From NCBI GenBank assembly GCA_937872175.1, contig CALMPI010000037.1, positions 1-64,000 on the forward strand: a DNA stretch of 64,000 bases. Reading direction: 5' to 3'. The notes under the pieces are model-generated. The model was given only the letters and a program-made list of their open reading frames with translations. It was not told the DNA's origin and made no database searches. Positions 1 through 64,000 of this stretch are shown here, piece after piece. Position 1 is the stretch's first letter; each line of letters opens with the position of its first letter. Position numbers and translations under genes: made by a program. Origin of the DNA: an uncultured Flavobacteriales bacterium (GTDB taxonomy: Bacteria; Bacteroidota; Bacteroidia; Flavobacteriales_F; PHOS-HE28).

Positions 1-1
1 C

Positions 2-75
2 CCTGCCCCTGCTCCTGCCCCTGCTCCTGCGCCTGCCCCTGCCCCTGCGCCTGCCCCTGCCCCCGCCCCTGCCGC
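2..75. repeat. CCTGCC/CCTGCT hexanucleotide repeat
   Basis: About a dozen tandem hexamers of the form CCTGCC, CCTGCT or CCTGCG run from the window edge to about 75. In the frame of the next gene they would read Pro-Ala repeats with no stop codon before the WG-repeat start at 131. The same hexamers code a Pro-Ala linker in the DUF2807 gene near 51560. The tract may be non-coding, or the end of a Pro-Ala-rich region that begins outside the window. The window edge prevents a decision. Confidence 0.7.
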
Positions 76-130
76 GCGCTTGCACGTCTCCCCTCCGCTG
101 CCCACCTTTCGGGACCACACCGACCCACCC

Positions 131-1180
131 ATGCGCACCCTCTCCTTCGCCCTTGCGTTGCTGACGGCCACCTTCGCACACAGCCAGCGCTACATCGCCC
201 AGGTGAAACCCGCCGGCCAGGAGCTCTGGGGCTACCTGAGCAGCACGGGTGAGGTGGTGGTGCCGCCCACCTACAAGAGCTGCTTCCGCTTCAACGAGAG
301 CGGCTACGCGGCGGTGAACGACCCGGCCAGCAAGAACGGTGGCTTCATCAACACCAAGGGCGAACGCCTGGCCACCGAGGTGCCGGCCTTCCAGCTCATC
401 AGCAGCTTCGGCGGTGGCGATGTGCAGGGCTTCAGCTGCGGGCTGGCGCCGGTGAAGGTGGGCGAGCTGTGGGGCTTCATGAACACGCAGGGCAAGCTGG
501 CCATCCAGCCCACGTACGACAAGGTGGACGCCTTCGAGAGCTGCCTCAGCACGGTGATGAAGGGCAAGAAGCTGTTCATCCTCACGGCCGAGGGCAAGGA
601 GACGCCTGTGGCCGATGCCGGCATCCTGGACGTGAAGAGCTTCACGGACGGGCTGGCGCCCTTCAAGACCAAGGACAAGCTGCACGGCTTCATGAACGGC
701 GAGCAGCAGGTGGTGATCCCGGCGGTGTACCTGTCGGTGGGCTACTTCAGCGGCGGGCTGGCCTGGGCGAAGGACAAGAGCGAGAAGGTCGGCTACATCG
801 ACAAGCAGGGCAAGTGGGTGATCGAGCCCAAGTTCGACGCGGCCAAGGAGATGGACCCCACCAGCGGCCTGGCGCGGGTGAAGAGCGGCGACGCCTGGTA
901 CTATGTGGACCGCACGGGCAAGGAGGTGCGCCCCAGCGGCGCCACGGGCCTGGGCGACTTCAGCGAGGGGCTGGCCGAGGCCAAGCAGGGTGAGCTCACC
1001 GGCTTCCTGGGGCCCGATGGCTCCTGGGCCATCCCGCCGAAGTTCCAGGGCGCCCGCGCCTTCAAGAACGGCTTCGCCGCCGCCAAGCAAGGCGAGCTCT
1101 GGGGCTACATCGACAGCAAGGGCAACTGGGTGATCGAACCCAAGTACGACGCTGTGAAGGACATGGAGAAGGTCCCGTGA
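131..1180 (+). CDS. WG-repeat (KWG) exported protein
   Basis: A 349-residue protein made almost entirely of WG repeats. About eight copies of the pattern LWGYxxxxGxxVIxPxY are visible, for example LWGFMNTQGKLAIQPTYD, VGYIDKQGKWVIEPKF and LWGYIDSKGNWVIEPKYD. The chosen start at 131 opens a signal peptide (MRTLSFALALLTATFAHS). An in-frame start at 80 would add 17 non-hydrophobic residues and bury the signal. WG-repeat proteins probably form beta-propeller or solenoid surfaces. They are common in Bacteroidota, but their ligands are mostly unknown. It stands alone, with a hairpin-rich spacer after it. Export is inferred from the signal peptide; no sorting domain is seen at the C-terminus. Confidence 0.9.
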   Translation: MRTLSFALALLTATFAHSQRYIAQVKPAGQELWGYLSSTGEVVVPPTYKSCFRFNESGYAAVNDPASKNGGFINTKGERLATEVPAFQLISSFGGGDVQGFSCGLAPVKVGELWGFMNTQGKLAIQPTYDKVDAFESCLSTVMKGKKLFILTAEGKETPVADAGILDVKSFTDGLAPFKTKDKLHGFMNGEQQVVIPAVYLSVGYFSGGLAWAKDKSEKVGYIDKQGKWVIEPKFDAAKEMDPTSGLARVKSGDAWYYVDRTGKEVRPSGATGLGDFSEGLAEAKQGELTGFLGPDGSWAIPPKFQGARAFKNGFAAAKQGELWGYIDSKGNWVIEPKYDAVKDMEKVP

Positions 1181-1394
1181 ACGCGGGGCCGCTGGGGCTC
1201 CCTGACGACTTGGCCGTCAGAACGTTCGCAAAACCACCGCCTATTGACCAATAGCACGAAGATCCGCTCAGGCGATACTTCCGGCGGTATGCGAAGATCT
1301 TCGCATACCCAACGTTGACCGCCATTGCGCGCAAAGCCGCGCAACCGCGTTCAACCGCGAATGACCACCGCCAGTAAGGGCACGCACCCCAGCC
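1181..1394. other. intergenic spacer with inverted repeats
   Basis: No convincing gene is seen here. The spacer holds three inverted repeats: CTGACG/CGTCAG at 1202-1220, CTATTG/CAATAG at 1241-1254, and a perfect 24-bp palindrome at 1286-1309. None is followed by a T-tract, so none is a standard terminator. The spacer ends at the displaced copy of the purC 3' end. Confidence 0.6.
1286..1309. repeat. perfect 24-bp palindrome
   Basis: The half-site GGTATGCGAAGA is followed directly by its exact reverse complement with no loop. It could be a dimeric regulator site or a recombination site. It lies 86 bp before the purC-derived repeat that bounds the accessory cassette. Confidence 0.8.
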
Positions 1395-1485
1395 CTACCG
1401 CAAGTACCCCTCCACCCCCCGCTGCACCCGGGCGTTGATGTCCTCCGTGGGTGCGGGGTGGAAGGCCCGGCCGGTGATGCGTTCG
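1395..1485 (-). repeat. displaced 91-bp copy of the purC 3' end
   Basis: This stretch matches 2140-2230 over 91 bp with five differences by eye. On the minus strand it reads the last 29 or so codons of purC and the TAG stop, including the words FHPAPTEDIN and VEGYLR. It has no start codon and cannot be expressed as purC. It forms a direct repeat with the true purC end, with the DUF4160/DUF2442 pair between the two copies. This is the arrangement left when an element inserts at a gene's 3' end and brings a replacement end with it. Confidence 0.85.
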
Positions 1486-1515
1486 AGAAGATTGACCGTG
1501 GGAACCGGTGAAGGA

Positions 1516-1911
1516 TCACACAAAGACCCCTTTCCGTCCGGTGCGCTTCGACACCGCTCCAGGCTCAGGTTCCATGGAAAAGCGGCGGATCAGCTCGTTC
1601 CGCACCATGTTGCTCAAGAAACCCTTCAAGGAAAGGTGCACATCCAGCTTGGGCCAGGCGATGCCGACACCCCCGGCAAAGACCTCGCAGTTCTTGACCT
1701 GCTTCTGAGAAGCACCCTTCAACGCCACGATCCCGTCCAAAGGTTCCGCGAACACGGAGCCATTGTTCAATCGCAGCACCACCGCTCCATTCGCCACCGC
1801 AACTTCGGCAATGCGCAAGCCCTTCTCCAAGATCAACCGGTCCAACGGGTCGGACGACCGCCGATCACTTGTTCTTGAAGTAGCTCTTCCAGGCTTTGAG
1901 GATCGTTCCAT
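1516..1911 (-). CDS. DUF2442-like protein
   Basis: Up to 131 residues. Recognisable features are a central RLNNGSVFAEPLDGI strand pair and a C-terminal GVGIAWPKLDVHLSLKGFL segment, which match the DUF2442 pattern of a G(I/V)xWP box and an LSxxGLL end. DUF2442 proteins commonly sit beside DUF4160 proteins in small pairs thought to behave like toxin-antitoxin modules; direct functional proof is limited. The first 15 or so residues overlap the end of DUF4160 and look unlike the family, so the true start may be a TTG or GTG near 1845-1865. The 20 residues after the domain look like an added tail. The gene lies inside the purC-repeat cassette. Confidence 0.65.
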   Translation of the reverse strand: MERSSKPGRATSRTSDRRSSDPLDRLILEKGLRIAEVAVANGAVVLRLNNGSVFAEPLDGIVALKGASQKQVKNCEVFAGGVGIAWPKLDVHLSLKGFLSNMVRNELIRRFSMEPEPGAVSKRTGRKGVFV

Positions 1912-2116
1912 GGTGCTTGGTGATCAATTGTCGGATCCGCGCTCGTTCCTGCTGCTTGAACCCGTATGAATACTCCTCCCTGATCTCAGGCATCAGCCAC
2001 CACTTTGCATGGCCATCGCCCTTGTTGACATGAACATGAGGTGGTTCCGATCCTTCTTCACTCCAGAAGTAGAACGCATAACCCTCAATGTCCGGTTTGA
2101 TCGCCTTGGGTGCCAT
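1865..2116 (-). CDS. DUF4160 protein
   Basis: An 83-residue protein with the family's hallmark EPPHVHVNKGDGHAKWWL box (aromatic-rich strand, PPH.HV, then a second strand) and a Lys/Arg-rich C-terminal helix (residues 56-83). The ATG at 2116 places the conserved IEGYAFYFWSEEG strand near the N-terminus, as expected. It is immediately upstream of the DUF2442 gene, with a possible overlap, so the two are probably co-transcribed. DUF4160/DUF2442 pairs are widespread, scattered among strains and often near mobile DNA. Base composition is lower in GC than the neighbours. A role as one half of a toxin-antitoxin-like pair is inferred from the pairing only. Confidence 0.8.
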   Translation of the reverse strand: MAPKAIKPDIEGYAFYFWSEEGSEPPHVHVNKGDGHAKWWLMPEIREEYSYGFKQQERARIRQLITKHHGTILKAWKSYFKNK

Positions 2117-2139
2117 CAGCGACCCAAAGGTAAACCCGC

Positions 2140-2230
2140 CTACCGCAAGTACCCCTCCACCGCCCGCTGCACGCGGGCATTGATGTCCTCGGTGGGTGCG
2201 GGGTGGAAGGCCTGGCCGGTGATGCGTTCG
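2140..2230 (-). repeat. 91-bp direct repeat, functional purC 3' end
   Basis: This is the copy joined to the purC reading frame, ending in the TAG stop at 2140-2142. It pairs with the displaced copy at 1395-1485; both have the same length and orientation. Confidence 0.85.
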
Positions 2231-3096
2231 TAGAGCTCCACATAGCGCTCGGTGACGCTGTGCACGAAGGCATCGTCCATGGGGGGCACCTGCTGGCCCT
2301 CCTTGCCCATGAAGCCCCCGGCGATGAGCCATTCGCGCACGAACTCCTTGCTGAGCTGCTTCTGGCGCTCGCCCCGCTCCTGCCGGTCGGCGTAGCCCTC
2401 CGCGTAGAAGTAGCGGCTGCTGTCGGGCGTGTGCACCTCATCGATGAGCAGGATGCGGCCATCGGGGGTGCGGCCGAACTCGTACTTGGTGTCCACCAGC
2501 AGCAGGCCGCGCTCGGCGGCAAGGCGTGATCCTTCCGCGAAGAGCGCCAAAGCGTACCTCTGCATGCTGTCCCACTCCTGTGGCGTGCACAGGCCGCGGG
2601 CCAGGATCTCGTCCGGCGTGATGTCCTCGTCGTGCCCCACATCGGCCTTGGTGCTGGGCGTGATGAGGAGCGTGGGGAAGCGGTCGTTCTCCTTCATGCC
2701 CTCGGGCATGGCGGCCCCGCACAGCGAGCGCGCCCCGCTCTGGTAGGTGCGCCAGGCGTGGCCGGCGAGGTAGCCGCGCACCACCATCTCCACCTTCACG
2801 GTGGCGCAGGCGGTGCCCACGACCACGTTGGGGTCGGGCGAGGCCTCGGCCCAGTTGGGCGCCACGTGGCGGGTGGCCTGGAGCATGTGCCAGCTGAGCT
2901 GGCTGAGCACCTGGCCCTTGTGCGGGATGCCGCGGGGCAGCACCACGTCGAAGGCGCTGATGCGGTCGCTGGCCACGAGCAGGATGCGGCCGTCGGCGAG
3001 CGTGTAGACATCGCGCACCTTGCCGCGGTACACCTGGGTGATCAGCGGGTGGCGGAGCTCGGACCGCATCAGGGTCCCGGCTAGGGCGGTGGTCAT
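2140..3096 (-). CDS. purC: phosphoribosylaminoimidazole-succinocarboxamide synthase
   Basis: A 318-residue SAICAR synthetase that joins CAIR and aspartate with ATP in purine synthesis, in the cytoplasm. The family signatures are visible: YRGKVRDVY near residue 23, ASDRISAFDVVLP near 42, the SGARSLCG loop, and the DEVHTPDSSRYF segment in the C-terminal half. The length fits the longer Bacteroidota/eukaryote-type enzymes. The start overlaps the phoH stop by 4 nt, so purC is second in a phoH-purC unit. The last 91 bp are repeated at 1395-1485, so its 3' end may have been replaced when the neighbouring cassette arrived; the reading frame is intact. Confidence 0.97.
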   Translation of the reverse strand: MTTALAGTLMRSELRHPLITQVYRGKVRDVYTLADGRILLVASDRISAFDVVLPRGIPHKGQVLSQLSWHMLQATRHVAPNWAEASPDPNVVVGTACATVKVEMVVRGYLAGHAWRTYQSGARSLCGAAMPEGMKENDRFPTLLITPSTKADVGHDEDITPDEILARGLCTPQEWDSMQRYALALFAEGSRLAAERGLLLVDTKYEFGRTPDGRILLIDEVHTPDSSRYFYAEGYADRQERGERQKQLSKEFVREWLIAGGFMGKEGQQVPPMDDAFVHSVTERYVELYERITGQAFHPAPTEDINARVQRAVEGYLR

Positions 3097-4058
3097 GGCG
3101 TGCGATCGGGTTGGTCGCGCTGCTCCAGGTCCTTGAAGGCGCCGAGCACCTTGGTCACCAGTTCGTGGCGGATGACGTCCTTTTCATCGAGCTCGATGAT
3201 GGCGATGCCCTCCACGCCGCGCAGCAGGCCGATGCCCTTGTCCAGCCCGCTGGGGCTGTGCTTGGGCAGGTCCACCTGGGTGAGGTCGCCGGTGATGACG
3301 AACTTGGCGTTGCGCCCCATGCGGGTGAGGAACATCTTGAGCTGGGGCAGGGTGGCGTTCTGGGCCTCGTCGAGGATGACGAAGGCGTGGTCGAGGGTGC
3401 GGCCGCGCATGAAGGCCAGGGGGGCGATCTGGATGACGCCGGTCTCCAGGTGCTCGGCCAGGCGGCCGGCGGGGATCATGTCCTTGAGGGCGTCGTAGAG
3501 CGGCTGGAGGTAGGGATCGAGCTTCTCGCGCAGGTCGCCGGGGAGGAAGCCGAGGTTCTCCCCCGCTTCCACGGCGGGGCGGGTGAGGATGATGCGGCGC
3601 ACCTGCTTCTCCTTGAGGGCGCGCACGGCGAGGGCCACGGCGGTGTAGGTCTTGCCAGTGCCGGCAGGCCCCACGGCGAACACCATGTCGTGGGTGCGCA
3701 CGGCCTCCACCAGCCGCTGCTGGTTGCGGGTGCGGGCCTTGACGCGGAGGCCGGCGTTGCCGTGCACCAGCACATCGGCGTCCTCGGCGCTGGGCTCGCT
3801 GTCCGGAGCGCCGCCCATGATGTCGTCCAGCACCTTGCGCGGCAGTTCGTTGTAGCGGCCCACGTGCTCCACGAGCTGGTCGAAGCGCTCGGCGAAGACG
3901 CTGATGTCGTCGTCGTTGCCGATCACCTTGAGGGTGTCGCCGCGCGCCACGAGGTTGAGCTTCGGGAAGAAGCCGCGGATGATGCGCAGGTGCTGGTCGT
4001 TGGCGCCGAAGACCGCGATCGGGTCCACCGCCGTCACTTGGATGGAGAGCTCGCCCAC
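3093..4058 (-). CDS. phoH: PhoH family ATPase
   Basis: A 321-residue PhoH/PhoL-type P-loop protein. Walker A is GPAGTGKT at about 130-137 and Walker B is FVILDEAQNAT about 100 residues later, followed by the TGDLTQVDLP motif typical of the family. An N-terminal KH-like region (residues 20-75) precedes the ATPase, as in PhoL proteins, which are tied to RNA metabolism and ribosome assembly. The start is GTG at 4058, chosen because the family begins close to this point. Its 3' end overlaps purC by 4 nt. A TACCTTCG box on the minus strand at 4116-4123 is a candidate promoter. Confidence 0.95.
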   Translation of the reverse strand: MGELSIQVTAVDPIAVFGANDQHLRIIRGFFPKLNLVARGDTLKVIGNDDDISVFAERFDQLVEHVGRYNELPRKVLDDIMGGAPDSEPSAEDADVLVHGNAGLRVKARTRNQQRLVEAVRTHDMVFAVGPAGTGKTYTAVALAVRALKEKQVRRIILTRPAVEAGENLGFLPGDLREKLDPYLQPLYDALKDMIPAGRLAEHLETGVIQIAPLAFMRGRTLDHAFVILDEAQNATLPQLKMFLTRMGRNAKFVITGDLTQVDLPKHSPSGLDKGIGLLRGVEGIAIIELDEKDVIRHELVTKVLGAFKDLEQRDQPDRTP

Positions 4059-4101
4059 GTGCGGTGCTTGGAGGGTGCGGAGGAGGGGAACCGCATGCCC
4101 T

Positions 4102-4109
4102 TACATTTG
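4102..4109 (+). promoter_or_regulatory. -7 box TACATTTG for the SAM hydrolase gene
   Basis: It matches the Bacteroidota sigma-A -7 consensus TAnnTTTG and lies 54 nt before the ATG at 4164. The spacer is shared with the divergent phoH gene. Confidence 0.55.
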
Positions 4110-4115
4110 ACCGGC

Positions 4116-4123
4116 CGAAGGTA
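4116..4123 (-). promoter_or_regulatory. -7 box TACCTTCG for phoH-purC
   Basis: A minus-strand match to TAnnTTYG, 57 nt before the GTG start of phoH. It is back to back with the plus-strand box at 4102-4109. Confidence 0.45.
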
Positions 4124-4163
4124 GCCGATCACCGTTGACCGGCGAACGCCCAGGCCCACCGCG

Positions 4164-4988
4164 ATGGCGATCATCACCCTCACCACGGACATGGGCGTGA
4201 AGGACCACTACGTGGCGGTGGTCAAGGGCGGCATCCTGGGCCAGGCGCCCGGTGCGGTCATCGTGGACATCAGCCACCAGATCACGCCCTTCGACAATGC
4301 GCAGGCGGCCTTTGTGCTGCGCAACGCCTACCCGGCCTTTCCGGCGGGCACGGTGCACCTCATCGGCATCGACCCCGAGGCCGGTCCGCAGACGCCTCAC
4401 GTGGTGGCGGCGCACGACGGGCACTGGTTCGTGGGAGCGGACAACGGCATCTTCAGCCTGCTGTTCGACGGCCGGCCGCAGGCGGTGTTCACGCTGCGGA
4501 TGGTGACGGACGCGGCGGACGCCACCTTCCCATTGCGGGGGGTGCTGGCGCGGGCGGCGTGCCACCTGGCGCAGGGCGGGGCCATCGAGGCCATCGCCGA
4601 CGCGCGTGCCGGGGTGCGGCAGCAGCTGGGCTTCGTGCCGGCGCTGGACCAGGAGAGCATCCGCGGCGTGGTGATCCATGTGGACGCCTACGGCAACGTG
4701 GTCACCAACATCCACCGCGACCACTTCGCGGCCATGGTGCAGGACCGGCCTTTCCGCATCACCTTCGGCCGCTCGCAGTACGACATCACGGCGCTGCACC
4801 GCACCTACGGCGAGGTGCCGCAGGGCGAGCGGGTGGCCTTCTTCGGGGCCAGCGGCCTGCTGGAGATCGCGGTGAACAAGGGCGTGGAGGGCGGCGGCGG
4901 CGGCGCGGCGCGGCTCTTCGGCCTGCATGTGCAGGACCCTGTGCGCGTGGAGCTGAAGGACGTGGTGCGGCAACGGGCGGCGTCATGA
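4164..4988 (+). CDS. S-adenosylmethionine hydrolase/hydroxide adenosyltransferase (DUF62)
   Basis: A 274-residue member of the SAM hydroxide adenosyltransferase family, which splits S-adenosylmethionine into adenosine and methionine with water. The N-terminus ITLTTDMGVKDHYVAVVKG carries the family's Asp and the DHYV segment. VDISHQITPFD and the IDPEAG turn follow, and HVDAYGNVVTNI is in the C-terminal barrel. The gene is the first of a tight plus-strand run; the next gene starts inside its stop codon (ATGA overlap at 4985-4988). It sits next to phoH-purC and ahead of gldF, as in other Bacteroidota. Its physiological purpose there is not settled. Confidence 0.93.
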   Translation: MAIITLTTDMGVKDHYVAVVKGGILGQAPGAVIVDISHQITPFDNAQAAFVLRNAYPAFPAGTVHLIGIDPEAGPQTPHVVAAHDGHWFVGADNGIFSLLFDGRPQAVFTLRMVTDAADATFPLRGVLARAACHLAQGGAIEAIADARAGVRQQLGFVPALDQESIRGVVIHVDAYGNVVTNIHRDHFAAMVQDRPFRITFGRSQYDITALHRTYGEVPQGERVAFFGASGLLEIAVNKGVEGGGGGAARLFGLHVQDPVRVELKDVVRQRAAS

Positions 4989-5299
4989 TCGTGCGGTTGG
5001 TGCGCATGAGCTTCCGCCCCGGGGAGGCCGAGGGTTTCCTGACGCTGTTCGAGGGCTGGCGGCACCGCATCATCGCCATGCCGGGCTGCCTGCATCTGGA
5101 GCTGCTGCGAGACGCCGGCGATCCCCGGATCTTCTTCACCTACAGCCTGTGGCGGTCCGCCGAAGACCTGGAACACTACCGCCGCTCCCCCGTTTTCGCC
5201 GAGGTGTGGCCGGTGGTGAAGGCCCTGTTCGACGCCCCTGCGCAGGCCTGGAGCTGCGCCCGCCTGCATCACATGGACGCCAAGCCCGAGCCCGCATGA
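4985..5299 (+). CDS. antibiotic biosynthesis monooxygenase (ABM) domain protein
   Basis: A 104-residue ferredoxin-fold protein of the ABM superfamily. It starts with MIVRLVRMSFRPGEAEGF. The central PGCLHLELLRDAGDP and the FFTYSLWRSAEDLEHYRRSP segment match the usual strand-helix order, including the W-x-S-x-x-D-L-x-x-Y pattern. Such proteins range from haem-degrading enzymes to quinol monooxygenases, and many have no known substrate, so the reaction cannot be assigned. The start overlaps the previous stop (ATGA), and the next gene's ATG overlaps this stop in the same way, which supports a three-gene unit. Confidence 0.85.
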   Translation: MIVRLVRMSFRPGEAEGFLTLFEGWRHRIIAMPGCLHLELLRDAGDPRIFFTYSLWRSAEDLEHYRRSPVFAEVWPVVKALFDAPAQAWSCARLHHMDAKPEPA

Positions 5300-6171
5300 T
5301 CCGCATCGTCGCCCTCTCTCTTCTGCTCCTCCCCTTCGCACTGCGCGCCCAGGGCGATGCCCTTCTGCGCAGTGCAGAGGCCGCTTACGCCAGCGGCGAC
5401 CTGGACAGTGCGCTGGCGCGTGTGGACCGTGCGATCCAGGCCGACAAGGGCTCGGCCAAGGCCTACAAGCTGCGCGGCGACATCCGTCAACGGCGGCAGC
5501 AGCTGGAGCTGGCGCTGATCGACTACAAGGAGAGCGAGATGCTGGACCCCAACAATGCCAGGTTGTTCGTGAGCCGGTCGGCCGCGCGCATCACCGAGGG
5601 CAACATCAAGGGGGCCTTGCGCGACCTGGACCGCGCCATCGAGCTGGACCCGGCGGACGCCGACGCATGGTACAACCGTGCCTGTGCCCACTACATGGTG
5701 CAGGACAACGCGCAGGCCTTGAAGGACACCGAGAAGGCCTTGAAGCTGCGCGACGACCATGCCGATGCGCTCTTCCTGGGCGGGCTGGTGAAGGGTGAGC
5801 TCTTCAAGGAGGAGGCCGGGCTGGAGGACATCCGCCGGGCGCTGGCCCTGAAGCCGGAGATCCCCGGAGCGCGCATGAGCGCGGCCATCCTGCTGTACGA
5901 GATGGAGCGCTTCGAGGAGGCCATCGCGGGCTTCACCGAGGTGCTGGGAAAGGACACGGCGGCGGCCGACGTGCGCGATGCGCATTACTACCGCGGCGAC
6001 AGCCATTACAACCTGAAGCGCAAGGAGGAAGCCTGCCAGGACTGGCGGGCCAGCGCCAAGCTGGGCGACAAGGACGCGGTGTTCATCGTGCGGAACTATT
6101 GCGACACCGACGAGGAGAAGATCCCCAGGAAGCCCCAGCGCAAGCGCCGCAAGACGGTGGTCTCCTTCTGA
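5296..6171 (+). CDS. exported tetratricopeptide-repeat protein
   Basis: A 291-residue protein with a signal peptide (MIRIVALSLLLLPFALRAQ) and at least six TPR units; the clearest reads YASGDLDSALARVDRAI, and others begin LELALIDYKES and ALRDLDRAIELDP. The C-terminus is very basic (KIPRKPQRKRRKT). TPR domains bind protein partners, and the partner is unknown here. It overlaps the ABM gene by 4 nt and is 102 bp before gldF. The cleavage site after RAQ suggests a periplasmic location. A role in envelope or gliding assembly is only suggested by position. Confidence 0.88.
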   Translation: MIRIVALSLLLLPFALRAQGDALLRSAEAAYASGDLDSALARVDRAIQADKGSAKAYKLRGDIRQRRQQLELALIDYKESEMLDPNNARLFVSRSAARITEGNIKGALRDLDRAIELDPADADAWYNRACAHYMVQDNAQALKDTEKALKLRDDHADALFLGGLVKGELFKEEAGLEDIRRALALKPEIPGARMSAAILLYEMERFEEAIAGFTEVLGKDTAAADVRDAHYYRGDSHYNLKRKEEACQDWRASAKLGDKDAVFIVRNYCDTDEEKIPRKPQRKRRKTVVSF

Positions 6172-6238
6172 TCCGCCGTTCCCCCGGCGGTCCGTACCGG
6201 GCCCTGTGGCCCCGGCCGCATCGCGCGAACGGCCGCGC

Positions 6239-6246
6239 TATCTTCG
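6239..6246 (+). promoter_or_regulatory. -7 box TATCTTCG for gldFG
   Basis: A good match to the Bacteroidota -7 consensus, 27 nt before the gldF ATG, in the only gap of this gene run larger than a few bases. Confidence 0.6.
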
Positions 6247-6273
6247 GCCGCCTTTCCGGCGGACAGCAACAGC

Positions 6274-6999
6274 ATGCGGGCGTTGATCATCAAGGAAGTG
6301 CGCGGCTTCGCCGGCTCGCTCATCGGCCACATCACCGTGGTGGTCTTCCTATTGATCACCGGCCTCTTCCTGTGGGTGTTCCCGGACAACCTGCTCGACC
6401 TGGGCTACGCGGACATGGCCCCGCTCTTCCAGCTGGCACCGTGGGTCTTCCTGTTCCTGGTGCCGGCGGTGACGATGCGGAGCTTCAGCGAGGAGCGGCG
6501 CACAGGCACCATCGAGCTGCTGCTGACCAAGCCCCTGAGCGAGGGGGCCATCGTCGGAGCCAAGTACGTCGCGGCGGTGGTGCTGGTGGCGGCTGCGCTG
6601 CTGCCCACCCTGGTGTACGTGTGGAGCGTGATGGAGCTGGCGGTGCCGGCGGGCAACATCGACCGGGGTGGCACTTGGGGCTCGTACTTGGGGCTGCTGA
6701 TGCTGGGCGGCTGTTTCGCGGCGGTCGGCGTGTTCGCCTCCGCCCTCACCGACAGCCAGATCGTGGCCTTCCTCATCGCGGTCTTCCTGTGCTTCTGCCT
6801 GTTCATGGGCTTCGACCTAGTGGCCAGCTTCGACGCCTTCGGCGGGCTGGAGGGCCCCATCAAGTCCGTGGGCATCCAGGAGCACTACCGCAGCATCAGC
6901 CGCGGGGTGGTGGACCTGCGCGACGTGCTCTACTTCGGCGGGGTGGCCGCCATCTTCCTGCTGGCCACGCGCACGGTGCTCCAAAGCCGCAGCTGGTGA
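6274..6999 (+). CDS. gldF: gliding-associated ABC transporter permease GldF
   Basis: A 241-residue inner-membrane permease with six predicted membrane segments, the first at about residues 15-35 (ITVVVFLLITGLFLWVF). The EERRTGTIELLLTKPL cytoplasmic motif is typical of ABC-2 permeases and of GldF. In Flavobacterium johnsoniae, GldA, GldF and GldG form an ABC transporter needed for gliding. gldG starts 2 nt after the gldF stop, so the two are surely co-transcribed. No gldA ATPase gene is in this window, so the ATPase must lie elsewhere. The family and its neighbours (gldG, then dnaN downstream) agree. Confidence 0.95.
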   Translation: MRALIIKEVRGFAGSLIGHITVVVFLLITGLFLWVFPDNLLDLGYADMAPLFQLAPWVFLFLVPAVTMRSFSEERRTGTIELLLTKPLSEGAIVGAKYVAAVVLVAAALLPTLVYVWSVMELAVPAGNIDRGGTWGSYLGLLMLGGCFAAVGVFASALTDSQIVAFLIAVFLCFCLFMGFDLVASFDAFGGLEGPIKSVGIQEHYRSISRGVVDLRDVLYFGGVAAIFLLATRTVLQSRSW

Positions 7000-7000
7000 C

Positions 7001-8737
7001 ATGGCACGGACCGGCCGCTCCCCCCGCCTGCGCGACCTCACCGAACTGGTGGCCGGCGTGGGCATCGTCCTGCTGCTGCTGTTCATCAGCGGCTTCGTCC
7101 GGCTCCGCGCCGACCTCACCAGCGAGGAGCGCTACACGCTGAAGGAGACCACCCGTGAGGTGATCGCCGGGCTGGACGACCGGGTGTACGTGAAGGTCTA
7201 CCTCCACGGGGACCTGCCGGCCGACCTGCGCCGGCTGAGCGAGGCCGCGCGCGAACTGCTCGACGAGATGCGGGTGCACGGCCCGGACAAGCTCGACTAC
7301 GCCTTCATCGACCCGAGCGCCGACCCGGACGAGAAGCTGCGCCGCGAGGTGTACGCCACCCTGGAGAAGCAGGGATTGCAGTACAGCAGCATCCGCATCC
7401 GCGAGAAGGACGGCCACAGCGAGAAGATCGTCTTCCCCGGCGCGCTGGTGACCTACAAGGGCCGGACGGTGGCCGTGCAGTTGCTGAAGACCCAGCTGCG
7501 CACCCCCGACGCGGACATGGTGAACCGCTCGATCAACAACCTGGAGTTCGAGCTGGGCAGCGCCATCCGGCAGTTGACGCGCAAGGAGCGGCCGCGCCTC
7601 GCCTTCCTGGAGGGTCACGGCGAGCTGGAGCCCATCCAGGTGCGGGATGTGGCCACCCTGCTGGGCGAGCACTACGACGTGAGCCGGGTGCGCATCGACG
7701 GGCGATTGAGCGCCCTGAGCGACCGCCTTGAGGGCGCGCGCCACCGCACCAACCGCTGGGACCTGCTCATCGTGGCCAAGCCGGACAGCGTGTTCCCCGA
7801 GAAGGACCTGTACATCATCGACCAGTTCGTGATGAACGGCGGCAAGGTGCTGTGGTTGCTGGACGCGATGAACGCCAACCTGGACAGCCTGCGGCGCAAC
7901 CAGTTCAGCATGGCCACGGCCATGGACCTGGGCGTGGACCAGCTGCTGTTCGCCTACGGCGTGCGCATCAACAACGACCTGTTGCTGGACCGCAGCTGTG
8001 CGCCGATCGAGATCTTCACCACCCCGTACGGCAACCAGCGCAAGATGGAGCGCTTCCCCTGGTACTTCGAGCCGGTGCTGATCCCGCAGAGCGCCCACCC
8101 GATCGTGAACAACATCGATCCGGTGCACACGCGCTTCGTGAGCAGCATGGACACCATCGGCACGGACAGCATCCGCAAGACCGTTCTGCTGACCACCAGC
8201 CCCTACAACCGGGTGCTGCGGAACCCGGTGCGCGTCGCACTGAACATCGTGGAGCTGCAGTTGGGGCTGGACAAGAAGGGCACGCCGGCGCCGGTGGCGG
8301 TGCTGCTCGAGGGTCCCTTCACCTCGGCCTTCGCGGGGCGGCTCACCGAGCGGTTCCTGACGGAGGGCGACCCGCAGTACAGGGCGCAGGGGCGCCCCAC
8401 CAGCCAGCTGGTGATCAGCGACGGGGATGTGATCGAGAACCGGGTGGACCCGGCCAAGGGCATGTACTACATGCTGGGCTACGACCGCTATGCCAACGCC
8501 AAGATCTACGGCAACCGCGAGCTGCTGGTGAACGCCGTGAACTACCTGCTGGACGACCGCAGCCTCATCAGCCTGCGTTCGCGCGCGATCACCCTGCGGC
8601 AGTTGGACCCGGTGCGCAGCGTGGGCGAGCGAGCACTGTGGCAGGTGGTGAACCTGGCGGTGCCGAGCGCGGTGGTGATCCTCGCGGGGCTGCTGTTCCA
8701 TGCGCTGCGCAAGCGGCGCTACACCAGAACCGGATGA
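7001..8737 (+). CDS. gldG: gliding-associated protein GldG
   Basis: A 578-residue GldG/ABC-type uncharacterised protein. One N-terminal membrane helix (about residues 20-36) is followed by a large periplasmic region with the family's start SEERYTLKETTREVIAGLDD and the RLAFLEGHGELEP segment. A second helix near the C-terminus (about 550-568, VVILAGLLFHAL) is followed by a basic tail. It works with GldF as the extracytoplasmic part of the gliding-associated ABC system. The next gene's ATG overlaps this stop by 4 nt. Confidence 0.95.
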   Translation: MARTGRSPRLRDLTELVAGVGIVLLLLFISGFVRLRADLTSEERYTLKETTREVIAGLDDRVYVKVYLHGDLPADLRRLSEAARELLDEMRVHGPDKLDYAFIDPSADPDEKLRREVYATLEKQGLQYSSIRIREKDGHSEKIVFPGALVTYKGRTVAVQLLKTQLRTPDADMVNRSINNLEFELGSAIRQLTRKERPRLAFLEGHGELEPIQVRDVATLLGEHYDVSRVRIDGRLSALSDRLEGARHRTNRWDLLIVAKPDSVFPEKDLYIIDQFVMNGGKVLWLLDAMNANLDSLRRNQFSMATAMDLGVDQLLFAYGVRINNDLLLDRSCAPIEIFTTPYGNQRKMERFPWYFEPVLIPQSAHPIVNNIDPVHTRFVSSMDTIGTDSIRKTVLLTTSPYNRVLRNPVRVALNIVELQLGLDKKGTPAPVAVLLEGPFTSAFAGRLTERFLTEGDPQYRAQGRPTSQLVISDGDVIENRVDPAKGMYYMLGYDRYANAKIYGNRELLVNAVNYLLDDRSLISLRSRAITLRQLDPVRSVGERALWQVVNLAVPSAVVILAGLLFHALRKRRYTRTG

Positions 8738-9762
8738 AACGCACCCTGCTCATCGTCCTGATCGCACTGGCCCTGGGCGCGCTGGCCTGGTGGTTGTCGG
8801 TGCGCGATACCGGCACCACGCTCAGCGGGCCCCTCACCGATTTCGCCGTGGCCGACACCGCGTCGGTGGACCGCATCTTCATCGCGGAGCCCGATGGTCG
8901 CACGGTGGACCTGCGGCGCAGGGAAGGAGGCGGCTGGACGGTGAACGGCCGGTTGGAGGCCAACCCCATCCCGGTGAACCTGTTGCTGAAGACCTTCCTG
9001 CGCGTGGAGGTGCGGGCCCCGGTGCCGAAGAGCGCCGAGGCCAACGTGCTGCGGGTGATGGCCGGCACGGCCAAGCGCGTGGAGATCTACACCGGTGGCG
9101 ATCGTCCGGACCGCATCTGGTTCGTGGGGCACTCCACGAAGGACCACTTCGGCACCTACATGCTCCTGGAGAAGCCCGGGACGGGACGTTCGGCGGTGCC
9201 CTTCATGATGGGCATGAGCGGTTTCACGGGCTACCTGACCCCGCGCTTCCATGCGGACCTGGACGTGTGGCGCAGCAGCGTGCTGCTGTTGGAGCGCGAC
9301 CTGGCGGGGTTGCGCGAGGTGCGGCTGGAACGTCCCGGCGCCCCAGGCACGGGCGTGCGGGTGGCGCTTGACGAGCGGGGCACGCCCACGCTGTTGGATG
9401 AGGGCGGAGAGCCCCTGCCGATGGACACCGCCGCCGTGCGCGACATGCTGCTGCCCCTTCGCGGGCTGAACTTCGAGTTCGTGGAACGCCAGCTGAAGGA
9501 GGCCGAGCGCGACTCGGTATTGCGCAGCACGCCGCTGCACCGCTTGACGCTGGTGGGTCGGGACGGCAGTGAACGCGCGATCCCGTTCTGGGCGAAAGGC
9601 GCCTATGTGGGGCAGCGTGACGCCATGGGCAACCTGCTGAAGGAGGAGGACGTGGACCGCTTCTATTCGACCGTGGATGACACGGTGCTGGTGGCCGTTC
9701 AACGGCTTGGCGCCGACCGCCTGCTGGTACCTCGGGAGGCCCTGGTCCGCAGGGCGCCTTGA
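8734..9762 (+). CDS. DUF4340 domain membrane-anchored protein
   Basis: A 342-residue protein with an N-terminal membrane anchor (residues 4-19, TLLIVLIALALGALAW). A DUF4340-type region follows, in which IFIAEPDGRTVDLRR and the GGWTVNG strand are the recognisable start. DUF4340 proteins are often encoded with GldG-like ABC components, where they may form part of the periplasmic complex. Here the start overlaps gldG (ATGA), which supports a gldF-gldG-DUF4340 operon. The biochemical function is not known. Confidence 0.85.
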   Translation: MKRTLLIVLIALALGALAWWLSVRDTGTTLSGPLTDFAVADTASVDRIFIAEPDGRTVDLRRREGGGWTVNGRLEANPIPVNLLLKTFLRVEVRAPVPKSAEANVLRVMAGTAKRVEIYTGGDRPDRIWFVGHSTKDHFGTYMLLEKPGTGRSAVPFMMGMSGFTGYLTPRFHADLDVWRSSVLLLERDLAGLREVRLERPGAPGTGVRVALDERGTPTLLDEGGEPLPMDTAAVRDMLLPLRGLNFEFVERQLKEAERDSVLRSTPLHRLTLVGRDGSERAIPFWAKGAYVGQRDAMGNLLKEEDVDRFYSTVDDTVLVAVQRLGADRLLVPREALVRRAP

Positions 9763-9791
9763 TGTGGAAAACACCCCGTCACTGTTGATAA
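9763..9791. promoter_or_regulatory. two DnaA-box-like sites upstream of dnaN
   Basis: On the minus strand, 9763-9771 reads TTTTCCACA, which fits the DnaA-box consensus TTWTNCACA. 9783-9791 reads TTATCAACA, one mismatch from the strong box TTATCCACA. The centres are 20 bp apart, in an unusually AT-rich stretch right after the DUF4340 stop and before the dnaN promoter. They may mediate DnaA control of dnaN or belong to an origin region. Confidence 0.45.
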
Positions 9792-9820
9792 AACGGGGGT
9801 TCCGGGGGAGGGTGCCCGGC

Positions 9821-9828
9821 TATCTTTG
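9821..9828 (+). promoter_or_regulatory. -7 box TATCTTTG for dnaN
   Basis: A perfect match to TAnnTTTG, 41 nt before the ATG at 9870. A TTC at about 9800 sits near the expected -33 distance. The DnaA-box-like sites lie 30-58 bp upstream. Confidence 0.7.
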
Positions 9829-9869
9829 CCCACCCTGCCGTCCCACGGGGCGGCGCCATCCCGACCACC

Positions 9870-11054
9870 ATGTCCGAAGACACCGCGACCGTGGAGACCA
9901 CGGCCAAAGCGCAACCCACATCCCGCTCCGGAATGAAGTTCATCGTCTCCAGCAACGCCCTGCTCAAGCAGCTTCAGATGCTGCAAGGGGTCCTGGCCAG
10001 CAGCAACACCCTGCCCATCCTCGACAACTTCCTGTTCGAGGTGGACGGCAAGCAGCTCACCCTGACGGCCTCCGACCTGGAGACCACCATGACGGCCACC
10101 ATGGCCGTGGAGGCCAAGGACAAGGGGAGCGTGGCCATCCCGGCGCGCATTCTGCTGGACACCCTGAAAGCGTTCCCTGAGCAGCCGCTCACCTTCAGCA
10201 TCGACGGCAAGCACCATGGTGTGGAGATCAGCAGCGATCAGGGCAAGTACAAGATGACCGGCTTCAGCGGGGCGGAGTTCCCGAAGAGCCCGACGTTGGA
10301 GGACCCCTCGCGCTTCCTGCTGCCCGCGGGCACGCTGGCGATGGCCATCAACAAGACGCTCTTCGCCACGGGCAACGACGACCTGCGGCCGGTGATGAGC
10401 GGGATCTTCTTCGAGCTGGGTGAGGAGGCCGTGCGCTTCGTGGCCACGGATGCGCACAAGCTGGTGCGCTACATGCGCACGGACGTGCGGGCCGACAAGC
10501 CGGCCAGCTTCATCGTGCCCAAGAAGCCGCTGAACCTGCTGAAGAACGTACTGGCCGCCACCAACGCGGAAGTGGCGGTGAGCTACAACGAGAACAACGC
10601 CTCCTTCACCTTCGACAACCTGGTGCTGGTGTGCCGCCTGATCGATGGCAAGTACCCGAACTACGAGGCGGTGATCCCCAAGAAGAACCCGAACAAGCTC
10701 ACCATCGATCGCGCCTCGTTCCTGAGCTCGATCCGCCGGGTGAGCATCTTCAGCAACAAGACCACGCACCAGGTGCGGTTGAGCATCGCCGGCAGCCAGC
10801 TGACGGTGAGCGCCGAGGACCTGGACTTCGCCAACGAGGCCAACGAGAAGCTCACCTGCAGCTACGAGGGTGAGGACATGACGATCGGCTTCAACAGCCG
10901 CTTCCTCATGGACATGCTGAACAACCTCACCAGCGAGCATGTGGTGCTGGAGATGAGCGCGCCGAACCGGGCGGGCATCATCCTGCCCAGCGAGCCCGGC
11001 GAGGTGGGCGAGGACGTGCTGATGCTGGTGATGCCGGTGATGCTGAACAACTGA
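9870..11054 (+). CDS. dnaN: DNA polymerase III beta subunit (sliding clamp)
   Basis: A 394-residue sliding clamp that encircles DNA and tethers the replicative polymerase. The three repeated clamp domains are visible: KFIVSSNALLKQLQ at the start, the central SGIFFEL and FVATDAHKLVRY segment, and the C-terminal SRFLMDMLNNL and the VMPVMLNN end. Most relatives start at MKFIVSS, which is the in-frame ATG at 9933. The 9870 start adds a 21-residue Ser/Thr-rich tail that looks codon-biased and fits the promoter position, so either start is possible. It sits downstream of gldFG, as in other Flavobacteriales. Confidence 0.96.
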   Translation: MSEDTATVETTAKAQPTSRSGMKFIVSSNALLKQLQMLQGVLASSNTLPILDNFLFEVDGKQLTLTASDLETTMTATMAVEAKDKGSVAIPARILLDTLKAFPEQPLTFSIDGKHHGVEISSDQGKYKMTGFSGAEFPKSPTLEDPSRFLLPAGTLAMAINKTLFATGNDDLRPVMSGIFFELGEEAVRFVATDAHKLVRYMRTDVRADKPASFIVPKKPLNLLKNVLAATNAEVAVSYNENNASFTFDNLVLVCRLIDGKYPNYEAVIPKKNPNKLTIDRASFLSSIRRVSIFSNKTTHQVRLSIAGSQLTVSAEDLDFANEANEKLTCSYEGEDMTIGFNSRFLMDMLNNLTSEHVVLEMSAPNRAGIILPSEPGEVGEDVLMLVMPVMLNN

Positions 11055-11058
11055 CGGC

Positions 11059-11490
11059 ATGCGGACGCTGGTTTCGCTGGCCGTGGCCCTGACCTTGATG
11101 GCCGGCACCTGCAACGAAGGCAAGAACGGCGGGGGAACACCGGGCAACTCCCTGGCCCGGCTCGTGGGCTCCAAGTGGGTGCTTCAAACGCTGAACGGCG
11201 CGCCCATCGACCAAAGCCTGGGCGAGCGGACACCGTATCTGCAACTGGCCGAGGGCGACAAGGTCACCGGCATGGGCGGATGCAACCAGCTTTTTGGTTC
11301 GTTCACGCTGGAGGGCTCCACGCTGAAGTTCGGGCAACTGGGCGCCACCAAGATGTACTGCCAGGACACCATGGACCTGGAGGGCAAGTTCAACTCGGCG
11401 CTGCGCGCCACCGATGGCTACAGCCTGGACGGCGATGTGTTGCGCCTGATGCAGGGCGACCGCGAGCTTGCCGTGCTGCGGGCTCAATAG
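11059..11490 (+). CDS. META domain (HslJ-like) lipoprotein
   Basis: A 143-residue protein with a short hydrophobic N-terminus ending in an imperfect lipobox (LMAGTC, Cys 18), then a META/HslJ-type domain: GSKWVLQTLNGAPI, then GMGGCNQLFGSF, where the GGCN turn is the family hallmark, and a C-terminal DGDVLRLMQGD strand. META proteins in Bacteroidota are usually envelope lipoproteins of unknown function; HslJ in E. coli is linked to heat and drug resistance. It starts 4 nt after the dnaN stop and is probably read with it. The 3' end overlaps the convergent rhomboid gene by 7 nt. Confidence 0.85.
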   Translation: MRTLVSLAVALTLMAGTCNEGKNGGGTPGNSLARLVGSKWVLQTLNGAPIDQSLGERTPYLQLAEGDKVTGMGGCNQLFGSFTLEGSTLKFGQLGATKMYCQDTMDLEGKFNSALRATDGYSLDGDVLRLMQGDRELAVLRAQ

Positions 11491-12317
11491 GGGCCCTCGA
11501 TCGGCCAGGTGCTGTCGGTGCTGCGGTCGTCCAATTCGGTGCGCCGCCCCAGTTCGCGTTTCCACCGCAATTCCTCGTCATCCACCTCATCGCCGGGGTC
11601 GGCCTCGTACACGATGCGGATGCGCGGCCCCACCGGGGTGTGGGCCGGTGCGGTGAGCGGTCCATCCTCCCCGTCGGGTTCATCGAGGGACTCCGCGGTG
11701 CGATCGGGCAGAAAGGCCGGAGGCACCTTGCGGTAGACGATGGCCATGGCCAGTCCGGCCAGCCCGCCCCAGAGGTGGCTTTCCCAGCTCATGCGCGGTG
11801 CAATGGGGAAGACGCCCCAGATGAGCCCGCCGTAGAGGAAGACCACGAGCAGGGCGATGGCCATGAGGGCGCGCTGACGGCGCAACACGCCACTGGCGAA
11901 GAGGAAGGCGGCCAGTCCGTACACCACGCCGCTGGCCCCGATGTGCCGGTCGGCGCGGGCGCTGATCCACACCCAGAGGCCGGTGAGGAGCCAGATGCCC
12001 AGGGTGACCCGTCCGGCCGCCCGCGGATAGAAATAGACCAGACACCAGCCCAACACGAAGAGCGGGACGGAGTTGTTGAAGAGGTGCTCCAGGTCGCCAT
12101 GAATGAGCGGCGCGAGCACGATGCCGGCCAGACCTTCCGCATGCCGCGGCCAAAGCCCGAAGCGGGCCAGGTCCAGTTCGTAGGCACCGGCCAGAAGGTG
12201 CACCACCCAGAGCATCAATACGGCCAGCGCAGGCAGGATCGCCGCCGTGAGGATGCGGCGGCGCTGCGGATCGTGGGTGGCTTGGTCCGGTGCTTGCATG
12301 GGCATGAAGGTCGCCAC
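11484..12317 (-). CDS. rhomboid-family intramembrane serine protease
   Basis: A 277-residue membrane protein with six or more hydrophobic segments between residues 22 and 195. The catalytic pair is visible: Ser129 in HIGASGVVYG and His181 in ESHLWGGLAG. HGDLEHLFNN at 73-82 is the conserved loop region before them. An acidic, cytoplasmic-looking tail of about 75 residues follows the last helix, longer than in a minimal rhomboid. Rhomboids cleave membrane helices, and no substrate is indicated by the neighbours. The start ATG at 12317 could also be the ATG at 12302. Confidence 0.9.
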   Translation of the reverse strand: MATFMPMQAPDQATHDPQRRRILTAAILPALAVLMLWVVHLLAGAYELDLARFGLWPRHAEGLAGIVLAPLIHGDLEHLFNNSVPLFVLGWCLVYFYPRAAGRVTLGIWLLTGLWVWISARADRHIGASGVVYGLAAFLFASGVLRRQRALMAIALLVVFLYGGLIWGVFPIAPRMSWESHLWGGLAGLAMAIVYRKVPPAFLPDRTAESLDEPDGEDGPLTAPAHTPVGPRIRIVYEADPGDEVDDEELRWKRELGRRTELDDRSTDSTWPIEGPY

Positions 12318-12342
12318 CGGACAACGAACCGGCCGCTCCCCT

Positions 12343-12349
12343 TACTTTG
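12343..12349 (+). promoter_or_regulatory. -7-like box TACTTTG
   Basis: It lies 7 nt before the ATG of the monohaem protein at 12357. It is one base short of the TAnnTTTG spacing but identical to the minus-strand box before yaaA, so it may be a local variant. Confidence 0.35.
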
Positions 12350-12356
12350 GAACCGC

Positions 12357-12821
12357 ATGAGCAAGATCCGTGACAAGGTCCGCACACCTGCCATCCTGGC
12401 GGTGGTGCTGTTGCCCCTCCTCGCCGGCTTCACCGCCGGACCAGGTCCGGAGCAGAAAGGCCTCAAGCCACCCAGCGAGCTGGCGCTGTTGATGCGCGAG
12501 ATGACGGCCTTCACGGACAGCACCCGGCACCGGTTGGAGCGCGGGGATGACCTGCTCCCCTACCCGACCGGCTTTGCGGCCATGCACACCGCCACGCCCA
12601 CGGACGGCAAGCTGGACATCGACCGGGCCTCGTTCGATGCGTTCGCGGACCACTACCTCGGACAGTTGAAGGCGTTGTACGATGCTCCGGCGGCGGATCG
12701 CATGAGCACCTTCAACGCCACGGTACAGGGCTGCGCGAACTGCCATACCGTGGCCTGTCCCGGTCCGCTGGTGCGCATCAAGAAGCTGTACGTTCCGCTG
12801 GCACCGGACCTGGCGAAGTGA
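12357..12821 (+). CDS. small exported monohaem cytochrome c-like protein
   Basis: A 154-residue protein with a signal peptide (residues 10-27, TPAILAVVLLPLLAGFTA) and one haem c attachment motif, CANCH, at 126-130. The region before the motif is mostly helical and shows an HTATPTDGKLDID segment. No distal Met ligand is obvious after the motif, where only 24 residues remain. The haem therefore sits near the C-terminus, as in cytochrome c'-like folds, rather than near the N-terminus as in class I cytochromes. A second Cys (TVACPG) lies four residues after the motif. The electron-transfer partner is unknown. Confidence 0.75.
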   Translation: MSKIRDKVRTPAILAVVLLPLLAGFTAGPGPEQKGLKPPSELALLMREMTAFTDSTRHRLERGDDLLPYPTGFAAMHTATPTDGKLDIDRASFDAFADHYLGQLKALYDAPAADRMSTFNATVQGCANCHTVACPGPLVRIKKLYVPLAPDLAK

Positions 12822-12851
12822 ACCTTGGGCATGCCCCGCCGTCCAAGTGAC

Positions 12852-14153
12852 ATGCGCCACGCGATCCTCTCCACCGCCCTGGTCCTGCTCGGTGCCGGTC
12901 CGCTCACTGGTCAATCCCTGTATTTTCCTCCCCTCGGACCGGGGACGTGGGACACGCTGAGCCCTTCGGCCCTGGGCTGGTGCCCCGACCGCCTCGACAG
13001 CCTGATCGACTTCGTGGGTTCGCGGAACACCAAGGCCTTCCTGATCCTGAAGGACGGGAAGATCGTGCTGGAGCACTATTACGGCACCTTCACCCAGGAC
13101 AGCCTGTGGTACTGGGCCAGCGCGGGGAAGACGCTCACGGCGATGCTCACCGGCATTGCGCAGGAGGAAGGGTTCCTGGGCATCAACCAGCCCAGCAGCG
13201 CCTACCTCGGCACAGGTTGGACCAGCTGCAGCCCACCGCAGGAGGCGCAGATCACCGTGTGGAACCAGCTGACGATGACCAGTGGTCTGGATGATGGGAT
13301 GGGCGACCCTGACTGCACGGACCCGGCCTGTCTGCAGTACCTGGCGGATGCGGGCACCCGTTGGGCCTACCACAACGCGCCATACACCCTGCTGGACGAT
13401 GTGATCGCGAACGCGACCGGCACCAGCTTCAGCAACTACTTCAACACCCGCATCCGGAACAGGATCGGGATGGACGGCCTGTGGCTGCCCCTGGGCTACA
13501 ACAAGGTGTACTTCAGCCGAGCCCGCAGCATGGCACGTTTCGGTCTGCTGGCCTTGAACCGCGGGGTGTGGGCGAACGACACCATCCTGCATGACACGGC
13601 CTACTTCACCGCAATGACGACCCCCTCCCAGGGGCTGAACGAGAGCTATGGCCACCTGTGGTGGCTGAACGGACAGCCCTCCTTCATGCTACCCGGACTG
13701 CAATTCGTGTTCCCGGGCCCGGCCATGCCGGACGCGCCGGCGGACATGATCTGCGGGCTGGGCAAGAACGATCAGCTGCTGAACGTGGTGCCGAGCCGCA
13801 ACATGGTGGTGGTGCGCCTGGGCAACGAAGCGTACGGCTCCCTGTCGGTGGCCACCATCTTCAACAACGAGATCTGGCAGCTGATCGAGCAACTGCCGTG
13901 CGCCACCGCAGTGGGTGAGCAGGAGCCGGAGGATGGATGGGGCCTTCACCCCAACCCGGCCACTGACCTGCTGCGGGTGGTGCTGCCTCCGGGAGCGGTG
14001 CCCGAAGACCTGGAGCTGCTCGATGAGCGGGGTCGTTCCATCCCGGTGCGGTGGACGGGGGAAGGCCTCGACCTGTCGGATCTGGCCACCGGCACGTACG
14101 CGGTGCGGATCCGGGGCGAACGTCCGCTGGTGCGTCGTTTCCTCAAGCGCTAG
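12852..14153 (+). CDS. T9SS-exported serine hydrolase (beta-lactamase/PBP fold)
   Basis: A 433-residue protein: signal peptide (residues 1-20), a beta-lactamase-class C/PBP-type domain (about 40-345), and a T9SS type A sorting domain (about 355-433; HPNPATDLLRV, then TGTYAVRI and the basic end RRFLKR). The catalytic SxxK is Ser90-Ala-Gly-Lys93, in the context WYWASAGKTLTAML. A YxN-like YHNAPYTLL and the later GHLWWLNG segment fit the fold. Substrates of such exported esterase or peptidase-like enzymes vary and cannot be read from sequence. The start at 12852 was chosen because the nine extra codons from 12825 are not signal-like. It follows the monohaem gene by 30 bp. Confidence 0.9.
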   Translation: MRHAILSTALVLLGAGPLTGQSLYFPPLGPGTWDTLSPSALGWCPDRLDSLIDFVGSRNTKAFLILKDGKIVLEHYYGTFTQDSLWYWASAGKTLTAMLTGIAQEEGFLGINQPSSAYLGTGWTSCSPPQEAQITVWNQLTMTSGLDDGMGDPDCTDPACLQYLADAGTRWAYHNAPYTLLDDVIANATGTSFSNYFNTRIRNRIGMDGLWLPLGYNKVYFSRARSMARFGLLALNRGVWANDTILHDTAYFTAMTTPSQGLNESYGHLWWLNGQPSFMLPGLQFVFPGPAMPDAPADMICGLGKNDQLLNVVPSRNMVVVRLGNEAYGSLSVATIFNNEIWQLIEQLPCATAVGEQEPEDGWGLHPNPATDLLRVVLPPGAVPEDLELLDERGRSIPVRWTGEGLDLSDLATGTYAVRIRGERPLVRRFLKR

Positions 14154-14761
14154 CGCAGCGCCTCCACCGGAACGAGCTTGCCACCGGGGGTGCGATGTGC
14201 ACCGGGAAGGAAGGCCCCGATGCGGACCCGGTTGGTGTGCAGGAACTGCGTGATGTCGAACCAGGGGCGGTCGCCGATCGCGCGCAGCACCAGTTCGGCC
14301 GTGGCCTCGGCGTCGTTGCCTGCGCGGTGGTGCTGCAGGGGGATCCCGTGGTGGGCGCACATGGCCGAGAGCCCGTAGGACCGGTGGCCGGGCCACACCT
14401 TGCGGGCCATGCTGACGCTGCAGAAGTACTCGAAGGGGGTGAAGGCGATGCCATGGGTGCCAAGCGTGCTGCGCAACACGTTCATGTCGAAGGCGGCGTT
14501 GTGCGCCACCACCATGCGGTCGCGCAGGAGGTCATCCACCTCGGGCCAGATGGCGGACCATGTGGGCGCATCGGCGACATGCTCGGGGCGAATGCCGTGC
14601 ACGGCGATGTTGTGCGGGCTGAAGAAGGGCCACTGGGGCGGCTTGATGAGCCAGTTGCGCACCTCGCGCACCACGCCGCCGCGCACCACGGCGATCCCCA
14701 GTTCGCAGGGGCTGTCAGGCCGTGCGGTGGCGGTCTCGAAGTCGAGGGCGAGGAAGTCCAT
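14150..14761 (-). CDS. DEDDh 3'-5' exonuclease (DnaQ/epsilon-like)
   Basis: A 203-residue DnaQ-fold exonuclease. The four acidic positions are visible: DFETAT near residue 7, the HNAAFDMNVL motif with its Asp in the middle, and the C-terminal H-x4-D pair in HHRAGNDAEATAEL. It lacks extra domains, so it may act as a stand-alone proofreading or repair exonuclease. The ATG at 14761 was chosen because MDFLALDFET begins the fold; the upstream extension is derived from a hairpin. It is convergent with the serine hydrolase (4-nt overlap) and lies 117 bp after dapA. Confidence 0.9.
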   Translation of the reverse strand: MDFLALDFETATARPDSPCELGIAVVRGGVVREVRNWLIKPPQWPFFSPHNIAVHGIRPEHVADAPTWSAIWPEVDDLLRDRMVVAHNAAFDMNVLRSTLGTHGIAFTPFEYFCSVSMARKVWPGHRSYGLSAMCAHHGIPLQHHRAGNDAEATAELVLRAIGDRPWFDITQFLHTNRVRIGAFLPGAHRTPGGKLVPVEALR

Positions 14762-14827
14762 GCGAGCGATGACAAGGTAGCACGGGGCGTGCCTTCCAGA
14801 ACAGCGCCCCGGTGCGCACCGGTCCCG

Positions 14828-14868
14828 GCTGCTGGAAATTCGCCACGGTGTGGCGAATTTCCAGCAGC
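14828..14868. repeat. perfect 19-bp inverted repeat with 3-nt loop
   Basis: The arms (14828-14846 and 14850-14868) are exact reverse complements around the loop GGT. The sequence lies between the dapA stop and the exonuclease start, transcribed right to left. There is no T-tract on either side, so it is not a classical terminator. A REP-like or regulatory RNA hairpin is possible. Confidence 0.85.
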
Positions 14869-14878
14869 GTGACAACGC

Positions 14879-15778
14879 TTACAGCTTCACCACCTCTGCG
14901 TCCGCCAGGGCCTGATACAGCTTCTTGGAGGTGGCCTCGCTCACGTTCACCAGCGGCAGCCGGACCGTGTTCCCGCAGATGCCGAGCATCTTCAACGCCT
15001 CCTTGATGCCGCCGGGATTGCCCTCCACGAAGAGCAGGTCGATCACCTCGATGAGGCGCAGGTGCTCGCGACGGGCGGTATCCAGATCGCCCTTCAGGGC
15101 TGCGTTCACCAGGGTGCTGAACTCCTGGGGCAGTGCGTTGCCCACCACGCTGATCACGCCCACGCCGCCCATGGCGATGATGGGCAGGGTGAGCGCATCG
15201 TCGCCGCTGATGAGCATGAAGTCCTTCGGCTTGTGCTTGAGGATGCGGCCCATCTGGTCCAGGTTGGCGCTGGCCTCCTTGATGGCGATGACGTTCTTGA
15301 AGTCCCTGGCCAGCCGCAGGGTGGTCTCGGCCGTCATGTTGCTGCCGGTGCGGCCGGGCACGTTGTAGAGGATGATGGGCCGCAGGGCCACCTGGGCGAT
15401 CGCCTTGTAGTGCTGGTAAATGCCTTCCTGCGTGGGCTTGTTGTAATAGGGGCTCACGCTCAGGATGGCGTCCACGCCGTCCATGTCGAACTCCCCCAAG
15501 GCCTCGATGACCTCGGCCGTGTTGTTGCCGCCCACGCCCAGCACCACGGGCACGCGGTTGCGGACAAAACCGATGGTCTGTGCGAGGAGCTCCTTCTTCT
15601 CGGTCTTGGTGAGGGTGACGCTCTCACCGGTGGTGCCCATGCTCACCACATGGTCCACGCCTCCGGCGATCTGGTGCTCGATGAGGCGCTCAAGGCCGGC
15701 GTAGTCGATGTTGCCTTTGGGCAGAAAGGGGGTCACGAGAGCCACCCCGAGGCCGCGGAATCGGTCGTCCATGCACAT
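14879..15778 (-). CDS. dapA: 4-hydroxy-tetrahydrodipicolinate synthase
   Basis: A 299-residue DapA aldolase of the lysine/diaminopimelate pathway, which joins pyruvate and aspartate semialdehyde. The Schiff-base lysine is Lys167 in IAIKEAS. The catalytic Tyr138 lies in IILYNVPGRTG, and the substrate motif GTTGES is at 48-53. The length is standard. ATG codons at 15778 and 15772 are both possible starts. It is the fourth gene of the prmC-ligA-DUF6913-dapA run, 12 bp after DUF6913, and a long hairpin follows its stop. Confidence 0.97.
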   Translation of the reverse strand: MCMDDRFRGLGVALVTPFLPKGNIDYAGLERLIEHQIAGGVDHVVSMGTTGESVTLTKTEKKELLAQTIGFVRNRVPVVLGVGGNNTAEVIEALGEFDMDGVDAILSVSPYYNKPTQEGIYQHYKAIAQVALRPIILYNVPGRTGSNMTAETTLRLARDFKNVIAIKEASANLDQMGRILKHKPKDFMLISGDDALTLPIIAMGGVGVISVVGNALPQEFSTLVNAALKGDLDTARREHLRLIEVIDLLFVEGNPGGIKEALKMLGICGNTVRLPLVNVSEATSKKLYQALADAEVVKL

Positions 15779-15790
15779 GCGGCGATGCCG

Positions 15791-18390
<2,600 letters not shown>

Positions 18391-19248
18391 TTAACGGATG
18401 GCGCGCACGAATCGGGGGGCGCCGCTGAGGTCGTGGAGGAGCGTGGCTTCGCGATAGCCCATCGTGTCCAGCATGGGCGGGACCCGGCCGATGGTGCGAT
18501 GGTGCCCTTCGAACCAAAGGGTCCCGCCGGGGACCAGTGCGACATGGGCCTGTCGCGCAATGGCCCGATGGAACCGGATGGGGTCCTCATCATCCACGAA
18601 AAGCGCCACCGCGGGTTCATGCTCGCGCACATGCGGGTCGAGCGTGCCCGCCTCGGCAAGAGGTATGTACGGCGGATTGCTCACCACCAGATCGGCGGCG
18701 CCGGGCAGCATGCACCGCTCATCGAGCACGTCCGCCAAGGTCCAGATCACGCCCAGGTCGTTGCGCTTCGCGTTGCGGCGGGCGACCTCAAGTGCGGCCC
18801 TGCTCACGTCGAGCCCATGCACCTCGGCCTGGGGGAACCGCCGTTTGAGGGCCAGTGCGATGCACCCGCTTCCGGTGCACACGTCCACGATGCGTGCAGG
18901 GTGCTGGCCCGTCCTCATGATCAGGTCCACGAGCTCCTCGGTCTCCGGCCTGGGGATGAGCACTGCCGGCCCCACCTCGATGGTCAGCCCATGGAAGGTG
19001 GTGCTGCCCAGCACGTATTGGAGCGGCTCACCGCAGCGCAGCCTCTTCAGCGGCAGGTAGACGCGCAGCAGCTCGCTCTCGCTGAGCGTGGCATCGCGTT
19101 CGGCGAGCAGCCGGGCCCTGTCCCACGCCAGGTGATGGTGGAACACCGCCTCGACGATGGCGCGGACCTCGGACGCCGGATGGCGCCCGCCCAGGTCCTG
19201 TTGGTACAGGTCGATGATGGCACCGACGGTGTTGGTGGGGATGCGCAC
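18391..19248 (-). CDS. prmC: peptide chain release factor N5-glutamine methyltransferase
   Basis: A 285-residue HemK/PrmC enzyme that methylates the GGQ glutamine of release factors. The catalytic NPPY motif is in VVSNPPYIPL, and the SAM-binding DVCTGSGCIAL and the IPRPETEELVD segment are present. No ATG fits near the true N-terminus. The likely start is GTG at 19248, 4 nt after a CAAAGATC (minus-strand GATCTTTG) box, so the mRNA may be leaderless. It is the first gene of the prmC-ligA-DUF6913-dapA run and diverges from ribD. Confidence 0.93.
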   Translation of the reverse strand: MRIPTNTVGAIIDLYQQDLGGRHPASEVRAIVEAVFHHHLAWDRARLLAERDATLSESELLRVYLPLKRLRCGEPLQYVLGSTTFHGLTIEVGPAVLIPRPETEELVDLIMRTGQHPARIVDVCTGSGCIALALKRRFPQAEVHGLDVSRAALEVARRNAKRNDLGVIWTLADVLDERCMLPGAADLVVSNPPYIPLAEAGTLDPHVREHEPAVALFVDDEDPIRFHRAIARQAHVALVPGGTLWFEGHHRTIGRVPPMLDTMGYREATLLHDLSGAPRFVRAIR

Positions 19249-19252
19249 AGCG

Positions 19253-19260
19253 CAAAGATC
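19253..19260 (-). promoter_or_regulatory. -7 box GATCTTTG for prmC-ligA
   Basis: Seven of eight positions match TAnnTTTG. Only four bases separate it from the GTG start at 19248. Confidence 0.55.
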
Positions 19261-19274
19261 GCCCGCGCCCGTCG

Positions 19275-19282
19275 CATCTTCG
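19275..19282 (+). promoter_or_regulatory. -7 box CATCTTCG for ribD
   Basis: A plus-strand box in the divergent prmC-ribD spacer, 48 nt before the ribD ATG. It lies 14 bp from the prmC box, so the two promoters may interfere with each other. Confidence 0.4.
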
Positions 19283-19330
19283 CGCGCCAGGCCGCCCCCG
19301 ACCGGAGGCCTCCCGGCTCCATCCGAGCAG

Positions 19331-20389
19331 ATGCGCGACGACCTCTTCATGGAGCGATGCCTTCGCCTGGCGCGTCTTGGCGCGGGCTCGGCCGCGCCGA
19401 ACCCGATGGTGGGCGCGGTGCTGGTACGGGACGGGAAGGTGCTTGCGGAAGGCTGGCACCATGCGGCGGGGTGGCCGCACGCCGAGGTGGAGTGCCTGAA
19501 CGCCTTCGGTGAAGGCCCTGTACCGGCGGATGCCGTGCTGTTCGTGAACCTCGAGCCCTGCGCCCATCATGGCCGCACCCCGCCCTGTGCCGACCTGCTC
19601 ATCGCGCGTGGGGTGCGGCGTGTGGTGGTCGCTCACCCCGACCCGTTCCCGCAGGTCGCAGGTCGCGGGATCGAGCGGCTCCGCGCGGCCGGCGTACGCG
19701 TGGACGTGGGGCTGCACGAGGCCGAAGCCCGATGGATGAACCGCCGGTTCCTCACGAGCGTGGAGCAGGAACGCCCGTACATCGCGCTCAAGTGGGCCCG
19801 GTCGACGGACGGCTTCCTCGACCGGCACCCCCGCAGTGAGCGAAGGGTGCAGCGCATCAGTTCACCGGCCACGGACGTGCTCGTGCATCGCTGGCGGACC
19901 GAGGAACAAGCCATCCTCGTGGGCGGTCGCACCGTGGAGAACGACGACCCCTCCTTGACGGTGCGCCATGTGGAAGGCCGACAGCCCCTGCGCATCATCC
20001 TGGACCGGACGGAGCGCGCCCCCTCGGGCTCGAGGGTGTTCGACGGTTCCGCGCCCACCCTGCTGTTCACGCAACGTCCGCGGGCCGATGTGCGCACCGA
20101 GCAGGTCTTCGTCCCCATGGCCGCAGACCCCTTGGACACCATGCTTGCCGAACTCCACCGCAGGAGCATCCGCTCCGTGTTGGTGGAGGGCGGGGCGACG
20201 CTGCTGGGGCACTTCCTGCACCGGGGCCTGTGGGATGAGGTGCGCGAGATCACGGGGACGATGGTGTTCGGTGCCGGCACTCCGGCGCCCCGCGTTCCCA
20301 AGGCTCCTGCGCGATCGCTGCGGATCGGCAACGACCGGATCGACCTGTTCGTGAACAACACCAACCCCGGGGGGTCATGGTGCTGGTGA
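19331..20389 (+). CDS. ribD: bifunctional riboflavin biosynthesis deaminase/reductase
   Basis: A 352-residue RibD that performs the deamination and reduction steps after GTP cyclohydrolase II. The N-terminal deaminase domain has the zinc triad: His50 in HAEVECLN, and Cys77 and Cys86 in EPCAHHGRTPPC. The C-terminal reductase domain starts near YIALKWARSTDG and includes the AILVGGRTVENDDPSLTVR nucleotide-binding segment and the LVEGGATLLG turn. The ATG at 19331 gives the usual N-terminus. ribH, a later pathway gene, is at 33581. The next gene overlaps by 13 nt. Confidence 0.97.
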   Translation: MRDDLFMERCLRLARLGAGSAAPNPMVGAVLVRDGKVLAEGWHHAAGWPHAEVECLNAFGEGPVPADAVLFVNLEPCAHHGRTPPCADLLIARGVRRVVVAHPDPFPQVAGRGIERLRAAGVRVDVGLHEAEARWMNRRFLTSVEQERPYIALKWARSTDGFLDRHPRSERRVQRISSPATDVLVHRWRTEEQAILVGGRTVENDDPSLTVRHVEGRQPLRIILDRTERAPSGSRVFDGSAPTLLFTQRPRADVRTEQVFVPMAADPLDTMLAELHRRSIRSVLVEGGATLLGHFLHRGLWDEVREITGTMVFGAGTPAPRVPKAPARSLRIGNDRIDLFVNNTNPGGSWCW

Positions 20390-21225
20390 CCCTCGCCGCG
20401 GTGTTCGTGGCGCTGCTGTTCCTGATCTTCAGATCGTTCGAACAGCGGAGGATCGCGTTGCTGCCCGCGATCGTCATCAACTACTTCGTCGCCCTGTTGT
20501 GCGGTCTGGTGATATCCCGCCCGTGGGCGGCGGGGGACCTGGGCCCGTTGTGGATGCCGTCGTTCCTGCTGAGCGTCCTCTTCATCACGGTCTTCTACCT
20601 CACCGGTTCCTCGGCCCAGCGGGCCGGTATCGCGGCCACCACGGTGGCGAGCAAAATGAGCCTGGTGCTCACGGTGGCCTTCACCGTGGTGTATTTCGGC
20701 GAAAGGCAGGGGCCCTTGGGGCTTGTGGGCATCGCGCTGGCGGTGGCCGGGGTGGTGCTGAGCTCCTGGACCAAGGATGGCCGCGGCACAGGACGGGCCT
20801 GGTCACTGCCCGTGCTGCTCTTCGTGGGCAACGCGGCGATCGACATCGGACTGGCGTGGACACAACGCGAACGGACCACGGCGCTCACCGAAGCGGTGCT
20901 TCCCACGATGATCTTCGGCATGGCCGGGGTGCTCGGCCTGGGTTGGGCTGCAGCGCGCAACGAGCATCGGTCGTTCGGCGATCCACGCACCTGGGTGGCG
21001 GGCCTGCTGCTGGGCGCGGTGAACTACGGAAGCCTGTACTTCATGGTGAAGGCGCTCGCGCACAGCGGCCTTCCCGGAAGCAGTGTATTCCCCCTGATGA
21101 ACATCGGTGTGATCCTGTTCGGAACGTTGGGCAGCGCGGTCCTCTTCCATGAACGCCCACGTCCCCTTCAACTGGCCGGCATCGGCACGGCGATCATCGC
21201 AATGGTGTTCATCCTCCTGGCATGA
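20377..21225 (+). CDS. EamA/DMT-type transporter
   Basis: A 282-residue membrane protein with about ten hydrophobic helices and the two-fold EamA layout; each half ends in a glycine-rich helix such as GLVGIALAVAGVVLSSW and LAGIGTAIIAMVFILLA. Substrates of DMT exporters range from amino acids to cofactors. The overlap with ribD (13 nt) hints at riboflavin or a related compound, but this is only a guess from context. The following gene overlaps the stop by 4 nt. Confidence 0.85.
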   Translation: MVLVTLAAVFVALLFLIFRSFEQRRIALLPAIVINYFVALLCGLVISRPWAAGDLGPLWMPSFLLSVLFITVFYLTGSSAQRAGIAATTVASKMSLVLTVAFTVVYFGERQGPLGLVGIALAVAGVVLSSWTKDGRGTGRAWSLPVLLFVGNAAIDIGLAWTQRERTTALTEAVLPTMIFGMAGVLGLGWAAARNEHRSFGDPRTWVAGLLLGAVNYGSLYFMVKALAHSGLPGSSVFPLMNIGVILFGTLGSAVLFHERPRPLQLAGIGTAIIAMVFILLA

Positions 21226-21833
21226 GCAAGGACCGGTATCGCACCCTCGCCGGCCCCGGGGAGGCCGCCATCCGGGAGAAGGCCAGCCGCTTTCTGGCCT
21301 ACGCCTTTGCGATCGCGGATGAGGACGCCTTCCGGAGCGAGGCGGACCGCCTGGCCCGGATCCATCACGATGCGCGACACCATTGCTACGCCTGGGTGCT
21401 CGGAACGGATGGTGAACGTGAGCGTGCGAACGATGCGGGCGAACCGCAGGGCACCGCGGGACGGCCGATCCTTCGCCGCATCCATGCAGCGGGCCTCACG
21501 TTCGCCGCGGTGGTGGTGGTGCGCTACTTCGGCGGCACGCTCCTGGGAAAGGGCGGGCTTGTGCGCGCTTACGGGGAGGCGGCGCACCTGGCGCTTCAAG
21601 CGGCGCCCGTCATCGAACGGGTGGTGAGGCTGCCGCTCACGGTCCTGTGCGAACACGCGCTTGCAGGTGCGATACGCGCAGCGGTGCTGCAGGCGGATGG
21701 GGAGATCGTGCTCGCCACGTACGAGGAGCGCTGCCGCATGGACGTGCTGCTCCCTTGCTCGGTGATCCCGGTCTTCCGCAAGAGCTGGTCGGTCCGCGGG
21801 GTCCTGTTCGGCGATCAGCCCGGCGGGAAGTGA
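21222..21833 (+). CDS. IMPACT/YigZ family protein
   Basis: A 203-residue YigZ-like protein. The N-terminal IMPACT domain shows EKASRFLAYAFAI, then the family's HHCYAW and NDAGEPQGTAGRPIL boxes and VVVVRYFGGTLLGKGGLVRAY. The C-terminal part (about 135-203) is the usual DUF1949-like domain. IMPACT proteins bind translation factors or nucleic acids, and the bacterial role is unclear. It overlaps the transporter by 4 nt and is convergent with the thioesterase (19-nt overlap). Confidence 0.92.
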   Translation: MSKDRYRTLAGPGEAAIREKASRFLAYAFAIADEDAFRSEADRLARIHHDARHHCYAWVLGTDGERERANDAGEPQGTAGRPILRRIHAAGLTFAAVVVVRYFGGTLLGKGGLVRAYGEAAHLALQAAPVIERVVRLPLTVLCEHALAGAIRAAVLQADGEIVLATYEERCRMDVLLPCSVIPVFRKSWSVRGVLFGDQPGGK

Positions 21834-22228
21834 GGCGAGAGCGCAGCGAGGAGGTCCTCCGGTGTGCGACGCGGACGACGGGTGAGCTTGTCCACGAACA
21901 CGAGCGTGGTGGAGGCCTCCGTCAAGAGCGACCCTCGTTCGTCGCGCACCTCGTAGTCGAAGATGATGCGCGCGGACGGCCGTTCGCGGATGCGGGTGAC
22001 GAGCGTGAGCAGGTCATCGTAGTGGGCCGGCGCGTGATAGCGCACGCTCAGGTCGCGCACCGGCAGAAGCACACCCTCATCCTCGATGCGGCGGTAGGAG
22101 AACCCGAGGCTGCGCAAGGCCTCCACGCGGCCCACCTCGAAGTACTCGGCGTAGTCGCCGTAGTACAGATAGCCCATGCGGTCCGTCTCGCCGTAGCGGA
22201 CGCGCAACTGGCAACGGTGCTCGAACAT
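21815..22228 (-). CDS. YbgC-like acyl-CoA thioesterase
   Basis: A 137-residue hot-dog-fold protein. The 4HBT/YbgC hallmark YGETDRMGYLYYGDYAEYFEVGR, with its catalytic Asp near residue 14 and the YxxYxxYFE run, is clear. It should hydrolyse acyl-CoA or acyl carrier substrates in the cytoplasm. A minus-strand TACCTTGA box at 22233-22240 lies four bases from the ATG. It shares a spacer with dnaA and is convergent with the YigZ gene. Confidence 0.92.
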   Translation of the reverse strand: MFEHRCQLRVRYGETDRMGYLYYGDYAEYFEVGRVEALRSLGFSYRRIEDEGVLLPVRDLSVRYHAPAHYDDLLTLVTRIRERPSARIIFDYEVRDERGSLLTEASTTLVFVDKLTRRPRRTPEDLLAALSPHFPPG

Positions 22229-22613
22229 GCGGTCAAGGTAGGGTGCTTGCGACGGCCCCTCCGCCCCCCGTACCTTTCGGGTGGATGCGGAGCATGAACG
22301 GACAGGTGTGCGGCACGCTGCGACGAAGCGGTCGGTGGATGACCGTGTTCGGGTCGGTGCAAGCGACCGGGACGGAAGGTGAGCGGCAGTACGGCGCCCC
22401 GCATGGACGCCGCGTGGGGCAAGGGGTGCACGCGTTCGGAACCCACCCCGGTAGTGAGGCGATTATTTTCCTTTCCGTCAAGCGCACTTCACCTTTTTTT
22501 TTCACTCGTTTCGGTCCATATTTGTCGCCCGCTTCGCTGGAACCCTTCAGCATCAACGGTTACAGCGGATCGGCGCATCGGACAACACGCATCCCCAACC
22601 CCGACGACCGCCC
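22229..22613. other. spacer upstream of dnaA
   Basis: A 385-bp gap with no supported gene. It holds the thioesterase promoter at its left end and the dnaA promoter (22517-22524) preceded by an eight-T run at 22494-22501. I searched by eye for TTWTNCACA-type DnaA boxes and saw no convincing one, so an origin here is not supported. Confidence 0.55.
22517..22524 (+). promoter_or_regulatory. -7 box CATATTTG for dnaA
   Basis: Seven of eight positions match TAnnTTTG, in the most AT-rich part of the spacer, 89 nt before the dnaA ATG. That leaves a long leader in which control could act. Confidence 0.45.
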
Positions 22614-24044
22614 ATGAAGAAAGACCACGAGAGGATCTGGGAGCGGTGCCTGGAGGTGATCAAGGACAACGTGAGCCCACAGAGCTACAAGACCTGGTTC
22701 GAACCGATCCGGGCGATGAAGCTGCAGGATCATGTCCTGACGATCCAAGTACCCTCGCAGTTCTTCTACGAATGGCTGGAGGAGCATTACATCGGGCTGC
22801 TGAAGAAGATCATCCGCAAGGAGCTGGGCGCCGAAGGACGGCTGGAGTACTCCATCATCATGGAGAACAGTTTCCCGAGCGCGAACCCGTACACGGTGAA
22901 GGTGCCCACGAGCAATGCGCGTGAGGTGAAGAACCCCGCCGTGAGCCTGCCGATCGATGTGGCGAACAGCCCGATCAAGAACCCGTTCATCATTCCCGGC
23001 CTCAAGAAGATCAAGGTCGAGAGCCACCTGAACCCCAACTACTCCTTCGAGAACTTCATCGAGGGGGACTGCAACCGATTGGCGCGCAGTGCAGGATACG
23101 CCGTGGCGCAGAAGCCCGGCGGCACCGCCTTCAATCCGTTGCTGGTCTATGGCGGTGTGGGCCTCGGCAAGACGCATCTGGCCCACGCCATCGGCATCGA
23201 GATCAAACGGCACCATCCGGACAAGACCATCCTGTACGTGCCTGCCGAGAAGTTCACGCAGCAGTTCATCGAGGCGGTCAAGAACAACACGGTGAACGAC
23301 TTCAGCCAGTTCTATCAGATGATGGACGTGCTGATCATCGACGACGTGCAGTTCCTGGCCGGCAAGGAGAAGACGCAGGACGTGTTCTTCCACATCTTCA
23401 ACCACCTGCACCAGTCCGGCAAACAGCTGGTGATCACCAGCGACAAGGCGCCCGTGGAGATGCAGGGCATGGAGCAGCGGCTGCTGTCGCGCTTCAAGTG
23501 GGGCCTGAGCGCCGACCTGCAGACGCCCGGCCTCGAGACCCGCATCGCCATCCTGCAGAAGAAGATGTACGCCGAAGGCATCGACCTGCCCAAGGAAGTG
23601 GTCGAATACCTCGCCTACAGCATCACCACCAACATCCGCGAACTGGAGGGGGCGATGATCAGCCTCATCGCGCAGAGCTCGCTGAACAAGAAGGCGGTGA
23701 CGCTGGACCTGGCCAAGCAGATGATCGACAAGTTCGTGAAGAACACCGCGCGCGAGGTGTCGATCGACTACATCCAGAAGGTGGTATGCGACTACTTCGA
23801 CCTGCCGATCGAGCTGCTCAAGAGCAAGACGCGCAAGCGTGAGGTGGTCCAGGCCCGGCAGATCGCGATGTACTTCGCCAAGAAGATGACCAAGAGCTCC
23901 CTGGCCAGCATCGGCGCCCACTGCGGCGGCAAGGACCACGCAACGGTCCTGCATGCCTGCCGCACGGTGAACAACCTGCAGGAGACGGACAAGCAGTTCC
24001 GCAGCTACCTGGAGGACCTTGAGAAGAAGCTGAGCATCCACTAG
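22614..24044 (+). CDS. dnaA: chromosomal replication initiator DnaA
   Basis: A 476-residue DnaA that opens the replication origin. Domain I covers residues 1-90 (IWERCLEVIKDNVSPQSYKTWF). A short linker follows, then the AAA+ domain with Walker A GGVGLGKTH (about 180-188), Walker B VLIIDDVQFL (about 240) and the ATP-sensing arginine finger region. The helix-turn-helix DNA-binding domain follows, with the signature in SIGAHCGGKDHATVLHAC. The length is standard. A strong intrinsic terminator follows the stop. dnaN is about 12.7 kb away instead of adjacent. Confidence 0.98.
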   Translation: MKKDHERIWERCLEVIKDNVSPQSYKTWFEPIRAMKLQDHVLTIQVPSQFFYEWLEEHYIGLLKKIIRKELGAEGRLEYSIIMENSFPSANPYTVKVPTSNAREVKNPAVSLPIDVANSPIKNPFIIPGLKKIKVESHLNPNYSFENFIEGDCNRLARSAGYAVAQKPGGTAFNPLLVYGGVGLGKTHLAHAIGIEIKRHHPDKTILYVPAEKFTQQFIEAVKNNTVNDFSQFYQMMDVLIIDDVQFLAGKEKTQDVFFHIFNHLHQSGKQLVITSDKAPVEMQGMEQRLLSRFKWGLSADLQTPGLETRIAILQKKMYAEGIDLPKEVVEYLAYSITTNIRELEGAMISLIAQSSLNKKAVTLDLAKQMIDKFVKNTAREVSIDYIQKVVCDYFDLPIELLKSKTRKREVVQARQIAMYFAKKMTKSSLASIGAHCGGKDHATVLHACRTVNNLQETDKQFRSYLEDLEKKLSIH

Positions 24045-24062
24045 GGTGCGTTGATACCGAGG

Positions 24063-24089
24063 AAGCCCCCGCCAGAGCGGGGGCTTTTT
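24063..24089 (+). terminator. rho-independent terminator after dnaA
   Basis: A 10-bp GC-rich stem (AAGCCCCCGC pairing with GCGGGGGCTT), a CAGA loop and a following T run. It starts 18 nt after the dnaA stop. Confidence 0.93.
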
Positions 24090-24139
24090 CTTGGAGCACC
24101 TTCGTACCGGAGGACCGCCACGCCCCGCTCACCCACCAG

Positions 24140-24602
24140 ATGAGGATACTCACCGTTTGTCTTGGCAACATCTGCCGCAGCCCCATGGCCGAAGGTGTGC
24201 TGCACCATCGCGCAGCGGCCACAGCTCAGCATCACCACCGACTCGGCCGGAACGAGCCATTTCCACGTCGGCGATGCGCCCGATCGGCGCGCCCAGGACG
24301 CCATGCGCCGGCATGGCATCGACATCAGCGACCTGCGCGCACGACAGGTCGTCGCGGCCGACTTCGAGCGGTTCGACCTGCTGCTGGCGATGGACGCGGC
24401 CAACCTGCGCGACCTGCGTGCGCTGGCCCCCACCGAGGCGCTGCGAGCCAAAGCGATGTTGATCATGGACTTCGCACCCGACCATCCCCTGCGCGAGGTG
24501 CCCGATCCCTACTACGGTGGTGATGAAGGCTTCAACGAGGTGTTCCGGATGCTCGACGAGGCGGTGGCCGGTCTGATCGCGCACATCCGCCATGGCCGCT
24601 GA
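24140..24602 (+). pseudogene. low-molecular-weight protein tyrosine phosphatase, frameshifted
   Basis: The first 25 or so codons from ATG 24140 encode the phosphatase loop MRILTVCLGNICRSPMAEG, with the catalytic CxGNxCRS signature. The rest of the enzyme continues one frame over: SITTDSAGTSHFHVG, then HGIDISDLRAR, and the general-acid loop DPYYGG, ending at 24602. The switch falls between about 24212 and 24231 and equals one extra base or two missing bases. Both halves are well conserved, so the break is recent, or it is a sequence error. Programmed frameshifting is unlikely but not excluded. The methyltransferase gene starts inside its last codons. Confidence 0.85.
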
Positions 24603-25302
24603 AGCCACCCTGCACCTGATCCCCGTGTGGCTGGGCGAGGCCGGAGGCACCGAGCAGCTGGCACCGATGAGCCTCGAGGTGGTGCGGCAGGTGCGCACCT
24701 TCTTCGTGGAGCATGAGCGCAGCGCAAGACGGGCGTTGCGACGCATGGACCCCGTGTTCGCGCTGGACCGCATCGAGATGCATGTGCTCGACAAGGACAC
24801 GGACGAGGCCACGGTGCGGGGCTATGCGGAGCTCGTGCGCAGCTCCGGTGCGGCCGCTGTGTTGAGCGAATCGGGCATGCCGTGCATCGCCGACCCGGGT
24901 GCCCGGCTCGTGGCCTGGGCCCACCGGATGAACATTGAGGTGCGTCCCCATCCGGGTCCTTCCTCCCTCCTGCTGACCCTGGCGGCCTCCGGCCTGGACG
25001 GGCAGCACTTCATGTTCCACGGGTACCTCCCACGTGAAGCCGAGGAACGTCGGCGAGCCCTTCGCTCCATCGCCCAGGATGCGCAGCGCACGGGACGAAC
25101 ACAGCTCTTCATCGAGACCCCGTACCGCAACGACGCCCTGCTGGCCGAACTGCTGCGGACCGTGGATGGTGGCCTTCGGCTCTGCATCGCGGCCGAACTG
25201 ATGCAGCCCGATGTGCTGCTTCGCACACGCACGGTGAATGAGTGGCGGACGGACCCACCGGCCTTGAAGGACCGGCGGACGGTCTTCGCCCTGGGCCGCT
25301 GA
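24592..25302 (+). CDS. RsmI-like SAM-dependent methyltransferase (tetrapyrrole methylase fold)
   Basis: A 236-residue protein of the tetrapyrrole methylase superfamily, closest in layout to RsmI-type 16S rRNA ribose methyltransferases. Visible features are LIPVWLGEAGGTEQL at the start, SESGMPCIADPGARLVAWAH (the SAM-binding DPG loop), VRPHPGPSSLLLTLAASGL, and FIETPYRNDALL. It is shorter than classic RsmI, which is nearer 280 residues and has an extra C-terminal part, so the exact target is uncertain. It overlaps the frameshifted phosphatase by 11 nt. Confidence 0.85.
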   Translation: MAAEATLHLIPVWLGEAGGTEQLAPMSLEVVRQVRTFFVEHERSARRALRRMDPVFALDRIEMHVLDKDTDEATVRGYAELVRSSGAAAVLSESGMPCIADPGARLVAWAHRMNIEVRPHPGPSSLLLTLAASGLDGQHFMFHGYLPREAEERRRALRSIAQDAQRTGRTQLFIETPYRNDALLAELLRTVDGGLRLCIAAELMQPDVLLRTRTVNEWRTDPPALKDRRTVFALGR

Positions 25303-26748
25303 TCAAGGCATCAGGCAGGGAAGTGCCTCCCCGCTTCCAGGCACATGCCGCCGGCCCGGCTTCCGCCGTCCCTTGCAGAACGGGCCGCGCTGGATGGTGA
25401 CCCGAACGCGCAGATAGAGGTCAACGGCGTCCACGTCCGGGCGGAACAGGAAGGGCAGCACATGGTCGGAGCCCACAACGATATCGCTGAAGCGGAGCAT
25501 GAGGCCGACCGAGGGTCGCCGCCAGCCGTACTCATGGAACACGACCGGAACGGCGGCCTCGAACCAACGGGACTCGAAGCGGGGCGTGATGGACAGGGAG
25601 TTGGGCCGGCGCAGGCGGTCGCCGCGGCGCGCACTGAGCTGCTGCACCCAGGCGACACCGACATGGGTGCGGTCCAGCAGACGCTGGTCGAACAGGAGCA
25701 CGGCCGCGGTGGGGTTTCCGATGCGGAACCGACCGCCGGAGGTGTGGTCGCCGGCGGCGGCGAAGAGGCTGTCCACTCCTTCGGGCCCCTGGACCTGCAC
25801 GTTGCCGTGGTCGGGGAACAGGAGCGAACCGGACCCCACCGATCCGGCGAGCGCGTTGTTGAAGCGCATGCCACCGAGGTCGATGATCGACGCGGAGATC
25901 CGGTAGCGGTAGGGGATCGCCGTGCAGCCGTTCGAGGCGCGATGCGGGAAATACCCGTCCGCTTCCTCCTGCGTGCGTTCGTAGCTGATGCCGAGGTCCG
26001 CACCCCAACCGGAACCTGCCACCCCTGCGGGCATGGCCACCCCGTAGGCGCCGCTCACCTCGTGAACCTCGGCGCGCATGGTGTCCAGCACGGTGTAGTC
26101 GAGCACATCAAGGCGGAGAGCCGCCCCGGCGTGAGGCACCTGCCACCTCACCGAAGCACCGACCTTCCAGATGCCGAAGCCCGAGGCGCGCACGATGTGC
26201 GCGTAGTTGAACGACAGTTCGGACCACGCGGCCGCGATGGCGCGAAGATGCTCGTCGCGGTAGCGCTGGCCGTGCTGCGGCCGATGGTCGAGCCCATGGA
26301 CGATGAAGCGCCCCATGTGCGGGCTGACGCCGGTGATGCTCATCATGCTGCGTGTGCGCAGGCCGACCCCGAAGCCATGTCGTCCCGTCGCAAGGCTGAA
26401 CGCAGGCCCGGCCACGTTCAGCATCACGGCGCCTTGTTTCGCATCGCCACGCAGCGACTCGCGAAGGATGATCTCCGCCGGGGCCTCACCGCGGACGCCA
26501 TTGCGCACCTCGCGGAGCAGGCTGTGATCCTCGCCGTTCAGCGCCACAAGGTCGTTCCAGGCGAAGAGGTCAGCGCCGGCGACCCGGATGCTCGCATAGG
26601 GCCATTGTCCGGCGCTGCGCGTCGGGTCGAGCGTGAGCGCATCGGGACCCGACCAGTTGCCATGCACCAGGCCGACTTGTTCCTGGGCCCGCACCGTGAA
26701 CGGCACGATCAGCAACAAACCTGCGATGGCGCGGAGCGAACAATGCAT
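25303..26748 (-). CDS. DUF5723-like outer-membrane protein
   Basis: A 481-residue exported protein. The start at 26748 opens a signal peptide (residues 1-22, LRAIAGLLLIVPFTVRAQ). The rest is rich in alternating hydrophobic strands and aromatic ends, as in outer-membrane barrels, and shows the DUF5723-type features GPAFSLATGRHGFGVGLRTR and GSGWGADLGISYERTQ. Members of this group are predicted barrels of Bacteroidota; none of the residues point to a ligand. It sits downstream of the FKBP, gldI and nrnA genes, separated by 96 bp. Family placement rests on the pattern and is moderate. Confidence 0.65.
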   Translation of the reverse strand: MHCSLRAIAGLLLIVPFTVRAQEQVGLVHGNWSGPDALTLDPTRSAGQWPYASIRVAGADLFAWNDLVALNGEDHSLLREVRNGVRGEAPAEIILRESLRGDAKQGAVMLNVAGPAFSLATGRHGFGVGLRTRSMMSITGVSPHMGRFIVHGLDHRPQHGQRYRDEHLRAIAAAWSELSFNYAHIVRASGFGIWKVGASVRWQVPHAGAALRLDVLDYTVLDTMRAEVHEVSGAYGVAMPAGVAGSGWGADLGISYERTQEEADGYFPHRASNGCTAIPYRYRISASIIDLGGMRFNNALAGSVGSGSLLFPDHGNVQVQGPEGVDSLFAAAGDHTSGGRFRIGNPTAAVLLFDQRLLDRTHVGVAWVQQLSARRGDRLRRPNSLSITPRFESRWFEAAVPVVFHEYGWRRPSVGLMLRFSDIVVGSDHVLPFLFRPDVDAVDLYLRVRVTIQRGPFCKGRRKPGRRHVPGSGEALPCLMP

Positions 26749-26844
26749 GGTGCGAAAAGACCACGTGAACGAACTGTGGACCAGTGCGGTCGAGCGGATG
26801 GCGGCGTTCGGTGAGCCGCCGGCCCTCATACGGAGATGCCGTGG

Positions 26845-27729
26845 TCAGGTTCCCGGATCGGGGCCACGCTCCACGGACACCAGCTGTACGCTGTACAGCA
26901 CGGGCTCATGAGGACCCACCACCAGCGGCACGCCCTTCCCGCCGAAGGCCATGGACGAGGGCAGGACGAAACGACCGTGCTGACCGGGCCGAAGCAGGCT
27001 CACCGCCACTTCGATGCCGGGCAGGACCTGATCGGGATCTCCGAAGCGGAACGTGAACGGTTGTCCATGGCGGTCGCTCTCATCGAAGGGCTCACCGCCG
27101 ACGAGCCGTGTGCCCACATAGCTGATGGACACGCGGTCGCCGGCACGGACCCTTGCGGTGTCCCCGGCCTCTGGTCCAAGGGTGTAGTACAGGTCGCTCG
27201 TGCCCCACCGCGTCCATGCCTCCGAGGACGCGGAGAGGAACGCGGCCAGTTCACGGCGCTCGGCGCCTTCGGGGTCCAGCGCCCGCCTGGCCTCGGCCCG
27301 TGCGCGCTGCATCGATGGTGTCAAGGCCTCCATCACCGCGAGCTCGACCTGTACCATGACCGTATCGGGCGGGTTCATCCGACCAGCAGGCGACAACACC
27401 TTCCAGGGAAGTCCTTCGGCCGGAAGGATGATGCTGCAACTGTCGCCGGGGTGCACGCGATCAAGCGCGGGCACCCAGGCCCCCTGCCGCAGATCGAGGA
27501 CCGCATACCAGCGCTGGGTGCTGAACAGGGACCCTGGATCGCCACCGACCTCCGACGCACGGAGACGCAGCAGCACCGAGTCATCCGCGGACAGGGCGGT
27601 GTCGGAGCCGCCGAGGCCGAGCAGGCGGAAGTACACGCCGGGCGCCACCTCCTTGTAGCCCGTGTACGGCGCTCGATCGCATGCGGCCAGCACCACGGCC
27701 AGGGCCCCGACGATGAACACGGACCTCAT
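26845..27729 (-). CDS. FKBP-type peptidyl-prolyl isomerase lipoprotein
   Basis: A 294-residue lipoprotein (lipobox LAAC, Cys 17) with an FKBP domain in the last 100 residues: RVRAGDRVSISYVGTRL, GEPFDESDRHGQPFTFRFG, VLPGIEVAVSLLRPGQHGRFVLPSS and the GKGVPLVVGPHEPVLY end. The N-terminal 170 residues form a separate, uncharacterised domain. It overlaps gldI by 4 nt, so two FKBP-type proteins are read in tandem. Both probably help proteins fold at the envelope. Active-site aromatic residues appear conserved, but activity is not proven. Confidence 0.9.
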   Translation of the reverse strand: MRSVFIVGALAVVLAACDRAPYTGYKEVAPGVYFRLLGLGGSDTALSADDSVLLRLRASEVGGDPGSLFSTQRWYAVLDLRQGAWVPALDRVHPGDSCSIILPAEGLPWKVLSPAGRMNPPDTVMVQVELAVMEALTPSMQRARAEARRALDPEGAERRELAAFLSASSEAWTRWGTSDLYYTLGPEAGDTARVRAGDRVSISYVGTRLVGGEPFDESDRHGQPFTFRFGDPDQVLPGIEVAVSLLRPGQHGRFVLPSSMAFGGKGVPLVVGPHEPVLYSVQLVSVERGPDPGT

Positions 27730-28259
27730 CGGTCACGTGGTTCGGACAGGGAGATCACGCCGATGTGGTACACGACGGAACTGCGCGGTGGAACCTTGTC
27801 CATATCGCCGACGAGTCCGTGCGCCCGATAGCTTGGGATGAGGACCACCGCACTGTCACCCGGGGACAGGTGCTGGACGGCCTCGTGCAATCCGCTCTCC
27901 ACGTGATCCAACTCCACCTGAAAGGACTCCGGCCGGCCGGGTTCAGAGGCGCTGCAGGTCGTGCCATTGAGCAGTTCCATGCGATAGTTCATCGCCACCC
28001 ACTGACCGGGCCGTGCCGTATCGCCGGGCATGTCGCGCAGCAGCTGGTGATGGACACCGGTGCCCGACACGCGCGTGCGGAGGCCGTGGCGCGTTGCGTA
28101 ATTGACCAGGTCACGCGCCTCGATGCGGTTGGCCTCCTGGTTCTCCTTCACATAGGCCGGCGCCTTGCGTTGATCGCCGCCGCCGGTGCGCGCAGGAGGC
28201 GCATCTCCTCCGGTACAGGAAGTGAACAGGAGCAGGGCGGCCGCGAGCAGGCGGGTCAT
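27726..28259 (-). CDS. gldI: gliding-associated peptidyl-prolyl isomerase GldI
   Basis: A 177-residue lipoprotein (lipobox FTSC near residue 15) with a single FKBP-like domain: ARPGQWVAMNYRMELLNGT, VESGLHEAVQHLSPGDSAVVLIP and YRAHGLVGDMDKVPPRSSVVYHI. In Flavobacterium johnsoniae, GldI is a lipoprotein needed for gliding and is encoded next to the DHH phosphoesterase, exactly as here. The ATG lies within the nrnA stop (4-nt overlap), and the next gene overlaps by 4 nt. Confidence 0.9.
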   Translation of the reverse strand: MTRLLAAALLLFTSCTGGDAPPARTGGGDQRKAPAYVKENQEANRIEARDLVNYATRHGLRTRVSGTGVHHQLLRDMPGDTARPGQWVAMNYRMELLNGTTCSASEPGRPESFQVELDHVESGLHEAVQHLSPGDSAVVLIPSYRAHGLVGDMDKVPPRSSVVYHIGVISLSEPRDR

Positions 28260-29281
28260 GCCGGGTGGGCCTGGATATGGGCGGGCAGCAGTTCCATGAA
28301 GCGCTGCACGCATGGATCAATGGGGCCTTCGCAATGCCCCCCGGCGGCGTTGACGTGCCCGCCCCCGTGGAAGTGCTCGGCGAGCAGGCCGTCCACGGGG
28401 AGCGTCCCCTTTGACCGGAGACTGATCTTGATCCGGTCGGGGCGCTCCAGGAAGAAGGCCGAGAGGCGGATGCCACGCATGCTGAGGCCCAGGTTGACGA
28501 AGCCTTCGGTATCCCCCGGCTTGAACCCGAAACGCTTGAGGTCCTCACCGCGCAGCACCAGCACCACGACGCCCAGGTCCTGGAGCACCGTCATGCGCTC
28601 GGCGAGCATGAAGCCCATCAGGCGCATGCGTTGCTCGGTATGGTCGTCCATCACGGCCCCGTGGATGCGGTCGGGCACTGCACCGCGCTCCATGAGCAGG
28701 GCTGCCATCCTCAACGTGTGCGGGCTGGTGCTCGAGAACCGGAACGATCCGCTGTCGGTCATGATGCCGGTGTAGAGGCAGGTGGCGGCGTCCGGATCGA
28801 TGAGGTGTTCCTGGCCCAGGGCCACCAGCAGGTCCACCACCATCTGGCTGGTGGCGCAGGACGCCGTGTCGCTGAAGGCCACCACGGCATCGATGTCGGG
28901 CCGCTGATGGTGGTCGATCAGTACACGCTGGCGGGCGGTGCGGACGGCATCCTCGAGCATGCCGGCCCGATCGGGCCGGTTGAAGTCGAGGCAGAACAGG
29001 ATCTCGGCCTCGGCGATGGTGGCACGACAGCGGTCCGCCGCGGTGTCCGCGGCGATACAATCGCCCGCACCCGGCATCCAGCGGAGAAAGGGCGGCGGGG
29101 CGTTGGGCAGCACCACTTGCACGATGTGGCCCATGTGCCGCAGGACGTGCGCCAAGCCGAGCGACGAGCCCATGGCGTCCCCGTCGGGATTGTAATGTGT
29201 GACGATCGCACAACGCCGCTGGCCTCCAAGCAGGGCCTGGAGCCGCAGCAGACCGGGATGTTCACGGTGCACAAAGGACAT
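28256..29281 (-). CDS. nrnA: DHH-family bifunctional nanoRNase/pAp phosphatase
   Basis: A 341-residue NrnA-type enzyme that removes short oligoribonucleotides and 3'-phosphoadenosine 5'-phosphate. The metal site NPDGDAMGSS is at 31-40, the DHH motif is in LIDHHQ near 121, and the DHHA1 box is FHGGGHVNAAGG near the C-terminus. The length fits the family. It precedes gldI with a 4-nt overlap, a conserved order in Flavobacteriia. A TACCTTTG box sits four bases before its ATG. Confidence 0.95.
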   Translation of the reverse strand: MSFVHREHPGLLRLQALLGGQRRCAIVTHYNPDGDAMGSSLGLAHVLRHMGHIVQVVLPNAPPPFLRWMPGAGDCIAADTAADRCRATIAEAEILFCLDFNRPDRAGMLEDAVRTARQRVLIDHHQRPDIDAVVAFSDTASCATSQMVVDLLVALGQEHLIDPDAATCLYTGIMTDSGSFRFSSTSPHTLRMAALLMERGAVPDRIHGAVMDDHTEQRMRLMGFMLAERMTVLQDLGVVVLVLRGEDLKRFGFKPGDTEGFVNLGLSMRGIRLSAFFLERPDRIKISLRSKGTLPVDGLLAEHFHGGGHVNAAGGHCEGPIDPCVQRFMELLPAHIQAHPA

Positions 29282-29285
29282 GGGC

Positions 29286-29293
29286 CAAAGGTA
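29286..29293 (-). promoter_or_regulatory. -7 box TACCTTTG for nrnA-gldI
   Basis: A perfect consensus match on the minus strand. Four bases lie between its last G and the ATG at 29281, so transcription would start at or next to the start codon. Confidence 0.6.
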
Positions 29294-29308
29294 GCCCGGC
29301 CCTATGGC

Positions 29309-29908
29309 TCAGAACCCCAGGTTGGGCGTGGGCATGTGCTCGATGAGGATGCCCACGCAGCCGATGTCGAGGCCCTTGGCCCGGCCTTTCTGCTCGGCCG
29401 CGCCCGGGGCCATCACCTCCACCATAAGGCGCTTGGTGGTGGCCGCGGAGAACTCGACCTCCTGGGCCAGCTCATGCTCAGTATTGTCCCAGAGGACCCT
29501 CCGTTCGTCCTCGAACAGGGTCTTGCGCACCATGCGCTTCACATCCTTGAACTCTCCGGTGGGTTGCCCATTGGCATCGCGCAGCTCCTCCTTCTCCACC
29601 ACTTCCACGTCCTGTTCGCGTGGTACGCGCACCTTCTCCACGAGGCGGGCCACCACATGGTCGCCGATGATCTTCTCATCGTAGCAGAAGGTGATGCGGT
29701 AATCCTGCCCGCCATAGACGATGATATTGAGCTCAGTGGGTCTTCCCACCTGAACACTGGCGCTCTTGCTCTGGCCGTTGAGCGAGAACCGGGTATCGGC
29801 GGAGCGTTCGCAGTTGAACTTGTGGTAGTCGCCGCAGTTGTACTGGGCGTTCACGATGGTCGCGGCCATCAGGACGACAGCGGTCGACAGGTTCTTCAGG
29901 GTCGGCAT
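29309..29908 (-). CDS. uncharacterised exported protein linked to nrnA/gldI
   Basis: A 199-residue protein with a signal peptide ending VNAQ (residues 1-22; ATG at 29908). The mature part has several Cys residues near its start (YNCGDYHKFNCE), a strand-rich middle with NIIVYGGQDYRITFCYDEKIIG, a charged helix near residue 105 (REQDVEVVEKEEL), and an end matching GILIEHMPTPNLGF. I recognise no named family. It is between a lipoprotein gene (6 bp away) and nrnA-gldI on the same strand, so a role in the envelope or gliding machinery is plausible from position only. Confidence 0.75.
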   Translation of the reverse strand: MPTLKNLSTAVVLMAATIVNAQYNCGDYHKFNCERSADTRFSLNGQSKSASVQVGRPTELNIIVYGGQDYRITFCYDEKIIGDHVVARLVEKVRVPREQDVEVVEKEELRDANGQPTGEFKDVKRMVRKTLFEDERRVLWDNTEHELAQEVEFSAATTKRLMVEVMAPGAAEQKGRAKGLDIGCVGILIEHMPTPNLGF

Positions 29909-29913
29909 GACCA

Positions 29914-30822
29914 TCACGCGTTGGGTTGAACAGGGACCTCACCTTCGGGGCTGACGAGCTCGGCTCGCAGGGCCTCCACGGCGATCTGGAGCTCGGCAAA
30001 GCGCTCGGCCGTGAGCTGCACGTTGAGGTCGTCGCCCAGCACCATGCGGCCGGAGCTGGATGCGCCCGTGCGCGTGGTGCGCTGCACCTGGACACGGTCG
30101 TAGATGTCGCGAAGGGCGATCATCCGTTCGCGGATCGGCGCCACGTTGGGGTCGGTGCCATGGGCGTCCATCATCTCGATCAGATGTTCAAGGCTGAACT
30201 TCTGCTCGGCCACGCGCTTCACGAGGGGATCGGCGGGGTCGAAGGCCGTGACCTGTTTCATCACCAAATGGAGGCTCTCCACCCACCCACCGGCCAGCAC
30301 CAGGGCCAGCGTGGGGCCCATCTCCTCCTCCTGGAGCTTCTCATAGGCCTTGTAGTAGGCCTCGTTGCTGATGATCTCCAGGCTGTCGCCCTTGCTGAGG
30401 TTGCGTTCCAGGCGCACGAAGTCCTGCTCGCTGAACGCGGCGCTCAGGCCGAGCTGCTCACCCAGCTTCTTCACGGTGAGGTAATAGCGGACCACCTCCA
30501 CGTTGAGGTCGAAATAGCTGGCATAGATGAGGTCGGTGCAATACACGCCGAAGTTGAACGCCCGGCCACCGAGGGTCGCGTACCGGTCCGCGCTGGTGGT
30601 GGGGTTCATCATGCGCTTCTGCCCTTCGCCGGCCATCTGCCGCACGATGGCGAAGAGCTCGTTGGGGGTCGGCATCTGGTAGAGGGAGGCCGGGGCGGTC
30701 GCCGCGGAGGCGCTCTCGCCGATGACGAGCTTCTCCGGGCCGGAGCTGTGCTCATCGCCGGACCCACCACAGGCGCACAAGGCCGCGGCGAGCAGGGAAA
30801 CGGGGATCGTTCGTCTGAACAT
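29914..30822 (-). CDS. uncharacterised lipoprotein
   Basis: A 302-residue lipoprotein (lipobox region ALCAC, Cys 18). The mature part is mostly helical, with [36 protein letters not shown] and [12 protein letters not shown] as recognisable stretches. The ATG at 30822 was chosen over the one at 30948 because it gives a clean signal. No enzyme motif is seen. It is first in the run to nrnA-gldI and diverges from ndk across 131 bp. I cannot assign a family; its linkage with gldI suggests an envelope role. Confidence 0.75.
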
Positions 30823-30923
30823 GGATCGAAGGGATGGGGCGCCGGTGGGGCCCGGAGCGACGGCCGTGTTACGTCCCACGAAGGAAGGATGTTCCCGATG
30901 GGCCGGAGTTGGGACGGACCGCC

Positions 30924-30931
30924 TATTTTTG
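30924..30931 (+). promoter_or_regulatory. -7 box TATTTTTG for ndk
   Basis: A perfect TAnnTTTG match. It is followed by the words GCGCCGCTTTTT, which recur after the -7 box at 32855. The ATG is 22 nt downstream. Confidence 0.65.
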
Positions 30932-30953
30932 CGCCGCTTTTTCAACACCCCCC

Positions 30954-31373
30954 ATGTCAGGCAACCGCACGTTCACGATGATCAAGCCCGAGGCCGTGGC
31001 CGCCGGGCACTCCGGGAAGATCATCGACATGATCATCGCCAACGGCTTTCGGATCGTGGCGCTCAAGTACACACGCCTTTCCACCGCCGAGGCCGGCACC
31101 TTCTATGAGGTGCACAAGGAACGCCCGTTCTACGGTGAACTGGTGGACTACATGGCCAGCGGCCCGATCATGGCGGCGATCCTTGAGAAGGACAATGCGG
31201 TGGAGGACTTCCGCAGGCTGATCGGGGCCACGGACCCGGCGCAGGCCGAGGAAGGCACCATCCGCAAGCGCTTCGCGGAGAGCAAGGCGAAGAACGCGGT
31301 GCATGGCAGCGACAGCGATGCGAACGCGCTGATCGAGGGGCACTTCTTCTTCAGCAGCCGCGAGCAGTACTGA
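30954..31373 (+). CDS. ndk: nucleoside diphosphate kinase
   Basis: A 139-residue Ndk that balances nucleoside triphosphates. The phosphate-carrying residue is His117 in NAVHGSDS. The N-terminus [10 protein letters not shown] and the [13 protein letters not shown] segment match the family. The length is standard. The start at 30954 was preferred to the upstream ATG at 30834, which reads through the promoter. It is convergent with the DUF721 gene. Confidence 0.97.
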
Positions 31374-31380
31374 GCGTCGC

Positions 31381-31689
31381 TCAACCGATCGTCACCGAAC
31401 GGACGACCACACGTCCGCTCCGTTCGTTGAGCAGTTCGGCGAGCCGGTCCTTCATGTAACCGAGCTCCTGGCGCAGGGGGGCGTTGTCCACACGCACGTG
31501 AAGATGCCCGCGGCGCAGGGTGACGGCCGTGGTGTGCCGGGCGATGGGCCCTCCGGCCACCTCGTCCCACCAGCTGGCGATGTCGAGCTCATCGAGCTTC
31601 TCGCGCAGCCCGTAGGCATCGATCATGTCCCCGAGGGCGTCACCGAGCCTCCGCTCGTTCGACGGCCTCCATCCGGATGGCTTGCGCAT
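31381..31689 (-). CDS. DUF721 (DciA-like) protein
   Basis: A 102-residue DUF721 protein, related to DciA, which loads the replicative helicase in bacteria lacking DnaC. Recognisable parts are LGDALGDMIDAYGLREKLDE, then IASWWDEVAGGPIARHT and LHVRVDNAPLRQELGYMKDR, matching the KH-like core. The ATG at 31689 overlaps recF by 50 bp in another frame, which is longer than usual; GTG codons further in are possible starts. The pairing with recF is conserved across Bacteroidota. A helicase-loading role is an inference from the family. Confidence 0.85.
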   Translation of the reverse strand: MRKPSGWRPSNERRLGDALGDMIDAYGLREKLDELDIASWWDEVAGGPIARHTTAVTLRRGHLHVRVDNAPLRQELGYMKDRLAELLNERSGRVVVRSVTIG

Positions 31690-32776
31690 GGTCGAGGTGG
31701 AAGAACCGCACGTCGTGCGGGAGACCGTCGAGCGCCTGATGCAGGCGCCCGGCGTCCGTGTCGGTGATGAGGACCTGGCCGAAACGACCACCCCCCAGAA
31801 GGCGCAGCAGGTGACGCATGCGCTGGGGGTCGATCTTGTCGAAGATGTCATCCAGCATCAGCACCGGTCTGCGGCCGGTGCGCGCGGCGGTGAGGTCGAA
31901 CTGGGCCAGTTTGAGGGCGATCAGGAAGGTCTTCTGCTGGCCTTGGGAGCCGAACCGCCTGAGCGGCTGTCCATCGAGCAGGAAGTGCAGGTCATCCTTG
32001 TGCACGCCCGCCGTGGTGTACTGGGCGCTGCGGTCGCGGTCCCAGTGGCTGCGCAGCAGCGCGTCCATCGGTTGTTCGTCCAGCGCGGATCGATACTCGA
32101 GCCCGACGGTCTCCGGGCCCGAGCTGATGCCTTGGTAGTGTTCGAGCACCAGGGGGGTGAGCTCGGCGAGGAAGGCACGGCGGCCGCGGTGCACGGTGGT
32201 GGCGTGCATGACCAGTTGCTCATCCCAAGGCTCCAAGGCGGAGAGGGAACCTCCGCCCTGCTCGGCGAAGCGCTTCAGCAGCACGTTCCGTTGCCTGAGG
32301 GCCCGGTTGTATCGCATCAGGGCGTCGAGGTAGCTGCGGTCGAACTGGGCGATGAGGCCGTCCACGAAGCGGCGTCGCACCTCGCTGCCCTCGAGGATGA
32401 GCTGCCCGTCGTAGGGGGTGATCATCACCGCGGGCCAGCGGCCGATGTGGTCGCTGAGGCGTTCATACTCCTTGCGGTCGCGCTGGAACACCTTTTTATG
32501 CTCGCGGCGCACGCTGCAGGCCAGCTCCACGTCGCCTTCGGGCTCCTCCAGCACCCCCTTCAGCAGGAATTGCTCCTCGCCATGGCGCACGGCGTGCTGG
32601 TCGGTGGCGTCGAAATAGCTCTTGCAAAGCGCCAGGTAGTGCACCGCATCGAGCAGGTTGGTCTTGCCGGTGCCATTGGGCCCCACGAAGCAATTGATCT
32701 CCGGGCCGAGCTGCAGCTCCGCCTGGGCATGGTTGCGGAACTGGAACACGGCCAGCCGGCGGAAACGGACCTTCAT
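31640..32776 (-). CDS. recF: DNA replication and repair protein RecF
   Basis: A 378-residue RecF that helps load RecA at gaps. Walker A is GPNGTGKTN at 32-40. The ABC-type signature lies in the C-terminal half (RFGSQGQQKTFLIALKLAQ), and Walker B is RRPVLMLDDIFDKID. The ATG at 32776 is 9 nt from a TATCTTTG box on the minus strand. It overlaps the downstream DUF721 gene and diverges from the TPR-ribH pair. Confidence 0.96.
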   Translation of the reverse strand: MKVRFRRLAVFQFRNHAQAELQLGPEINCFVGPNGTGKTNLLDAVHYLALCKSYFDATDQHAVRHGEEQFLLKGVLEEPEGDVELACSVRREHKKVFQRDRKEYERLSDHIGRWPAVMITPYDGQLILEGSEVRRRFVDGLIAQFDRSYLDALMRYNRALRQRNVLLKRFAEQGGGSLSALEPWDEQLVMHATTVHRGRRAFLAELTPLVLEHYQGISSGPETVGLEYRSALDEQPMDALLRSHWDRDRSAQYTTAGVHKDDLHFLLDGQPLRRFGSQGQQKTFLIALKLAQFDLTAARTGRRPVLMLDDIFDKIDPQRMRHLLRLLGGGRFGQVLITDTDAGRLHQALDGLPHDVRFFHLDHAQAIRMEAVERAEAR

Positions 32777-32785
32777 GCGAAGGTC

Positions 32786-32793
32786 CAAAGATA
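32786..32793 (-). promoter_or_regulatory. -7 box TATCTTTG for recF
   Basis: A perfect consensus match on the minus strand, 9 nt before the recF ATG. Confidence 0.6.
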
Positions 32794-32829
32794 GGCGGGG
32801 GCCCTGGGGCCCGGGCACCTGGCGCGGCC

Positions 32830-32840
32830 TGTGGTCCACA
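32830..32840. promoter_or_regulatory. TGTGG/CCACA palindrome between recF and TPR promoters
   Basis: TGTGG, one central base, then CCACA. It lies between the divergent -7 boxes at 32786 and 32855, where a dimeric regulator could act on both. The palindrome is short and could be chance. Confidence 0.25.
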
Positions 32841-32854
32841 TCGATCGGGAACCT

Positions 32855-32862
32855 TATCTTCG
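32855..32862 (+). promoter_or_regulatory. -7 box TATCTTCG for TPR-ribH
   Basis: It is followed by GCGCCGCTTTTT, the same words found after the ndk -7 box. The ATG at 32886 is 23 nt downstream. Confidence 0.6.
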
Positions 32863-32885
32863 CGCCGCTTTTTGCCCGACCCATC

Positions 32886-33578
32886 ATGTCCACCAAGACC
32901 ACGAGACCGGAGCAGGAACAGGCCGACATCGACCTGGGCCAGGCGTACTCCCGAGCTGAGCTTTTTCTGGAGAAGAACAAGGCGGCCGTCACCTACGGGG
33001 TGGTGGGCCTGCTGGTGGTGGTGGGCGGCCTGCTGGGATACCGCAAGCTGTACGCCGAGCCGCGTGCCAAGGAGGCCAATGACCTGATCTGGAAGGCGCA
33101 GTACTACTTCGAGATCGACTCGCTGGACAAGGCCATCAACGGGGACGGCAACTACTTCGGGTTCCAGTACATCGCGGACGAGTACGGCAACACCCCGGCG
33201 GGCGACCTGGCGCGGTTCTACCTGGGAACCTGCTACCTCCAGAAGGGCGAGTACGAGACCGCGGTGTCCTACTATGAGGAGGCCGATGTGGAGGATGTGG
33301 TCCTGAAGGCGATGGCGGCCGGTGGCATCGGAGATGCCTACGTGGAGCTGGGCCGGGATCAGGACGCGATGAAGCAGTTCGAGAAGGCGGCGTCCATCAC
33401 CACCAACGACTTCACCACGCCGATGTACCTGATGAAGGCGGGGATCCTGTATCAGCAGGCCGGCGACTGGAAGAAGGCCTCCAAGGTGTTCCGCCGGGTG
33501 GCGAACGACTTCCCCACCAGCCCGGATGCGAACACGGCCAGGAAGTACGCGGCCCGCGCCGAGGCGATGGCCGGCTGA
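32886..33578 (+). CDS. membrane-anchored TPR protein (YfgM-like layout)
   Basis: A 230-residue protein with a cytoplasmic N-terminus of about 35 residues, one membrane helix (about 37-53, YGVVGLLVVVGGLLGYR), and periplasmic TPR repeats: ARFYLGTCYLQKGEYETAV, GGIGDAYVELGRDQDAMKQ and AGILYQQAGDWKKASKVF. This layout resembles YfgM, which works with envelope chaperones, but homology is not shown. It is 2 nt upstream of ribH, an order common in Bacteroidota. The function is inferred from architecture only. Confidence 0.85.
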   Translation: MSTKTTRPEQEQADIDLGQAYSRAELFLEKNKAAVTYGVVGLLVVVGGLLGYRKLYAEPRAKEANDLIWKAQYYFEIDSLDKAINGDGNYFGFQYIADEYGNTPAGDLARFYLGTCYLQKGEYETAVSYYEEADVEDVVLKAMAAGGIGDAYVELGRDQDAMKQFEKAASITTNDFTTPMYLMKAGILYQQAGDWKKASKVFRRVANDFPTSPDANTARKYAARAEAMAG

Positions 33579-33580
33579 GC

Positions 33581-34078
33581 ATGGCCACCGCGCAGCATCA
33601 CCTGAGCACCTACGACCCTTCCGGCGTCCCCACGGGCGCCGGTCGTCGTTTCGTGCTGGTGGTGAGCGAGTGGAACCGCGAGATCACCGACGCGCTCCGG
33701 CAGGGGGCCCGCCAGACCCTGATGGTTCACGGGTCGGACCCGGCAGAGGTGATCGAGCATTGGGTGCCCGGCAGCTACGAGCTGGCGCTGGCCGCGCAGC
33801 TGGCGATCGAGGCGCATACGCCCGATGCGGTGATCGCCATCGGCAGCATCGTGCGGGGCGAGACGCCCCATTTCGAGTACGTGTGCCAGGCCACCGCACA
33901 GGGCATCATGGACGTGAACCTGCGAACGGGGATCCCGGTGATCTTCTGTGTGCTGACGGACAACGACATGCAGCAGGCGCGCGACCGCAGCGGTGGCCGC
34001 CACGGCAACAAGGGGGTGGACGCTGCGGTGGCCGCCCTGAAGATGGCGGCGCTGCGCAGCACCCTTCAGATCGGCTGA
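33581..34078 (+). CDS. ribH: 6,7-dimethyl-8-ribityllumazine synthase
   Basis: A 165-residue lumazine synthase, the penultimate step of riboflavin synthesis. The substrate loop GSIVRGETPHFEYVC is at 88-102 with the catalytic His97, and FVLVVSEWNREIT, VPGSYELALAAQL and FCVLTDNDMQQA complete the family pattern. The length is normal for the icosahedral or pentameric enzyme. It is co-transcribed with the TPR gene (2-nt gap); ribD is at 19331. Confidence 0.97.
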   Translation: MATAQHHLSTYDPSGVPTGAGRRFVLVVSEWNREITDALRQGARQTLMVHGSDPAEVIEHWVPGSYELALAAQLAIEAHTPDAVIAIGSIVRGETPHFEYVCQATAQGIMDVNLRTGIPVIFCVLTDNDMQQARDRSGGRHGNKGVDAAVAALKMAALRSTLQIG

Positions 34079-34097
34079 GGGGCGTTCCGGAAGCGCG

Positions 34098-37000
34098 CTA
34101 CCACACCACCAGCGGACGCACCACCCGTGCGGACGGACCGGACAGCACCACGGCATACCGGCCGGGCGCGACCCCGGTCAGTTCCAACCGTTGCGGCCTT
34201 CCGTCCACCAGCGCACGGAACTGGTCCACCACGCTCCGACCCGCCGCGTCGAGGAGTTGCACCCGCGTGGCGCCCGACCACATCCCAGCGGGCCTCAGCC
34301 ACACCGCGTTGTGCGCCGGATTGGGGAAGACGTCGAAGGTGCCCGAGGCACGCTCGTTCACGCCGGTGAAGAGCACGGCCGAGAGGTTGATGTTGTCCAC
34401 GTAGAGGTTGTTGCCCCAATGACCGCGGTCCTGGAAGGCCACGATCAGCTCGGGCTGCCCGTCGTATGCGGCAAGGCTCACGCTGTCCCTGCGCCACTGG
34501 GTGGCGGTGGGCACGAAGGGGTCCTGCAGGGAGGGCGCGGTGGCCAGGGCATCCCCACCCTCCAGGTAGAGCAGGTCCCAGGTAAGGCCGCAATCGGTGC
34601 TGGCCAGCACCCCGAGGGTGTCGCTGTACTGACCGCCATAGCGCGAGTAGGCCACATCGAAGGCCACGTAGGTGCCCTGCGCACCGGAGAGGTCGAGCTT
34701 GCCGGTCCACACCTCTTCACGCGCACCGCCCAGGTCCACATCATAGTTGTTGAACCACATGCTGCGGGTGCTGGTCCCGAAGCCGCCGGCCTCATCGGTG
34801 ATGGCCCAGGCGGAGGTGGTGCCGGCGTCCGAGCGGAAGGTCCAGTCCGCACGAAAGGCCCCCGACTCGAAGCCCTCAACGACCGGTGCGGTGGTGCCGC
34901 CGACGCTGCCCACCACCGCCGTGCGGACGCGGGTGTCGCTCACGCCGTTCTCGGTCACGGTGAGCGTGACGTCGTAGGTCCCGGGCGCGGCGTAAACGAC
35001 CACGGGATACTTGTCCGTGCTGGTGGTGGGTGTGGCGCCGGGGAAGCTCCATGCGTAGGTGGCGCCCAGACCCGCCACGCTGTGATCGACGAAGCGCACA
35101 CTGTCGCCCGGGCAGTAGAAGGTGCCGTAGGCGGCGGCGAAGTCGGCGATCAGGGCGCTGGGCTCGAAGAGGGGGCGCTCCCATACGGCCAGGTTCCAGG
35201 TGGCCAGGCGCACCACACCGCCCTTGTAGAACGGGACGATGCGCAGCGGCTCGGTGCTCACCGGCAGCCCATCGCTCCACGGCACCCAATCGGGCATGCT
35301 GTTGTTGCGGTAGTACACGCTGCCGTTCAGCATGGCCAGGTACACGCCGCCATCGGTGCCGAACTGGGCGGCCATGCCCCAGATGCGGCGACCGTCCAGG
35401 GTGGAGGTGGTGAGGTTCGTCCAGGTGGCCCCACCGTCGGTGCTTCGGTACACCTTGTTGCCGTTGGCCCCGTTGGTGAACCCGATCCAGAGGGTGCCGG
35501 CATCATCGCCGCTGAGGGTGAAGTAGAGCTCGCGCTGGTTCTGGGGAAGGGTGAGCTGGGTCCAGGTGTCCCCTCCGTCCGCGCTGCGCCACAGGCGGCT
35601 GCTGTTCCCGAGCTCCTGATGCACCACGAAGACCTGGGGGTCGGCATAGCTCTGCTCGATCCACAGCACCTGGTTGCCGGTGCTGGGGCCGAAGGCATGC
35701 ACCTCGGTCCAACTGCCACCGGCGTTGTCGCTGCGGTAGAGCTTGTTCTCCCGGCCCATCCAGGCGACATTGAAATAGCGGTGGTCGAAGAGGATCCGCG
35801 AGCTGTTGTTCACGAAGTAGCTCTCATTGGGCCAGAGCGACACCCCGAAGGACTGAGGCGTTCCGGCCAGGGTCGTGGGCAGCACCCTTCCACCGATGTC
35901 GCTGTGGTACACCTTGCGTTCGTTGCTGTAGTTGGCATAGCCCGTGGCCGACTCGGCACCGCCGATCGCCAGGAACTCCCCTTCGGGATAGCCCTCATAA
36001 TGGCCCATGTTGCCATTGTGGTAGCGTCCGCCCACGAGCACGTCATCGTTCCAACCCTGATCGAAGCCCCAGAGGTTGCCGGCGCGGATGCCGCGACACA
36101 GGCTCTGGTGCGTTTCCATCAGGTCGGTGCTGTGGTGGATCCCACCATCATTGCTCAGCCAGACCTCCTCGCTCGCAGGCCCGGTGCGGTAGATGCGGAT
36201 CTCCTGCATGTCCACATGCACATCGGGCACGTAGCCCACGTAGCCGGCCTTGGCGAAGTAGGTGACCCCGCCATCGTCGCTCTGCCAAAGGCTGAGCCCG
36301 CCGATCAGCACCCGGTCCGCGTCCAGGTGGCTCGCGACAAGGGTGGTGTTGTAGTGGATCTGCGTGTAGTCGCCGCCATCGCCCGTGAAGTTCATCAGGT
36401 TGGGATGCTGCGCGGTGTACGGGGCACCCACAAGGCCGTGGGGGTGGCTCCAGGTGGTGCCGCCATCGTCGCTGCGCCACAGGCCGACGAAGCCGTTGGT
36501 GACGATGGTGGCGCCGGGTTCCTGGTAGCCCACGAGCAGGGCGTAGACGCGTTCGGGGTCGGCCTCGGACACGGCCAGCTTGCCTCCCTCGATGGCGTAG
36601 AGCCCCTCCTCTCCGACCGGCGGCGAGAACCAGCCCTGGTCGAAAAGGGTCCAGGTGGCGCCGTGATCGGTGCTGCGTTGGAAGCGGACCATGTTGAGGG
36701 CCGGCTCGAAATGCAGCGTGTACCAGATGGACGGATCGAACGGCTTGTGCAGGATCGTCATGCACTCGTTGGGCAGCACCTCGCTCCAGGTATCGCCGCC
36801 GTCGGTGCTGCGGTACAGGCCGAGGTTGCAGGCGGCGAGCACGGTCTGCGGGTCGCTCGGGTCGAAGGCGATCTCCCAGGCGCTGATGTTGAGCGCGGTG
36901 AAGGCAGGCTGACCGATCACCGCCCAGGTGGCTCCACCATCCGTGCTGCGCCACAGCTCATCGGCCGCGCTCATCAGCACGATGTCCGGGTCCGTGGGAT

Positions 37001-37583
37001 GGATGCGCACGGCGCTCACCGCACCGACCAACAGGTCCTGGGTCACATGCTCCCAGTTCACACCCTGGTCGACGGTCTTGTACAGGCCGCCGGATTCGGT
37101 GCCGCAGAAGAGGATGTCGGGGTCGGTGAAGCTGCGGTCGTGACAGTACACATTGGCCTGTTCGCTCAGCGGGGTCAGGCTCCCATCGGCCTTGAAGTGG
37201 ATGTCCGGCCCCACGAAGGTCCAGCCGGCCCCTCCCCCTTTGGCACCGCCTTGTTCCGCCCTGATCTGCGCGGTGCGCTCGTGGCGCTCCTCCGGTGAGG
37301 GATGCTCCACGCGCCCTGTGGCATCCAGGTGTGCCTGGGCGGCGCTCACCCAGCGCTTGAAGAACTGGGTATGCACGGTCTTCTCGAAGGGATGCGTGGC
37401 GAACCAGTCCTGATAGGCGGCCACCACGGCGCGCATATCCGCATCGGACGCGTACATCAGCCGGGCCCAGTTCGGAAGGTCCGGATCATGGGTACGCAAC
37501 GGTTTCAGGTGGCTTTGTGCCACGAGGGAGCCGGCCAGCAGGACGAGGATCAGTGGCAGGCCGCAGGCAAGGAAAGAGCGCAT
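34098..37583 (-). CDS. large T9SS-secreted BNR/sortilin-repeat protein with PKD domain
   Basis: A 1161-residue secreted protein. A signal peptide (residues 1-22) is followed by an extended beta-propeller region (about 130-790) made of Asp-box/BNR repeats; SxDGGxTW motifs such as STDGGATWAVI and STDGGDTWSEV recur at least eight times. A PKD-like domain (about 820-890, DSVRFVDHSVAG) follows, then a jelly-roll-like region (about 905-1060) and a T9SS type A sorting domain (FDVFPNPAHNAVW onwards, ending RPLVVW). Similar proteins are large surface or secreted glycosidase-like or unknown proteins. No sialidase active-site set was identified. A GATCTTCG box is 3 nt before the ATG. Confidence 0.9.
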   Translation of the reverse strand: MRSFLACGLPLILVLLAGSLVAQSHLKPLRTHDPDLPNWARLMYASDADMRAVVAAYQDWFATHPFEKTVHTQFFKRWVSAAQAHLDATGRVEHPSPEERHERTAQIRAEQGGAKGGGAGWTFVGPDIHFKADGSLTPLSEQANVYCHDRSFTDPDILFCGTESGGLYKTVDQGVNWEHVTQDLLVGAVSAVRIHPTDPDIVLMSAADELWRSTDGGATWAVIGQPAFTALNISAWEIAFDPSDPQTVLAACNLGLYRSTDGGDTWSEVLPNECMTILHKPFDPSIWYTLHFEPALNMVRFQRSTDHGATWTLFDQGWFSPPVGEEGLYAIEGGKLAVSEADPERVYALLVGYQEPGATIVTNGFVGLWRSDDGGTTWSHPHGLVGAPYTAQHPNLMNFTGDGGDYTQIHYNTTLVASHLDADRVLIGGLSLWQSDDGGVTYFAKAGYVGYVPDVHVDMQEIRIYRTGPASEEVWLSNDGGIHHSTDLMETHQSLCRGIRAGNLWGFDQGWNDDVLVGGRYHNGNMGHYEGYPEGEFLAIGGAESATGYANYSNERKVYHSDIGGRVLPTTLAGTPQSFGVSLWPNESYFVNNSSRILFDHRYFNVAWMGRENKLYRSDNAGGSWTEVHAFGPSTGNQVLWIEQSYADPQVFVVHQELGNSSRLWRSADGGDTWTQLTLPQNQRELYFTLSGDDAGTLWIGFTNGANGNKVYRSTDGGATWTNLTTSTLDGRRIWGMAAQFGTDGGVYLAMLNGSVYYRNNSMPDWVPWSDGLPVSTEPLRIVPFYKGGVVRLATWNLAVWERPLFEPSALIADFAAAYGTFYCPGDSVRFVDHSVAGLGATYAWSFPGATPTTSTDKYPVVVYAAPGTYDVTLTVTENGVSDTRVRTAVVGSVGGTTAPVVEGFESGAFRADWTFRSDAGTTSAWAITDEAGGFGTSTRSMWFNNYDVDLGGAREEVWTGKLDLSGAQGTYVAFDVAYSRYGGQYSDTLGVLASTDCGLTWDLLYLEGGDALATAPSLQDPFVPTATQWRRDSVSLAAYDGQPELIVAFQDRGHWGNNLYVDNINLSAVLFTGVNERASGTFDVFPNPAHNAVWLRPAGMWSGATRVQLLDAAGRSVVDQFRALVDGRPQRLELTGVAPGRYAVVLSGPSARVVRPLVVW

Positions 37584-37586
37584 GGC

Positions 37587-37594
37587 CGAAGATC
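37587..37594 (-). promoter_or_regulatory. -7 box GATCTTCG for the BNR protein
   Basis: A minus-strand near-consensus box, three bases before the ATG at 37583. Confidence 0.45.
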
Positions 37595-37622
37595 GGGTCG
37601 CCGCCCGATCCCGGCAAGGGCT

Positions 37623-38504
37623 TCAGCAGGCCTTGAGGGTGTTCAGCAGCAGGCTGGTGATGGTCATGGGCCCCACTCCGCCGGGCACGGGTGCGATCCA
37701 CGAACAGCGCGGGGCCACCGCGTCGAAGTGGACATCGCCCACCAGTCGGAAGCCGCTCTTCCGGGAGCCATCGGGGATGCGGTGGATGCCGACGTCCACC
37801 ACGATGGCGCCGTCCTTCACCATGTCAGCGGTGACGAACTCGGGCTTGCCGATGGCCACGATGAGGATGTCGGCCTGGCGGGTGATGGATGGCAGGTCGG
37901 TGGTGCGGCTGTGGGCCAGGGTGACGGTGCAGTTGCCCGGGTAGGCGTTGCGGCTCATGAGGATGCTCATGGGGGTGCCCACGATGTGGCTGCGGCCGAT
38001 CACCACGCAATGCCGCCCTGCGGTCTCGATGTGGTAGTGGCGCAGCAGCTCCACGATGCCGCTCGGGGTGGCCGGCAGGAAGCCGGGCTGGCTCAGCACC
38101 ATGCGGCCAAGGTTCTCCGGGTGAAAGCCGTCGACATCCTTCCTGGGATCGACCGCCAGGGTCACCTTGTCGGCGTCGATATGCGCGGGAAGCGGCAGCT
38201 GCACGATGAAGCCGTCGAGCTCCTTGTCCTTGTTGAGCTGCTTCACGCGGTGCAACAGGTCCTCCTCGGTGATGGTCTCGGGCAGGACGATCAGCGTGCT
38301 GCGGAAGCCCACCTCCTCACAGGCCTTCACCTTGCTTTCCACGTAGGTGCGGCTCGCGCCATCGTTACCCACCAGCACAGCGGCCAGATGGGGCGGACGC
38401 CCACGCCGGGCCTTCACGGCGGCGGCTTCTTGCGCGATCCGCGCACGCAGGGCCTCGCTGCAGCGCCTGCCATCCAGCAGCTGATGGGCCACCACCTCCG
38501 ACAT
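37623..38504 (-). CDS. folD: bifunctional methylenetetrahydrofolate dehydrogenase/cyclohydrolase
   Basis: A 293-residue FolD for one-carbon folate metabolism. The catalytic pair Tyr54 and Lys58 lies in [40 protein letters not shown], the NADP-binding [17 protein letters not shown] and the [14 protein letters not shown] end are all present. The length is standard. A TACCCTTG box on the minus strand (38509-38516) is four bases before the ATG. It separates the BNR protein from the T9SS paralogue cluster. Confidence 0.97.
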
Positions 38505-38508
38505 GCCA

Positions 38509-38516
38509 CAAGGGTA
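38509..38516 (-). promoter_or_regulatory. -7-like box TACCCTTG for folD
   Basis: Seven of eight match TAnnTTTG; four bases before the ATG at 38504. Confidence 0.4.
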
Positions 38517-38564
38517 CGAGATCCCGGTTGTTCGCCGGAACGGCCCCGGAGGGATGGTCCGGTG

Positions 38565-40448
38565 CTACCGTAGAAGCCGGAGCTGAAGGGGCGACACGGC
38601 ACCTGTTCGGTGCACCCGTAGCACGTAGGCGCCAGGAGCCAGGGCCGTGGCGTCGAAGCGCCAGCGGTCCGTGCCGTGGGGCACCATGGGGACGGGAATG
38701 ACGCGACCACTTCCGTCCACCAGATCAAGGCTCAGCACGGGGGCCGTGCCCGGGCCCAGCACCAGGTCCACCGGACCGTCCGCCGGGTTGGGCACCAGCA
38801 CAGCGGCGGCGCTGTGGCTCAGGTCCACGGCCACCACCTCGCTCAGGGTCGACGTCCCGTCCAGGTCGCTCTGGCGCAGGCGGTAGTACACGAGCGTGGG
38901 CGGGGCTTCGGCGTCGAGCGCCTCGTAGTTCAAGGTCGTCTGTGCGTCAGCCGCACCGGCCACCTGCGCCACGGCGGTCCACTGCTCCAGGTCCTCGCTG
39001 CGTTCCACGGTGAAGCCCGCGTTGTCCTGCTCGCTGGCCGTGGCCCAGGTCAGCCTCACACGGGAGGGGCCGATGGCCTCCGCGGTGAAATGCAGCAGCT
39101 CCACCGGCAGCGGTGTGCTGAGGATGTTCGTCGTCCCCAGCGTGAACCGCCGGTTGTTCTGCAACGCGCTCACTCCGGCGAAGCGGTACATCCCGCCCCC
39201 ATCGTCGATCGCACCGCTGATGGGCGTCTCATCGGCGAAGAGGCCGTCGTTATCGGTGTCGACCAGCAGGCGCAGTTCCGAGGTCGTCACGGCACCGAGA
39301 CCGTTCAGGTCGAAGCTCATGTCCACGTTGCCCACGTTCACAGCGCTGCCGCTCGCATTCACCTCGCTCACGCGCCACACGCGCTGCCAGCGGCCCTGCA
39401 CGCCGGTGGGCAGGTCGCCCACCCCCCAGGTGCCGAGCGCACCGCCGTCATGGCCCCACAGCATGAACTCATTGTCCTGGAGACCTGAATGGGCCGCCTT
39501 GTCGATGAGCACGATACCACTCCCGCGCGCGGCGGTATGCAGATCGCCGCTGTTGGTGCGGCCGATGCCGGCCACGTCATGGTCGTGGTCCCCCGCCCCC
39601 GGGGCGTCCTGGGTGTAGATGTCGCCAGTGCCGAGCGAGTGCCCGTACTTGGCCGCCAGGTAGTTGAACACGATCGTCCGTTGGGTGCTGTTCAGCACGG
39701 TGTTGTAGAGGATCACTTCGGCGATGTGCCCATTGAATCGGGTGGTGTTCGAGCCGGTCCCGGTATGGCCGTACAACACGCCGACGTGGAGATCGCTGGA
39801 ATAGTTGGGGATGCTGGTGCTGGTCTCCTGGCGGTTCCCATTGGGCGTATTGGCCGCATGGAACGTCAGGTCGTTGGCGTTGGAGGGGGCCGCGCCGTGG
39901 TAGGCGAAGCCATCCACATAGGGTGTGCCCGTGGCACGGTCGGTGGTACCGGTGAGCCGTTCGCCCGTGCCGTCAATGTCCAGGTGCGGGCGCAGGTTGC
40001 CGCCGCTGTCCCAGAAGAACCAACCGTAGGCGTTCTGGCTGCCCGGTGAGTTCCGCTTGCTGAGGATACCGCGCGGTGCACTGAGGGCCGTTCCGGTGTT
40101 CAATCGGTAGACGGCGAAGGCGGAGAGACCGCTCATGCCTTCCAGGGTGGCATTGTCCGGAACAGTGAGGCGATCGGCGTTGGCCTGGTCGTTGTCGAAC
40201 AGCACCGCGGGCATGCCGTTCATCACGTTCGTCTCGAGCAGCGGCTGCAGTGCACCGTTCGTTTGCACGGCATGATTGCCGTTGCCCGACAGGTCGGTCC
40301 ACTGCTGCACGCCGAAGGTGGGCACCTGCACCCCGCTGTCCGCACGGAGCCAGAGGATGTTCGTGGCGCTGCTTCCCACGCCGCCAGGGCCGGTCTGCGC
40401 CGGGAGCATCGGTGCGGTCAACAACAGGGGTAGGACAAGAGCGCGCAT
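38565..40448 (-). CDS. T9SS-secreted LamG-like protein, paralogue A
   Basis: A 627-residue secreted protein: signal peptide (residues 1-18), the shared motif QTGPGGVGSSATN, a LamG/concanavalin-like N-terminal half (about 20-270), a shared module with DVAGIGRTNSGDLH and NEFMLWGHDGGALGTWG (about 288-345), an Fn3-like part with RVRLTWATASEQDNAGFTV (about 465-485), and a T9SS type A sorting domain (LVPNPADGPVDLVL, ending LQLRLLR). Its 3' half nearly matches paralogue B at the DNA level, while the adjoining region matches paralogue C, showing a mosaic origin. Ligand unknown. Confidence 0.88.
   Translation of the reverse strand: MRALVLPLLLTAPMLPAQTGPGGVGSSATNILWLRADSGVQVPTFGVQQWTDLSGNGNHAVQTNGALQPLLETNVMNGMPAVLFDNDQANADRLTVPDNATLEGMSGLSAFAVYRLNTGTALSAPRGILSKRNSPGSQNAYGWFFWDSGGNLRPHLDIDGTGERLTGTTDRATGTPYVDGFAYHGAAPSNANDLTFHAANTPNGNRQETSTSIPNYSSDLHVGVLYGHTGTGSNTTRFNGHIAEVILYNTVLNSTQRTIVFNYLAAKYGHSLGTGDIYTQDAPGAGDHDHDVAGIGRTNSGDLHTAARGSGIVLIDKAAHSGLQDNEFMLWGHDGGALGTWGVGDLPTGVQGRWQRVWRVSEVNASGSAVNVGNVDMSFDLNGLGAVTTSELRLLVDTDNDGLFADETPISGAIDDGGGMYRFAGVSALQNNRRFTLGTTNILSTPLPVELLHFTAEAIGPSRVRLTWATASEQDNAGFTVERSEDLEQWTAVAQVAGAADAQTTLNYEALDAEAPPTLVYYRLRQSDLDGTSTLSEVVAVDLSHSAAAVLVPNPADGPVDLVLGPGTAPVLSLDLVDGSGRVIPVPMVPHGTDRWRFDATALAPGAYVLRVHRTGAVSPLQLRLLR
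38611..39117. repeat. near-identical C-terminal block, copy in paralogue A
   Basis: About 507 bp corresponding to 40529-41035 in paralogue B, with roughly nine differences by eye. An uninterrupted stretch of around 300 bp looks identical. Paralogue C is clearly different over most of this block. Confidence 0.8.
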
Positions 40449-40482
40449 GGAGCGATGCCGTGGGTCGGTGGGACGAGGTGGT

Positions 40483-42357
40483 TCAGCGGATCAGGCGGAG
40501 CTGGAGTGGCGCCCCGTCGCCGGCCCGGTGCACCCGTAGCACGTAGGCACCAGGAGCCAGGGCCGTGGCGTCGAAGCGCCAGCGGTCCGTGCCATGGGGC
40601 ACCATGGGGACGGGAATGACGCGACCGCTTCCGTCCACCAGATCGAGGCTCAGCACGGGGGCCATGCCAGGGCCCAGCACCAGGTCCACCGGACCGTCCG
40701 CCGGGTTGGGCACCAGCACAGCGGCGGCGCTGTGGCTCAGGTCCACGGCCACCACCTCGCTCAGGGTCGACGTCCCGTCCAGGTCGCTCTGGCGCAGGCG
40801 GTAGTACACGAGCGTGGGCGGGGCTTCGGCGTCGAGCGCCTCGTAGTTCAAGGTCGTCTGTGCGTCAGCCGCACCGGCCACCTGCGCCACGGCGGTCCAC
40901 TGCTCCAGGTCCTCGCTGCGTTCCACGGTGAAGCCCGCGTTGTCCTGCTCGCTGGCCGTGGCCCAGGTCAGCCTCACACGGGAGGGACCGATGGCCTCCG
41001 CGGTGAAGTGCAGCAGCTCCACCGGCAGTGGTGTGCCGGAGAGGTTGGTGGTGCCCAGGGTGAACCGCCGTCCGTTCTGCAGGGCGCTCACGTTGCTGAA
41101 CCGATACACACCACCCCCCACGTTCGATGCGCCACTTATGGGGGTCTCGTCATTGAAGAGCGCATCGCCGTCAGTATCGACGAGGAGCACCAGGTCGGCC
41201 GCGGTCACCGGGCCGAGCGCGCCGAGGTCGAAGCTCATGTCCACATTGCCCACGTTCACGGCGCTGCCGCTCGCATTCACCTCGCTCACGCGCCACACAC
41301 GCTGCCAGCGACCCTGCACGCCGGTGGGCAGGTCGCCCACCCCCCAGGTGCCGAGGGCACCGCCATCATGGCCCCACAGCATGAACTCGTTGTCCTGAAG
41401 ACCGGAATGGGCCGCCTTGTCGATGAGCACGATGCCGCTTCCCTGCGCGGCGGCATGCAGATCGCCGCTATTGGTGCGGCCGATCCCGGCCACATCATGA
41501 TCAAAGTTGCCGGCACCCGGGTTGTCCTGGGTGTAGAGGTCGCCGGTGCCTAGTGTGAGCCCGTACTTGGCGGCCAGGTAGTTGGCCACCACGAGCCGTT
41601 GGGTGGCGTTCAGGGCGGTGTTGAAGAGGATCACCTCGGCGATATCGCCGTTCCATCCTTCGCTACCAGCCTGCATGCCCACGCATAGGTCCGTCCAGGA
41701 GCGCAGGGTCCCGTTCGTGGTCACTGAGCCGGCAGCGTTGTTGTTGATGTACTGCTGGATCAGGCTGGCGCCGTAGTTGGTGTTGAGGATGTAAAAGGTG
41801 CCGGTACTGGTGTTGGTGGTCTGGGGGACCTCCAGCAGGGTCCCGTCCGAACGGATGCCGCGCCCCCAGGGGCGCGTGTTGGAGGAACTCACCCACATGC
41901 CCAGGTTCTTCAGCCCTGCAGTGGCCGAGAGCGCGTCGCCGGTCGCGGCACCCTGCAACAGCCCGGGGTTGGGGGAAGGCAGGGAGGTGTAGCGGGCCAC
42001 CACCCAGGCGGAGGCCTGGTTCCCCGAGGTGAGGCCGGCGGAAACGAGCCGGTCGTTGTTGGCAGCGGTGTATCGAACCACAGGCCTGCCGTTCAGCACG
42101 GCGGTGGCGAGGTTGGGCCGGTTGGCCACATTGACCTCTCCGGCATGCCTGCCGTTGCCGGAACGGTCGTTCCATTGGCGCACGTTATCGCCGTTCCCGG
42201 CCAGGGTCGTCCCGGCATTGCTGTACACCCCTTGGTCGGCGCTCAACCAGATCGCAGTGGTGGCGCTGCCGCCCACACCGCCCGGGCCGGTCTGGGCGGC
42301 GATCGATGAGGACATGAGGAACAACAGCGGGGTAAGGGCGCGCACGGTCGGATGCAT
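40483..42357 (-). CDS. T9SS-secreted LamG-like protein, paralogue B
   Basis: A 624-residue paralogue of the same layout: signal peptide (about 1-21), QTGPGGVGGSATTAIWLS, a different N-terminal binding half (about 25-265), the shared DVAGIGRTNSGDLH module, the RLTWATASEQDNAGFTV region and a T9SS sorting domain. Its middle (VTAADLVLLVDTDGDALF and LGTTNLSGTPL) differs from A and C, but its last 170 residues are nearly those of A. It is 34 bp from A and 21 bp from the coding end of C, on the same strand. The differing N-terminal halves suggest different ligands on a common anchor. Confidence 0.88.
   Translation of the reverse strand: MHPTVRALTPLLFLMSSSIAAQTGPGGVGGSATTAIWLSADQGVYSNAGTTLAGNGDNVRQWNDRSGNGRHAGEVNVANRPNLATAVLNGRPVVRYTAANNDRLVSAGLTSGNQASAWVVARYTSLPSPNPGLLQGAATGDALSATAGLKNLGMWVSSSNTRPWGRGIRSDGTLLEVPQTTNTSTGTFYILNTNYGASLIQQYINNNAAGSVTTNGTLRSWTDLCVGMQAGSEGWNGDIAEVILFNTALNATQRLVVANYLAAKYGLTLGTGDLYTQDNPGAGNFDHDVAGIGRTNSGDLHAAAQGSGIVLIDKAAHSGLQDNEFMLWGHDGGALGTWGVGDLPTGVQGRWQRVWRVSEVNASGSAVNVGNVDMSFDLGALGPVTAADLVLLVDTDGDALFNDETPISGASNVGGGVYRFSNVSALQNGRRFTLGTTNLSGTPLPVELLHFTAEAIGPSRVRLTWATASEQDNAGFTVERSEDLEQWTAVAQVAGAADAQTTLNYEALDAEAPPTLVYYRLRQSDLDGTSTLSEVVAVDLSHSAAAVLVPNPADGPVDLVLGPGMAPVLSLDLVDGSGRVIPVPMVPHGTDRWRFDATALAPGAYVLRVHRAGDGAPLQLRLIR
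40529..41035. repeat. near-identical C-terminal block, copy in paralogue B
   Basis: The partner of 38611-39117, offset by 1918 bp. It codes the Fn3-like region and the sorting domain. Confidence 0.8.
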
Positions 42358-42378
42358 TGGAACGATGGTGTGGTGCGG

Positions 42379-44211
42379 TCAGCGGAGCAGGCGCAGCTGT
42401 CGGGTGGGTCCATCGCCGGCTTGGTGCACGCGCAGCACGTAGGCCCCGGGGGCCAGCGCGGTGGCGTCGAACCGCCAGCGGTCCGCGCCGTTCGGCGTCA
42501 CCGGTAGCTGCAGCACACGGCCGCTCCCGTCCACCAGGTCCAGCCCCAGCACGGGCGCACTGCCCGGGCCCAGCACCAGGTCCACAGGGCCGTTCGCTGG
42601 GTTCGGCATCAGGACGATATCCTGCTGACCGCGCAGGTCCACGGGCACCACCGCGCTCAGCGTGCTGCTGCCGTCCATATCGGTCTGCCGCAGGCGGTAG
42701 TACAGTTGGGTCGGCGGCGCCTCGTCGTCATGCGCCTCGTAGGTCAATGTCGTCTGTGCATCCCCTGCACCGGCCATCTGCGCCACGGCGGTCCACTGCT
42801 CCAGGTCCTCGCTGCGTTCCACGGTGAAGCCCGCGTTGTCCTGCTCGCTGGCCGTGGCCCAGGTCAGCCTCACACGGGAGGGGCCGATGGCCTCCGCGGT
42901 GAAATGCAGCAGCTCCACCGGCAGCGGTGTGCTGAGGATGTTCGTCGTCCCCAGCGTGAACCGCCGGTTGTTCTGCAATGCGCTCACTCCGGCGAAGCGG
43001 TACATCCCGCCCCCATCGTCGATCGCTCCGCTGATGGGCGTCTCATCGGCGAAGAGGCCGTCGTTATCGGTGTCGACCAGGAGGCGCAGTTCCGAGGTGG
43101 TCACAGGACCGAGACCGTTCAGGTCGAAGCTCATGTCCACGTTGCCCACGTTCACGGCGCCGCCGCTCGCATTCACTTCGCTCACGCGCCACACGCGCTG
43201 CCAGCGGCCCTGCACGCCCGTGGGCAGATCGGTCACGCCCCAGGTGCCCAAAGCGCCGCCCTCGTGTCCCCAAAGGAGGAATTCGTTGTCCTGCAATCCG
43301 CCATACCCCGCCTTGCTGATGAGCACGATGCCACTTCCGCGACCGGCTGTCTGCAGATCGCCGCTGCTGGTGCGCCCGATGCCGGCCACGTCATGGTCGT
43401 GGTCGCCATTGCCGGCGTCGTCCTCGTTGTAGATATCACCTGTGGCGAGGCTCCTGCCGTACTTGGCGGCCAGGTAGTTGTTCACGAGCAACCGTTGGGT
43501 GGCGTTCAAGCGGGCGTTGAAGGCGATCACTTCAGCCATGTCGCCGTTCACGACCCGGCCGGTGGTGCTGCGCTCGTTGCCGATGAAGAGCGGGTGATTG
43601 TTCGTCTGCGGCGTCTTGCTCTCATTGTCGGTGTGGATGCTGCCCGCGTTCTTGTACACATCACGCCCGACGGACGTGTTGTAACTGTACTCGATCACAT
43701 CGAACGCGGTGGTGGTCACCTGGCCGCCGGCCGAGCTGGGGAAGGTGCGGGTGGCATCGGTGTAATAGGTCGGGGTGTGCACATTGCCGTCCAGGTAGCT
43801 GAGCATCTCGTAGTTCTCCTGGGAGTCGTTCCCCTTCACCATCCAGGCGTTGTAGTCCTTCAGCAGGTCGGCCGTCACCACGATGAAAAAGTGCCAGGCG
43901 GTCAGGTCGATGCTGCTGTGGTCGGCCACCCACAGCTGGTCGTCGCTGCCATCGAAGTCCAGCGAGGGGTAGCCGTTCACCGAACCGGTGACGTAGGCGG
44001 GCGTGGCCGTGGGAATGGTGCCGGGCAGGACGGCGTGGTTGGCGTTGCCGCTCTGATCGCTCCACTGGCTCACCGCGCCGCTGCTGTGGGTGACACCGGC
44101 ATCGGCCCGCAGCCAGAGCACGTTGGTGGCGCTGGAGCCCACCCCACCGGGGCCGGTCTGCGCACCCACGGAAAAAGAGACGAGGAACAGGGGAATGCTG
44201 AGCACACGCAT
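42379..44211 (-). CDS. T9SS-secreted LamG-like protein, paralogue C
   Basis: A 610-residue paralogue. The ATG at 44211 opens the signal peptide (MRVLSIPLFLVSFSVGAQ); an upstream start at 44283 would add 24 non-signal residues. The N-terminal LamG-like half has STDGGATW-free strands such as SIDLTAWHFFIVVTADLL, then DVAGIGRTSSGDLQ and NEFLLWGHEGGALG. The middle (VTTSELRLLVDTDNDGLF and TLGTTNILSTPL) is almost identical to A, whereas the last 150 residues diverge from A and B (STLSAVVPVDLRGQQ). It is the upstream member of the cluster. Confidence 0.88.
   Translation of the reverse strand: MRVLSIPLFLVSFSVGAQTGPGGVGSSATNVLWLRADAGVTHSSGAVSQWSDQSGNANHAVLPGTIPTATPAYVTGSVNGYPSLDFDGSDDQLWVADHSSIDLTAWHFFIVVTADLLKDYNAWMVKGNDSQENYEMLSYLDGNVHTPTYYTDATRTFPSSAGGQVTTTAFDVIEYSYNTSVGRDVYKNAGSIHTDNESKTPQTNNHPLFIGNERSTTGRVVNGDMAEVIAFNARLNATQRLLVNNYLAAKYGRSLATGDIYNEDDAGNGDHDHDVAGIGRTSSGDLQTAGRGSGIVLISKAGYGGLQDNEFLLWGHEGGALGTWGVTDLPTGVQGRWQRVWRVSEVNASGGAVNVGNVDMSFDLNGLGPVTTSELRLLVDTDNDGLFADETPISGAIDDGGGMYRFAGVSALQNNRRFTLGTTNILSTPLPVELLHFTAEAIGPSRVRLTWATASEQDNAGFTVERSEDLEQWTAVAQMAGAGDAQTTLTYEAHDDEAPPTQLYYRLRQTDMDGSSTLSAVVPVDLRGQQDIVLMPNPANGPVDLVLGPGSAPVLGLDLVDGSGRVLQLPVTPNGADRWRFDATALAPGAYVLRVHQAGDGPTRQLRLLR
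42785..43220. repeat. block shared by paralogues C and A
   Basis: It corresponds to about 38971-39406 in A (offset 3814) with few differences. Paralogue B differs in the middle of this block. Together with the A-B block it gives alternating best matches along A. Confidence 0.7.
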
Positions 44212-44410
44212 GGCTGGTCGTTGGCGCGCTTCGTACGTCCGTTCGACACACGGGGTTACCGCATGGACGAACGCTCCGGGCACTTCGACGAGCGCTCAAC
44301 ACCGCCACCGACGCAGCACCTGATCGCCCGGCACCCTTGCAGAAGGGAAGATCCGACCAGGTCAGGAACACGAACGTCCGGCGCCCATGGCGATCGGGCG
44401 ACCCTCCAGG

Positions 44411-44968
44411 TCAGGCCGGACGGACCGCGCTCACCGGAGCACGGGTGATGTGGGCCAGATGATGGGCGCAGTGCCAGGCATAGAGCTCCAGCGCCTCCGC
44501 CAGGCCGATCTCGCGCTGCTGCTCGGGATGGATGAAGCTCCGGTCCCACTCCGCATCGAGCATGGCCCGCATCACCACGGCCCAACGGGCATGTGAACCG
44601 CGGATGATCGCCAGTGAGGGCTCAAGGGGCATGGTGCGGGCATCCTCCTGATCGGCCCAGAGCGCCTCCATGTACGGCTTGATGGTCGGGCGCTCCTCGG
44701 TCAAGGCCAGCTTGAACCGGTGCAGGCTCTGGCCGTGGCTGTCGGCGATGTGGTGCACGAGCTGCCGGACGGTCCATCCGCCCGGACGATAGGGCGTGTC
44801 CAGGTCCCCATCGGACCAGCCATCCAGCGCGGCCTCCAGGTCAGCCGGGAACCGTTCGATGCGGGCGATCAGCTCTTTCCTGCGTTCAGATGTGGAGGCC
44901 TTGGTGCCGCGCACGAAACGCCCGATGGGGTACTTGAACGGATCAAGGGGATCGGAGGGACCGGACAT
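44411..44968 (-). CDS. DinB/YfiT-like putative metal-dependent hydrolase
   Basis: A 185-residue DinB-superfamily four-helix protein close to YfiT and bacillithiol-transferase proteins. The metal triad fits His residues in VHHIADSHGQS (about 79-89) and WHCAHHLAHI near the C-terminus. The N-terminus DPFKYPIGRF and the WTVRQLVHHIADSH segment are typical. Such enzymes transfer or hydrolyse small thiols or amides, and the substrate is unknown. A CACCTTTG box is four bases before the ATG. Confidence 0.88.
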   Translation of the reverse strand: MSGPSDPLDPFKYPIGRFVRGTKASTSERRKELIARIERFPADLEAALDGWSDGDLDTPYRPGGWTVRQLVHHIADSHGQSLHRFKLALTEERPTIKPYMEALWADQEDARTMPLEPSLAIIRGSHARWAVVMRAMLDAEWDRSFIHPEQQREIGLAEALELYAWHCAHHLAHITRAPVSAVRPA

Positions 44969-44972
44969 GGGG

Positions 44973-44980
44973 CAAAGGTG
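44973..44980 (-). promoter_or_regulatory. -7 box CACCTTTG for the DinB gene
   Basis: Seven of eight match the consensus; four bases before the ATG at 44968, between the PIN stop and the DinB start. Confidence 0.45.
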
Positions 44981-44982
44981 CG

Positions 44983-45417
44983 CTACTTCCGCACCACCAC
45001 ATGCTTCAGCAGGAAGTCCTTCGGGGTCATCACCTCCACGGTGGCGAAGGCCCAGTCCCGGCGGTCGTGGGTCACGAGGCACGAGCACCCGGCGTCCAGG
45101 GCGGAGAAATACTGAAACCCATCCTCGATGTCTGTGATGCGCGCGTCGGCCATGGTGCGCTCCACGGCCTTGGGCCCCATGGTGGTGATCTTCAGCTTCT
45201 CCGCCAGCAACGCGATCTTCTTCCGCGCCAGCTTTTTCCCGTTCTTCTTCCCCGCGAAATAGGCGCCGATCGCCAGGCACAAGGGCGAGGTGTGCACCGC
45301 GAATCGCCTGTCATCCGCCAGGCTCAGCACCCGGGCGCAGGCGCTGAAGCGCGGGTACTCATTGCAGAGCACCGTGACCAGCACGTTGGCGTCGAGGAAG
45401 ATGCGCTTGGGTGGCAT
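44983..45417 (-). CDS. PIN-domain toxin
   Basis: A 144-residue PIN-domain protein. The first acidic residue is Asp9 in IFLDANVLVTVL. A later DARITDIEDGFQYFSAL and the THDRRDW strand supply the remaining acidic positions of a PIN nuclease. Its partner is the DUF6364 gene at 45514. PIN toxins of VapC-like pairs cut RNA, but the target here is unknown. The two genes are split by a 97-bp gap holding a hairpin element, an unusual spacing for such pairs. The N-terminal ATG at 45417 gives the expected short lead to the first Asp. Confidence 0.85.
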   Translation of the reverse strand: MPPKRIFLDANVLVTVLCNEYPRFSACARVLSLADDRRFAVHTSPLCLAIGAYFAGKKNGKKLARKKIALLAEKLKITTMGPKAVERTMADARITDIEDGFQYFSALDAGCSCLVTHDRRDWAFATVEVMTPKDFLLKHVVVRK

Positions 45418-45428
45418 GGGCGAAAATA

Positions 45429-45506
45429 TAAACCGCAAAGACGCCAAGTCCGCTAAGAATTGCGCTGCGGAATTTCCTTTTGCGCTCTTTGCGCCTTTGC
45501 GGTTAT
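45429..45506. repeat. MITE-like imperfect hairpin between antitoxin and toxin
   Basis: The outer arms AACCGCAAAG (45431-45440) and CTTTGCGGTT (45495-45504) are exact inverted copies. The inner parts (CGCCAAG.CCGCTAAG against GCGCAAAGAGCGCAAA) pair imperfectly. Words like CCGCAAAGACGC recur as small palindromic repeats in many genomes, so this may be a non-autonomous repeat inserted in the toxin-antitoxin operon. It can fold in RNA and might affect toxin translation. Confidence 0.7.
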
Positions 45507-45513
45507 CTCTTTC

Positions 45514-45777
45514 CTACTTCCTCCTCCGGCTCGCCAGGTAGTCCTTCTTCACATCCCGATCCGCGGCGTTCTTGCGCACGTAGGTCACCTCCCCTTCGGC
45601 CACCTGGTGGATCCAATCGCTCACGGGCAGTTCATCCAGGCTGCGGTAGCGGGTGTCCGTCACCTTGCTCAGCATGAACTCGATGAGCCGCGAGAGGCTG
45701 ATGTTGTTGGCCTCGGCGAAGGCTTTGGCCCGCTCGGCCACGCCCGCATCGAAGCTGAGGGTGAGCTTGGTGTCCAT
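45514..45777 (-). CDS. DUF6364 antitoxin-like protein
   Basis: An 87-residue protein starting MDTKLTLSFDAGVAERAKAF, with a short ribbon then helices (AEANNISLSRLIEFMLSKV) as in ribbon-helix-helix antitoxins, and a C-terminal basic tail (KKDYLASRRRK). DUF6364 proteins are usually paired with PIN toxins, as here. The ATG at 45777 gives the family start. It probably binds its own promoter and neutralises the PIN protein. The function is inferred from the pairing. Confidence 0.8.
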   Translation of the reverse strand: MDTKLTLSFDAGVAERAKAFAEANNISLSRLIEFMLSKVTDTRYRSLDELPVSDWIHQVAEGEVTYVRKNAADRDVKKDYLASRRRK

Positions 45778-45831
45778 GGCAATAGGTTTGTACGGCAAAC
45801 ATAGCACATCAATACGTACTAACCACTCATT

Positions 45832-46362
45832 TCACTTCTCCATCACCCAAGCGCCGCCAAGGAGTCGTCCATCCGCAGCGACATTCAAGATGCGCCTCCG
45901 CTTCGCCCTCCTCTCGACAAGGCTCCTATTCCCGCATCGGTCCTTGCGCGCGCGACAGTCGTACTCAATCGCCCAAACGCTTCTATCCTGTCCTACGGAA
46001 TGCTCCGTCCATGAATAATGCCTGAGCGACTGGTCAATATCCGGCTCACTACACACGAAGACCATCTCGATAGGACGCATGTGGATGCGATCAAAGCTCA
46101 TGAGATAGTACAATGATCCTGTTCCGCTGGCATCCCCGAGCATGATGATCGAGTATAGCACCGAATCCGACAACAGCACCGTGGTATCAACCTGAGCCGT
46201 CCTAAGGTCCAACATGAATGCCAATGAATCGAATGCGCCGCATCGTGCGAGATCAGCGCTGTCCAAAGCCAGCTGCTTCCGCAGCTTCTCAGCGATTGGT
46301 TGTGCGCCGAGGCCAACAGCCACTGCAGTTAGCGCAATGAACGACAATAGGCGTAGGATCAC
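45832..46362 (-). CDS. uncharacterised secreted protein
   Basis: A 176-residue protein with a signal peptide (about 1-20, LLSFIALTAVAVGLGAQP). The mature part is mixed alpha/beta with two Cys pairs (CRARKDRC near 138 and earlier single Cys), and ends GGAWVMEK. No family is recognised. The DNA is visibly less GC-rich than ffh next to it, like the toxin-antitoxin pair on the other side, so the stretch may be acquired. It overlaps ffh by 4 nt. Confidence 0.65.
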   Translation of the reverse strand: MILRLLSFIALTAVAVGLGAQPIAEKLRKQLALDSADLARCGAFDSLAFMLDLRTAQVDTTVLLSDSVLYSIIMLGDASGTGSLYYLMSFDRIHMRPIEMVFVCSEPDIDQSLRHYSWTEHSVGQDRSVWAIEYDCRARKDRCGNRSLVERRAKRRRILNVAADGRLLGGAWVMEK

Positions 46363-47699
46363 CTCCTCATCCCCTGCATCGCCTGCATCTGCTGCATCAT
46401 GGCCTTCATCTTGGTCTTGTCCCCCATCATCTTCATCATCTTCCGCATCTCCTCGAACTGCTTCATCAGCTTGTTCACCTCCTCGATGCCACGGCCGCTG
46501 CCCATGGCCAGGCGGGCGCGGCGCGAGCCATTGATGAGGGACGGGTTCTTCCGCTCGGCCGGCGTCATGCTCTGGATGATCGCTTCGATGCCCTTGAAGG
46601 CGTCGTCCGGGATGTCGACGTTCTTCAGCGCCTTGCCCACACCGGGGATCATGCCCATGAGGTCCTTCATGTTCCCCATCTTCTTGATCTGCCCGATCTG
46701 CTCCAGGAAGTCATCGAAGCCGAACTGGTCCTTCGCGATCTTCTTGTTCAGCTCGCGCGCCGCCTTCTCGTCGAACTGCTCCTGCGCACGCTCCACCAGG
46801 CTCACCACGTCGCCCATGCCCAGGATGCGCCCCGCCATGCGGTCCGGGTGGAACTCGTCCAAGGCCTCCATCTTCTCGCCGGTGCCGATGAACTTGATCG
46901 GCTTGTCCACCACGCTGCGGATGGAGAGGGCCGCACCACCGCGCGCATCGCCGTCGAGCTTGGTGAGCACCACGCCGTCGATGTTCAGGCGGTCGTTGAA
47001 AGCCTTGGCGGTGTTCACTGCGTCCTGACCGGTCATGGCATCCACCACGAAGAGCGTCTCCTGTGGCTGGATGGCCTTCTTCACCCGGGTGATCTCGTCC
47101 ATCATGGCTTCGTCCACCGCCAGGCGACCGGCGGTGTCCACGATCACGGCGGTGAATCCGTGCTGCTTCGCGTAGGCGATGGCGTTCTGCGCGATGGCCA
47201 CCGGATCGTTGTTGGCGCGTTCGCTGTACACGGCGATGTCGAGCTGCCTGCCGAGCGTTTCCAGCTGGTCGATGGCGGCGGGGCGGTACACGTCGCAGGC
47301 CACCAGCAGCGGGCGCTTGCCCTTCTTGCGGATGTGGTTGGCCAGCTTGCCGCTGAAGGTGGTCTTCCCCGAACCCTGCAGGCCGCTCATGAGCACCACG
47401 GTGGGGTTGCCGCCCATGTTGATGCCGGCCGCCAGGCCGCCCATCAGCTCGGCCAGCTCGTCGTGGGTGATCTTGGTGAGCAACTGGCCGGGGCTCACGG
47501 TGGTGAGCACGTTCTGCCCCAGCGCCTTGGCCTTCACGCGGTCGGTGAAGTCCTTGGCGGTCTTGTAGTTCACGTCGGCATCGAGCAGCGCCCGGCGGAT
47601 CTCCTTCACGGTCTCCGCCACGTTGATCTCGCTGATCTGGCCCTGGCCCTTGAGGACCTTGAACGCTCTTTCGAGCTTGTCACTGAGGTTCTCGAACAT
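46359..47699 (-). CDS. ffh: signal recognition particle GTPase
   Basis: A 446-residue Ffh. The N domain is residues 1-95. The GTPase has G1 GLQGSGKTT at 106-114, the DTAGR box, and TKLDGDARGG. The methionine-rich M domain closes the protein (MMGDKTKMKAMMQQMQAMQ). It targets membrane proteins together with FtsY and 4.5S RNA. A TAACTTCG box on the minus strand is 22 nt before the ATG. The previous gene overlaps by 4 nt. Confidence 0.98.
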   Translation of the reverse strand: MFENLSDKLERAFKVLKGQGQISEINVAETVKEIRRALLDADVNYKTAKDFTDRVKAKALGQNVLTTVSPGQLLTKITHDELAELMGGLAAGINMGGNPTVVLMSGLQGSGKTTFSGKLANHIRKKGKRPLLVACDVYRPAAIDQLETLGRQLDIAVYSERANNDPVAIAQNAIAYAKQHGFTAVIVDTAGRLAVDEAMMDEITRVKKAIQPQETLFVVDAMTGQDAVNTAKAFNDRLNIDGVVLTKLDGDARGGAALSIRSVVDKPIKFIGTGEKMEALDEFHPDRMAGRILGMGDVVSLVERAQEQFDEKAARELNKKIAKDQFGFDDFLEQIGQIKKMGNMKDLMGMIPGVGKALKNVDIPDDAFKGIEAIIQSMTPAERKNPSLINGSRRARLAMGSGRGIEEVNKLMKQFEEMRKMMKMMGDKTKMKAMMQQMQAMQGMRR

Positions 47700-47721
47700 C
47701 CTGCTTATCGCTTGAGGGGCA

Positions 47722-47729
47722 CGAAGTTA
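47722..47729 (-). promoter_or_regulatory. -7 box TAACTTCG for ffh
   Basis: A good TAnnTTYG match, 22 nt before the ffh ATG. Confidence 0.5.
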
Positions 47730-47801
47730 GGGAGGGGCGGGGGTTGTCCGCGGAAGCGCCGGCCCACACGTTCCACCGTTCGGAATGCTTGCTTTGACCC
47801 C

Positions 47802-48314
47802 ATGGGACGCTCGACAAGGCTCGACAAGGCCCTTCACCCGATCTGGTCGACCGCATGTCTTCTCACCTTGCTTTCTTCCTGCGGTGATCCCGGCAGGTCG
47901 GGCGGATGGAGCGAGCGGACAGGTGCGGACAGCCTTATCACCGCCATCGCCGCTCTGGACAGCGCCCTCTTCGCCGCCTTCAACGCCCATGATGCGGACC
48001 GCCTGGGCACCTTTTTCACTCCCGACCTGGAGTTCTACCACGACAGGGGCGGCCTCGGAGGCTTTGACAGCACCCTGGCCGGTTTCCGTCGGCTCTTCTC
48101 CCAAGCCGCCACGGCCGATATGCAGCGCGAGCTGGTTCCCGGCACACTGGAGGTGTATCGGCTTGGCGAGTTCGGTCTGCTCGAGATCTGCCGGCACCGC
48201 TTCTGCCACACGGAGAACGGGACCAGGGAATGCGGCACCTTCAAGAACGTCATGGTGTGGCGGAAGGAGGGCGACAGGTACAAGGTGAGCCGGGTGATCA
48301 GTTTCGATCATTGA
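47802..48314 (+). CDS. NTF2-like (DUF4440) lipoprotein
   Basis: A 170-residue lipoprotein (lipobox LLSSC, Cys near residue 27) with an NTF2-like fold: ALFAAFNAHDADRLGTFFTPDLEFYHD is the DUF4440-type start, and the last strands are FKNVMVWRKEGDRYKVSRVISFDH. Such domains occur as enzymes or ligand-binding modules; nothing specific can be assigned. The ATG at 47802 was chosen over internal alternatives because the signal begins there. It diverges from ffh. Confidence 0.8.
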   Translation: MGRSTRLDKALHPIWSTACLLTLLSSCGDPGRSGGWSERTGADSLITAIAALDSALFAAFNAHDADRLGTFFTPDLEFYHDRGGLGGFDSTLAGFRRLFSQAATADMQRELVPGTLEVYRLGEFGLLEICRHRFCHTENGTRECGTFKNVMVWRKEGDRYKVSRVISFDH

Positions 48315-48335
48315 GGGGGCCAGGGAGCGCCGGCC

Positions 48336-48343
48336 TACCTTCG
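48336..48343 (+). promoter_or_regulatory. -7 box TACCTTCG for the PNPOx-like gene
   Basis: A TAnnTTYG match ending three bases before the ATG at 48347, a leaderless-type spacing. Confidence 0.55.
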
Positions 48344-48346
48344 GCC

Positions 48347-48892
48347 ATGGCCAGGTTCCTTCCGGCGCTGGACGAGCGGCTCACGGCCTTCATCCGGGCG
48401 CAGCGCATCCTCTTCACGGGCACGGCGCCGCTGAACGGCCGGATGAACGTTTCACCCAAGGGCCTCGACACCTTCCGCGTGCTCTCCCCCACCCGCGTGG
48501 GCTACCTGGACCTCACGGGTAGCGGCAACGAAACGGCCGCACACCTGCTGGAGAACGGCCGCATCACCTTCCTGTTCTGCGCGTTCGAGGGACCGCCCTT
48601 GATCGTACGGCTTTACGGCCAGGGACGAGCGGTGCAGCAGCACCATACCGAATGGCAGGCGCTGCGCCCCCACTTTGGCCTGCCGATGCAGGGTGAACGG
48701 CAGCTGATCATCGCGGAGCTGGAGAGCGTGCAGACCTCCTGCGGTTTCGGCATTCCAGAGTTCGCGTTCAGGACGGACCGCTCGCAGCTCACGGACAGGG
48801 CCGCACACAAGGGACTGGAAGGCCTGGCCGCCTACCGGCTCGAGAAGAACAGCACGAGCATCGACGGGGCACCGACAGGATGGGAAGGATGA
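48347..48892 (+). CDS. pyridoxamine 5'-phosphate oxidase-like flavin protein
   Basis: A 181-residue split-barrel protein of the PNPOx-like superfamily. The strand MNVSPKGLDTFRVLSPTRVG, the TGSGNETAAHLLENGRITFL segment (the FMN-binding turn) and IVRLYGQGRAV are typical. The family includes FMN or F420 oxidoreductases and binding proteins, so the reaction is open. It is followed by the hydrolase gene with a 13-nt overlap. Confidence 0.88.
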   Translation: MARFLPALDERLTAFIRAQRILFTGTAPLNGRMNVSPKGLDTFRVLSPTRVGYLDLTGSGNETAAHLLENGRITFLFCAFEGPPLIVRLYGQGRAVQQHHTEWQALRPHFGLPMQGERQLIIAELESVQTSCGFGIPEFAFRTDRSQLTDRAAHKGLEGLAAYRLEKNSTSIDGAPTGWEG

Positions 48893-49677
48893 TCCGGAGA
48901 CCGACCGGGGGCCTGCGCACGGCACGGCCGAACCTGCTGGTCGTCGTCATCGGCCTATGGATGTGCTGTGCGAACGATCGAGCCAACGGTCAGGTGCGGC
49001 TGGACACCCTCACCTGGACGGACAGCCTGCGCCACCGAGCGATCCCCGTGGCCTTCTACCATGTGCACGGGGACACCAAGGGCCTGCCGGTGGTGCTCTT
49101 CAGCCACGGGTACAACGGGAACCGTCCGGGCGCCTACCTGCGGTACGGCCATCTGGCGACGGCCATGGCCCTCGCGGGCTGGTTCGTGGTGAGCGTGCAG
49201 CATGAACTGCCCACGGACGAGCCCCTGCCGTTGACAGGCGTGGCACAAGTTGTGCGACGGCCGAGCTGGGAGCGTGGCGTGGCCGACCTGCTCTTCGTCC
49301 GTGACCAGCTGCGGCGCACACGTCCCGAGCTGGACCTGGAACGGCTCACGGTGATGGGCCACAGCCAGGGCGGGGACATCAGCATGCTCTTCGCAGAGCT
49401 CCACCCCGATCACGTGGAGCGTGTGCTGTCGTTGGATAACCGACGGATGCCCCTGCCCCGCACGCGCGAGCCACAGGTGTGCAGCATCCGCAGCAGCGAC
49501 CAGCCTGCGGACGAAGGGGTTCTGCCCAGTACTGAGGAAGCGCGCGACCTGGACATGCGTGTGCGCATGTCCTCCGTGCCACACAACGCCATGGACGATG
49601 GTGCGTCCCCGGAGCAGCGCGAGGAGCTCACGGAGCTGATCAAGGAACTGCTGCGCAACGAAGCCTCGGCCCGTTGA
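48880..49677 (+). CDS. exported alpha/beta hydrolase
   Basis: A 265-residue hydrolase with a signal-like hydrophobic stretch (about 18-31, NLLVVVIGLWMCC). The nucleophile elbow GHSQGG is at 160-165 (Ser162). VVLFSHGYNGNRPGAY supplies the oxyanion region, and VPHNAMDDGA near 238 holds the likely catalytic His. Its size and motifs recall platelet-activating-factor-acetylhydrolase or chlorophyllase-type esterases. The substrate is unknown. Start codons at 48880 or 48889 are both possible; both overlap the PNPOx gene. Confidence 0.83.
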   Translation: MGRMIRRPTGGLRTARPNLLVVVIGLWMCCANDRANGQVRLDTLTWTDSLRHRAIPVAFYHVHGDTKGLPVVLFSHGYNGNRPGAYLRYGHLATAMALAGWFVVSVQHELPTDEPLPLTGVAQVVRRPSWERGVADLLFVRDQLRRTRPELDLERLTVMGHSQGGDISMLFAELHPDHVERVLSLDNRRMPLPRTREPQVCSIRSSDQPADEGVLPSTEEARDLDMRVRMSSVPHNAMDDGASPEQREELTELIKELLRNEASAR

Positions 49678-49692
49678 TCCGTCGACCTTCGG

Positions 49693-50505
49693 TCAGCGCA
49701 CCCTTCCTCCCGCAAGTTTTTTCGTGACCAAGGGCGGCCGCTCGTCCCGCAGGAACACCCACTTCGTCTCCGTGCTGTCCGCAGCGGAGAAGCGATAGCC
49801 ATCCCCGTCGTAGGCCTTGATGCGCTCGGCCTCCAGGATGCGGTGTTGCAGGATATACCGCGCCAGCGCACCGCGCTGGAACTTCACATACACCTGCAGG
49901 GACTTGTAGCCGCCCGGCGCCTCGTCCTTGAACTCGGGTGTGATCACACGGGCACCGAGCGTGCCGAGCCGCGCGGCCTTGCTGTACTCGGCGGAGGCCA
50001 GGTTCACGACCACACCGGAGCCGGAACGTTCCAGATCGGCCCTCAGGATCTCGGCGATGCGATCACCCCAATAGGCATACAGGTTCCTGGCCTTGCCGAC
50101 ACCGAAGGGTGTGCCCATCATCAGCCGGTAGTCCTGCATGAGGTCCAACGGCCGAAGCAGGCCGTAGAGCCCGCTGAGGATGCGCAGGTGGTGCTGCCCG
50201 AAGTCAAGGTCGGCTGCGGAGAGCGACCGTGCATCGAGGCCGCGGTACACCTCGCCGTTGAAGGTGAACACGGCAGGGCGGGCATTCTCCGGCGTGAAGG
50301 GCGTCGACCAGCGTTCGAACCGCTGGTGGTTCAGTTCGCCCAACGCGGGGCTCAGGTCCATGAGGTCGGCGAGCTTCTTCGCGCTCAGGGTCCGCAGCTT
50401 GTTCACCAACGGCAGGGCGTGCGCCAGCAGCACAGGTTCCGTGGCACCGGTCATGACCGGTGTTTCCCTGGCGAGGTCCTTGGCGGGCGAAAGCAGCACG
50501 AGCAT
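49693..50505 (-). CDS. yaaA: peroxide stress protein YaaA (DUF328)
   Basis: A 270-residue YaaA-type protein. The signature starts MLVLLSPAKDLARETP, and FNGEVYRGLDA, LRILSGLYGLLRPLDLMQDYRL and VVNLASAEYSKA match the family. In E. coli it lowers free iron during peroxide stress. A TACTTTG box (minus strand 50512-50518) is 6 nt before the ATG. It is convergent with the hydrolase and diverges from the sigma factor. Confidence 0.95.
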   Translation of the reverse strand: MLVLLSPAKDLARETPVMTGATEPVLLAHALPLVNKLRTLSAKKLADLMDLSPALGELNHQRFERWSTPFTPENARPAVFTFNGEVYRGLDARSLSAADLDFGQHHLRILSGLYGLLRPLDLMQDYRLMMGTPFGVGKARNLYAYWGDRIAEILRADLERSGSGVVVNLASAEYSKAARLGTLGARVITPEFKDEAPGGYKSLQVYVKFQRGALARYILQHRILEAERIKAYDGDGYRFSAADSTETKWVFLRDERPPLVTKKLAGGRVR

Positions 50506-50511
50506 GCTGGC

Positions 50512-50518
50512 CAAAGTA
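50512..50518 (-). promoter_or_regulatory. -7-like box TACTTTG for yaaA
   Basis: It is the same seven-base variant seen at 12343-12349, six bases before the ATG. Confidence 0.4.
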
Positions 50519-50631
50519 CGGCCCATGGCAGCGGTCGGCGAGGTCTCCTTGGCCGCCAGCGGGTCGGTTCCGAGGGTCGGTGTAACCTTTCGGCGGATCC
50601 GGCGACTATCTGTTCGGAGCCCCACAGGACC

Positions 50632-51177
50632 GTGAGCGACGCGAAGCAGACCGCCTTCATGCAGGCCTACAAGGACTGCCACGGTCCGTTTCTTCGGTAC
50701 TGTTCGGCCATCGCGTACGGGCGCATGGATGTGCAGGACCTGGTCCAGGACGTGTTGTTGTCCGCATACCAGCAGTTCGACCGTATCGAGCGGAAGGACC
50801 AGTTGCTGCACTACCTGGTACGGGCCGCACGGAACCGTGCCGCCAGCGCGTGGAAGCTGGGCCGGCGATCGGCCGTCCTGTGCGAACGGCAGGCGGCGCG
50901 CCTGCAGCAGCACGGTGCCACACCCGAGCAGCTGGTCGATGTGCAGTTGCTGTACAGGGCTTTGGACCAGCTGCCGGCGCAGCAGCGCGAGGCCCTGGTC
51001 CTGTTCGAGGTCTCCGGCCTCAGCATGGCCGAGATCGCGGTGATCCAGAACTGCGCGGAGGGTGCGGTCAAGACCCGCGTGAGCCGGGCCCGCGCCGCTC
51101 TGAGGGGCCGGTTGGACGGTCGTCCAAAACTCCCCGTGGCCGCAACCCTGCAATTGCTGATCCTCCTGCTCCCATGA
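50632..51177 (+). CDS. ECF-type RNA polymerase sigma factor
   Basis: A 181-residue sigma-70 family protein with region 2 (FLRYCSAIAYGRMDVQDLVQDVLLSAY, about residues 20-46) and region 4 (about 105-155), which has the recognition helix in ALVLFEVSGLSMAEIAVIQ and ends AVKTRVSRARAAL. The GTG at 50632 is in frame and has an ACAGGA-like site just before it; an ATG at 50659 is the alternative. The last codons overlap the next gene (ATGA), so sigma factor and membrane protein are made together, as is common for a sigma/anti-sigma pair. Target promoters are unknown. Confidence 0.92.
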   Translation: MSDAKQTAFMQAYKDCHGPFLRYCSAIAYGRMDVQDLVQDVLLSAYQQFDRIERKDQLLHYLVRAARNRAASAWKLGRRSAVLCERQAARLQQHGATPEQLVDVQLLYRALDQLPAQQREALVLFEVSGLSMAEIAVIQNCAEGAVKTRVSRARAALRGRLDGRPKLPVAATLQLLILLLP

Positions 51178-52364
51178 ACCCACGCGCCCACGACGGGATC
51201 GACCTGCACCTGCTGCGTGACCTTCCCGAGGAACTGAGCCTCGAGCAGGTGGAGCGGTTCATCATAACCCTGCCACCCACCCCACCGCCCGGCTCCGGGT
51301 CGGGGGGATCATTCTTCAACCTCAACTCCATCCTCATGAGCACTGCAGGCCTCCTCCTTGTCGGACTGAGCATTCATCTGTTCACCAGTGGCGGTGCGGC
51401 ATCCCCATCGCCGAGCGCTCCGGCGGACCTGGTCTCCCCCGCCACGGTGTTCGATGCCCCGGCGACCGTGCTGCCCACCGAGGCCAAGCCGCAGCAACAG
51501 CCTCGGCCCGCGCCGTCCGTGGCGCTTGCTTCGCCCATCCCGCCCACCGAGGCGGCTCCTGCTCCTGCCCCGGCCCCTGTTCCTCCGCCTGTTCCCGTTC
51601 CTGTTCCCGCCCCTGTGCAGAGTCCGATCCCAACGGACCCGGCGGTCGTCATCGCGGAGCCCATCAAGGAAGGAGATGCCCGCCGATACGACCTGAGCGG
51701 GTTCACGACGGTGCAGGTGCGCGGCAGCATGGACGTGGTGCTCGAGCAAGGTCCGTACGAAGTGGTGGCCGAGGGCGACGAGGATGTCCTGGACCGGCTG
51801 AGCATCCTGATGGAAGGGCAGGTCCTGCGCATCGCCAACGGCGGTAAGTCCAGCCGCAGCGGCACCTGCAATGCGACGGGGGCCCAGGTACGCGTGCGGA
51901 TGCCGCAGGTGTCGGCACTGGAGGTGTTCGGCTCAGGCGGGATCACGGCCGGAGCCATGACCGCCAATGGGCCGCTGCGCTTGCTGCTTCAGGGCTCGGG
52001 AAGCCTCGTGATGGGCTCCGCCCTGGGGGCCGCTTCACTGACGGTGGACCTGGCGGGCTCCGGCGATGTGCTGTGCGGCGCCATGGACGTGAGCGGCACT
52101 ACCGCGGTGAACCTGAGCGGAAGCGGCGATGTGGTCCTGGAAGGCCGCACGGCACGTCTGACGATCGACCTGGCCGGTTCCGGCGACGTGGACGCATCCG
52201 GTGTGGAAAGCGCGGCGACCGCGGCCACGCTGGTGGGGTCGGGCGATATTCGACTGGGCCGGACGGGACCATTGGAGCAACGCATCACCGGTTCCGGTCG
52301 GATCGAAGTGCACGGGAGCCCTGGCGGCCATGCGCCACAAGGGGAAGGTTCACGGTCCTACTAG
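51174..52364 (+). CDS. transmembrane DUF2807 protein, candidate anti-sigma/sensor
   Basis: A 396-residue protein: a short N-terminal part (1-48) with DLHLLRDLPEELSLEQVERF, one membrane helix (about 51-70, SILMSTAGLLLVGLSIHLF), a Pro-Ala/Pro-Val linker (about 75-155), then a DUF2807 (head GIN) beta-solenoid (about 165-390) with repeated GSGDV/GSGDI steps. DUF2807 domains are usually exported. The gene overlaps the sigma factor, so the N-terminal helix could bind the sigma factor while the solenoid senses the envelope. No classic anti-sigma zinc motif is seen, so the pairing is an inference from order and topology. Confidence 0.85.
   Translation: MNPRAHDGIDLHLLRDLPEELSLEQVERFIITLPPTPPPGSGSGGSFFNLNSILMSTAGLLLVGLSIHLFTSGGAASPSPSAPADLVSPATVFDAPATVLPTEAKPQQQPRPAPSVALASPIPPTEAAPAPAPAPVPPPVPVPVPAPVQSPIPTDPAVVIAEPIKEGDARRYDLSGFTTVQVRGSMDVVLEQGPYEVVAEGDEDVLDRLSILMEGQVLRIANGGKSSRSGTCNATGAQVRVRMPQVSALEVFGSGGITAGAMTANGPLRLLLQGSGSLVMGSALGAASLTVDLAGSGDVLCGAMDVSGTTAVNLSGSGDVVLEGRTARLTIDLAGSGDVDASGVESAATAATLVGSGDIRLGRTGPLEQRITGSGRIEVHGSPGGHAPQGEGSRSY
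51546..51620 (+). repeat. Pro-Ala/Pro-Val coding hexamer repeat
   Basis: CCTGCTCCTGCC-type hexamers encode the linker of the DUF2807 protein. They resemble the repeat at the left window edge (2-75). Confidence 0.7.
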
Positions 52365-52891
52365 GCCGCTGACCACGCGTCCACCGCCGGGCTCCCCACA
52401 CTTCCGGTCCGACCCCATCATCGCACGGGACCGAACGAAGGACCGTTCCGGGCACAACGACCGCGTTCGCAGGGCTGGCATGACCACCAGCGCCGAGGGT
52501 TCCCATTCCGCGACCCTTCCATACCATCCGGTCCGATGCCATGAGCGGAAGGTTCCGGTGCACGGCTGAAGCCGGTGCACCCGACCGCTCGTCCGACCCA
52601 CACCTCCCCTCGCCAACGCGCTGCAGGAGCGCGCCCGGCCTCACCTGCACGGTCCGTTCCGGTCGGCAGGGGTCGGGCGACGGGGCCGCCATGCGTCCCC
52701 CGGAATATTGGACCAGGTCCTTGCCTGGGGCGCTCGCACGGGTTCCGCACGAGCTCCCATCGCACCCATGTTCGTCGATGAAATCGCAGGTCCGGTCGAA
52801 CGGACGTATCCAACCGCGCCGGCCCGCGTACGACCGATCGAGCAGAAGTACATACGCGATGGGGGGATCACGACTCGGAAGCATGCTGGCG
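52365..52891. other. long spacer upstream of the adhesin gene
   Basis: A 527-bp gap. In-frame codons exist from 52541, but the conceptual product is Arg/Pro/Ser-rich and has no signal, so it does not look coding. No clear TAnnTTTG box, terminator or RNA element was recognised. A gap this long after a sigma-factor operon and before a giant adhesin may hold control sites that cannot be identified by eye. Confidence 0.5.
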
Positions 52892-55800
52892 ATGCGGTTC
52901 AGGACCGCGCTCGTGGCGACCACGCTGGCCGCATCCTGCCCGGTGGCCGCCACGCACATCAGCGGCGGCGAGATCTTCTACGAGTGCCTCGGGAACAACC
53001 AATATGAGGTCACGCTCATCATCTACCGCGACTGCTTCGGGGTGCAACTGGACAATGAGGTCGACCTCGTCTTCGACAGCCCCTGCGACAGCTTCACCGT
53101 CACTCTGGACACTCCCAACCCGGTTGAGCTCTCCCAGCTCTGCGACCTGGAACTTCCGAACAGCACCTGCAACGGCGGCACGCTGCCGGGCATCGAGCAG
53201 TACACCTACACCACGGTGGTGACGCTGCCGCCGTGCGACCACTGGACGATGGGTTGGATCGGCCGGAACCGCAACGCCGCAGTGGCCAATCTGGTGAACC
53301 CGGATGATGAGGCGATGTACATCGCCACCACCCTCGACAACACGGTCGATCCATGCGACAACAGCCCGGTGCTGACCAACATCGCAAGCCCTTACGTCTG
53401 CCTGAACTATCCGGTGACGTACAGCTACGGCGGCTATGATCCGGACGGCGACTCCCTCAGTTATGCCCTGGTGGATGCGCTGGACGAATTCGGTCAACCC
53501 ATCGCCTACGTGGCCCCCTACACCGGTGCGCAGCCCATCAGTGGCATCACGATCGACCCTGTCACCGGCCTGCTGAGCTTCACTCCGATGCTGGCCGGCA
53601 ACTGGGTGGTGGTGGTGGAAGTGAGCGAGTGGGACTCGCTGGGCAACCTGATCGGCACGGTGATGCGCGACATGCAGTTCATCGCCTACCCCTGCATGAA
53701 CGTTCCGCCCGACCCCGCCACGGGCGACATCAGCGGCTTCACCGGCGCGGCCGTACAGACCGGAGCCAACAGTGTGGAGGTCTGTGAGTCAGGTTCGTTC
53801 TGCATGTCCTTCGACATCGCCGACATCAACGCGGCGAACGTGTTGGAGGCCACCACCAACCTGCAGCAGAACCTCCCCGGAGCCACCTTCACCTACACGG
53901 GTGCCAACCCGATCACATGCACGGTCTGCTGGAACGGTCAGCCCGGCACCTCCGGTTTCTTTCCCTTCATCGTGCAAGTGAACGACGGCGCCTGCCCCAT
54001 CCCGGCCGTACAGACCTACGTGTACGCCATCACCGTACTGCCTGGCATGGCGATCACGGTGGATGTGCAGGATGAGAGCTGTGCGGGGGACCAGGACGGA
54101 CAGGTGGCCGTGAACGTCACCGCCGGCACCGGACCCTTCCAATACACATGGACCGGTCTGCCGGACACCACATCGACGATCCAGGTGGGCGCCGGTGTCT
54201 ACGCCGTGACGGTCACCGACGCCAACGGGTGCGTCTCCCAACCCACCTCGGCGGTGGTGAACGCACAGGGCCAGCCGAACCAGGCCGATGCGGGCCCCGA
54301 CCTATTGGGCTGCCTGGACGCGCTGCCGATCGCCCTGAGCGGCACAGTGACCAACGCGACCGGTGGCATCTGGAGCGGAGGTCAGGGCACCTTCAGCGGT
54401 GCGGGTCTCAGCGTCACCTATCAGCCCACGGCGGCCGAGCTGGCCTCCGGCGGGGTCGATCTTCTGCTCACCACCACGGGCAACCCCTTGTGTGCGGCCG
54501 ATGTGGACACAGTGCACGTGGTGCTGAGCGACGACCTGCTGAACGCCAGCGTGACGGGCTCGGACGCCTTGTGCAACGCCACGGCAACGGGCACCGCCAC
54601 CTTCCAACCGGTGCTATCGGGCATGAGCTTCATTTGGAACGCACCCGGGGCGCCCACGACATCACAGGTGAGCGGCCTTCCCGCGGGCACCTATGCGATC
54701 ACCGCGACCGACGCTGCCGGCTGCGACACGACACTGAGCATCACCATCGGCCAGCCGGACGCGCTCATCCTGGGCGCGCTGAGCGTGGTGGATGAACCGT
54801 GCGCCGGTCTTGGTGGAGGGAGCATCAGTGCCACCGTGAACGGTGGTACGGCCCCGTACACCTACGCGTGGAGCCAGGGGGCCACCACCCCGGCCGTGAA
54901 CGTGGGCGCCGGCACCTACACGGTCATCATCACCGATGCCAACGGCTGCGCTCCGGTGAGCGGGTCGGCCACGGTGAACGCCTCCGCACAACCCAACCAG
55001 GCCAACGCAGGCCCCGACCTCGTGGGCTGCCTGAACGAACTTCCGGTGACGCTCGCCGGGACGGTGACCAACGCCACGGGAGGCACATGGAGCGGCGGCT
55101 CAGGCACCTGGTTGAACAACGGCCTGACGGCCACCTACATGCCCAGCACATCCGAAGTGCAACAGGGCGGAGCGGCCTTGTACTTCACCACCACCGGCAA
55201 CCCGGGCTGCCCGCCCGATGTCGACACCGTCGTGGTGATCATCAGCAAGAGCTTCCTGAACGCGGGCATCCTCGGCACGGCCGCCAGCTGCCATGGCGGT
55301 GCCAATGGCACGGCCCTGTTCACACCGAATGACACCAGTTTCAGCTACCTGTGGAACGATCCAGGCGCACAGGCCGGCAACCCGGCCACCGGACTTGCCG
55401 CAGGCACCTATGCGGTCACGGTCACCGATGTGCTGGGCTGCGACACGACCTTGAGCGTCACGATCGCGGAGCCGCCACCGCTGCAAGCCACGCTGACCCA
55501 GAGCGGCGATCCGCTATGCGCCGGCGGGAACAATGGCTGGGCCACGGTGAGCGCATCCGGAGGGACCCCGGGATACACGTACCAGTGGGACGCCGCGGCC
55601 AACAACCAGATGGGCCCGACCGCCAATGGGCTGGGCGCAGGCACCTACGGGGTCACCGCCACCGATGCCAATGGATGCACCGTGCAGCTGAACGCCCAGC
55701 TCGGAGCTCCACCACCGATCCAATTGACCGCCCAGGCACCGGACACGGTGTGCGTGAACGTGCCCGTACCCCTTACCGCACAGGCGTTCGGAGGAACGGG

Positions 55801-56986
55801 CAACCTTCTCGTAAGCTGGAGCGGCATCGGCGTGGGCTCACAGTTGACCCATGCCTTCATCACCTCGCAGAACGTGGTGGTGACGGTGGTGGACGCGAAC
55901 GGATGCAGTGGACCCACGGTGACCCTCCCGGTGACCGTGCTGGATCTGAACGACGCGCAGCTGATCACCACCGGATCGGGCACGGTATGCCCGGGCGACA
56001 CGACCACGGTCTCGGCGCAGGTGATGGGGTATCCCTCGTCCGTTCAGCTGAACTGGCCTCAACTGGGCGTGGCGGGGCCAGGCCCGCACAGCGTGGTGGT
56101 GAACACGGACATGACACTGACGGTGACCGCCACTGATCAATGCGGCAACGCACTGCAGGCGGTGGTGCCGCTGCAGGTGGATGTACCACCGGTGTTCACC
56201 CTGCCGGCGATCTTCGCTGAAGGGTGCGCGCCACTGACGGTGCAGTTCCCGGACACCCTGGTGAGCGGCAACCTCACCTATCTGTGGGACTTCGGCGACG
56301 GTGCGACGTCCGCCGCTCCGGCGCCGGTACATACGTTCCAAGCCGGCACCTTCGGCGTAAGCCTCACCGTGACCACCGCACTGGGTTGCAGCAGTACATC
56401 ACCCGCGCCGGGCCTGGTGATCGCGCACGCTCCGCCCACCGCCGCCTTCGCTGCGAGCACCACGAGCACGGACATCGACAACGCGCTGATCCACTTCACC
56501 GACGGCAGCACGGGCGCGATCACCAGCTTCGCCTGGGACTTCGACGACGGCGCCACGAGCGACCAGCAGGACGTGTCGCACCAGTTCATGGACGTGGGGC
56601 TCTTCAACGTGGCACTGGTGGTGATGGACGTGCAGGGGTGCAGTGACACGGCGTGGGTGACGGTGGAGGTGACGCCGGACCACGAAGTGGTGATCCCCAC
56701 GGGCTTCACCCCGAACCCCGGCGGCGGCGGTGGTGGTGGATACGATCCGAACGACCTGAGCAACGATGTGTTCTACCCGTTCGCCCGCTTCGTGGACGAC
56801 TTCCGGATGCGGATCTACAACCGCTGGGGTGAGCTCATCTTCGAGAGCCTCGACATCCAGCGCGGCTGGGACGGCTACTACCGCGGCCAGCTCAGCCCAC
56901 AGGACGTATACGTGTACCAGGTGTGGCTGCGCTTCGTGGACGGCAAGGAGCGGCAGCTCGTGGGCGACATCACCCTGTTCCGATAA
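52892..56986 (+). CDS. SprB-like adhesin with gliding-motility C-terminal domain (T9SS type B)
   Basis: A 1364-residue secreted protein. The signal peptide is residues 1-24 or so. The N-terminal part (about 25-380) begins ATHISGGEIFYECLGNNQY and has calcium-like DPDGDSLSY motifs. SprB-type repeats (TITDANGC-like ends) lie near 386-450, 625-690 and 863-930. A 239-residue unit is duplicated in tandem (DNA 54272-54988 and 54989-55700). Two PKD domains (WDFGDGATS and WDFDDGATS) are near 1101-1250. The CHU_C sorting domain (about 1265-1364) shows IYNRWGELIFES and VYVYQVWLRFVDGKER. Start 52883 is also possible. A PorP/SprF gene follows. Confidence 0.92.
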   Translation: MRFRTALVATTLAASCPVAATHISGGEIFYECLGNNQYEVTLIIYRDCFGVQLDNEVDLVFDSPCDSFTVTLDTPNPVELSQLCDLELPNSTCNGGTLPGIEQYTYTTVVTLPPCDHWTMGWIGRNRNAAVANLVNPDDEAMYIATTLDNTVDPCDNSPVLTNIASPYVCLNYPVTYSYGGYDPDGDSLSYALVDALDEFGQPIAYVAPYTGAQPISGITIDPVTGLLSFTPMLAGNWVVVVEVSEWDSLGNLIGTVMRDMQFIAYPCMNVPPDPATGDISGFTGAAVQTGANSVEVCESGSFCMSFDIADINAANVLEATTNLQQNLPGATFTYTGANPITCTVCWNGQPGTSGFFPFIVQVNDGACPIPAVQTYVYAITVLPGMAITVDVQDESCAGDQDGQVAVNVTAGTGPFQYTWTGLPDTTSTIQVGAGVYAVTVTDANGCVSQPTSAVVNAQGQPNQADAGPDLLGCLDALPIALSGTVTNATGGIWSGGQGTFSGAGLSVTYQPTAAELASGGVDLLLTTTGNPLCAADVDTVHVVLSDDLLNASVTGSDALCNATATGTATFQPVLSGMSFIWNAPGAPTTSQVSGLPAGTYAITATDAAGCDTTLSITIGQPDALILGALSVVDEPCAGLGGGSISATVNGGTAPYTYAWSQGATTPAVNVGAGTYTVIITDANGCAPVSGSATVNASAQPNQANAGPDLVGCLNELPVTLAGTVTNATGGTWSGGSGTWLNNGLTATYMPSTSEVQQGGAALYFTTTGNPGCPPDVDTVVVIISKSFLNAGILGTAASCHGGANGTALFTPNDTSFSYLWNDPGAQAGNPATGLAAGTYAVTVTDVLGCDTTLSVTIAEPPPLQATLTQSGDPLCAGGNNGWATVSASGGTPGYTYQWDAAANNQMGPTANGLGAGTYGVTATDANGCTVQLNAQLGAPPPIQLTAQAPDTVCVNVPVPLTAQAFGGTGNLLVSWSGIGVGSQLTHAFITSQNVVVTVVDANGCSGPTVTLPVTVLDLNDAQLITTGSGTVCPGDTTTVSAQVMGYPSSVQLNWPQLGVAGPGPHSVVVNTDMTLTVTATDQCGNALQAVVPLQVDVPPVFTLPAIFAEGCAPLTVQFPDTLVSGNLTYLWDFGDGATSAAPAPVHTFQAGTFGVSLTVTTALGCSSTSPAPGLVIAHAPPTAAFAASTTSTDIDNALIHFTDGSTGAITSFAWDFDDGATSDQQDVSHQFMDVGLFNVALVVMDVQGCSDTAWVTVEVTPDHEVVIPTGFTPNPGGGGGGGYDPNDLSNDVFYPFARFVDDFRMRIYNRWGELIFESLDIQRGWDGYYRGQLSPQDVYVYQVWLRFVDGKERQLVGDITLFR
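54272..55700 (+). repeat. 239-residue tandem duplication inside the adhesin
   Basis: Units begin QPNQADAGPDL at 54272 and QPNQANAGPDL at 54989, exactly 717 bp apart. Both continue GTVTNATGG-WSGG and later TTLSxTI. The protein similarity is plain, while DNA identity is lower, so the duplication is not recent. Confidence 0.8.
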
Positions 56987-56995
56987 GCGAAGCGC

Positions 56996-57991
56996 ATGAA
57001 GCGAAGCCTACCCCTCCTGCTCGCGCTCGCACCGGCCGTGCTCCCCGCACAGGACCCGCAGCTGTCGCAGTTCTTCGCGGCGCCGATGTACCTGAACCCG
57101 GCCTTGACCGGCAACACGTACCAGGACCGCATCGCCATGAACTACCGGAATCAATGGCCCAGTGCGGTGGTGAACGCCTTCCAGACCTACGCGGCGAGCT
57201 ACGAGCACCGGTCGCAGAAGCTCAACAGCGGTTTCGGGGTGATGGCCATGCGGGATGTGGCGGGTGCGAACGGCCTGGCGTTCACGCAGGTGGCCGCCGC
57301 CTACAGCTATGAGGCCCGCATCAACCGAAAGCACGCGGTGCGCGGGGGGGTGCGCGCAGCCTGGACCAACCGCAGCTTCGACCCGAACAGCTTCCTCTTC
57401 GCCGACCAGGTGATCCGCGACAACGCGGCCACCAGCATCGAGAGCGGTTTCGTGCAGCAGGTGAGCTACATGGACCTGAGCGCGGGAGGCCTGTACTACA
57501 ACGAGCGCTTCTGGGCAGGCTTCAGTGTGAACCACCTGAACCGCCCGCAGCAGTCCCTTTTCCTGAACGGTGATGCCCGGCTGCCCATGCGCACCAGCTT
57601 GCACACGGGCTACCGCTTCCCGTTGGACGGGCAGCGCATGGCCTACAGCAACACACTGGGCACCTTCGCCACGCACTACAAGGCCCAGGGCAAGTGGGAC
57701 CAGTTCGACGTGGGTTTCTACGTGGACCACGACAAACTGCTGGCAGGCATCTGGTACCGCGGCATCCCCGGGCTGAAGGCCTATGCCCCCGGATATCCGA
57801 ACAACGACGCCGTGGTGCTGATGGCGGGCTACGAGACCCCGTTGCAGCTGCGGATCGTGTACAGCTATGATGTCACCATAAGCTGGCTCGACCTGTCCAG
57901 CGGTGGCGCGCATGAGGTGAGCCTCACTTACGAGTGGCCGCGAAAGACCAAGGCGCGCAAGCACAAGATCGTGCCCTGCCCGAAGTTTTGA
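56996..57991 (+). CDS. PorP/SprF family type IX secretion protein
   Basis: A 331-residue outer-membrane barrel with a signal peptide (about 1-17, ending LPAQD). The family start DPQLSQFFAAPMYLNPALTG is unmistakable, followed by YRNQWP and GFGVMAMRD. The C-terminus ends KHKIVPCPKF. SprF in Flavobacterium johnsoniae is needed to secrete SprB, and PorP/SprF genes usually follow the gene of their CHU_C-type partner. Here the gene starts 9 nt after the adhesin stop, so the pair is very likely a unit. Confidence 0.96.
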   Translation: MKRSLPLLLALAPAVLPAQDPQLSQFFAAPMYLNPALTGNTYQDRIAMNYRNQWPSAVVNAFQTYAASYEHRSQKLNSGFGVMAMRDVAGANGLAFTQVAAAYSYEARINRKHAVRGGVRAAWTNRSFDPNSFLFADQVIRDNAATSIESGFVQQVSYMDLSAGGLYYNERFWAGFSVNHLNRPQQSLFLNGDARLPMRTSLHTGYRFPLDGQRMAYSNTLGTFATHYKAQGKWDQFDVGFYVDHDKLLAGIWYRGIPGLKAYAPGYPNNDAVVLMAGYETPLQLRIVYSYDVTISWLDLSSGGAHEVSLTYEWPRKTKARKHKIVPCPKF

Positions 57992-58004
57992 GCCGAAGGG
58001 CCGG

Positions 58005-59816
58005 TCACATCCGCTCAGGCACTTCAATGCCCAGGCACCACATGGCCCTCTTGGTGGCGGTGGCCACGGCAGCGCTCAGGACCAGGCGGAAGGCGCGCTT
58101 GGCGGGATCCTCCTCTTTGATCACGGGCACGCTCTGGTAGAAGCTGTTGTAGGCCTTCACCAGTTCATAGGTGTGGTTGGCCAGGGCGGAAGGATCCAAT
58201 TTGGTGGCCGCCTCGCTCAGCACCACCGGGAAGTGATGCAGCAGTTTGATCACCGTGCGTTCCTCGGGTAGAAGCGCCGATATGCCCGGGTGCTCATCCC
58301 GCTGGGGCGGGACAGGTCGCGCCCATGTGCCCATTCCTTCCGCTTTGCGCAGCAGGCTCTTGATCCGCGCGTAGGTGTACTGGATGAAGGGACCCGTGTG
58401 TCCCTGCAGGTCGATGCTGGCGGCGGGATCGAAGAGCATGCGCTTCTTCGGGTCCACCTTGAGCAGGAAGTACTTGAGCGCGGCCAGGCCGATCATCTCG
58501 TACAGCGCCGCCTTGTCCACCTCGGTGAAGTCGTCCAGCTTGCTGAGCTCCCCGCCCATGCGGCGTGCCTCGGTCACCACCTCGTCGATGAGGTCGTCGG
58601 CGTCCACCACGGTGCCTTCGCGGCTCTTCATCTTTCCCGAAGGAAGATCCACCATGCCGTAGCTGAGGTGGAAGAGCTCATCGGCCCAGGTGAAGCCCAG
58701 CTTCTTGAGGATGATGAACAGGACCTTGAAGTGGTAGTCCTGCTCGTTGCCCACGGTGTAGATGAGCTTGCTGAGGCCGGGATACTCCTCGAAGCGCTTG
58801 ATGGCCGTGCCGATGTCCTGCGTCATGTACACGCTGGTGCCATCGCGGCGCAGCAGCACCTTCTCGTCGAGGCCCTCGGCGGAATTGTCCACCCACACGG
58901 CGCCGTCCTTCTCGTAGAACACGCCCTTCTTCAGCCCTTCGAGCACATCGGCCTTGCCCAGCACGTAGGTCTGGCTCTCGTAATAGTTGCGGTCGAAGTC
59001 CACCCCCGCGCGGGCATAGGTGGCGTTGAACCCTTCGTACACCCAGCCGTTCATGGTCTCCCACAGCGTGCGCACGGCCGGATCGCTGGCCTCCCATTGC
59101 CGGAGCATCTCCTGCGCCTCCAGCAGGATGGGGGCGGTCTTCTCCGCCTCCTCCTTCGGCTTCCCGGCGGCCACCAACGCTTCGATCTCCGCCTTGTAGG
59201 CCCTGTCGAACTCCACGTAGTACTTGCCCACCAGCTTGTCGCCCTTCAGGCCGCTGGTCCGCGGGGTCTCGCCGTTACCGAACTTCCGCCAGGCCAGCAT
59301 GCTCTTGCAGATGTGGATGCCGCGGTCGTTGATCACCTGCACCTTCACCACCTGGTCGCCCGTGGCTTCCAGGATGCGGCTCACGCTCCAGCCCAGGAAG
59401 ATGTTGCGCAGGTGCCCCAGGTGCAGCGGTTTGTTGGTGTTGGGACTGGCGTACTCCACCATCACCTTCCGGCCCGTGGCGGGGAAGCTGAGGATGTCGC
59501 GCCCGCCCGCCTCCCGCGCGAAGCCCATCCAGTAGCTGTCGGCGATCACCAGGTTGAGGAATCCCTTGATGACATTGAAGCGGACCACGACGGGCTCTTC
59601 TCGCAGCAGGAACCCTCCGAGCTCGTTGGCCAGGGGCTCGGGCCCTTTGCCGCTCACCTTGGTGAAGGGGAACACGTTCATGGTCACATCCCCCTCGAAC
59701 TCAGGGCGGGTGGACTGGAAGCCGACCTGGTGAAGAGGGATGTCCTTGTCGTACAGCTCTTTGAACGCACGCACCACGACCGGTCCGAGCCGCATCAGCA
59801 GGGGGTCCTTCGTCAT
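58005..59816 (-). CDS. argS: arginyl-tRNA synthetase
   Basis: A 603-residue ArgRS. The class I HLGH signature is HLGHLRN at 132-138. The KMSKS region is represented by KMKSREGTVVDADDL, and the anticodon-binding C-terminal domain ends in LGIEVPERM. The start ATG at 59816 is followed by the usual N-terminal domain. A GATCTTCG box is five bases upstream, with a TTG about 20 bp further on, so the message is probably leaderless. It is adjacent to arginine-degrading genes. Confidence 0.97.
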   Translation of the reverse strand: MTKDPLLMRLGPVVVRAFKELYDKDIPLHQVGFQSTRPEFEGDVTMNVFPFTKVSGKGPEPLANELGGFLLREEPVVVRFNVIKGFLNLVIADSYWMGFAREAGGRDILSFPATGRKVMVEYASPNTNKPLHLGHLRNIFLGWSVSRILEATGDQVVKVQVINDRGIHICKSMLAWRKFGNGETPRTSGLKGDKLVGKYYVEFDRAYKAEIEALVAAGKPKEEAEKTAPILLEAQEMLRQWEASDPAVRTLWETMNGWVYEGFNATYARAGVDFDRNYYESQTYVLGKADVLEGLKKGVFYEKDGAVWVDNSAEGLDEKVLLRRDGTSVYMTQDIGTAIKRFEEYPGLSKLIYTVGNEQDYHFKVLFIILKKLGFTWADELFHLSYGMVDLPSGKMKSREGTVVDADDLIDEVVTEARRMGGELSKLDDFTEVDKAALYEMIGLAALKYFLLKVDPKKRMLFDPAASIDLQGHTGPFIQYTYARIKSLLRKAEGMGTWARPVPPQRDEHPGISALLPEERTVIKLLHHFPVVLSEAATKLDPSALANHTYELVKAYNSFYQSVPVIKEEDPAKRAFRLVLSAAVATATKRAMWCLGIEVPERM

Positions 59817-59821
59817 GGCCG

Positions 59822-59829
59822 CGAAGATC
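59822..59829 (-). promoter_or_regulatory. -7 box GATCTTCG for argS
   Basis: It lies five bases before the ATG. On the minus strand a TTG is found 20 nt upstream of the box, matching the -33/-7 spacing of Bacteroidota promoters. Confidence 0.5.
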
Positions 59830-59840
59830 GCGGTTGCCCG

Positions 59841-60821
59841 CTACGTGCCCAACAGGGGGAGGAAGTTCTCAGCCAGCATGCACCGCACGCTCCCCCCACC
59901 CACGGCCTCGATGGTGGGCACCGGAACGGGCACCAGCTGTCCATGGGCTTCCAACGGTCGGCGCTGCGAGGGGGTGAGCGCCTCGAAGGCCGAGGTGGAG
60001 AGCAGGATGAACGCCCCCTTCGGCGAGCGCAGCTGCAGCAGGTTGCCGAGATACCGGTGCATCTGATCCAGGGTGATCGGCAGCAGCATCTTGCCCGCGC
60101 GCTCCAATTCCGCCTGCACATCCTCACGGTCCACCGGATAGGGCATCGCCTCCTGGCACACCACCGCGAAGCCTTCACCGATGCTCATCACCACGTTGGT
60201 GTGGTACACGGGCTGGCCGGCAAGGGTGCCGTCCACGGTGGCCAGGAAGGGCACCTGATGACCATCCATGACACCGCACCACATGTTCAAGCCACGCTCA
60301 CTGGTGCGCGGGGAGAGCGCGGCATAGGCCACGTTGCGCCCACGGTCGAGCACGAGGCTCCCGGTGCCTTCCAGGTAGCGATGCGCCTGTTCCAAGGCGC
60401 TGAGGTCGACCGACCGGTCAACGCGGAACCCTTCGCGCTCCAAGGTCCGGACCAAGGAAGGGTCGCGCTCCCTTCGACGGCTCGGCGTGCACATGGGGTA
60501 CAGCACCACCGTTCCATCGGCGTGGGTGCTGAACCAGTTGTTGGGGAACACGGCGTTGGGTGCCGTGGGATCCACAGGGTCGAGCACCGTGGTACCGATG
60601 CCGCACCGATCCAGCGCATCCAGCAGTCCATCGAACTCCTCTTCGGCCAGGCGCCGGAACTCAGGGTCGTTGACCACCTGCTGGAAGGCGTTGCTCTCCG
60701 CCGTCTCCGGGTCGGGACCGAATCCGGTGGGGCGCACCAGGATGACCGCGGAAGCGGCCTGCGGCATCGGACCGGTCCTCCCCTGTTCCTGGGGCCCTTG
60801 GGTCATGTGCCCTGTGCTCAT
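59841..60821 (-). CDS. ctlX: citrulline/arginine deiminase-like hydrolase CtlX
   Basis: A 326-residue protein of the guanidine-modifying (arginine deiminase-like) superfamily, CtlX type. NAVFPNNWFSTHADGTVVLYPM, the EGTGSLVLDRGRNVAYAALS stretch and YHTNVVMSIGEGFAVVC are diagnostic. The catalytic Cys is probably in the VRCMLAENFLP end. In Bacteroidota it is proposed to act on citrulline or a related compound, often next to arginase. The start could be 60821, 60806 or 60767. It follows the arginase gene by 27 bp. Confidence 0.85.
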   Translation of the reverse strand: MSTGHMTQGPQEQGRTGPMPQAASAVILVRPTGFGPDPETAESNAFQQVVNDPEFRRLAEEEFDGLLDALDRCGIGTTVLDPVDPTAPNAVFPNNWFSTHADGTVVLYPMCTPSRRRERDPSLVRTLEREGFRVDRSVDLSALEQAHRYLEGTGSLVLDRGRNVAYAALSPRTSERGLNMWCGVMDGHQVPFLATVDGTLAGQPVYHTNVVMSIGEGFAVVCQEAMPYPVDREDVQAELERAGKMLLPITLDQMHRYLGNLLQLRSPKGAFILLSTSAFEALTPSQRRPLEAHGQLVPVPVPTIEAVGGGSVRCMLAENFLPLLGT

Positions 60822-60848
60822 GCGTCCGAGAGCGCGCCAGCCCAGGGG

Positions 60849-61787
60849 TCAGCGTCCGCGCAGGATGGGGAAGAGCGGCTCCAGCACACCGAGCACGGCC
60901 TCGGCCATGGCGTTGTTGGTGTCCAGCGCCGGGTTGATCTCCACCACGTCCAGCGTGGCGGTCTTCTGATCGCGACAGAACCCGCTGAGCAGGGTGCTCG
61001 CTTCGTCCAACGACAACCCATGCGGGACGGGTGTGCCTGTGCCCACGGAGATCGAAGGATCGAGGCTGTCGACATCGAAGCTGATGTGCAGCCTGTCACA
61101 GGCGCTGAGGTGGGCCAGGGTCTCCCGGACCACGGCGTCGGCACCTCGTTGGCGCAGGTCATCCACGGTGATCACCTTGATGCCATACTCCGTGATGATG
61201 GCCTGCTCCTCCGGCTCGTAGTCGCGCAGGGCGATGAAGACCAGGTCGCTGGGCAACAGCTTGGGGCTGCTCACGCCGATCTTCCGCAGGCGGTCCCACG
61301 TGTCCATGGTGAACACGCGCGGACGGTTGCGGCCCTTCTTCTCGATGTGCATGAGCAGGGCCAGGGGCATGCCGTGCACGTTGCCGCTCGGTGTGGTCCA
61401 CGGGCTGTGCAGATCGGCGTGCGCATCGATCCAGACCACCCCGAGCCTGTCGTTGGGGAAGGCCATCTTGGTGCCGCTCACCGAACCGATGGCGATCGAA
61501 TGATCGCCTCCGACGACGATGGGGAAGGTATTGTTCCTCAGGTACCTGTACACCTCGTACGCCAGATCGCTTTCAAAGCGGATGAGGCCGTCGATGTGGT
61601 GGGCGTTCGGGGAGTTGTCGTCCTCGTAGAGCACATCGTTCTCATCGCGGAGGATGCTCTCCTCGGCATGGCCGAAGAGCTCGCTGCCCAGCTTCCAAGC
61701 GGCCACACGCAGCGCGGCCATGCCCATGCTGGCGCCTCGTTTGCCCGCACCGATCTCCGAGGCCGCCTCGATCAAACGCAGTTCCAT
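60849..61787 (-). CDS. arginase-family ureohydrolase
   Basis: A 312-residue arginase/agmatinase-fold enzyme with a two-manganese site: GGDHSIAIGS at 93-102, DAHADLHSP at 121-129 and SFDVDSLDPS in the second half. It hydrolyses a guanidino substrate, most likely arginine to ornithine and urea, but agmatinase or formimidoylglutamase activity cannot be excluded. The ATG at 61787 was chosen over 61871. A TACCTTTG box is on the minus strand at 61807-61814. The ctlX gene follows. Confidence 0.9.
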   Translation of the reverse strand: MELRLIEAASEIGAGKRGASMGMAALRVAAWKLGSELFGHAEESILRDENDVLYEDDNSPNAHHIDGLIRFESDLAYEVYRYLRNNTFPIVVGGDHSIAIGSVSGTKMAFPNDRLGVVWIDAHADLHSPWTTPSGNVHGMPLALLMHIEKKGRNRPRVFTMDTWDRLRKIGVSSPKLLPSDLVFIALRDYEPEEQAIITEYGIKVITVDDLRQRGADAVVRETLAHLSACDRLHISFDVDSLDPSISVGTGTPVPHGLSLDEASTLLSGFCRDQKTATLDVVEINPALDTNNAMAEAVLGVLEPLFPILRGR

Positions 61788-61806
61788 GGGTGAATGGGGA
61801 CGGCGC

Positions 61807-61814
61807 CAAAGGTA
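61807..61814 (-). promoter_or_regulatory. -7 box TACCTTTG for arginase-ctlX
   Basis: A perfect match on the minus strand, 19 nt before the ATG at 61787. Confidence 0.6.
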
Positions 61815-61824
61815 GGCGCGTCGC

Positions 61825-62067
61825 TCAGGCCTCCTCCTCCACCGGCTCGAACGGTGCGCAGGCCGGCTCATCCTCCGCGGCCGGAGCCTCCTGCTCGATC
61901 ACCACGGGTGCGGGTTCGGGAAGGCGCATCGCGAAGAGCTGCTCTTCATCGGTGAGGCAGAGCAGGAGCGTCAGGGTCTGTACGGGCCACATGTTCGGCG
62001 AACGGGATTTGAGGGGGTGTCCAAGCGCCCAGCGGTCCGTTGCCTGCACGGCCGGAGCGGCGGCCAT
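61825..62067 (-). CDS. small hypothetical protein
   Basis: An 80-residue ORF beginning MAAAPAVQATDRW with a strongly acidic, Pro-rich C-terminus (APAAEDEPACAPFEPVEEEA). No family or membrane helix is seen. A CATCTTTG box on the minus strand (62074-62081) lies six bases before the ATG, which is the main support. It could be a small acidic protein or a chance frame in a GC-rich spacer. Confidence 0.4.
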   Translation of the reverse strand: MAAAPAVQATDRWALGHPLKSRSPNMWPVQTLTLLLCLTDEEQLFAMRLPEPAPVVIEQEAPAAEDEPACAPFEPVEEEA

Positions 62068-62170
62068 GCGGGGCAAAGATGACCGATGAACACACCCCTT
62101 GTCAAGACGAATACCCGTTTTTCATCGACAAATCCCCCCTCCTCGCGACGAAGGAAAATCCCCGGGTTCG

Positions 62171-62178
62171 CATCTTCG
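62171..62178 (+). promoter_or_regulatory. -7 box CATCTTCG for the PorT-like gene
   Basis: A near-consensus box, five bases before the ATG at 62184. Confidence 0.5.
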
Positions 62179-62183
62179 CGGCG

Positions 62184-62867
62184 ATGCCACGCGCTCCTCT
62201 CCTCCTTCTGACCGCGATCTGCGCGAGTGCGGTACAGGCCCAGACCTGGCATGGCCCGCGGCTGGGCCTGGGCATGGCCACGGTGAACGCCGGGCAGTTC
62301 CTCGCGTGGACCGGCCTGCCCAAGTTCGGTCCCATCGGCGGCTACAGCTTCGACTTCAAGATGAACGGGCAGGTGAGCCTGATGGTGGAGCCGATGTACG
62401 TGGCCAAGGGCAGCCTGGTGCAGGCCGCGCAGTTCCGGCAGACCACCCGCACCACGCTGCACTATGTGGAGCTGCCCTTCGTGCTCAAGGTGTCGGTGAA
62501 CAAGAACCCGCAGGGCCTCTTCCTGGGTGGCGGCCTGGTGCCGGGCTACCTGCTCAGCGGGCGCGAACAGGTGACGCAGGATGGCCAGGAGCTGATCGAC
62601 CGCGGCATCAACACGGAGAACATCCGGCGCACGCAGTTCAGCATCTGCCTGGGCTTGGGCTGGGAGAAGGGGCCCTTTGAGCTCGAGGTGCGCGGCACCA
62701 ACAGCATCACGCCGTTCGACACGGTGGTGCGGCGCCAGAACCTGGTGATCGGCCTGCACGCCACCTTCCGCTTCCGCCCCAAACCGAAGGACGAGGCCCC
62801 GGAGGACGAGGAGGAGGAACCCAGTGAGGACGACTACTACGAGAAGGATGGCGGCAGGCGCAAGTGA
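62184..62867 (+). CDS. PorT-like outer-membrane beta-barrel protein
   Basis: A 227-residue protein with a signal peptide (about 1-20, ending AVQAQT) and a barrel of the outer membrane PorT type: GPRLGLGMATVNAGQFLAW, LPFVLKVSVNKNPQGLFLGG and ENIRRTQFSICLGLGWEKG. PorT-family barrels include parts of the T9SS, but close relatives have other roles. The last 30 residues are acidic and low-complexity (DEAPEDEEEEPSEDDYYEKD), unusual for the family. The downstream gene starts 31 bp later. Confidence 0.8.
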   Translation: MPRAPLLLLTAICASAVQAQTWHGPRLGLGMATVNAGQFLAWTGLPKFGPIGGYSFDFKMNGQVSLMVEPMYVAKGSLVQAAQFRQTTRTTLHYVELPFVLKVSVNKNPQGLFLGGGLVPGYLLSGREQVTQDGQELIDRGINTENIRRTQFSICLGLGWEKGPFELEVRGTNSITPFDTVVRRQNLVIGLHATFRFRPKPKDEAPEDEEEEPSEDDYYEKDGGRRK

Positions 62868-62898
62868 CGCGCGTCCTTCTTCCGGATACCTTGCCGCG

Positions 62899-63537
62899 AT
62901 GCCCTTCACCACCGCCTCCTCCCCCACGCGCGTCCCCTTCGCCGAGAACCCGCTGCTCAAGGCCTTCGCCGGTGCGTTCGTGCTGATCTGGGCGTGGACC
63001 TTCATCGGCACCACCGACCGCGCCAACTGGATCACGGAGAACGCGCTGACGATCCTCTTCGTGGGTGGCCTGGTCCTCACCCACCGCCGCTTCCGCTTCA
63101 GCGACCTCAGCTACACGCTGATGTTCGTGTACATCCTGCTGCACGTGTACGGGGCCATGTACACCTATGCGGAGAACCCGCTGGGCTACTGGCTGCAGGA
63201 CCTCTTCGGCAGCGCGCGGAACCACTACGACCGCATCGTGCACTTCAGCTTCGGCTTCCTGCTGGCCTACCCGATGCGCGACCACTTCAGGAACCACTTC
63301 CAGTGGCCGACCTGGGTGTGCTGGGTGCTGCCGGTGGAGATCACCATGAGCTTCAGCGCCGCCTACGAGCTGATCGAGTGGGCCGTGGCCGATGTGTTCT
63401 TCCCCACGCAGGGCCACGCCTACCTGGGTTCGCAGGGCGACATCTGGGATGCGCAGAAGGACATGGCGCTGGCCTTCAGCGGCGCGGTGCTGGCGATGGT
63501 GCTGTGGAGCACGGTGAAGCGGGTGATGCGGCGGTGA
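62899..63537 (+). CDS. DUF2238 inner-membrane protein
   Basis: A 212-residue membrane protein with about five helices. The DUF2238 pattern appears as YGAMYTYAENPLGYWLQDLFG, HYDRIVHFSFGFLLAYPMRD and YLGSQGDIWDAQKDMALA, with the conserved HYDR and DIWDAQ boxes. The function is unknown; the family is widespread. The ATG at 62899 is preceded by ATACCTTG. It is on the same strand as the PorT-like gene. Confidence 0.9.
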   Translation: MPFTTASSPTRVPFAENPLLKAFAGAFVLIWAWTFIGTTDRANWITENALTILFVGGLVLTHRRFRFSDLSYTLMFVYILLHVYGAMYTYAENPLGYWLQDLFGSARNHYDRIVHFSFGFLLAYPMRDHFRNHFQWPTWVCWVLPVEITMSFSAAYELIEWAVADVFFPTQGHAYLGSQGDIWDAQKDMALAFSGAVLAMVLWSTVKRVMRR

Positions 63538-63544
63538 GCGGGGC

Positions 63545-64000
63545 TCACACCTTCGTCCGCACCTGGTCCCAGCGTTTCACCTGCCACACCACGGTGCCGG
63601 TGGCCAGGTGGTTGCCACTGCGGTCATGGAGTTCCACGGTGCTGCTGTGCTCCACGGCCGCCTGCTCCTGGAGCGGTCGCACCACCTCGTCGGCGATGGC
63701 TTCGGCGCTCGGCGCACAGCGGGCCACCGCGGCCTGCTTCGCCTGGTAGTGGTACTGCATGTGCAGGCTGCGCATGATCAGGCGGTACTGCCGGGGATCG
63801 AGCTGCTCCAGCACGCTAAGCCCGCTGCACATCTCGGCGGCCGTGGCCAGGCAGCAGGCGTGGATGCCCTTGATGTGGTTGCGGTTGATGCGCCAGTACG
63901 GGATGCGCACGCTGATCCCGCCTTCCGGCAGCGGCACCACCCTGAAGCCGTGCGGCCGGTTGAAGGGGATCATCCACGGCAGCAGGGCATTGAGCTTCCA
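63545..64000 (-). CDS. DUF4442 thioesterase-fold protein, cut by the window end
   Basis: The visible 151 residues run off the right edge, so the N-terminus is missing. The frame stays open through KLNALLPWMIPFNRPHGFRV, which shows the gene continues beyond 64000. The DUF4442 hot-dog fold is recognisable from WRINRNHIKGIHACCLATAAE and the C-terminal strand ATGTVVWQVKRWDQV. Family members are putative acyl-thioesterases. The gene is convergent with DUF2238. Confidence 0.85.
   Translation of the reverse strand, partial: WKLNALLPWMIPFNRPHGFRVVPLPEGGISVRIPYWRINRNHIKGIHACCLATAAEMCSGLSVLEQLDPRQYRLIMRSLHMQYHYQAKQAAVARCAPSAEAIADEVVRPLQEQAAVEHSSTVELHDRSGNHLATGTVVWQVKRWDQVRTKV

Follow-up and report, generated by a model that had tools for sequence, protein, structure and literature searches.

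An ECF sigma factor gene and its membrane partner

The window, i.e. the whole stretch of 64,000 nt analysed here, originates from an uncultured Flavobacteriales bacterium and harbors a gene for an ECF sigma factor of 181 amino acids at positions 50632-51177 of the forward strand. Its GTG start codon is backed by an alignment of congeners. The open reading frame contains sigma-70 regions 2 and 4, both above the Pfam cut-offs (PF04542 and PF08281), without region 3, the composition that defines ECF sigma factors. TIGR02937 of NCBIfam is likewise matched above its cut-off, and the score for TIGR02985 lies far below the threshold (71.6 vs. 126.4 bits). A hydrophobic tail such as LQLLILLLP or LLETLQTITL is conserved at the C-terminal end of the close-family sigma factors (51133-51174 in the window). 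The mean hydropathy of this tail is +1.18 in the close family as compared to -0.96 in 26 unrelated ECF sigma factors, and it possibly contacts the membrane or the partner protein described below. A YaaA (peroxide stress) gene (49693-50526, reverse strand) is transcribed divergently from the sigma factor gene across a gap of about 105 bp, a layout also present in the nearest congener (locus L052).

The following gene (51174-52364, forward strand) encodes a putative membrane anti-sigma factor of 396 amino acids and overlaps the sigma factor gene by an ATGA, as noted in the original prediction. The protein begins with a segment of 49 residues (51174-51320), predicted to be cytoplasmic, which contains two short helices (LHLLRDLP-EELSLEQVERFI), is conserved across families and represents a candidate for an unnamed anti-sigma domain. 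According to AlphaFold and hydropathy, a single transmembrane (TM) helix follows (residues 50-72, 51321-51389) and starts at a conserved NLNSILM motif. It is succeeded by a disordered linker with 28 prolines and 19 alanines in 91 residues (73-163, 51390-51662; pLDDT mostly below 60) and by a DUF2807 (Toastrack) beta-solenoid (164-383, 51663-52322), the predicted extracytoplasmic sensor.

DUF2807 (PF10988; residues 177-383, E-value 2.7e-29) is the only Pfam match in the partner protein, and NCBIfam yielded none. Neither database returned a match in the N-terminus, the FecR, RsgI_N and class I anti-sigma domains included. The AlphaFold model, computed with 21 orthologues, shows helices at residues 12-15 and 23-31 ahead of the TM helix and a beta-solenoid at residues 164-380 with pLDDT values mostly above 90. 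In Foldseek, the solenoid matched the solved DUF2807 “putative adhesins” 3ljy, 3lyc, 3pet and 4opw, and the right-handed beta-solenoid fold together with the PF10988 match identifies the domain as a member of the Toastrack/DUF2807 group. Pfam, AlphaFold and Foldseek thus confirm the arrangement of N-terminal helices, one TM helix, Pro-Ala linker and DUF2807 solenoid that had been read from the sequence. The accompanying view that the protein is built like an anti-sigma factor but lacks any catalogued domain of that kind also holds, and the conserved part corresponds to the N-terminal helices.

The positive-inside bias in favor of a cytoplasmic N-terminus (N-in) is modest. Because of this bias, and because the N-terminus must meet the sigma factor, the DUF2807 domain is predicted to lie outside the cytoplasm. 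It had been described as surface-exposed, but a periplasmic location is the likelier one, since the partner has an N-in inner-membrane anchor and no T9SS sorting tail. The 91-residue Pro/Ala tether could bring the solenoid to the peptidoglycan or to the outer membrane.

Conservation of the gene pair

Full-length relatives of the partner protein occur in about half of the 45 genomes sampled from the genus. Profile searches in these genomes detected the sigma factor in 26 and the N-terminal domain of the partner in 26, with both present in 25 congeners and neither in 18. In the two genomes that deviate, the locus is truncated by a contig end, and in one of these (G001) another contig ends with the sigma promoter. 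This co-occurrence is strong evidence for a conserved unit, yet the genomes are not independent, as related lineages share history. The ATGA overlap is kept in every congener with a readable junction and in 44 of 46 close pairs from Flavobacteriales, Roseivirga/Cyclobacteriaceae, Saprospiraceae and Chitinophagales; of 38 more distant pairs, 37 have a spacing between -14 and +40 nt.

A scan of named genomes revealed sigma factors of approximately 47-61% identity in Roseivirga, Cyclobacteriaceae, Saprospiraceae, Lewinella, Neolewinella and Chitinophagales, and more distant homologues were found in 30 of the 177 genera sampled in the class, the genus of the window counted in. Wherever the gene 3′ of these homologues in the class was readable, it encoded a single-TM protein of the same layout. 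Under a strict layout test, a close downstream N-in single-TM protein followed 46 of 55 family sigma factor genes, compared to 3 of 306 other genes from the same loci, and hence the adjacency of sigma factor and TM partner exceeds chance. The recognisable core family is rare: a general profile of the N-terminus (A5) searched against 395 genomes of the phylum at E≤0.001 matched in the window genome only.

A constant N-terminus with exchanged C-terminal domains

In all close pairs, the partner retains an N-terminus of about 35 residues with two helices, together with the TM helix, while its C-terminal domain varies. The cytoplasmic consensus reads roughly L..LF..AR..P.E.S.EQV..(I/V) and is followed by N-L-N-S-I at the membrane. 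In profile-profile comparisons with the TM helix removed, the genus scored 60 against the close families and 44 against the distant ones, and the close families scored 50 against the distant ones; column-shuffled alignments reached at most 14.6. The alignments thus indicate that the N-termini are homologous across the C-terminal types, even with the TM helix excluded. For the most distant partners, this N-terminus was recognised by profile-profile comparison only.

The C-terminal types comprise DUF2807, DUF4097, FGE-sulfatase(-like) domains, Por_Secre_tail, an uncatalogued repeat and Pro-rich sequences, as well as several without Pfam match, and phmmer places them in separate clusters. Even two members of the window genus end in Pro-rich C-termini without DUF2807 (L229, equal to L176, and L230, equal to L167). 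Since other domains replace it, also within the genus, DUF2807 is not essential to the system. On a quick tree of the sigma factors, the label “Toastrack” changes 6 times, and at least 4 of these changes are forced by well-supported branches. The conserved combination of ECF sigma factor, TM helix and DUF2807 that the original prediction had proposed to survey therefore stands in its first part, the widely conserved ECF-TM pair; the DUF2807 domain is swapped for others. For a partner from Saprospiraceae whose C-terminus is unrelated, AlphaFold again modelled two short helices, the TM helix, a disordered stretch and folded domains. A fold search with this model, which is of modest quality, found nothing.

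Further arrangements were observed among the relatives. Partners from Saprospiraceae and Roseivirga (L179:6546-7916 and relatives) carry an uncatalogued repeated C-terminal domain with the pattern LL..D.LI...VNG, for which neither Pfam nor the folds in the PDB provided a match. Despite its N-terminal membrane anchor, one partner (L145:3504-4928) terminates with the T9SS sorting domain Por_Secre_tail. Genome G267 shows the arrangement of the window in split form: the TM partner of its sigma factor carries a different C-terminus, and the gene immediately 5′ of the sigma factor gene (L083:2374-3159, reverse strand) codes for a separate DUF2807-like protein, in which a signal peptide was recognised by eye.

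In a Saprospiraceae locus (L188:424-2688), sigma factor, TM segment and outer domain are joined in one continuous reading frame of roughly 755 codons, which partly keeps the N-terminal motif and is preceded by the family promoter at position 217. As one case from a metagenome assembly, this fusion could reflect an indel.

A conserved promoter upstream of the sigma factor gene

A predicted self-promoter precedes the sigma factor gene on the forward strand (50582-50610). It consists of a -35 element GTAACCTTT (50582-50590), a spacer of 12 nt and a -10 element CGAC(TATC) (50603-50610). The motif GTAACCTTT-N12-CGAC was found with identical spacing upstream of the sigma factor gene in 23 of 24 loci of the genus and in most to nearly all close relatives from other families. 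It marks the close family only, since most of the remoter sigma homologues are without it. Within the genus, the motif occurs in 26 of the 45 genomes and is missing from all 18 that lack the pair; extra sites are few. In a set of 19 genomes accessed via the close family, 18 contain a match, usually a single one.

The search for further targets was carried out as pattern searches. Allowing up to 2 mismatches, the window genome contains 7 sites compared to 16 for reversed-pattern controls and thus shows no excess. Beyond the own promoter, GTAACC-N15-CGACT likewise showed no excess, with about 0.3 sites per genome in those with the sigma factor and 0.2 in those without. Accordingly, these searches made no regulon beyond the own operon visible in genomes of the genus and the close family; targets with much weaker sites may exist. 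In one locus (L034:12380-12404, corresponding to G039:C180:28379-28403), the sigma promoter recurs without mismatch a few kb 3′ of the pair. The conserved promoter upstream of the sigma factor gene, as essentially the sole such site per genome, strongly suggests that the operon is autoregulated.

The same observation could be read differently: if a genome offers no strong promoter site other than the one ahead of the sigma factor and its partner, the product that can chiefly be predicted is the partner itself, and the sigma factor might be the dedicated activator of one envelope protein whose N-terminus serves insertion, anchoring or oligomerisation. We regard such a pure effector as quite unlikely, because an anchor would not demand that unrelated C-termini share one N-terminus which tracks the sigma factor, and because direct contact between both proteins better accounts for the strict coupling and the L188 fusion. 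Effector and inhibitor roles of the partner could coexist.

The neighbouring adhesin genes

Downstream of the partner gene, Pfam confirms a protein with SprB repeats, PKD and CHU_C domains and a PorP/SprF protein, as stated originally. From this adjacency it had been suggested that a surface-exposed solenoid senses the state of the adhesin and that the sigma factor drives the SprB-like adhesin and PorP/SprF. Apart from their position in the window and the confirmed domains, the results speak against this coupling, which we regard as highly improbable. The likely start of the adhesin gene (52859-52892) lies about 500 bp past the partner gene, and no sigma promoter motif with up to 3 mismatches was found upstream of it. 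Where the flanking genes of other congeners were read, the pair had neither adhesin nor PorP next to it; closer reading of a single congener showed genes 3′ of the pair that, judged from sequence, resemble those for an acyl-CoA ligase, a SCO1/SenC-like protein and an ABC-F protein. With neither a sigma promoter nor a conserved linkage at the adhesin, and with no wider regulon visible, we take its position beside the pair in the window to be most likely coincidental.

A model for the sigma-partner operon

In our opinion, the locus probably represents an autoregulated operon of an ECF sigma factor and a membrane anti-sigma factor, in which an unnamed short anti-sigma domain is combined with an exchangeable periplasmic sensor. 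The conservation of the pair, the gene overlap, the conserved N-terminus with its exchanged sensors and the conserved promoter were computed directly. Such a switch most likely explains the coupling of the genes, the membrane anchor, the cytoplasmic domain tied to the sigma clade, the exchangeable outer domain and the self-promoter. Because sequence comparison links the N-terminal domain to none of the known anti-sigma families, we infer its function from this context; binding, inhibition, topology, signal and release mechanism are likewise deduced.

According to this model, the partner would reside in the inner membrane, where its first 35-49 residues or so, as an uncatalogued short anti-sigma domain, would hold the sigma factor inactive. 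The DUF2807 solenoid on its Pro/Ala tether would probe the periplasmic space or the periplasmic side of the outer membrane. A signal from the envelope would alter or remove the partner, either by conformational change or by regulated proteolysis, and the sigma factor freed in this way would transcribe its own operon from GTAACCTTT-N12-CGAC. As translational coupling would produce inhibitor and sigma factor together, the switch would be reset.

More tentatively, the family may constitute a distinct, uncatalogued type of ECF control in Bacteroidota. It would be characterised by an anti-sigma domain of about 35 residues with two helices, by freely exchanged periplasmic sensors (Toastrack, FGE-sulfatase-like and others) and by a closed circuit with the own operon as the only strong target, so that the membrane protein would be sensor and output at once.

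Comparison with known systems

A class I anti-sigma domain is encoded near only 6% of the ECF sigma factors in Bacteroidetes, and other classes have been suggested to dominate (PMC7406223). For the majority, which have no recognised class I inhibitor encoded in their vicinity, the mode of control was left open in that study. The sigma-partner family is a candidate for another anti-sigma class behind Bacteroidota ECF sigma factors without recognised inhibitor. It supplies a sequence-defined candidate domain, a reporter promoter and natural sensor swaps, which makes the question of control directly testable, and it suggests envelope sensing as a role for DUF2807, a common yet functionally obscure domain. 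In a literature search, no paper naming the sigma-partner family was found, and none that connects anti-sigma factors with DUF2807 or Toastrack; the large re-classification of ECF sigma factors (Casas-Pastor et al. 2021) lay outside its scope, and the sigma clade of the window may already have been assigned to a numbered ECF group.

With class I anti-sigma factors such as RseA, RsiW and the zinc anti-sigma factors, the partner shares the layout of a co-encoded membrane inhibitor with varied C-terminal sensor domains. In contrast to the approximately 100 residues of class I, its N-terminus comprises about 35-49 amino acids and has no Pfam anti-sigma match. An assignment to class I was rejected, as a recognisable domain of 60-100 amino acids is absent and the segment before the TM helix measures only about 49 residues. 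The N-terminus resembles the class II protein CnrY of Cupriavidus metallidurans in size and number of helices, and in both cases the short cytoplasmic part, predicted as such for the partner, leads into a TM helix and is co-encoded with an ECF sigma factor; as to binding, the likeness is putative. Domains of class II wrap sigma2 and sigma4. For the window family, two AlphaFold models show the two short helices before the TM helix, with low pLDDT. Unlike CnrY, the window family belongs to another phylum and carries other extracytoplasmic domains, and when the N-terminal profile was searched against the PDB sequences, no credible match to any chain emerged, CnrY included.

FecI/FecR systems, common in Bacteroidota, also pair an ECF sigma factor with a periplasmic single-TM partner. 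Identity with them was rejected: a FecR domain is missing, the sigma factor scores far below the TIGR02985 cut-off and no TonB transducer was recognised beside the pair. A FecR-like dual regulator that recruits and activates the sigma factor, and is needed for its activity, nevertheless has to be weighed. ECF activity needs N-terminal residues of FecR (PMC7406223), and the layout is compatible with tethering of the sigma factor to the membrane. Pfam found no FecR domain in the partner, and the annotated neighbours of the genus loci include no recognised TonB-dependent transducer, so we consider this role rather unlikely and prefer that of an inhibitor.

The anti-sigma factors of the RsgI type in Clostridia consist of a short inhibitor domain, a TM helix, a linker and exchangeable outer domains. 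The window family has this layout in common, but its partner gives no match to RsgI_N, and in a Gram-negative host the outer domain is probably periplasmic. Finally, the Toastrack (DUF2154/DUF4097/DUF2807) stress proteins of the Lia and PSP systems also link a membrane-attached Toastrack domain to transcriptional control. A survey of PSP systems predicts intracellular Toastrack domains (PMC11237479), whereas in the window family the Toastrack domain is predicted across the membrane from the sigma factor and would be an exception to that prediction.
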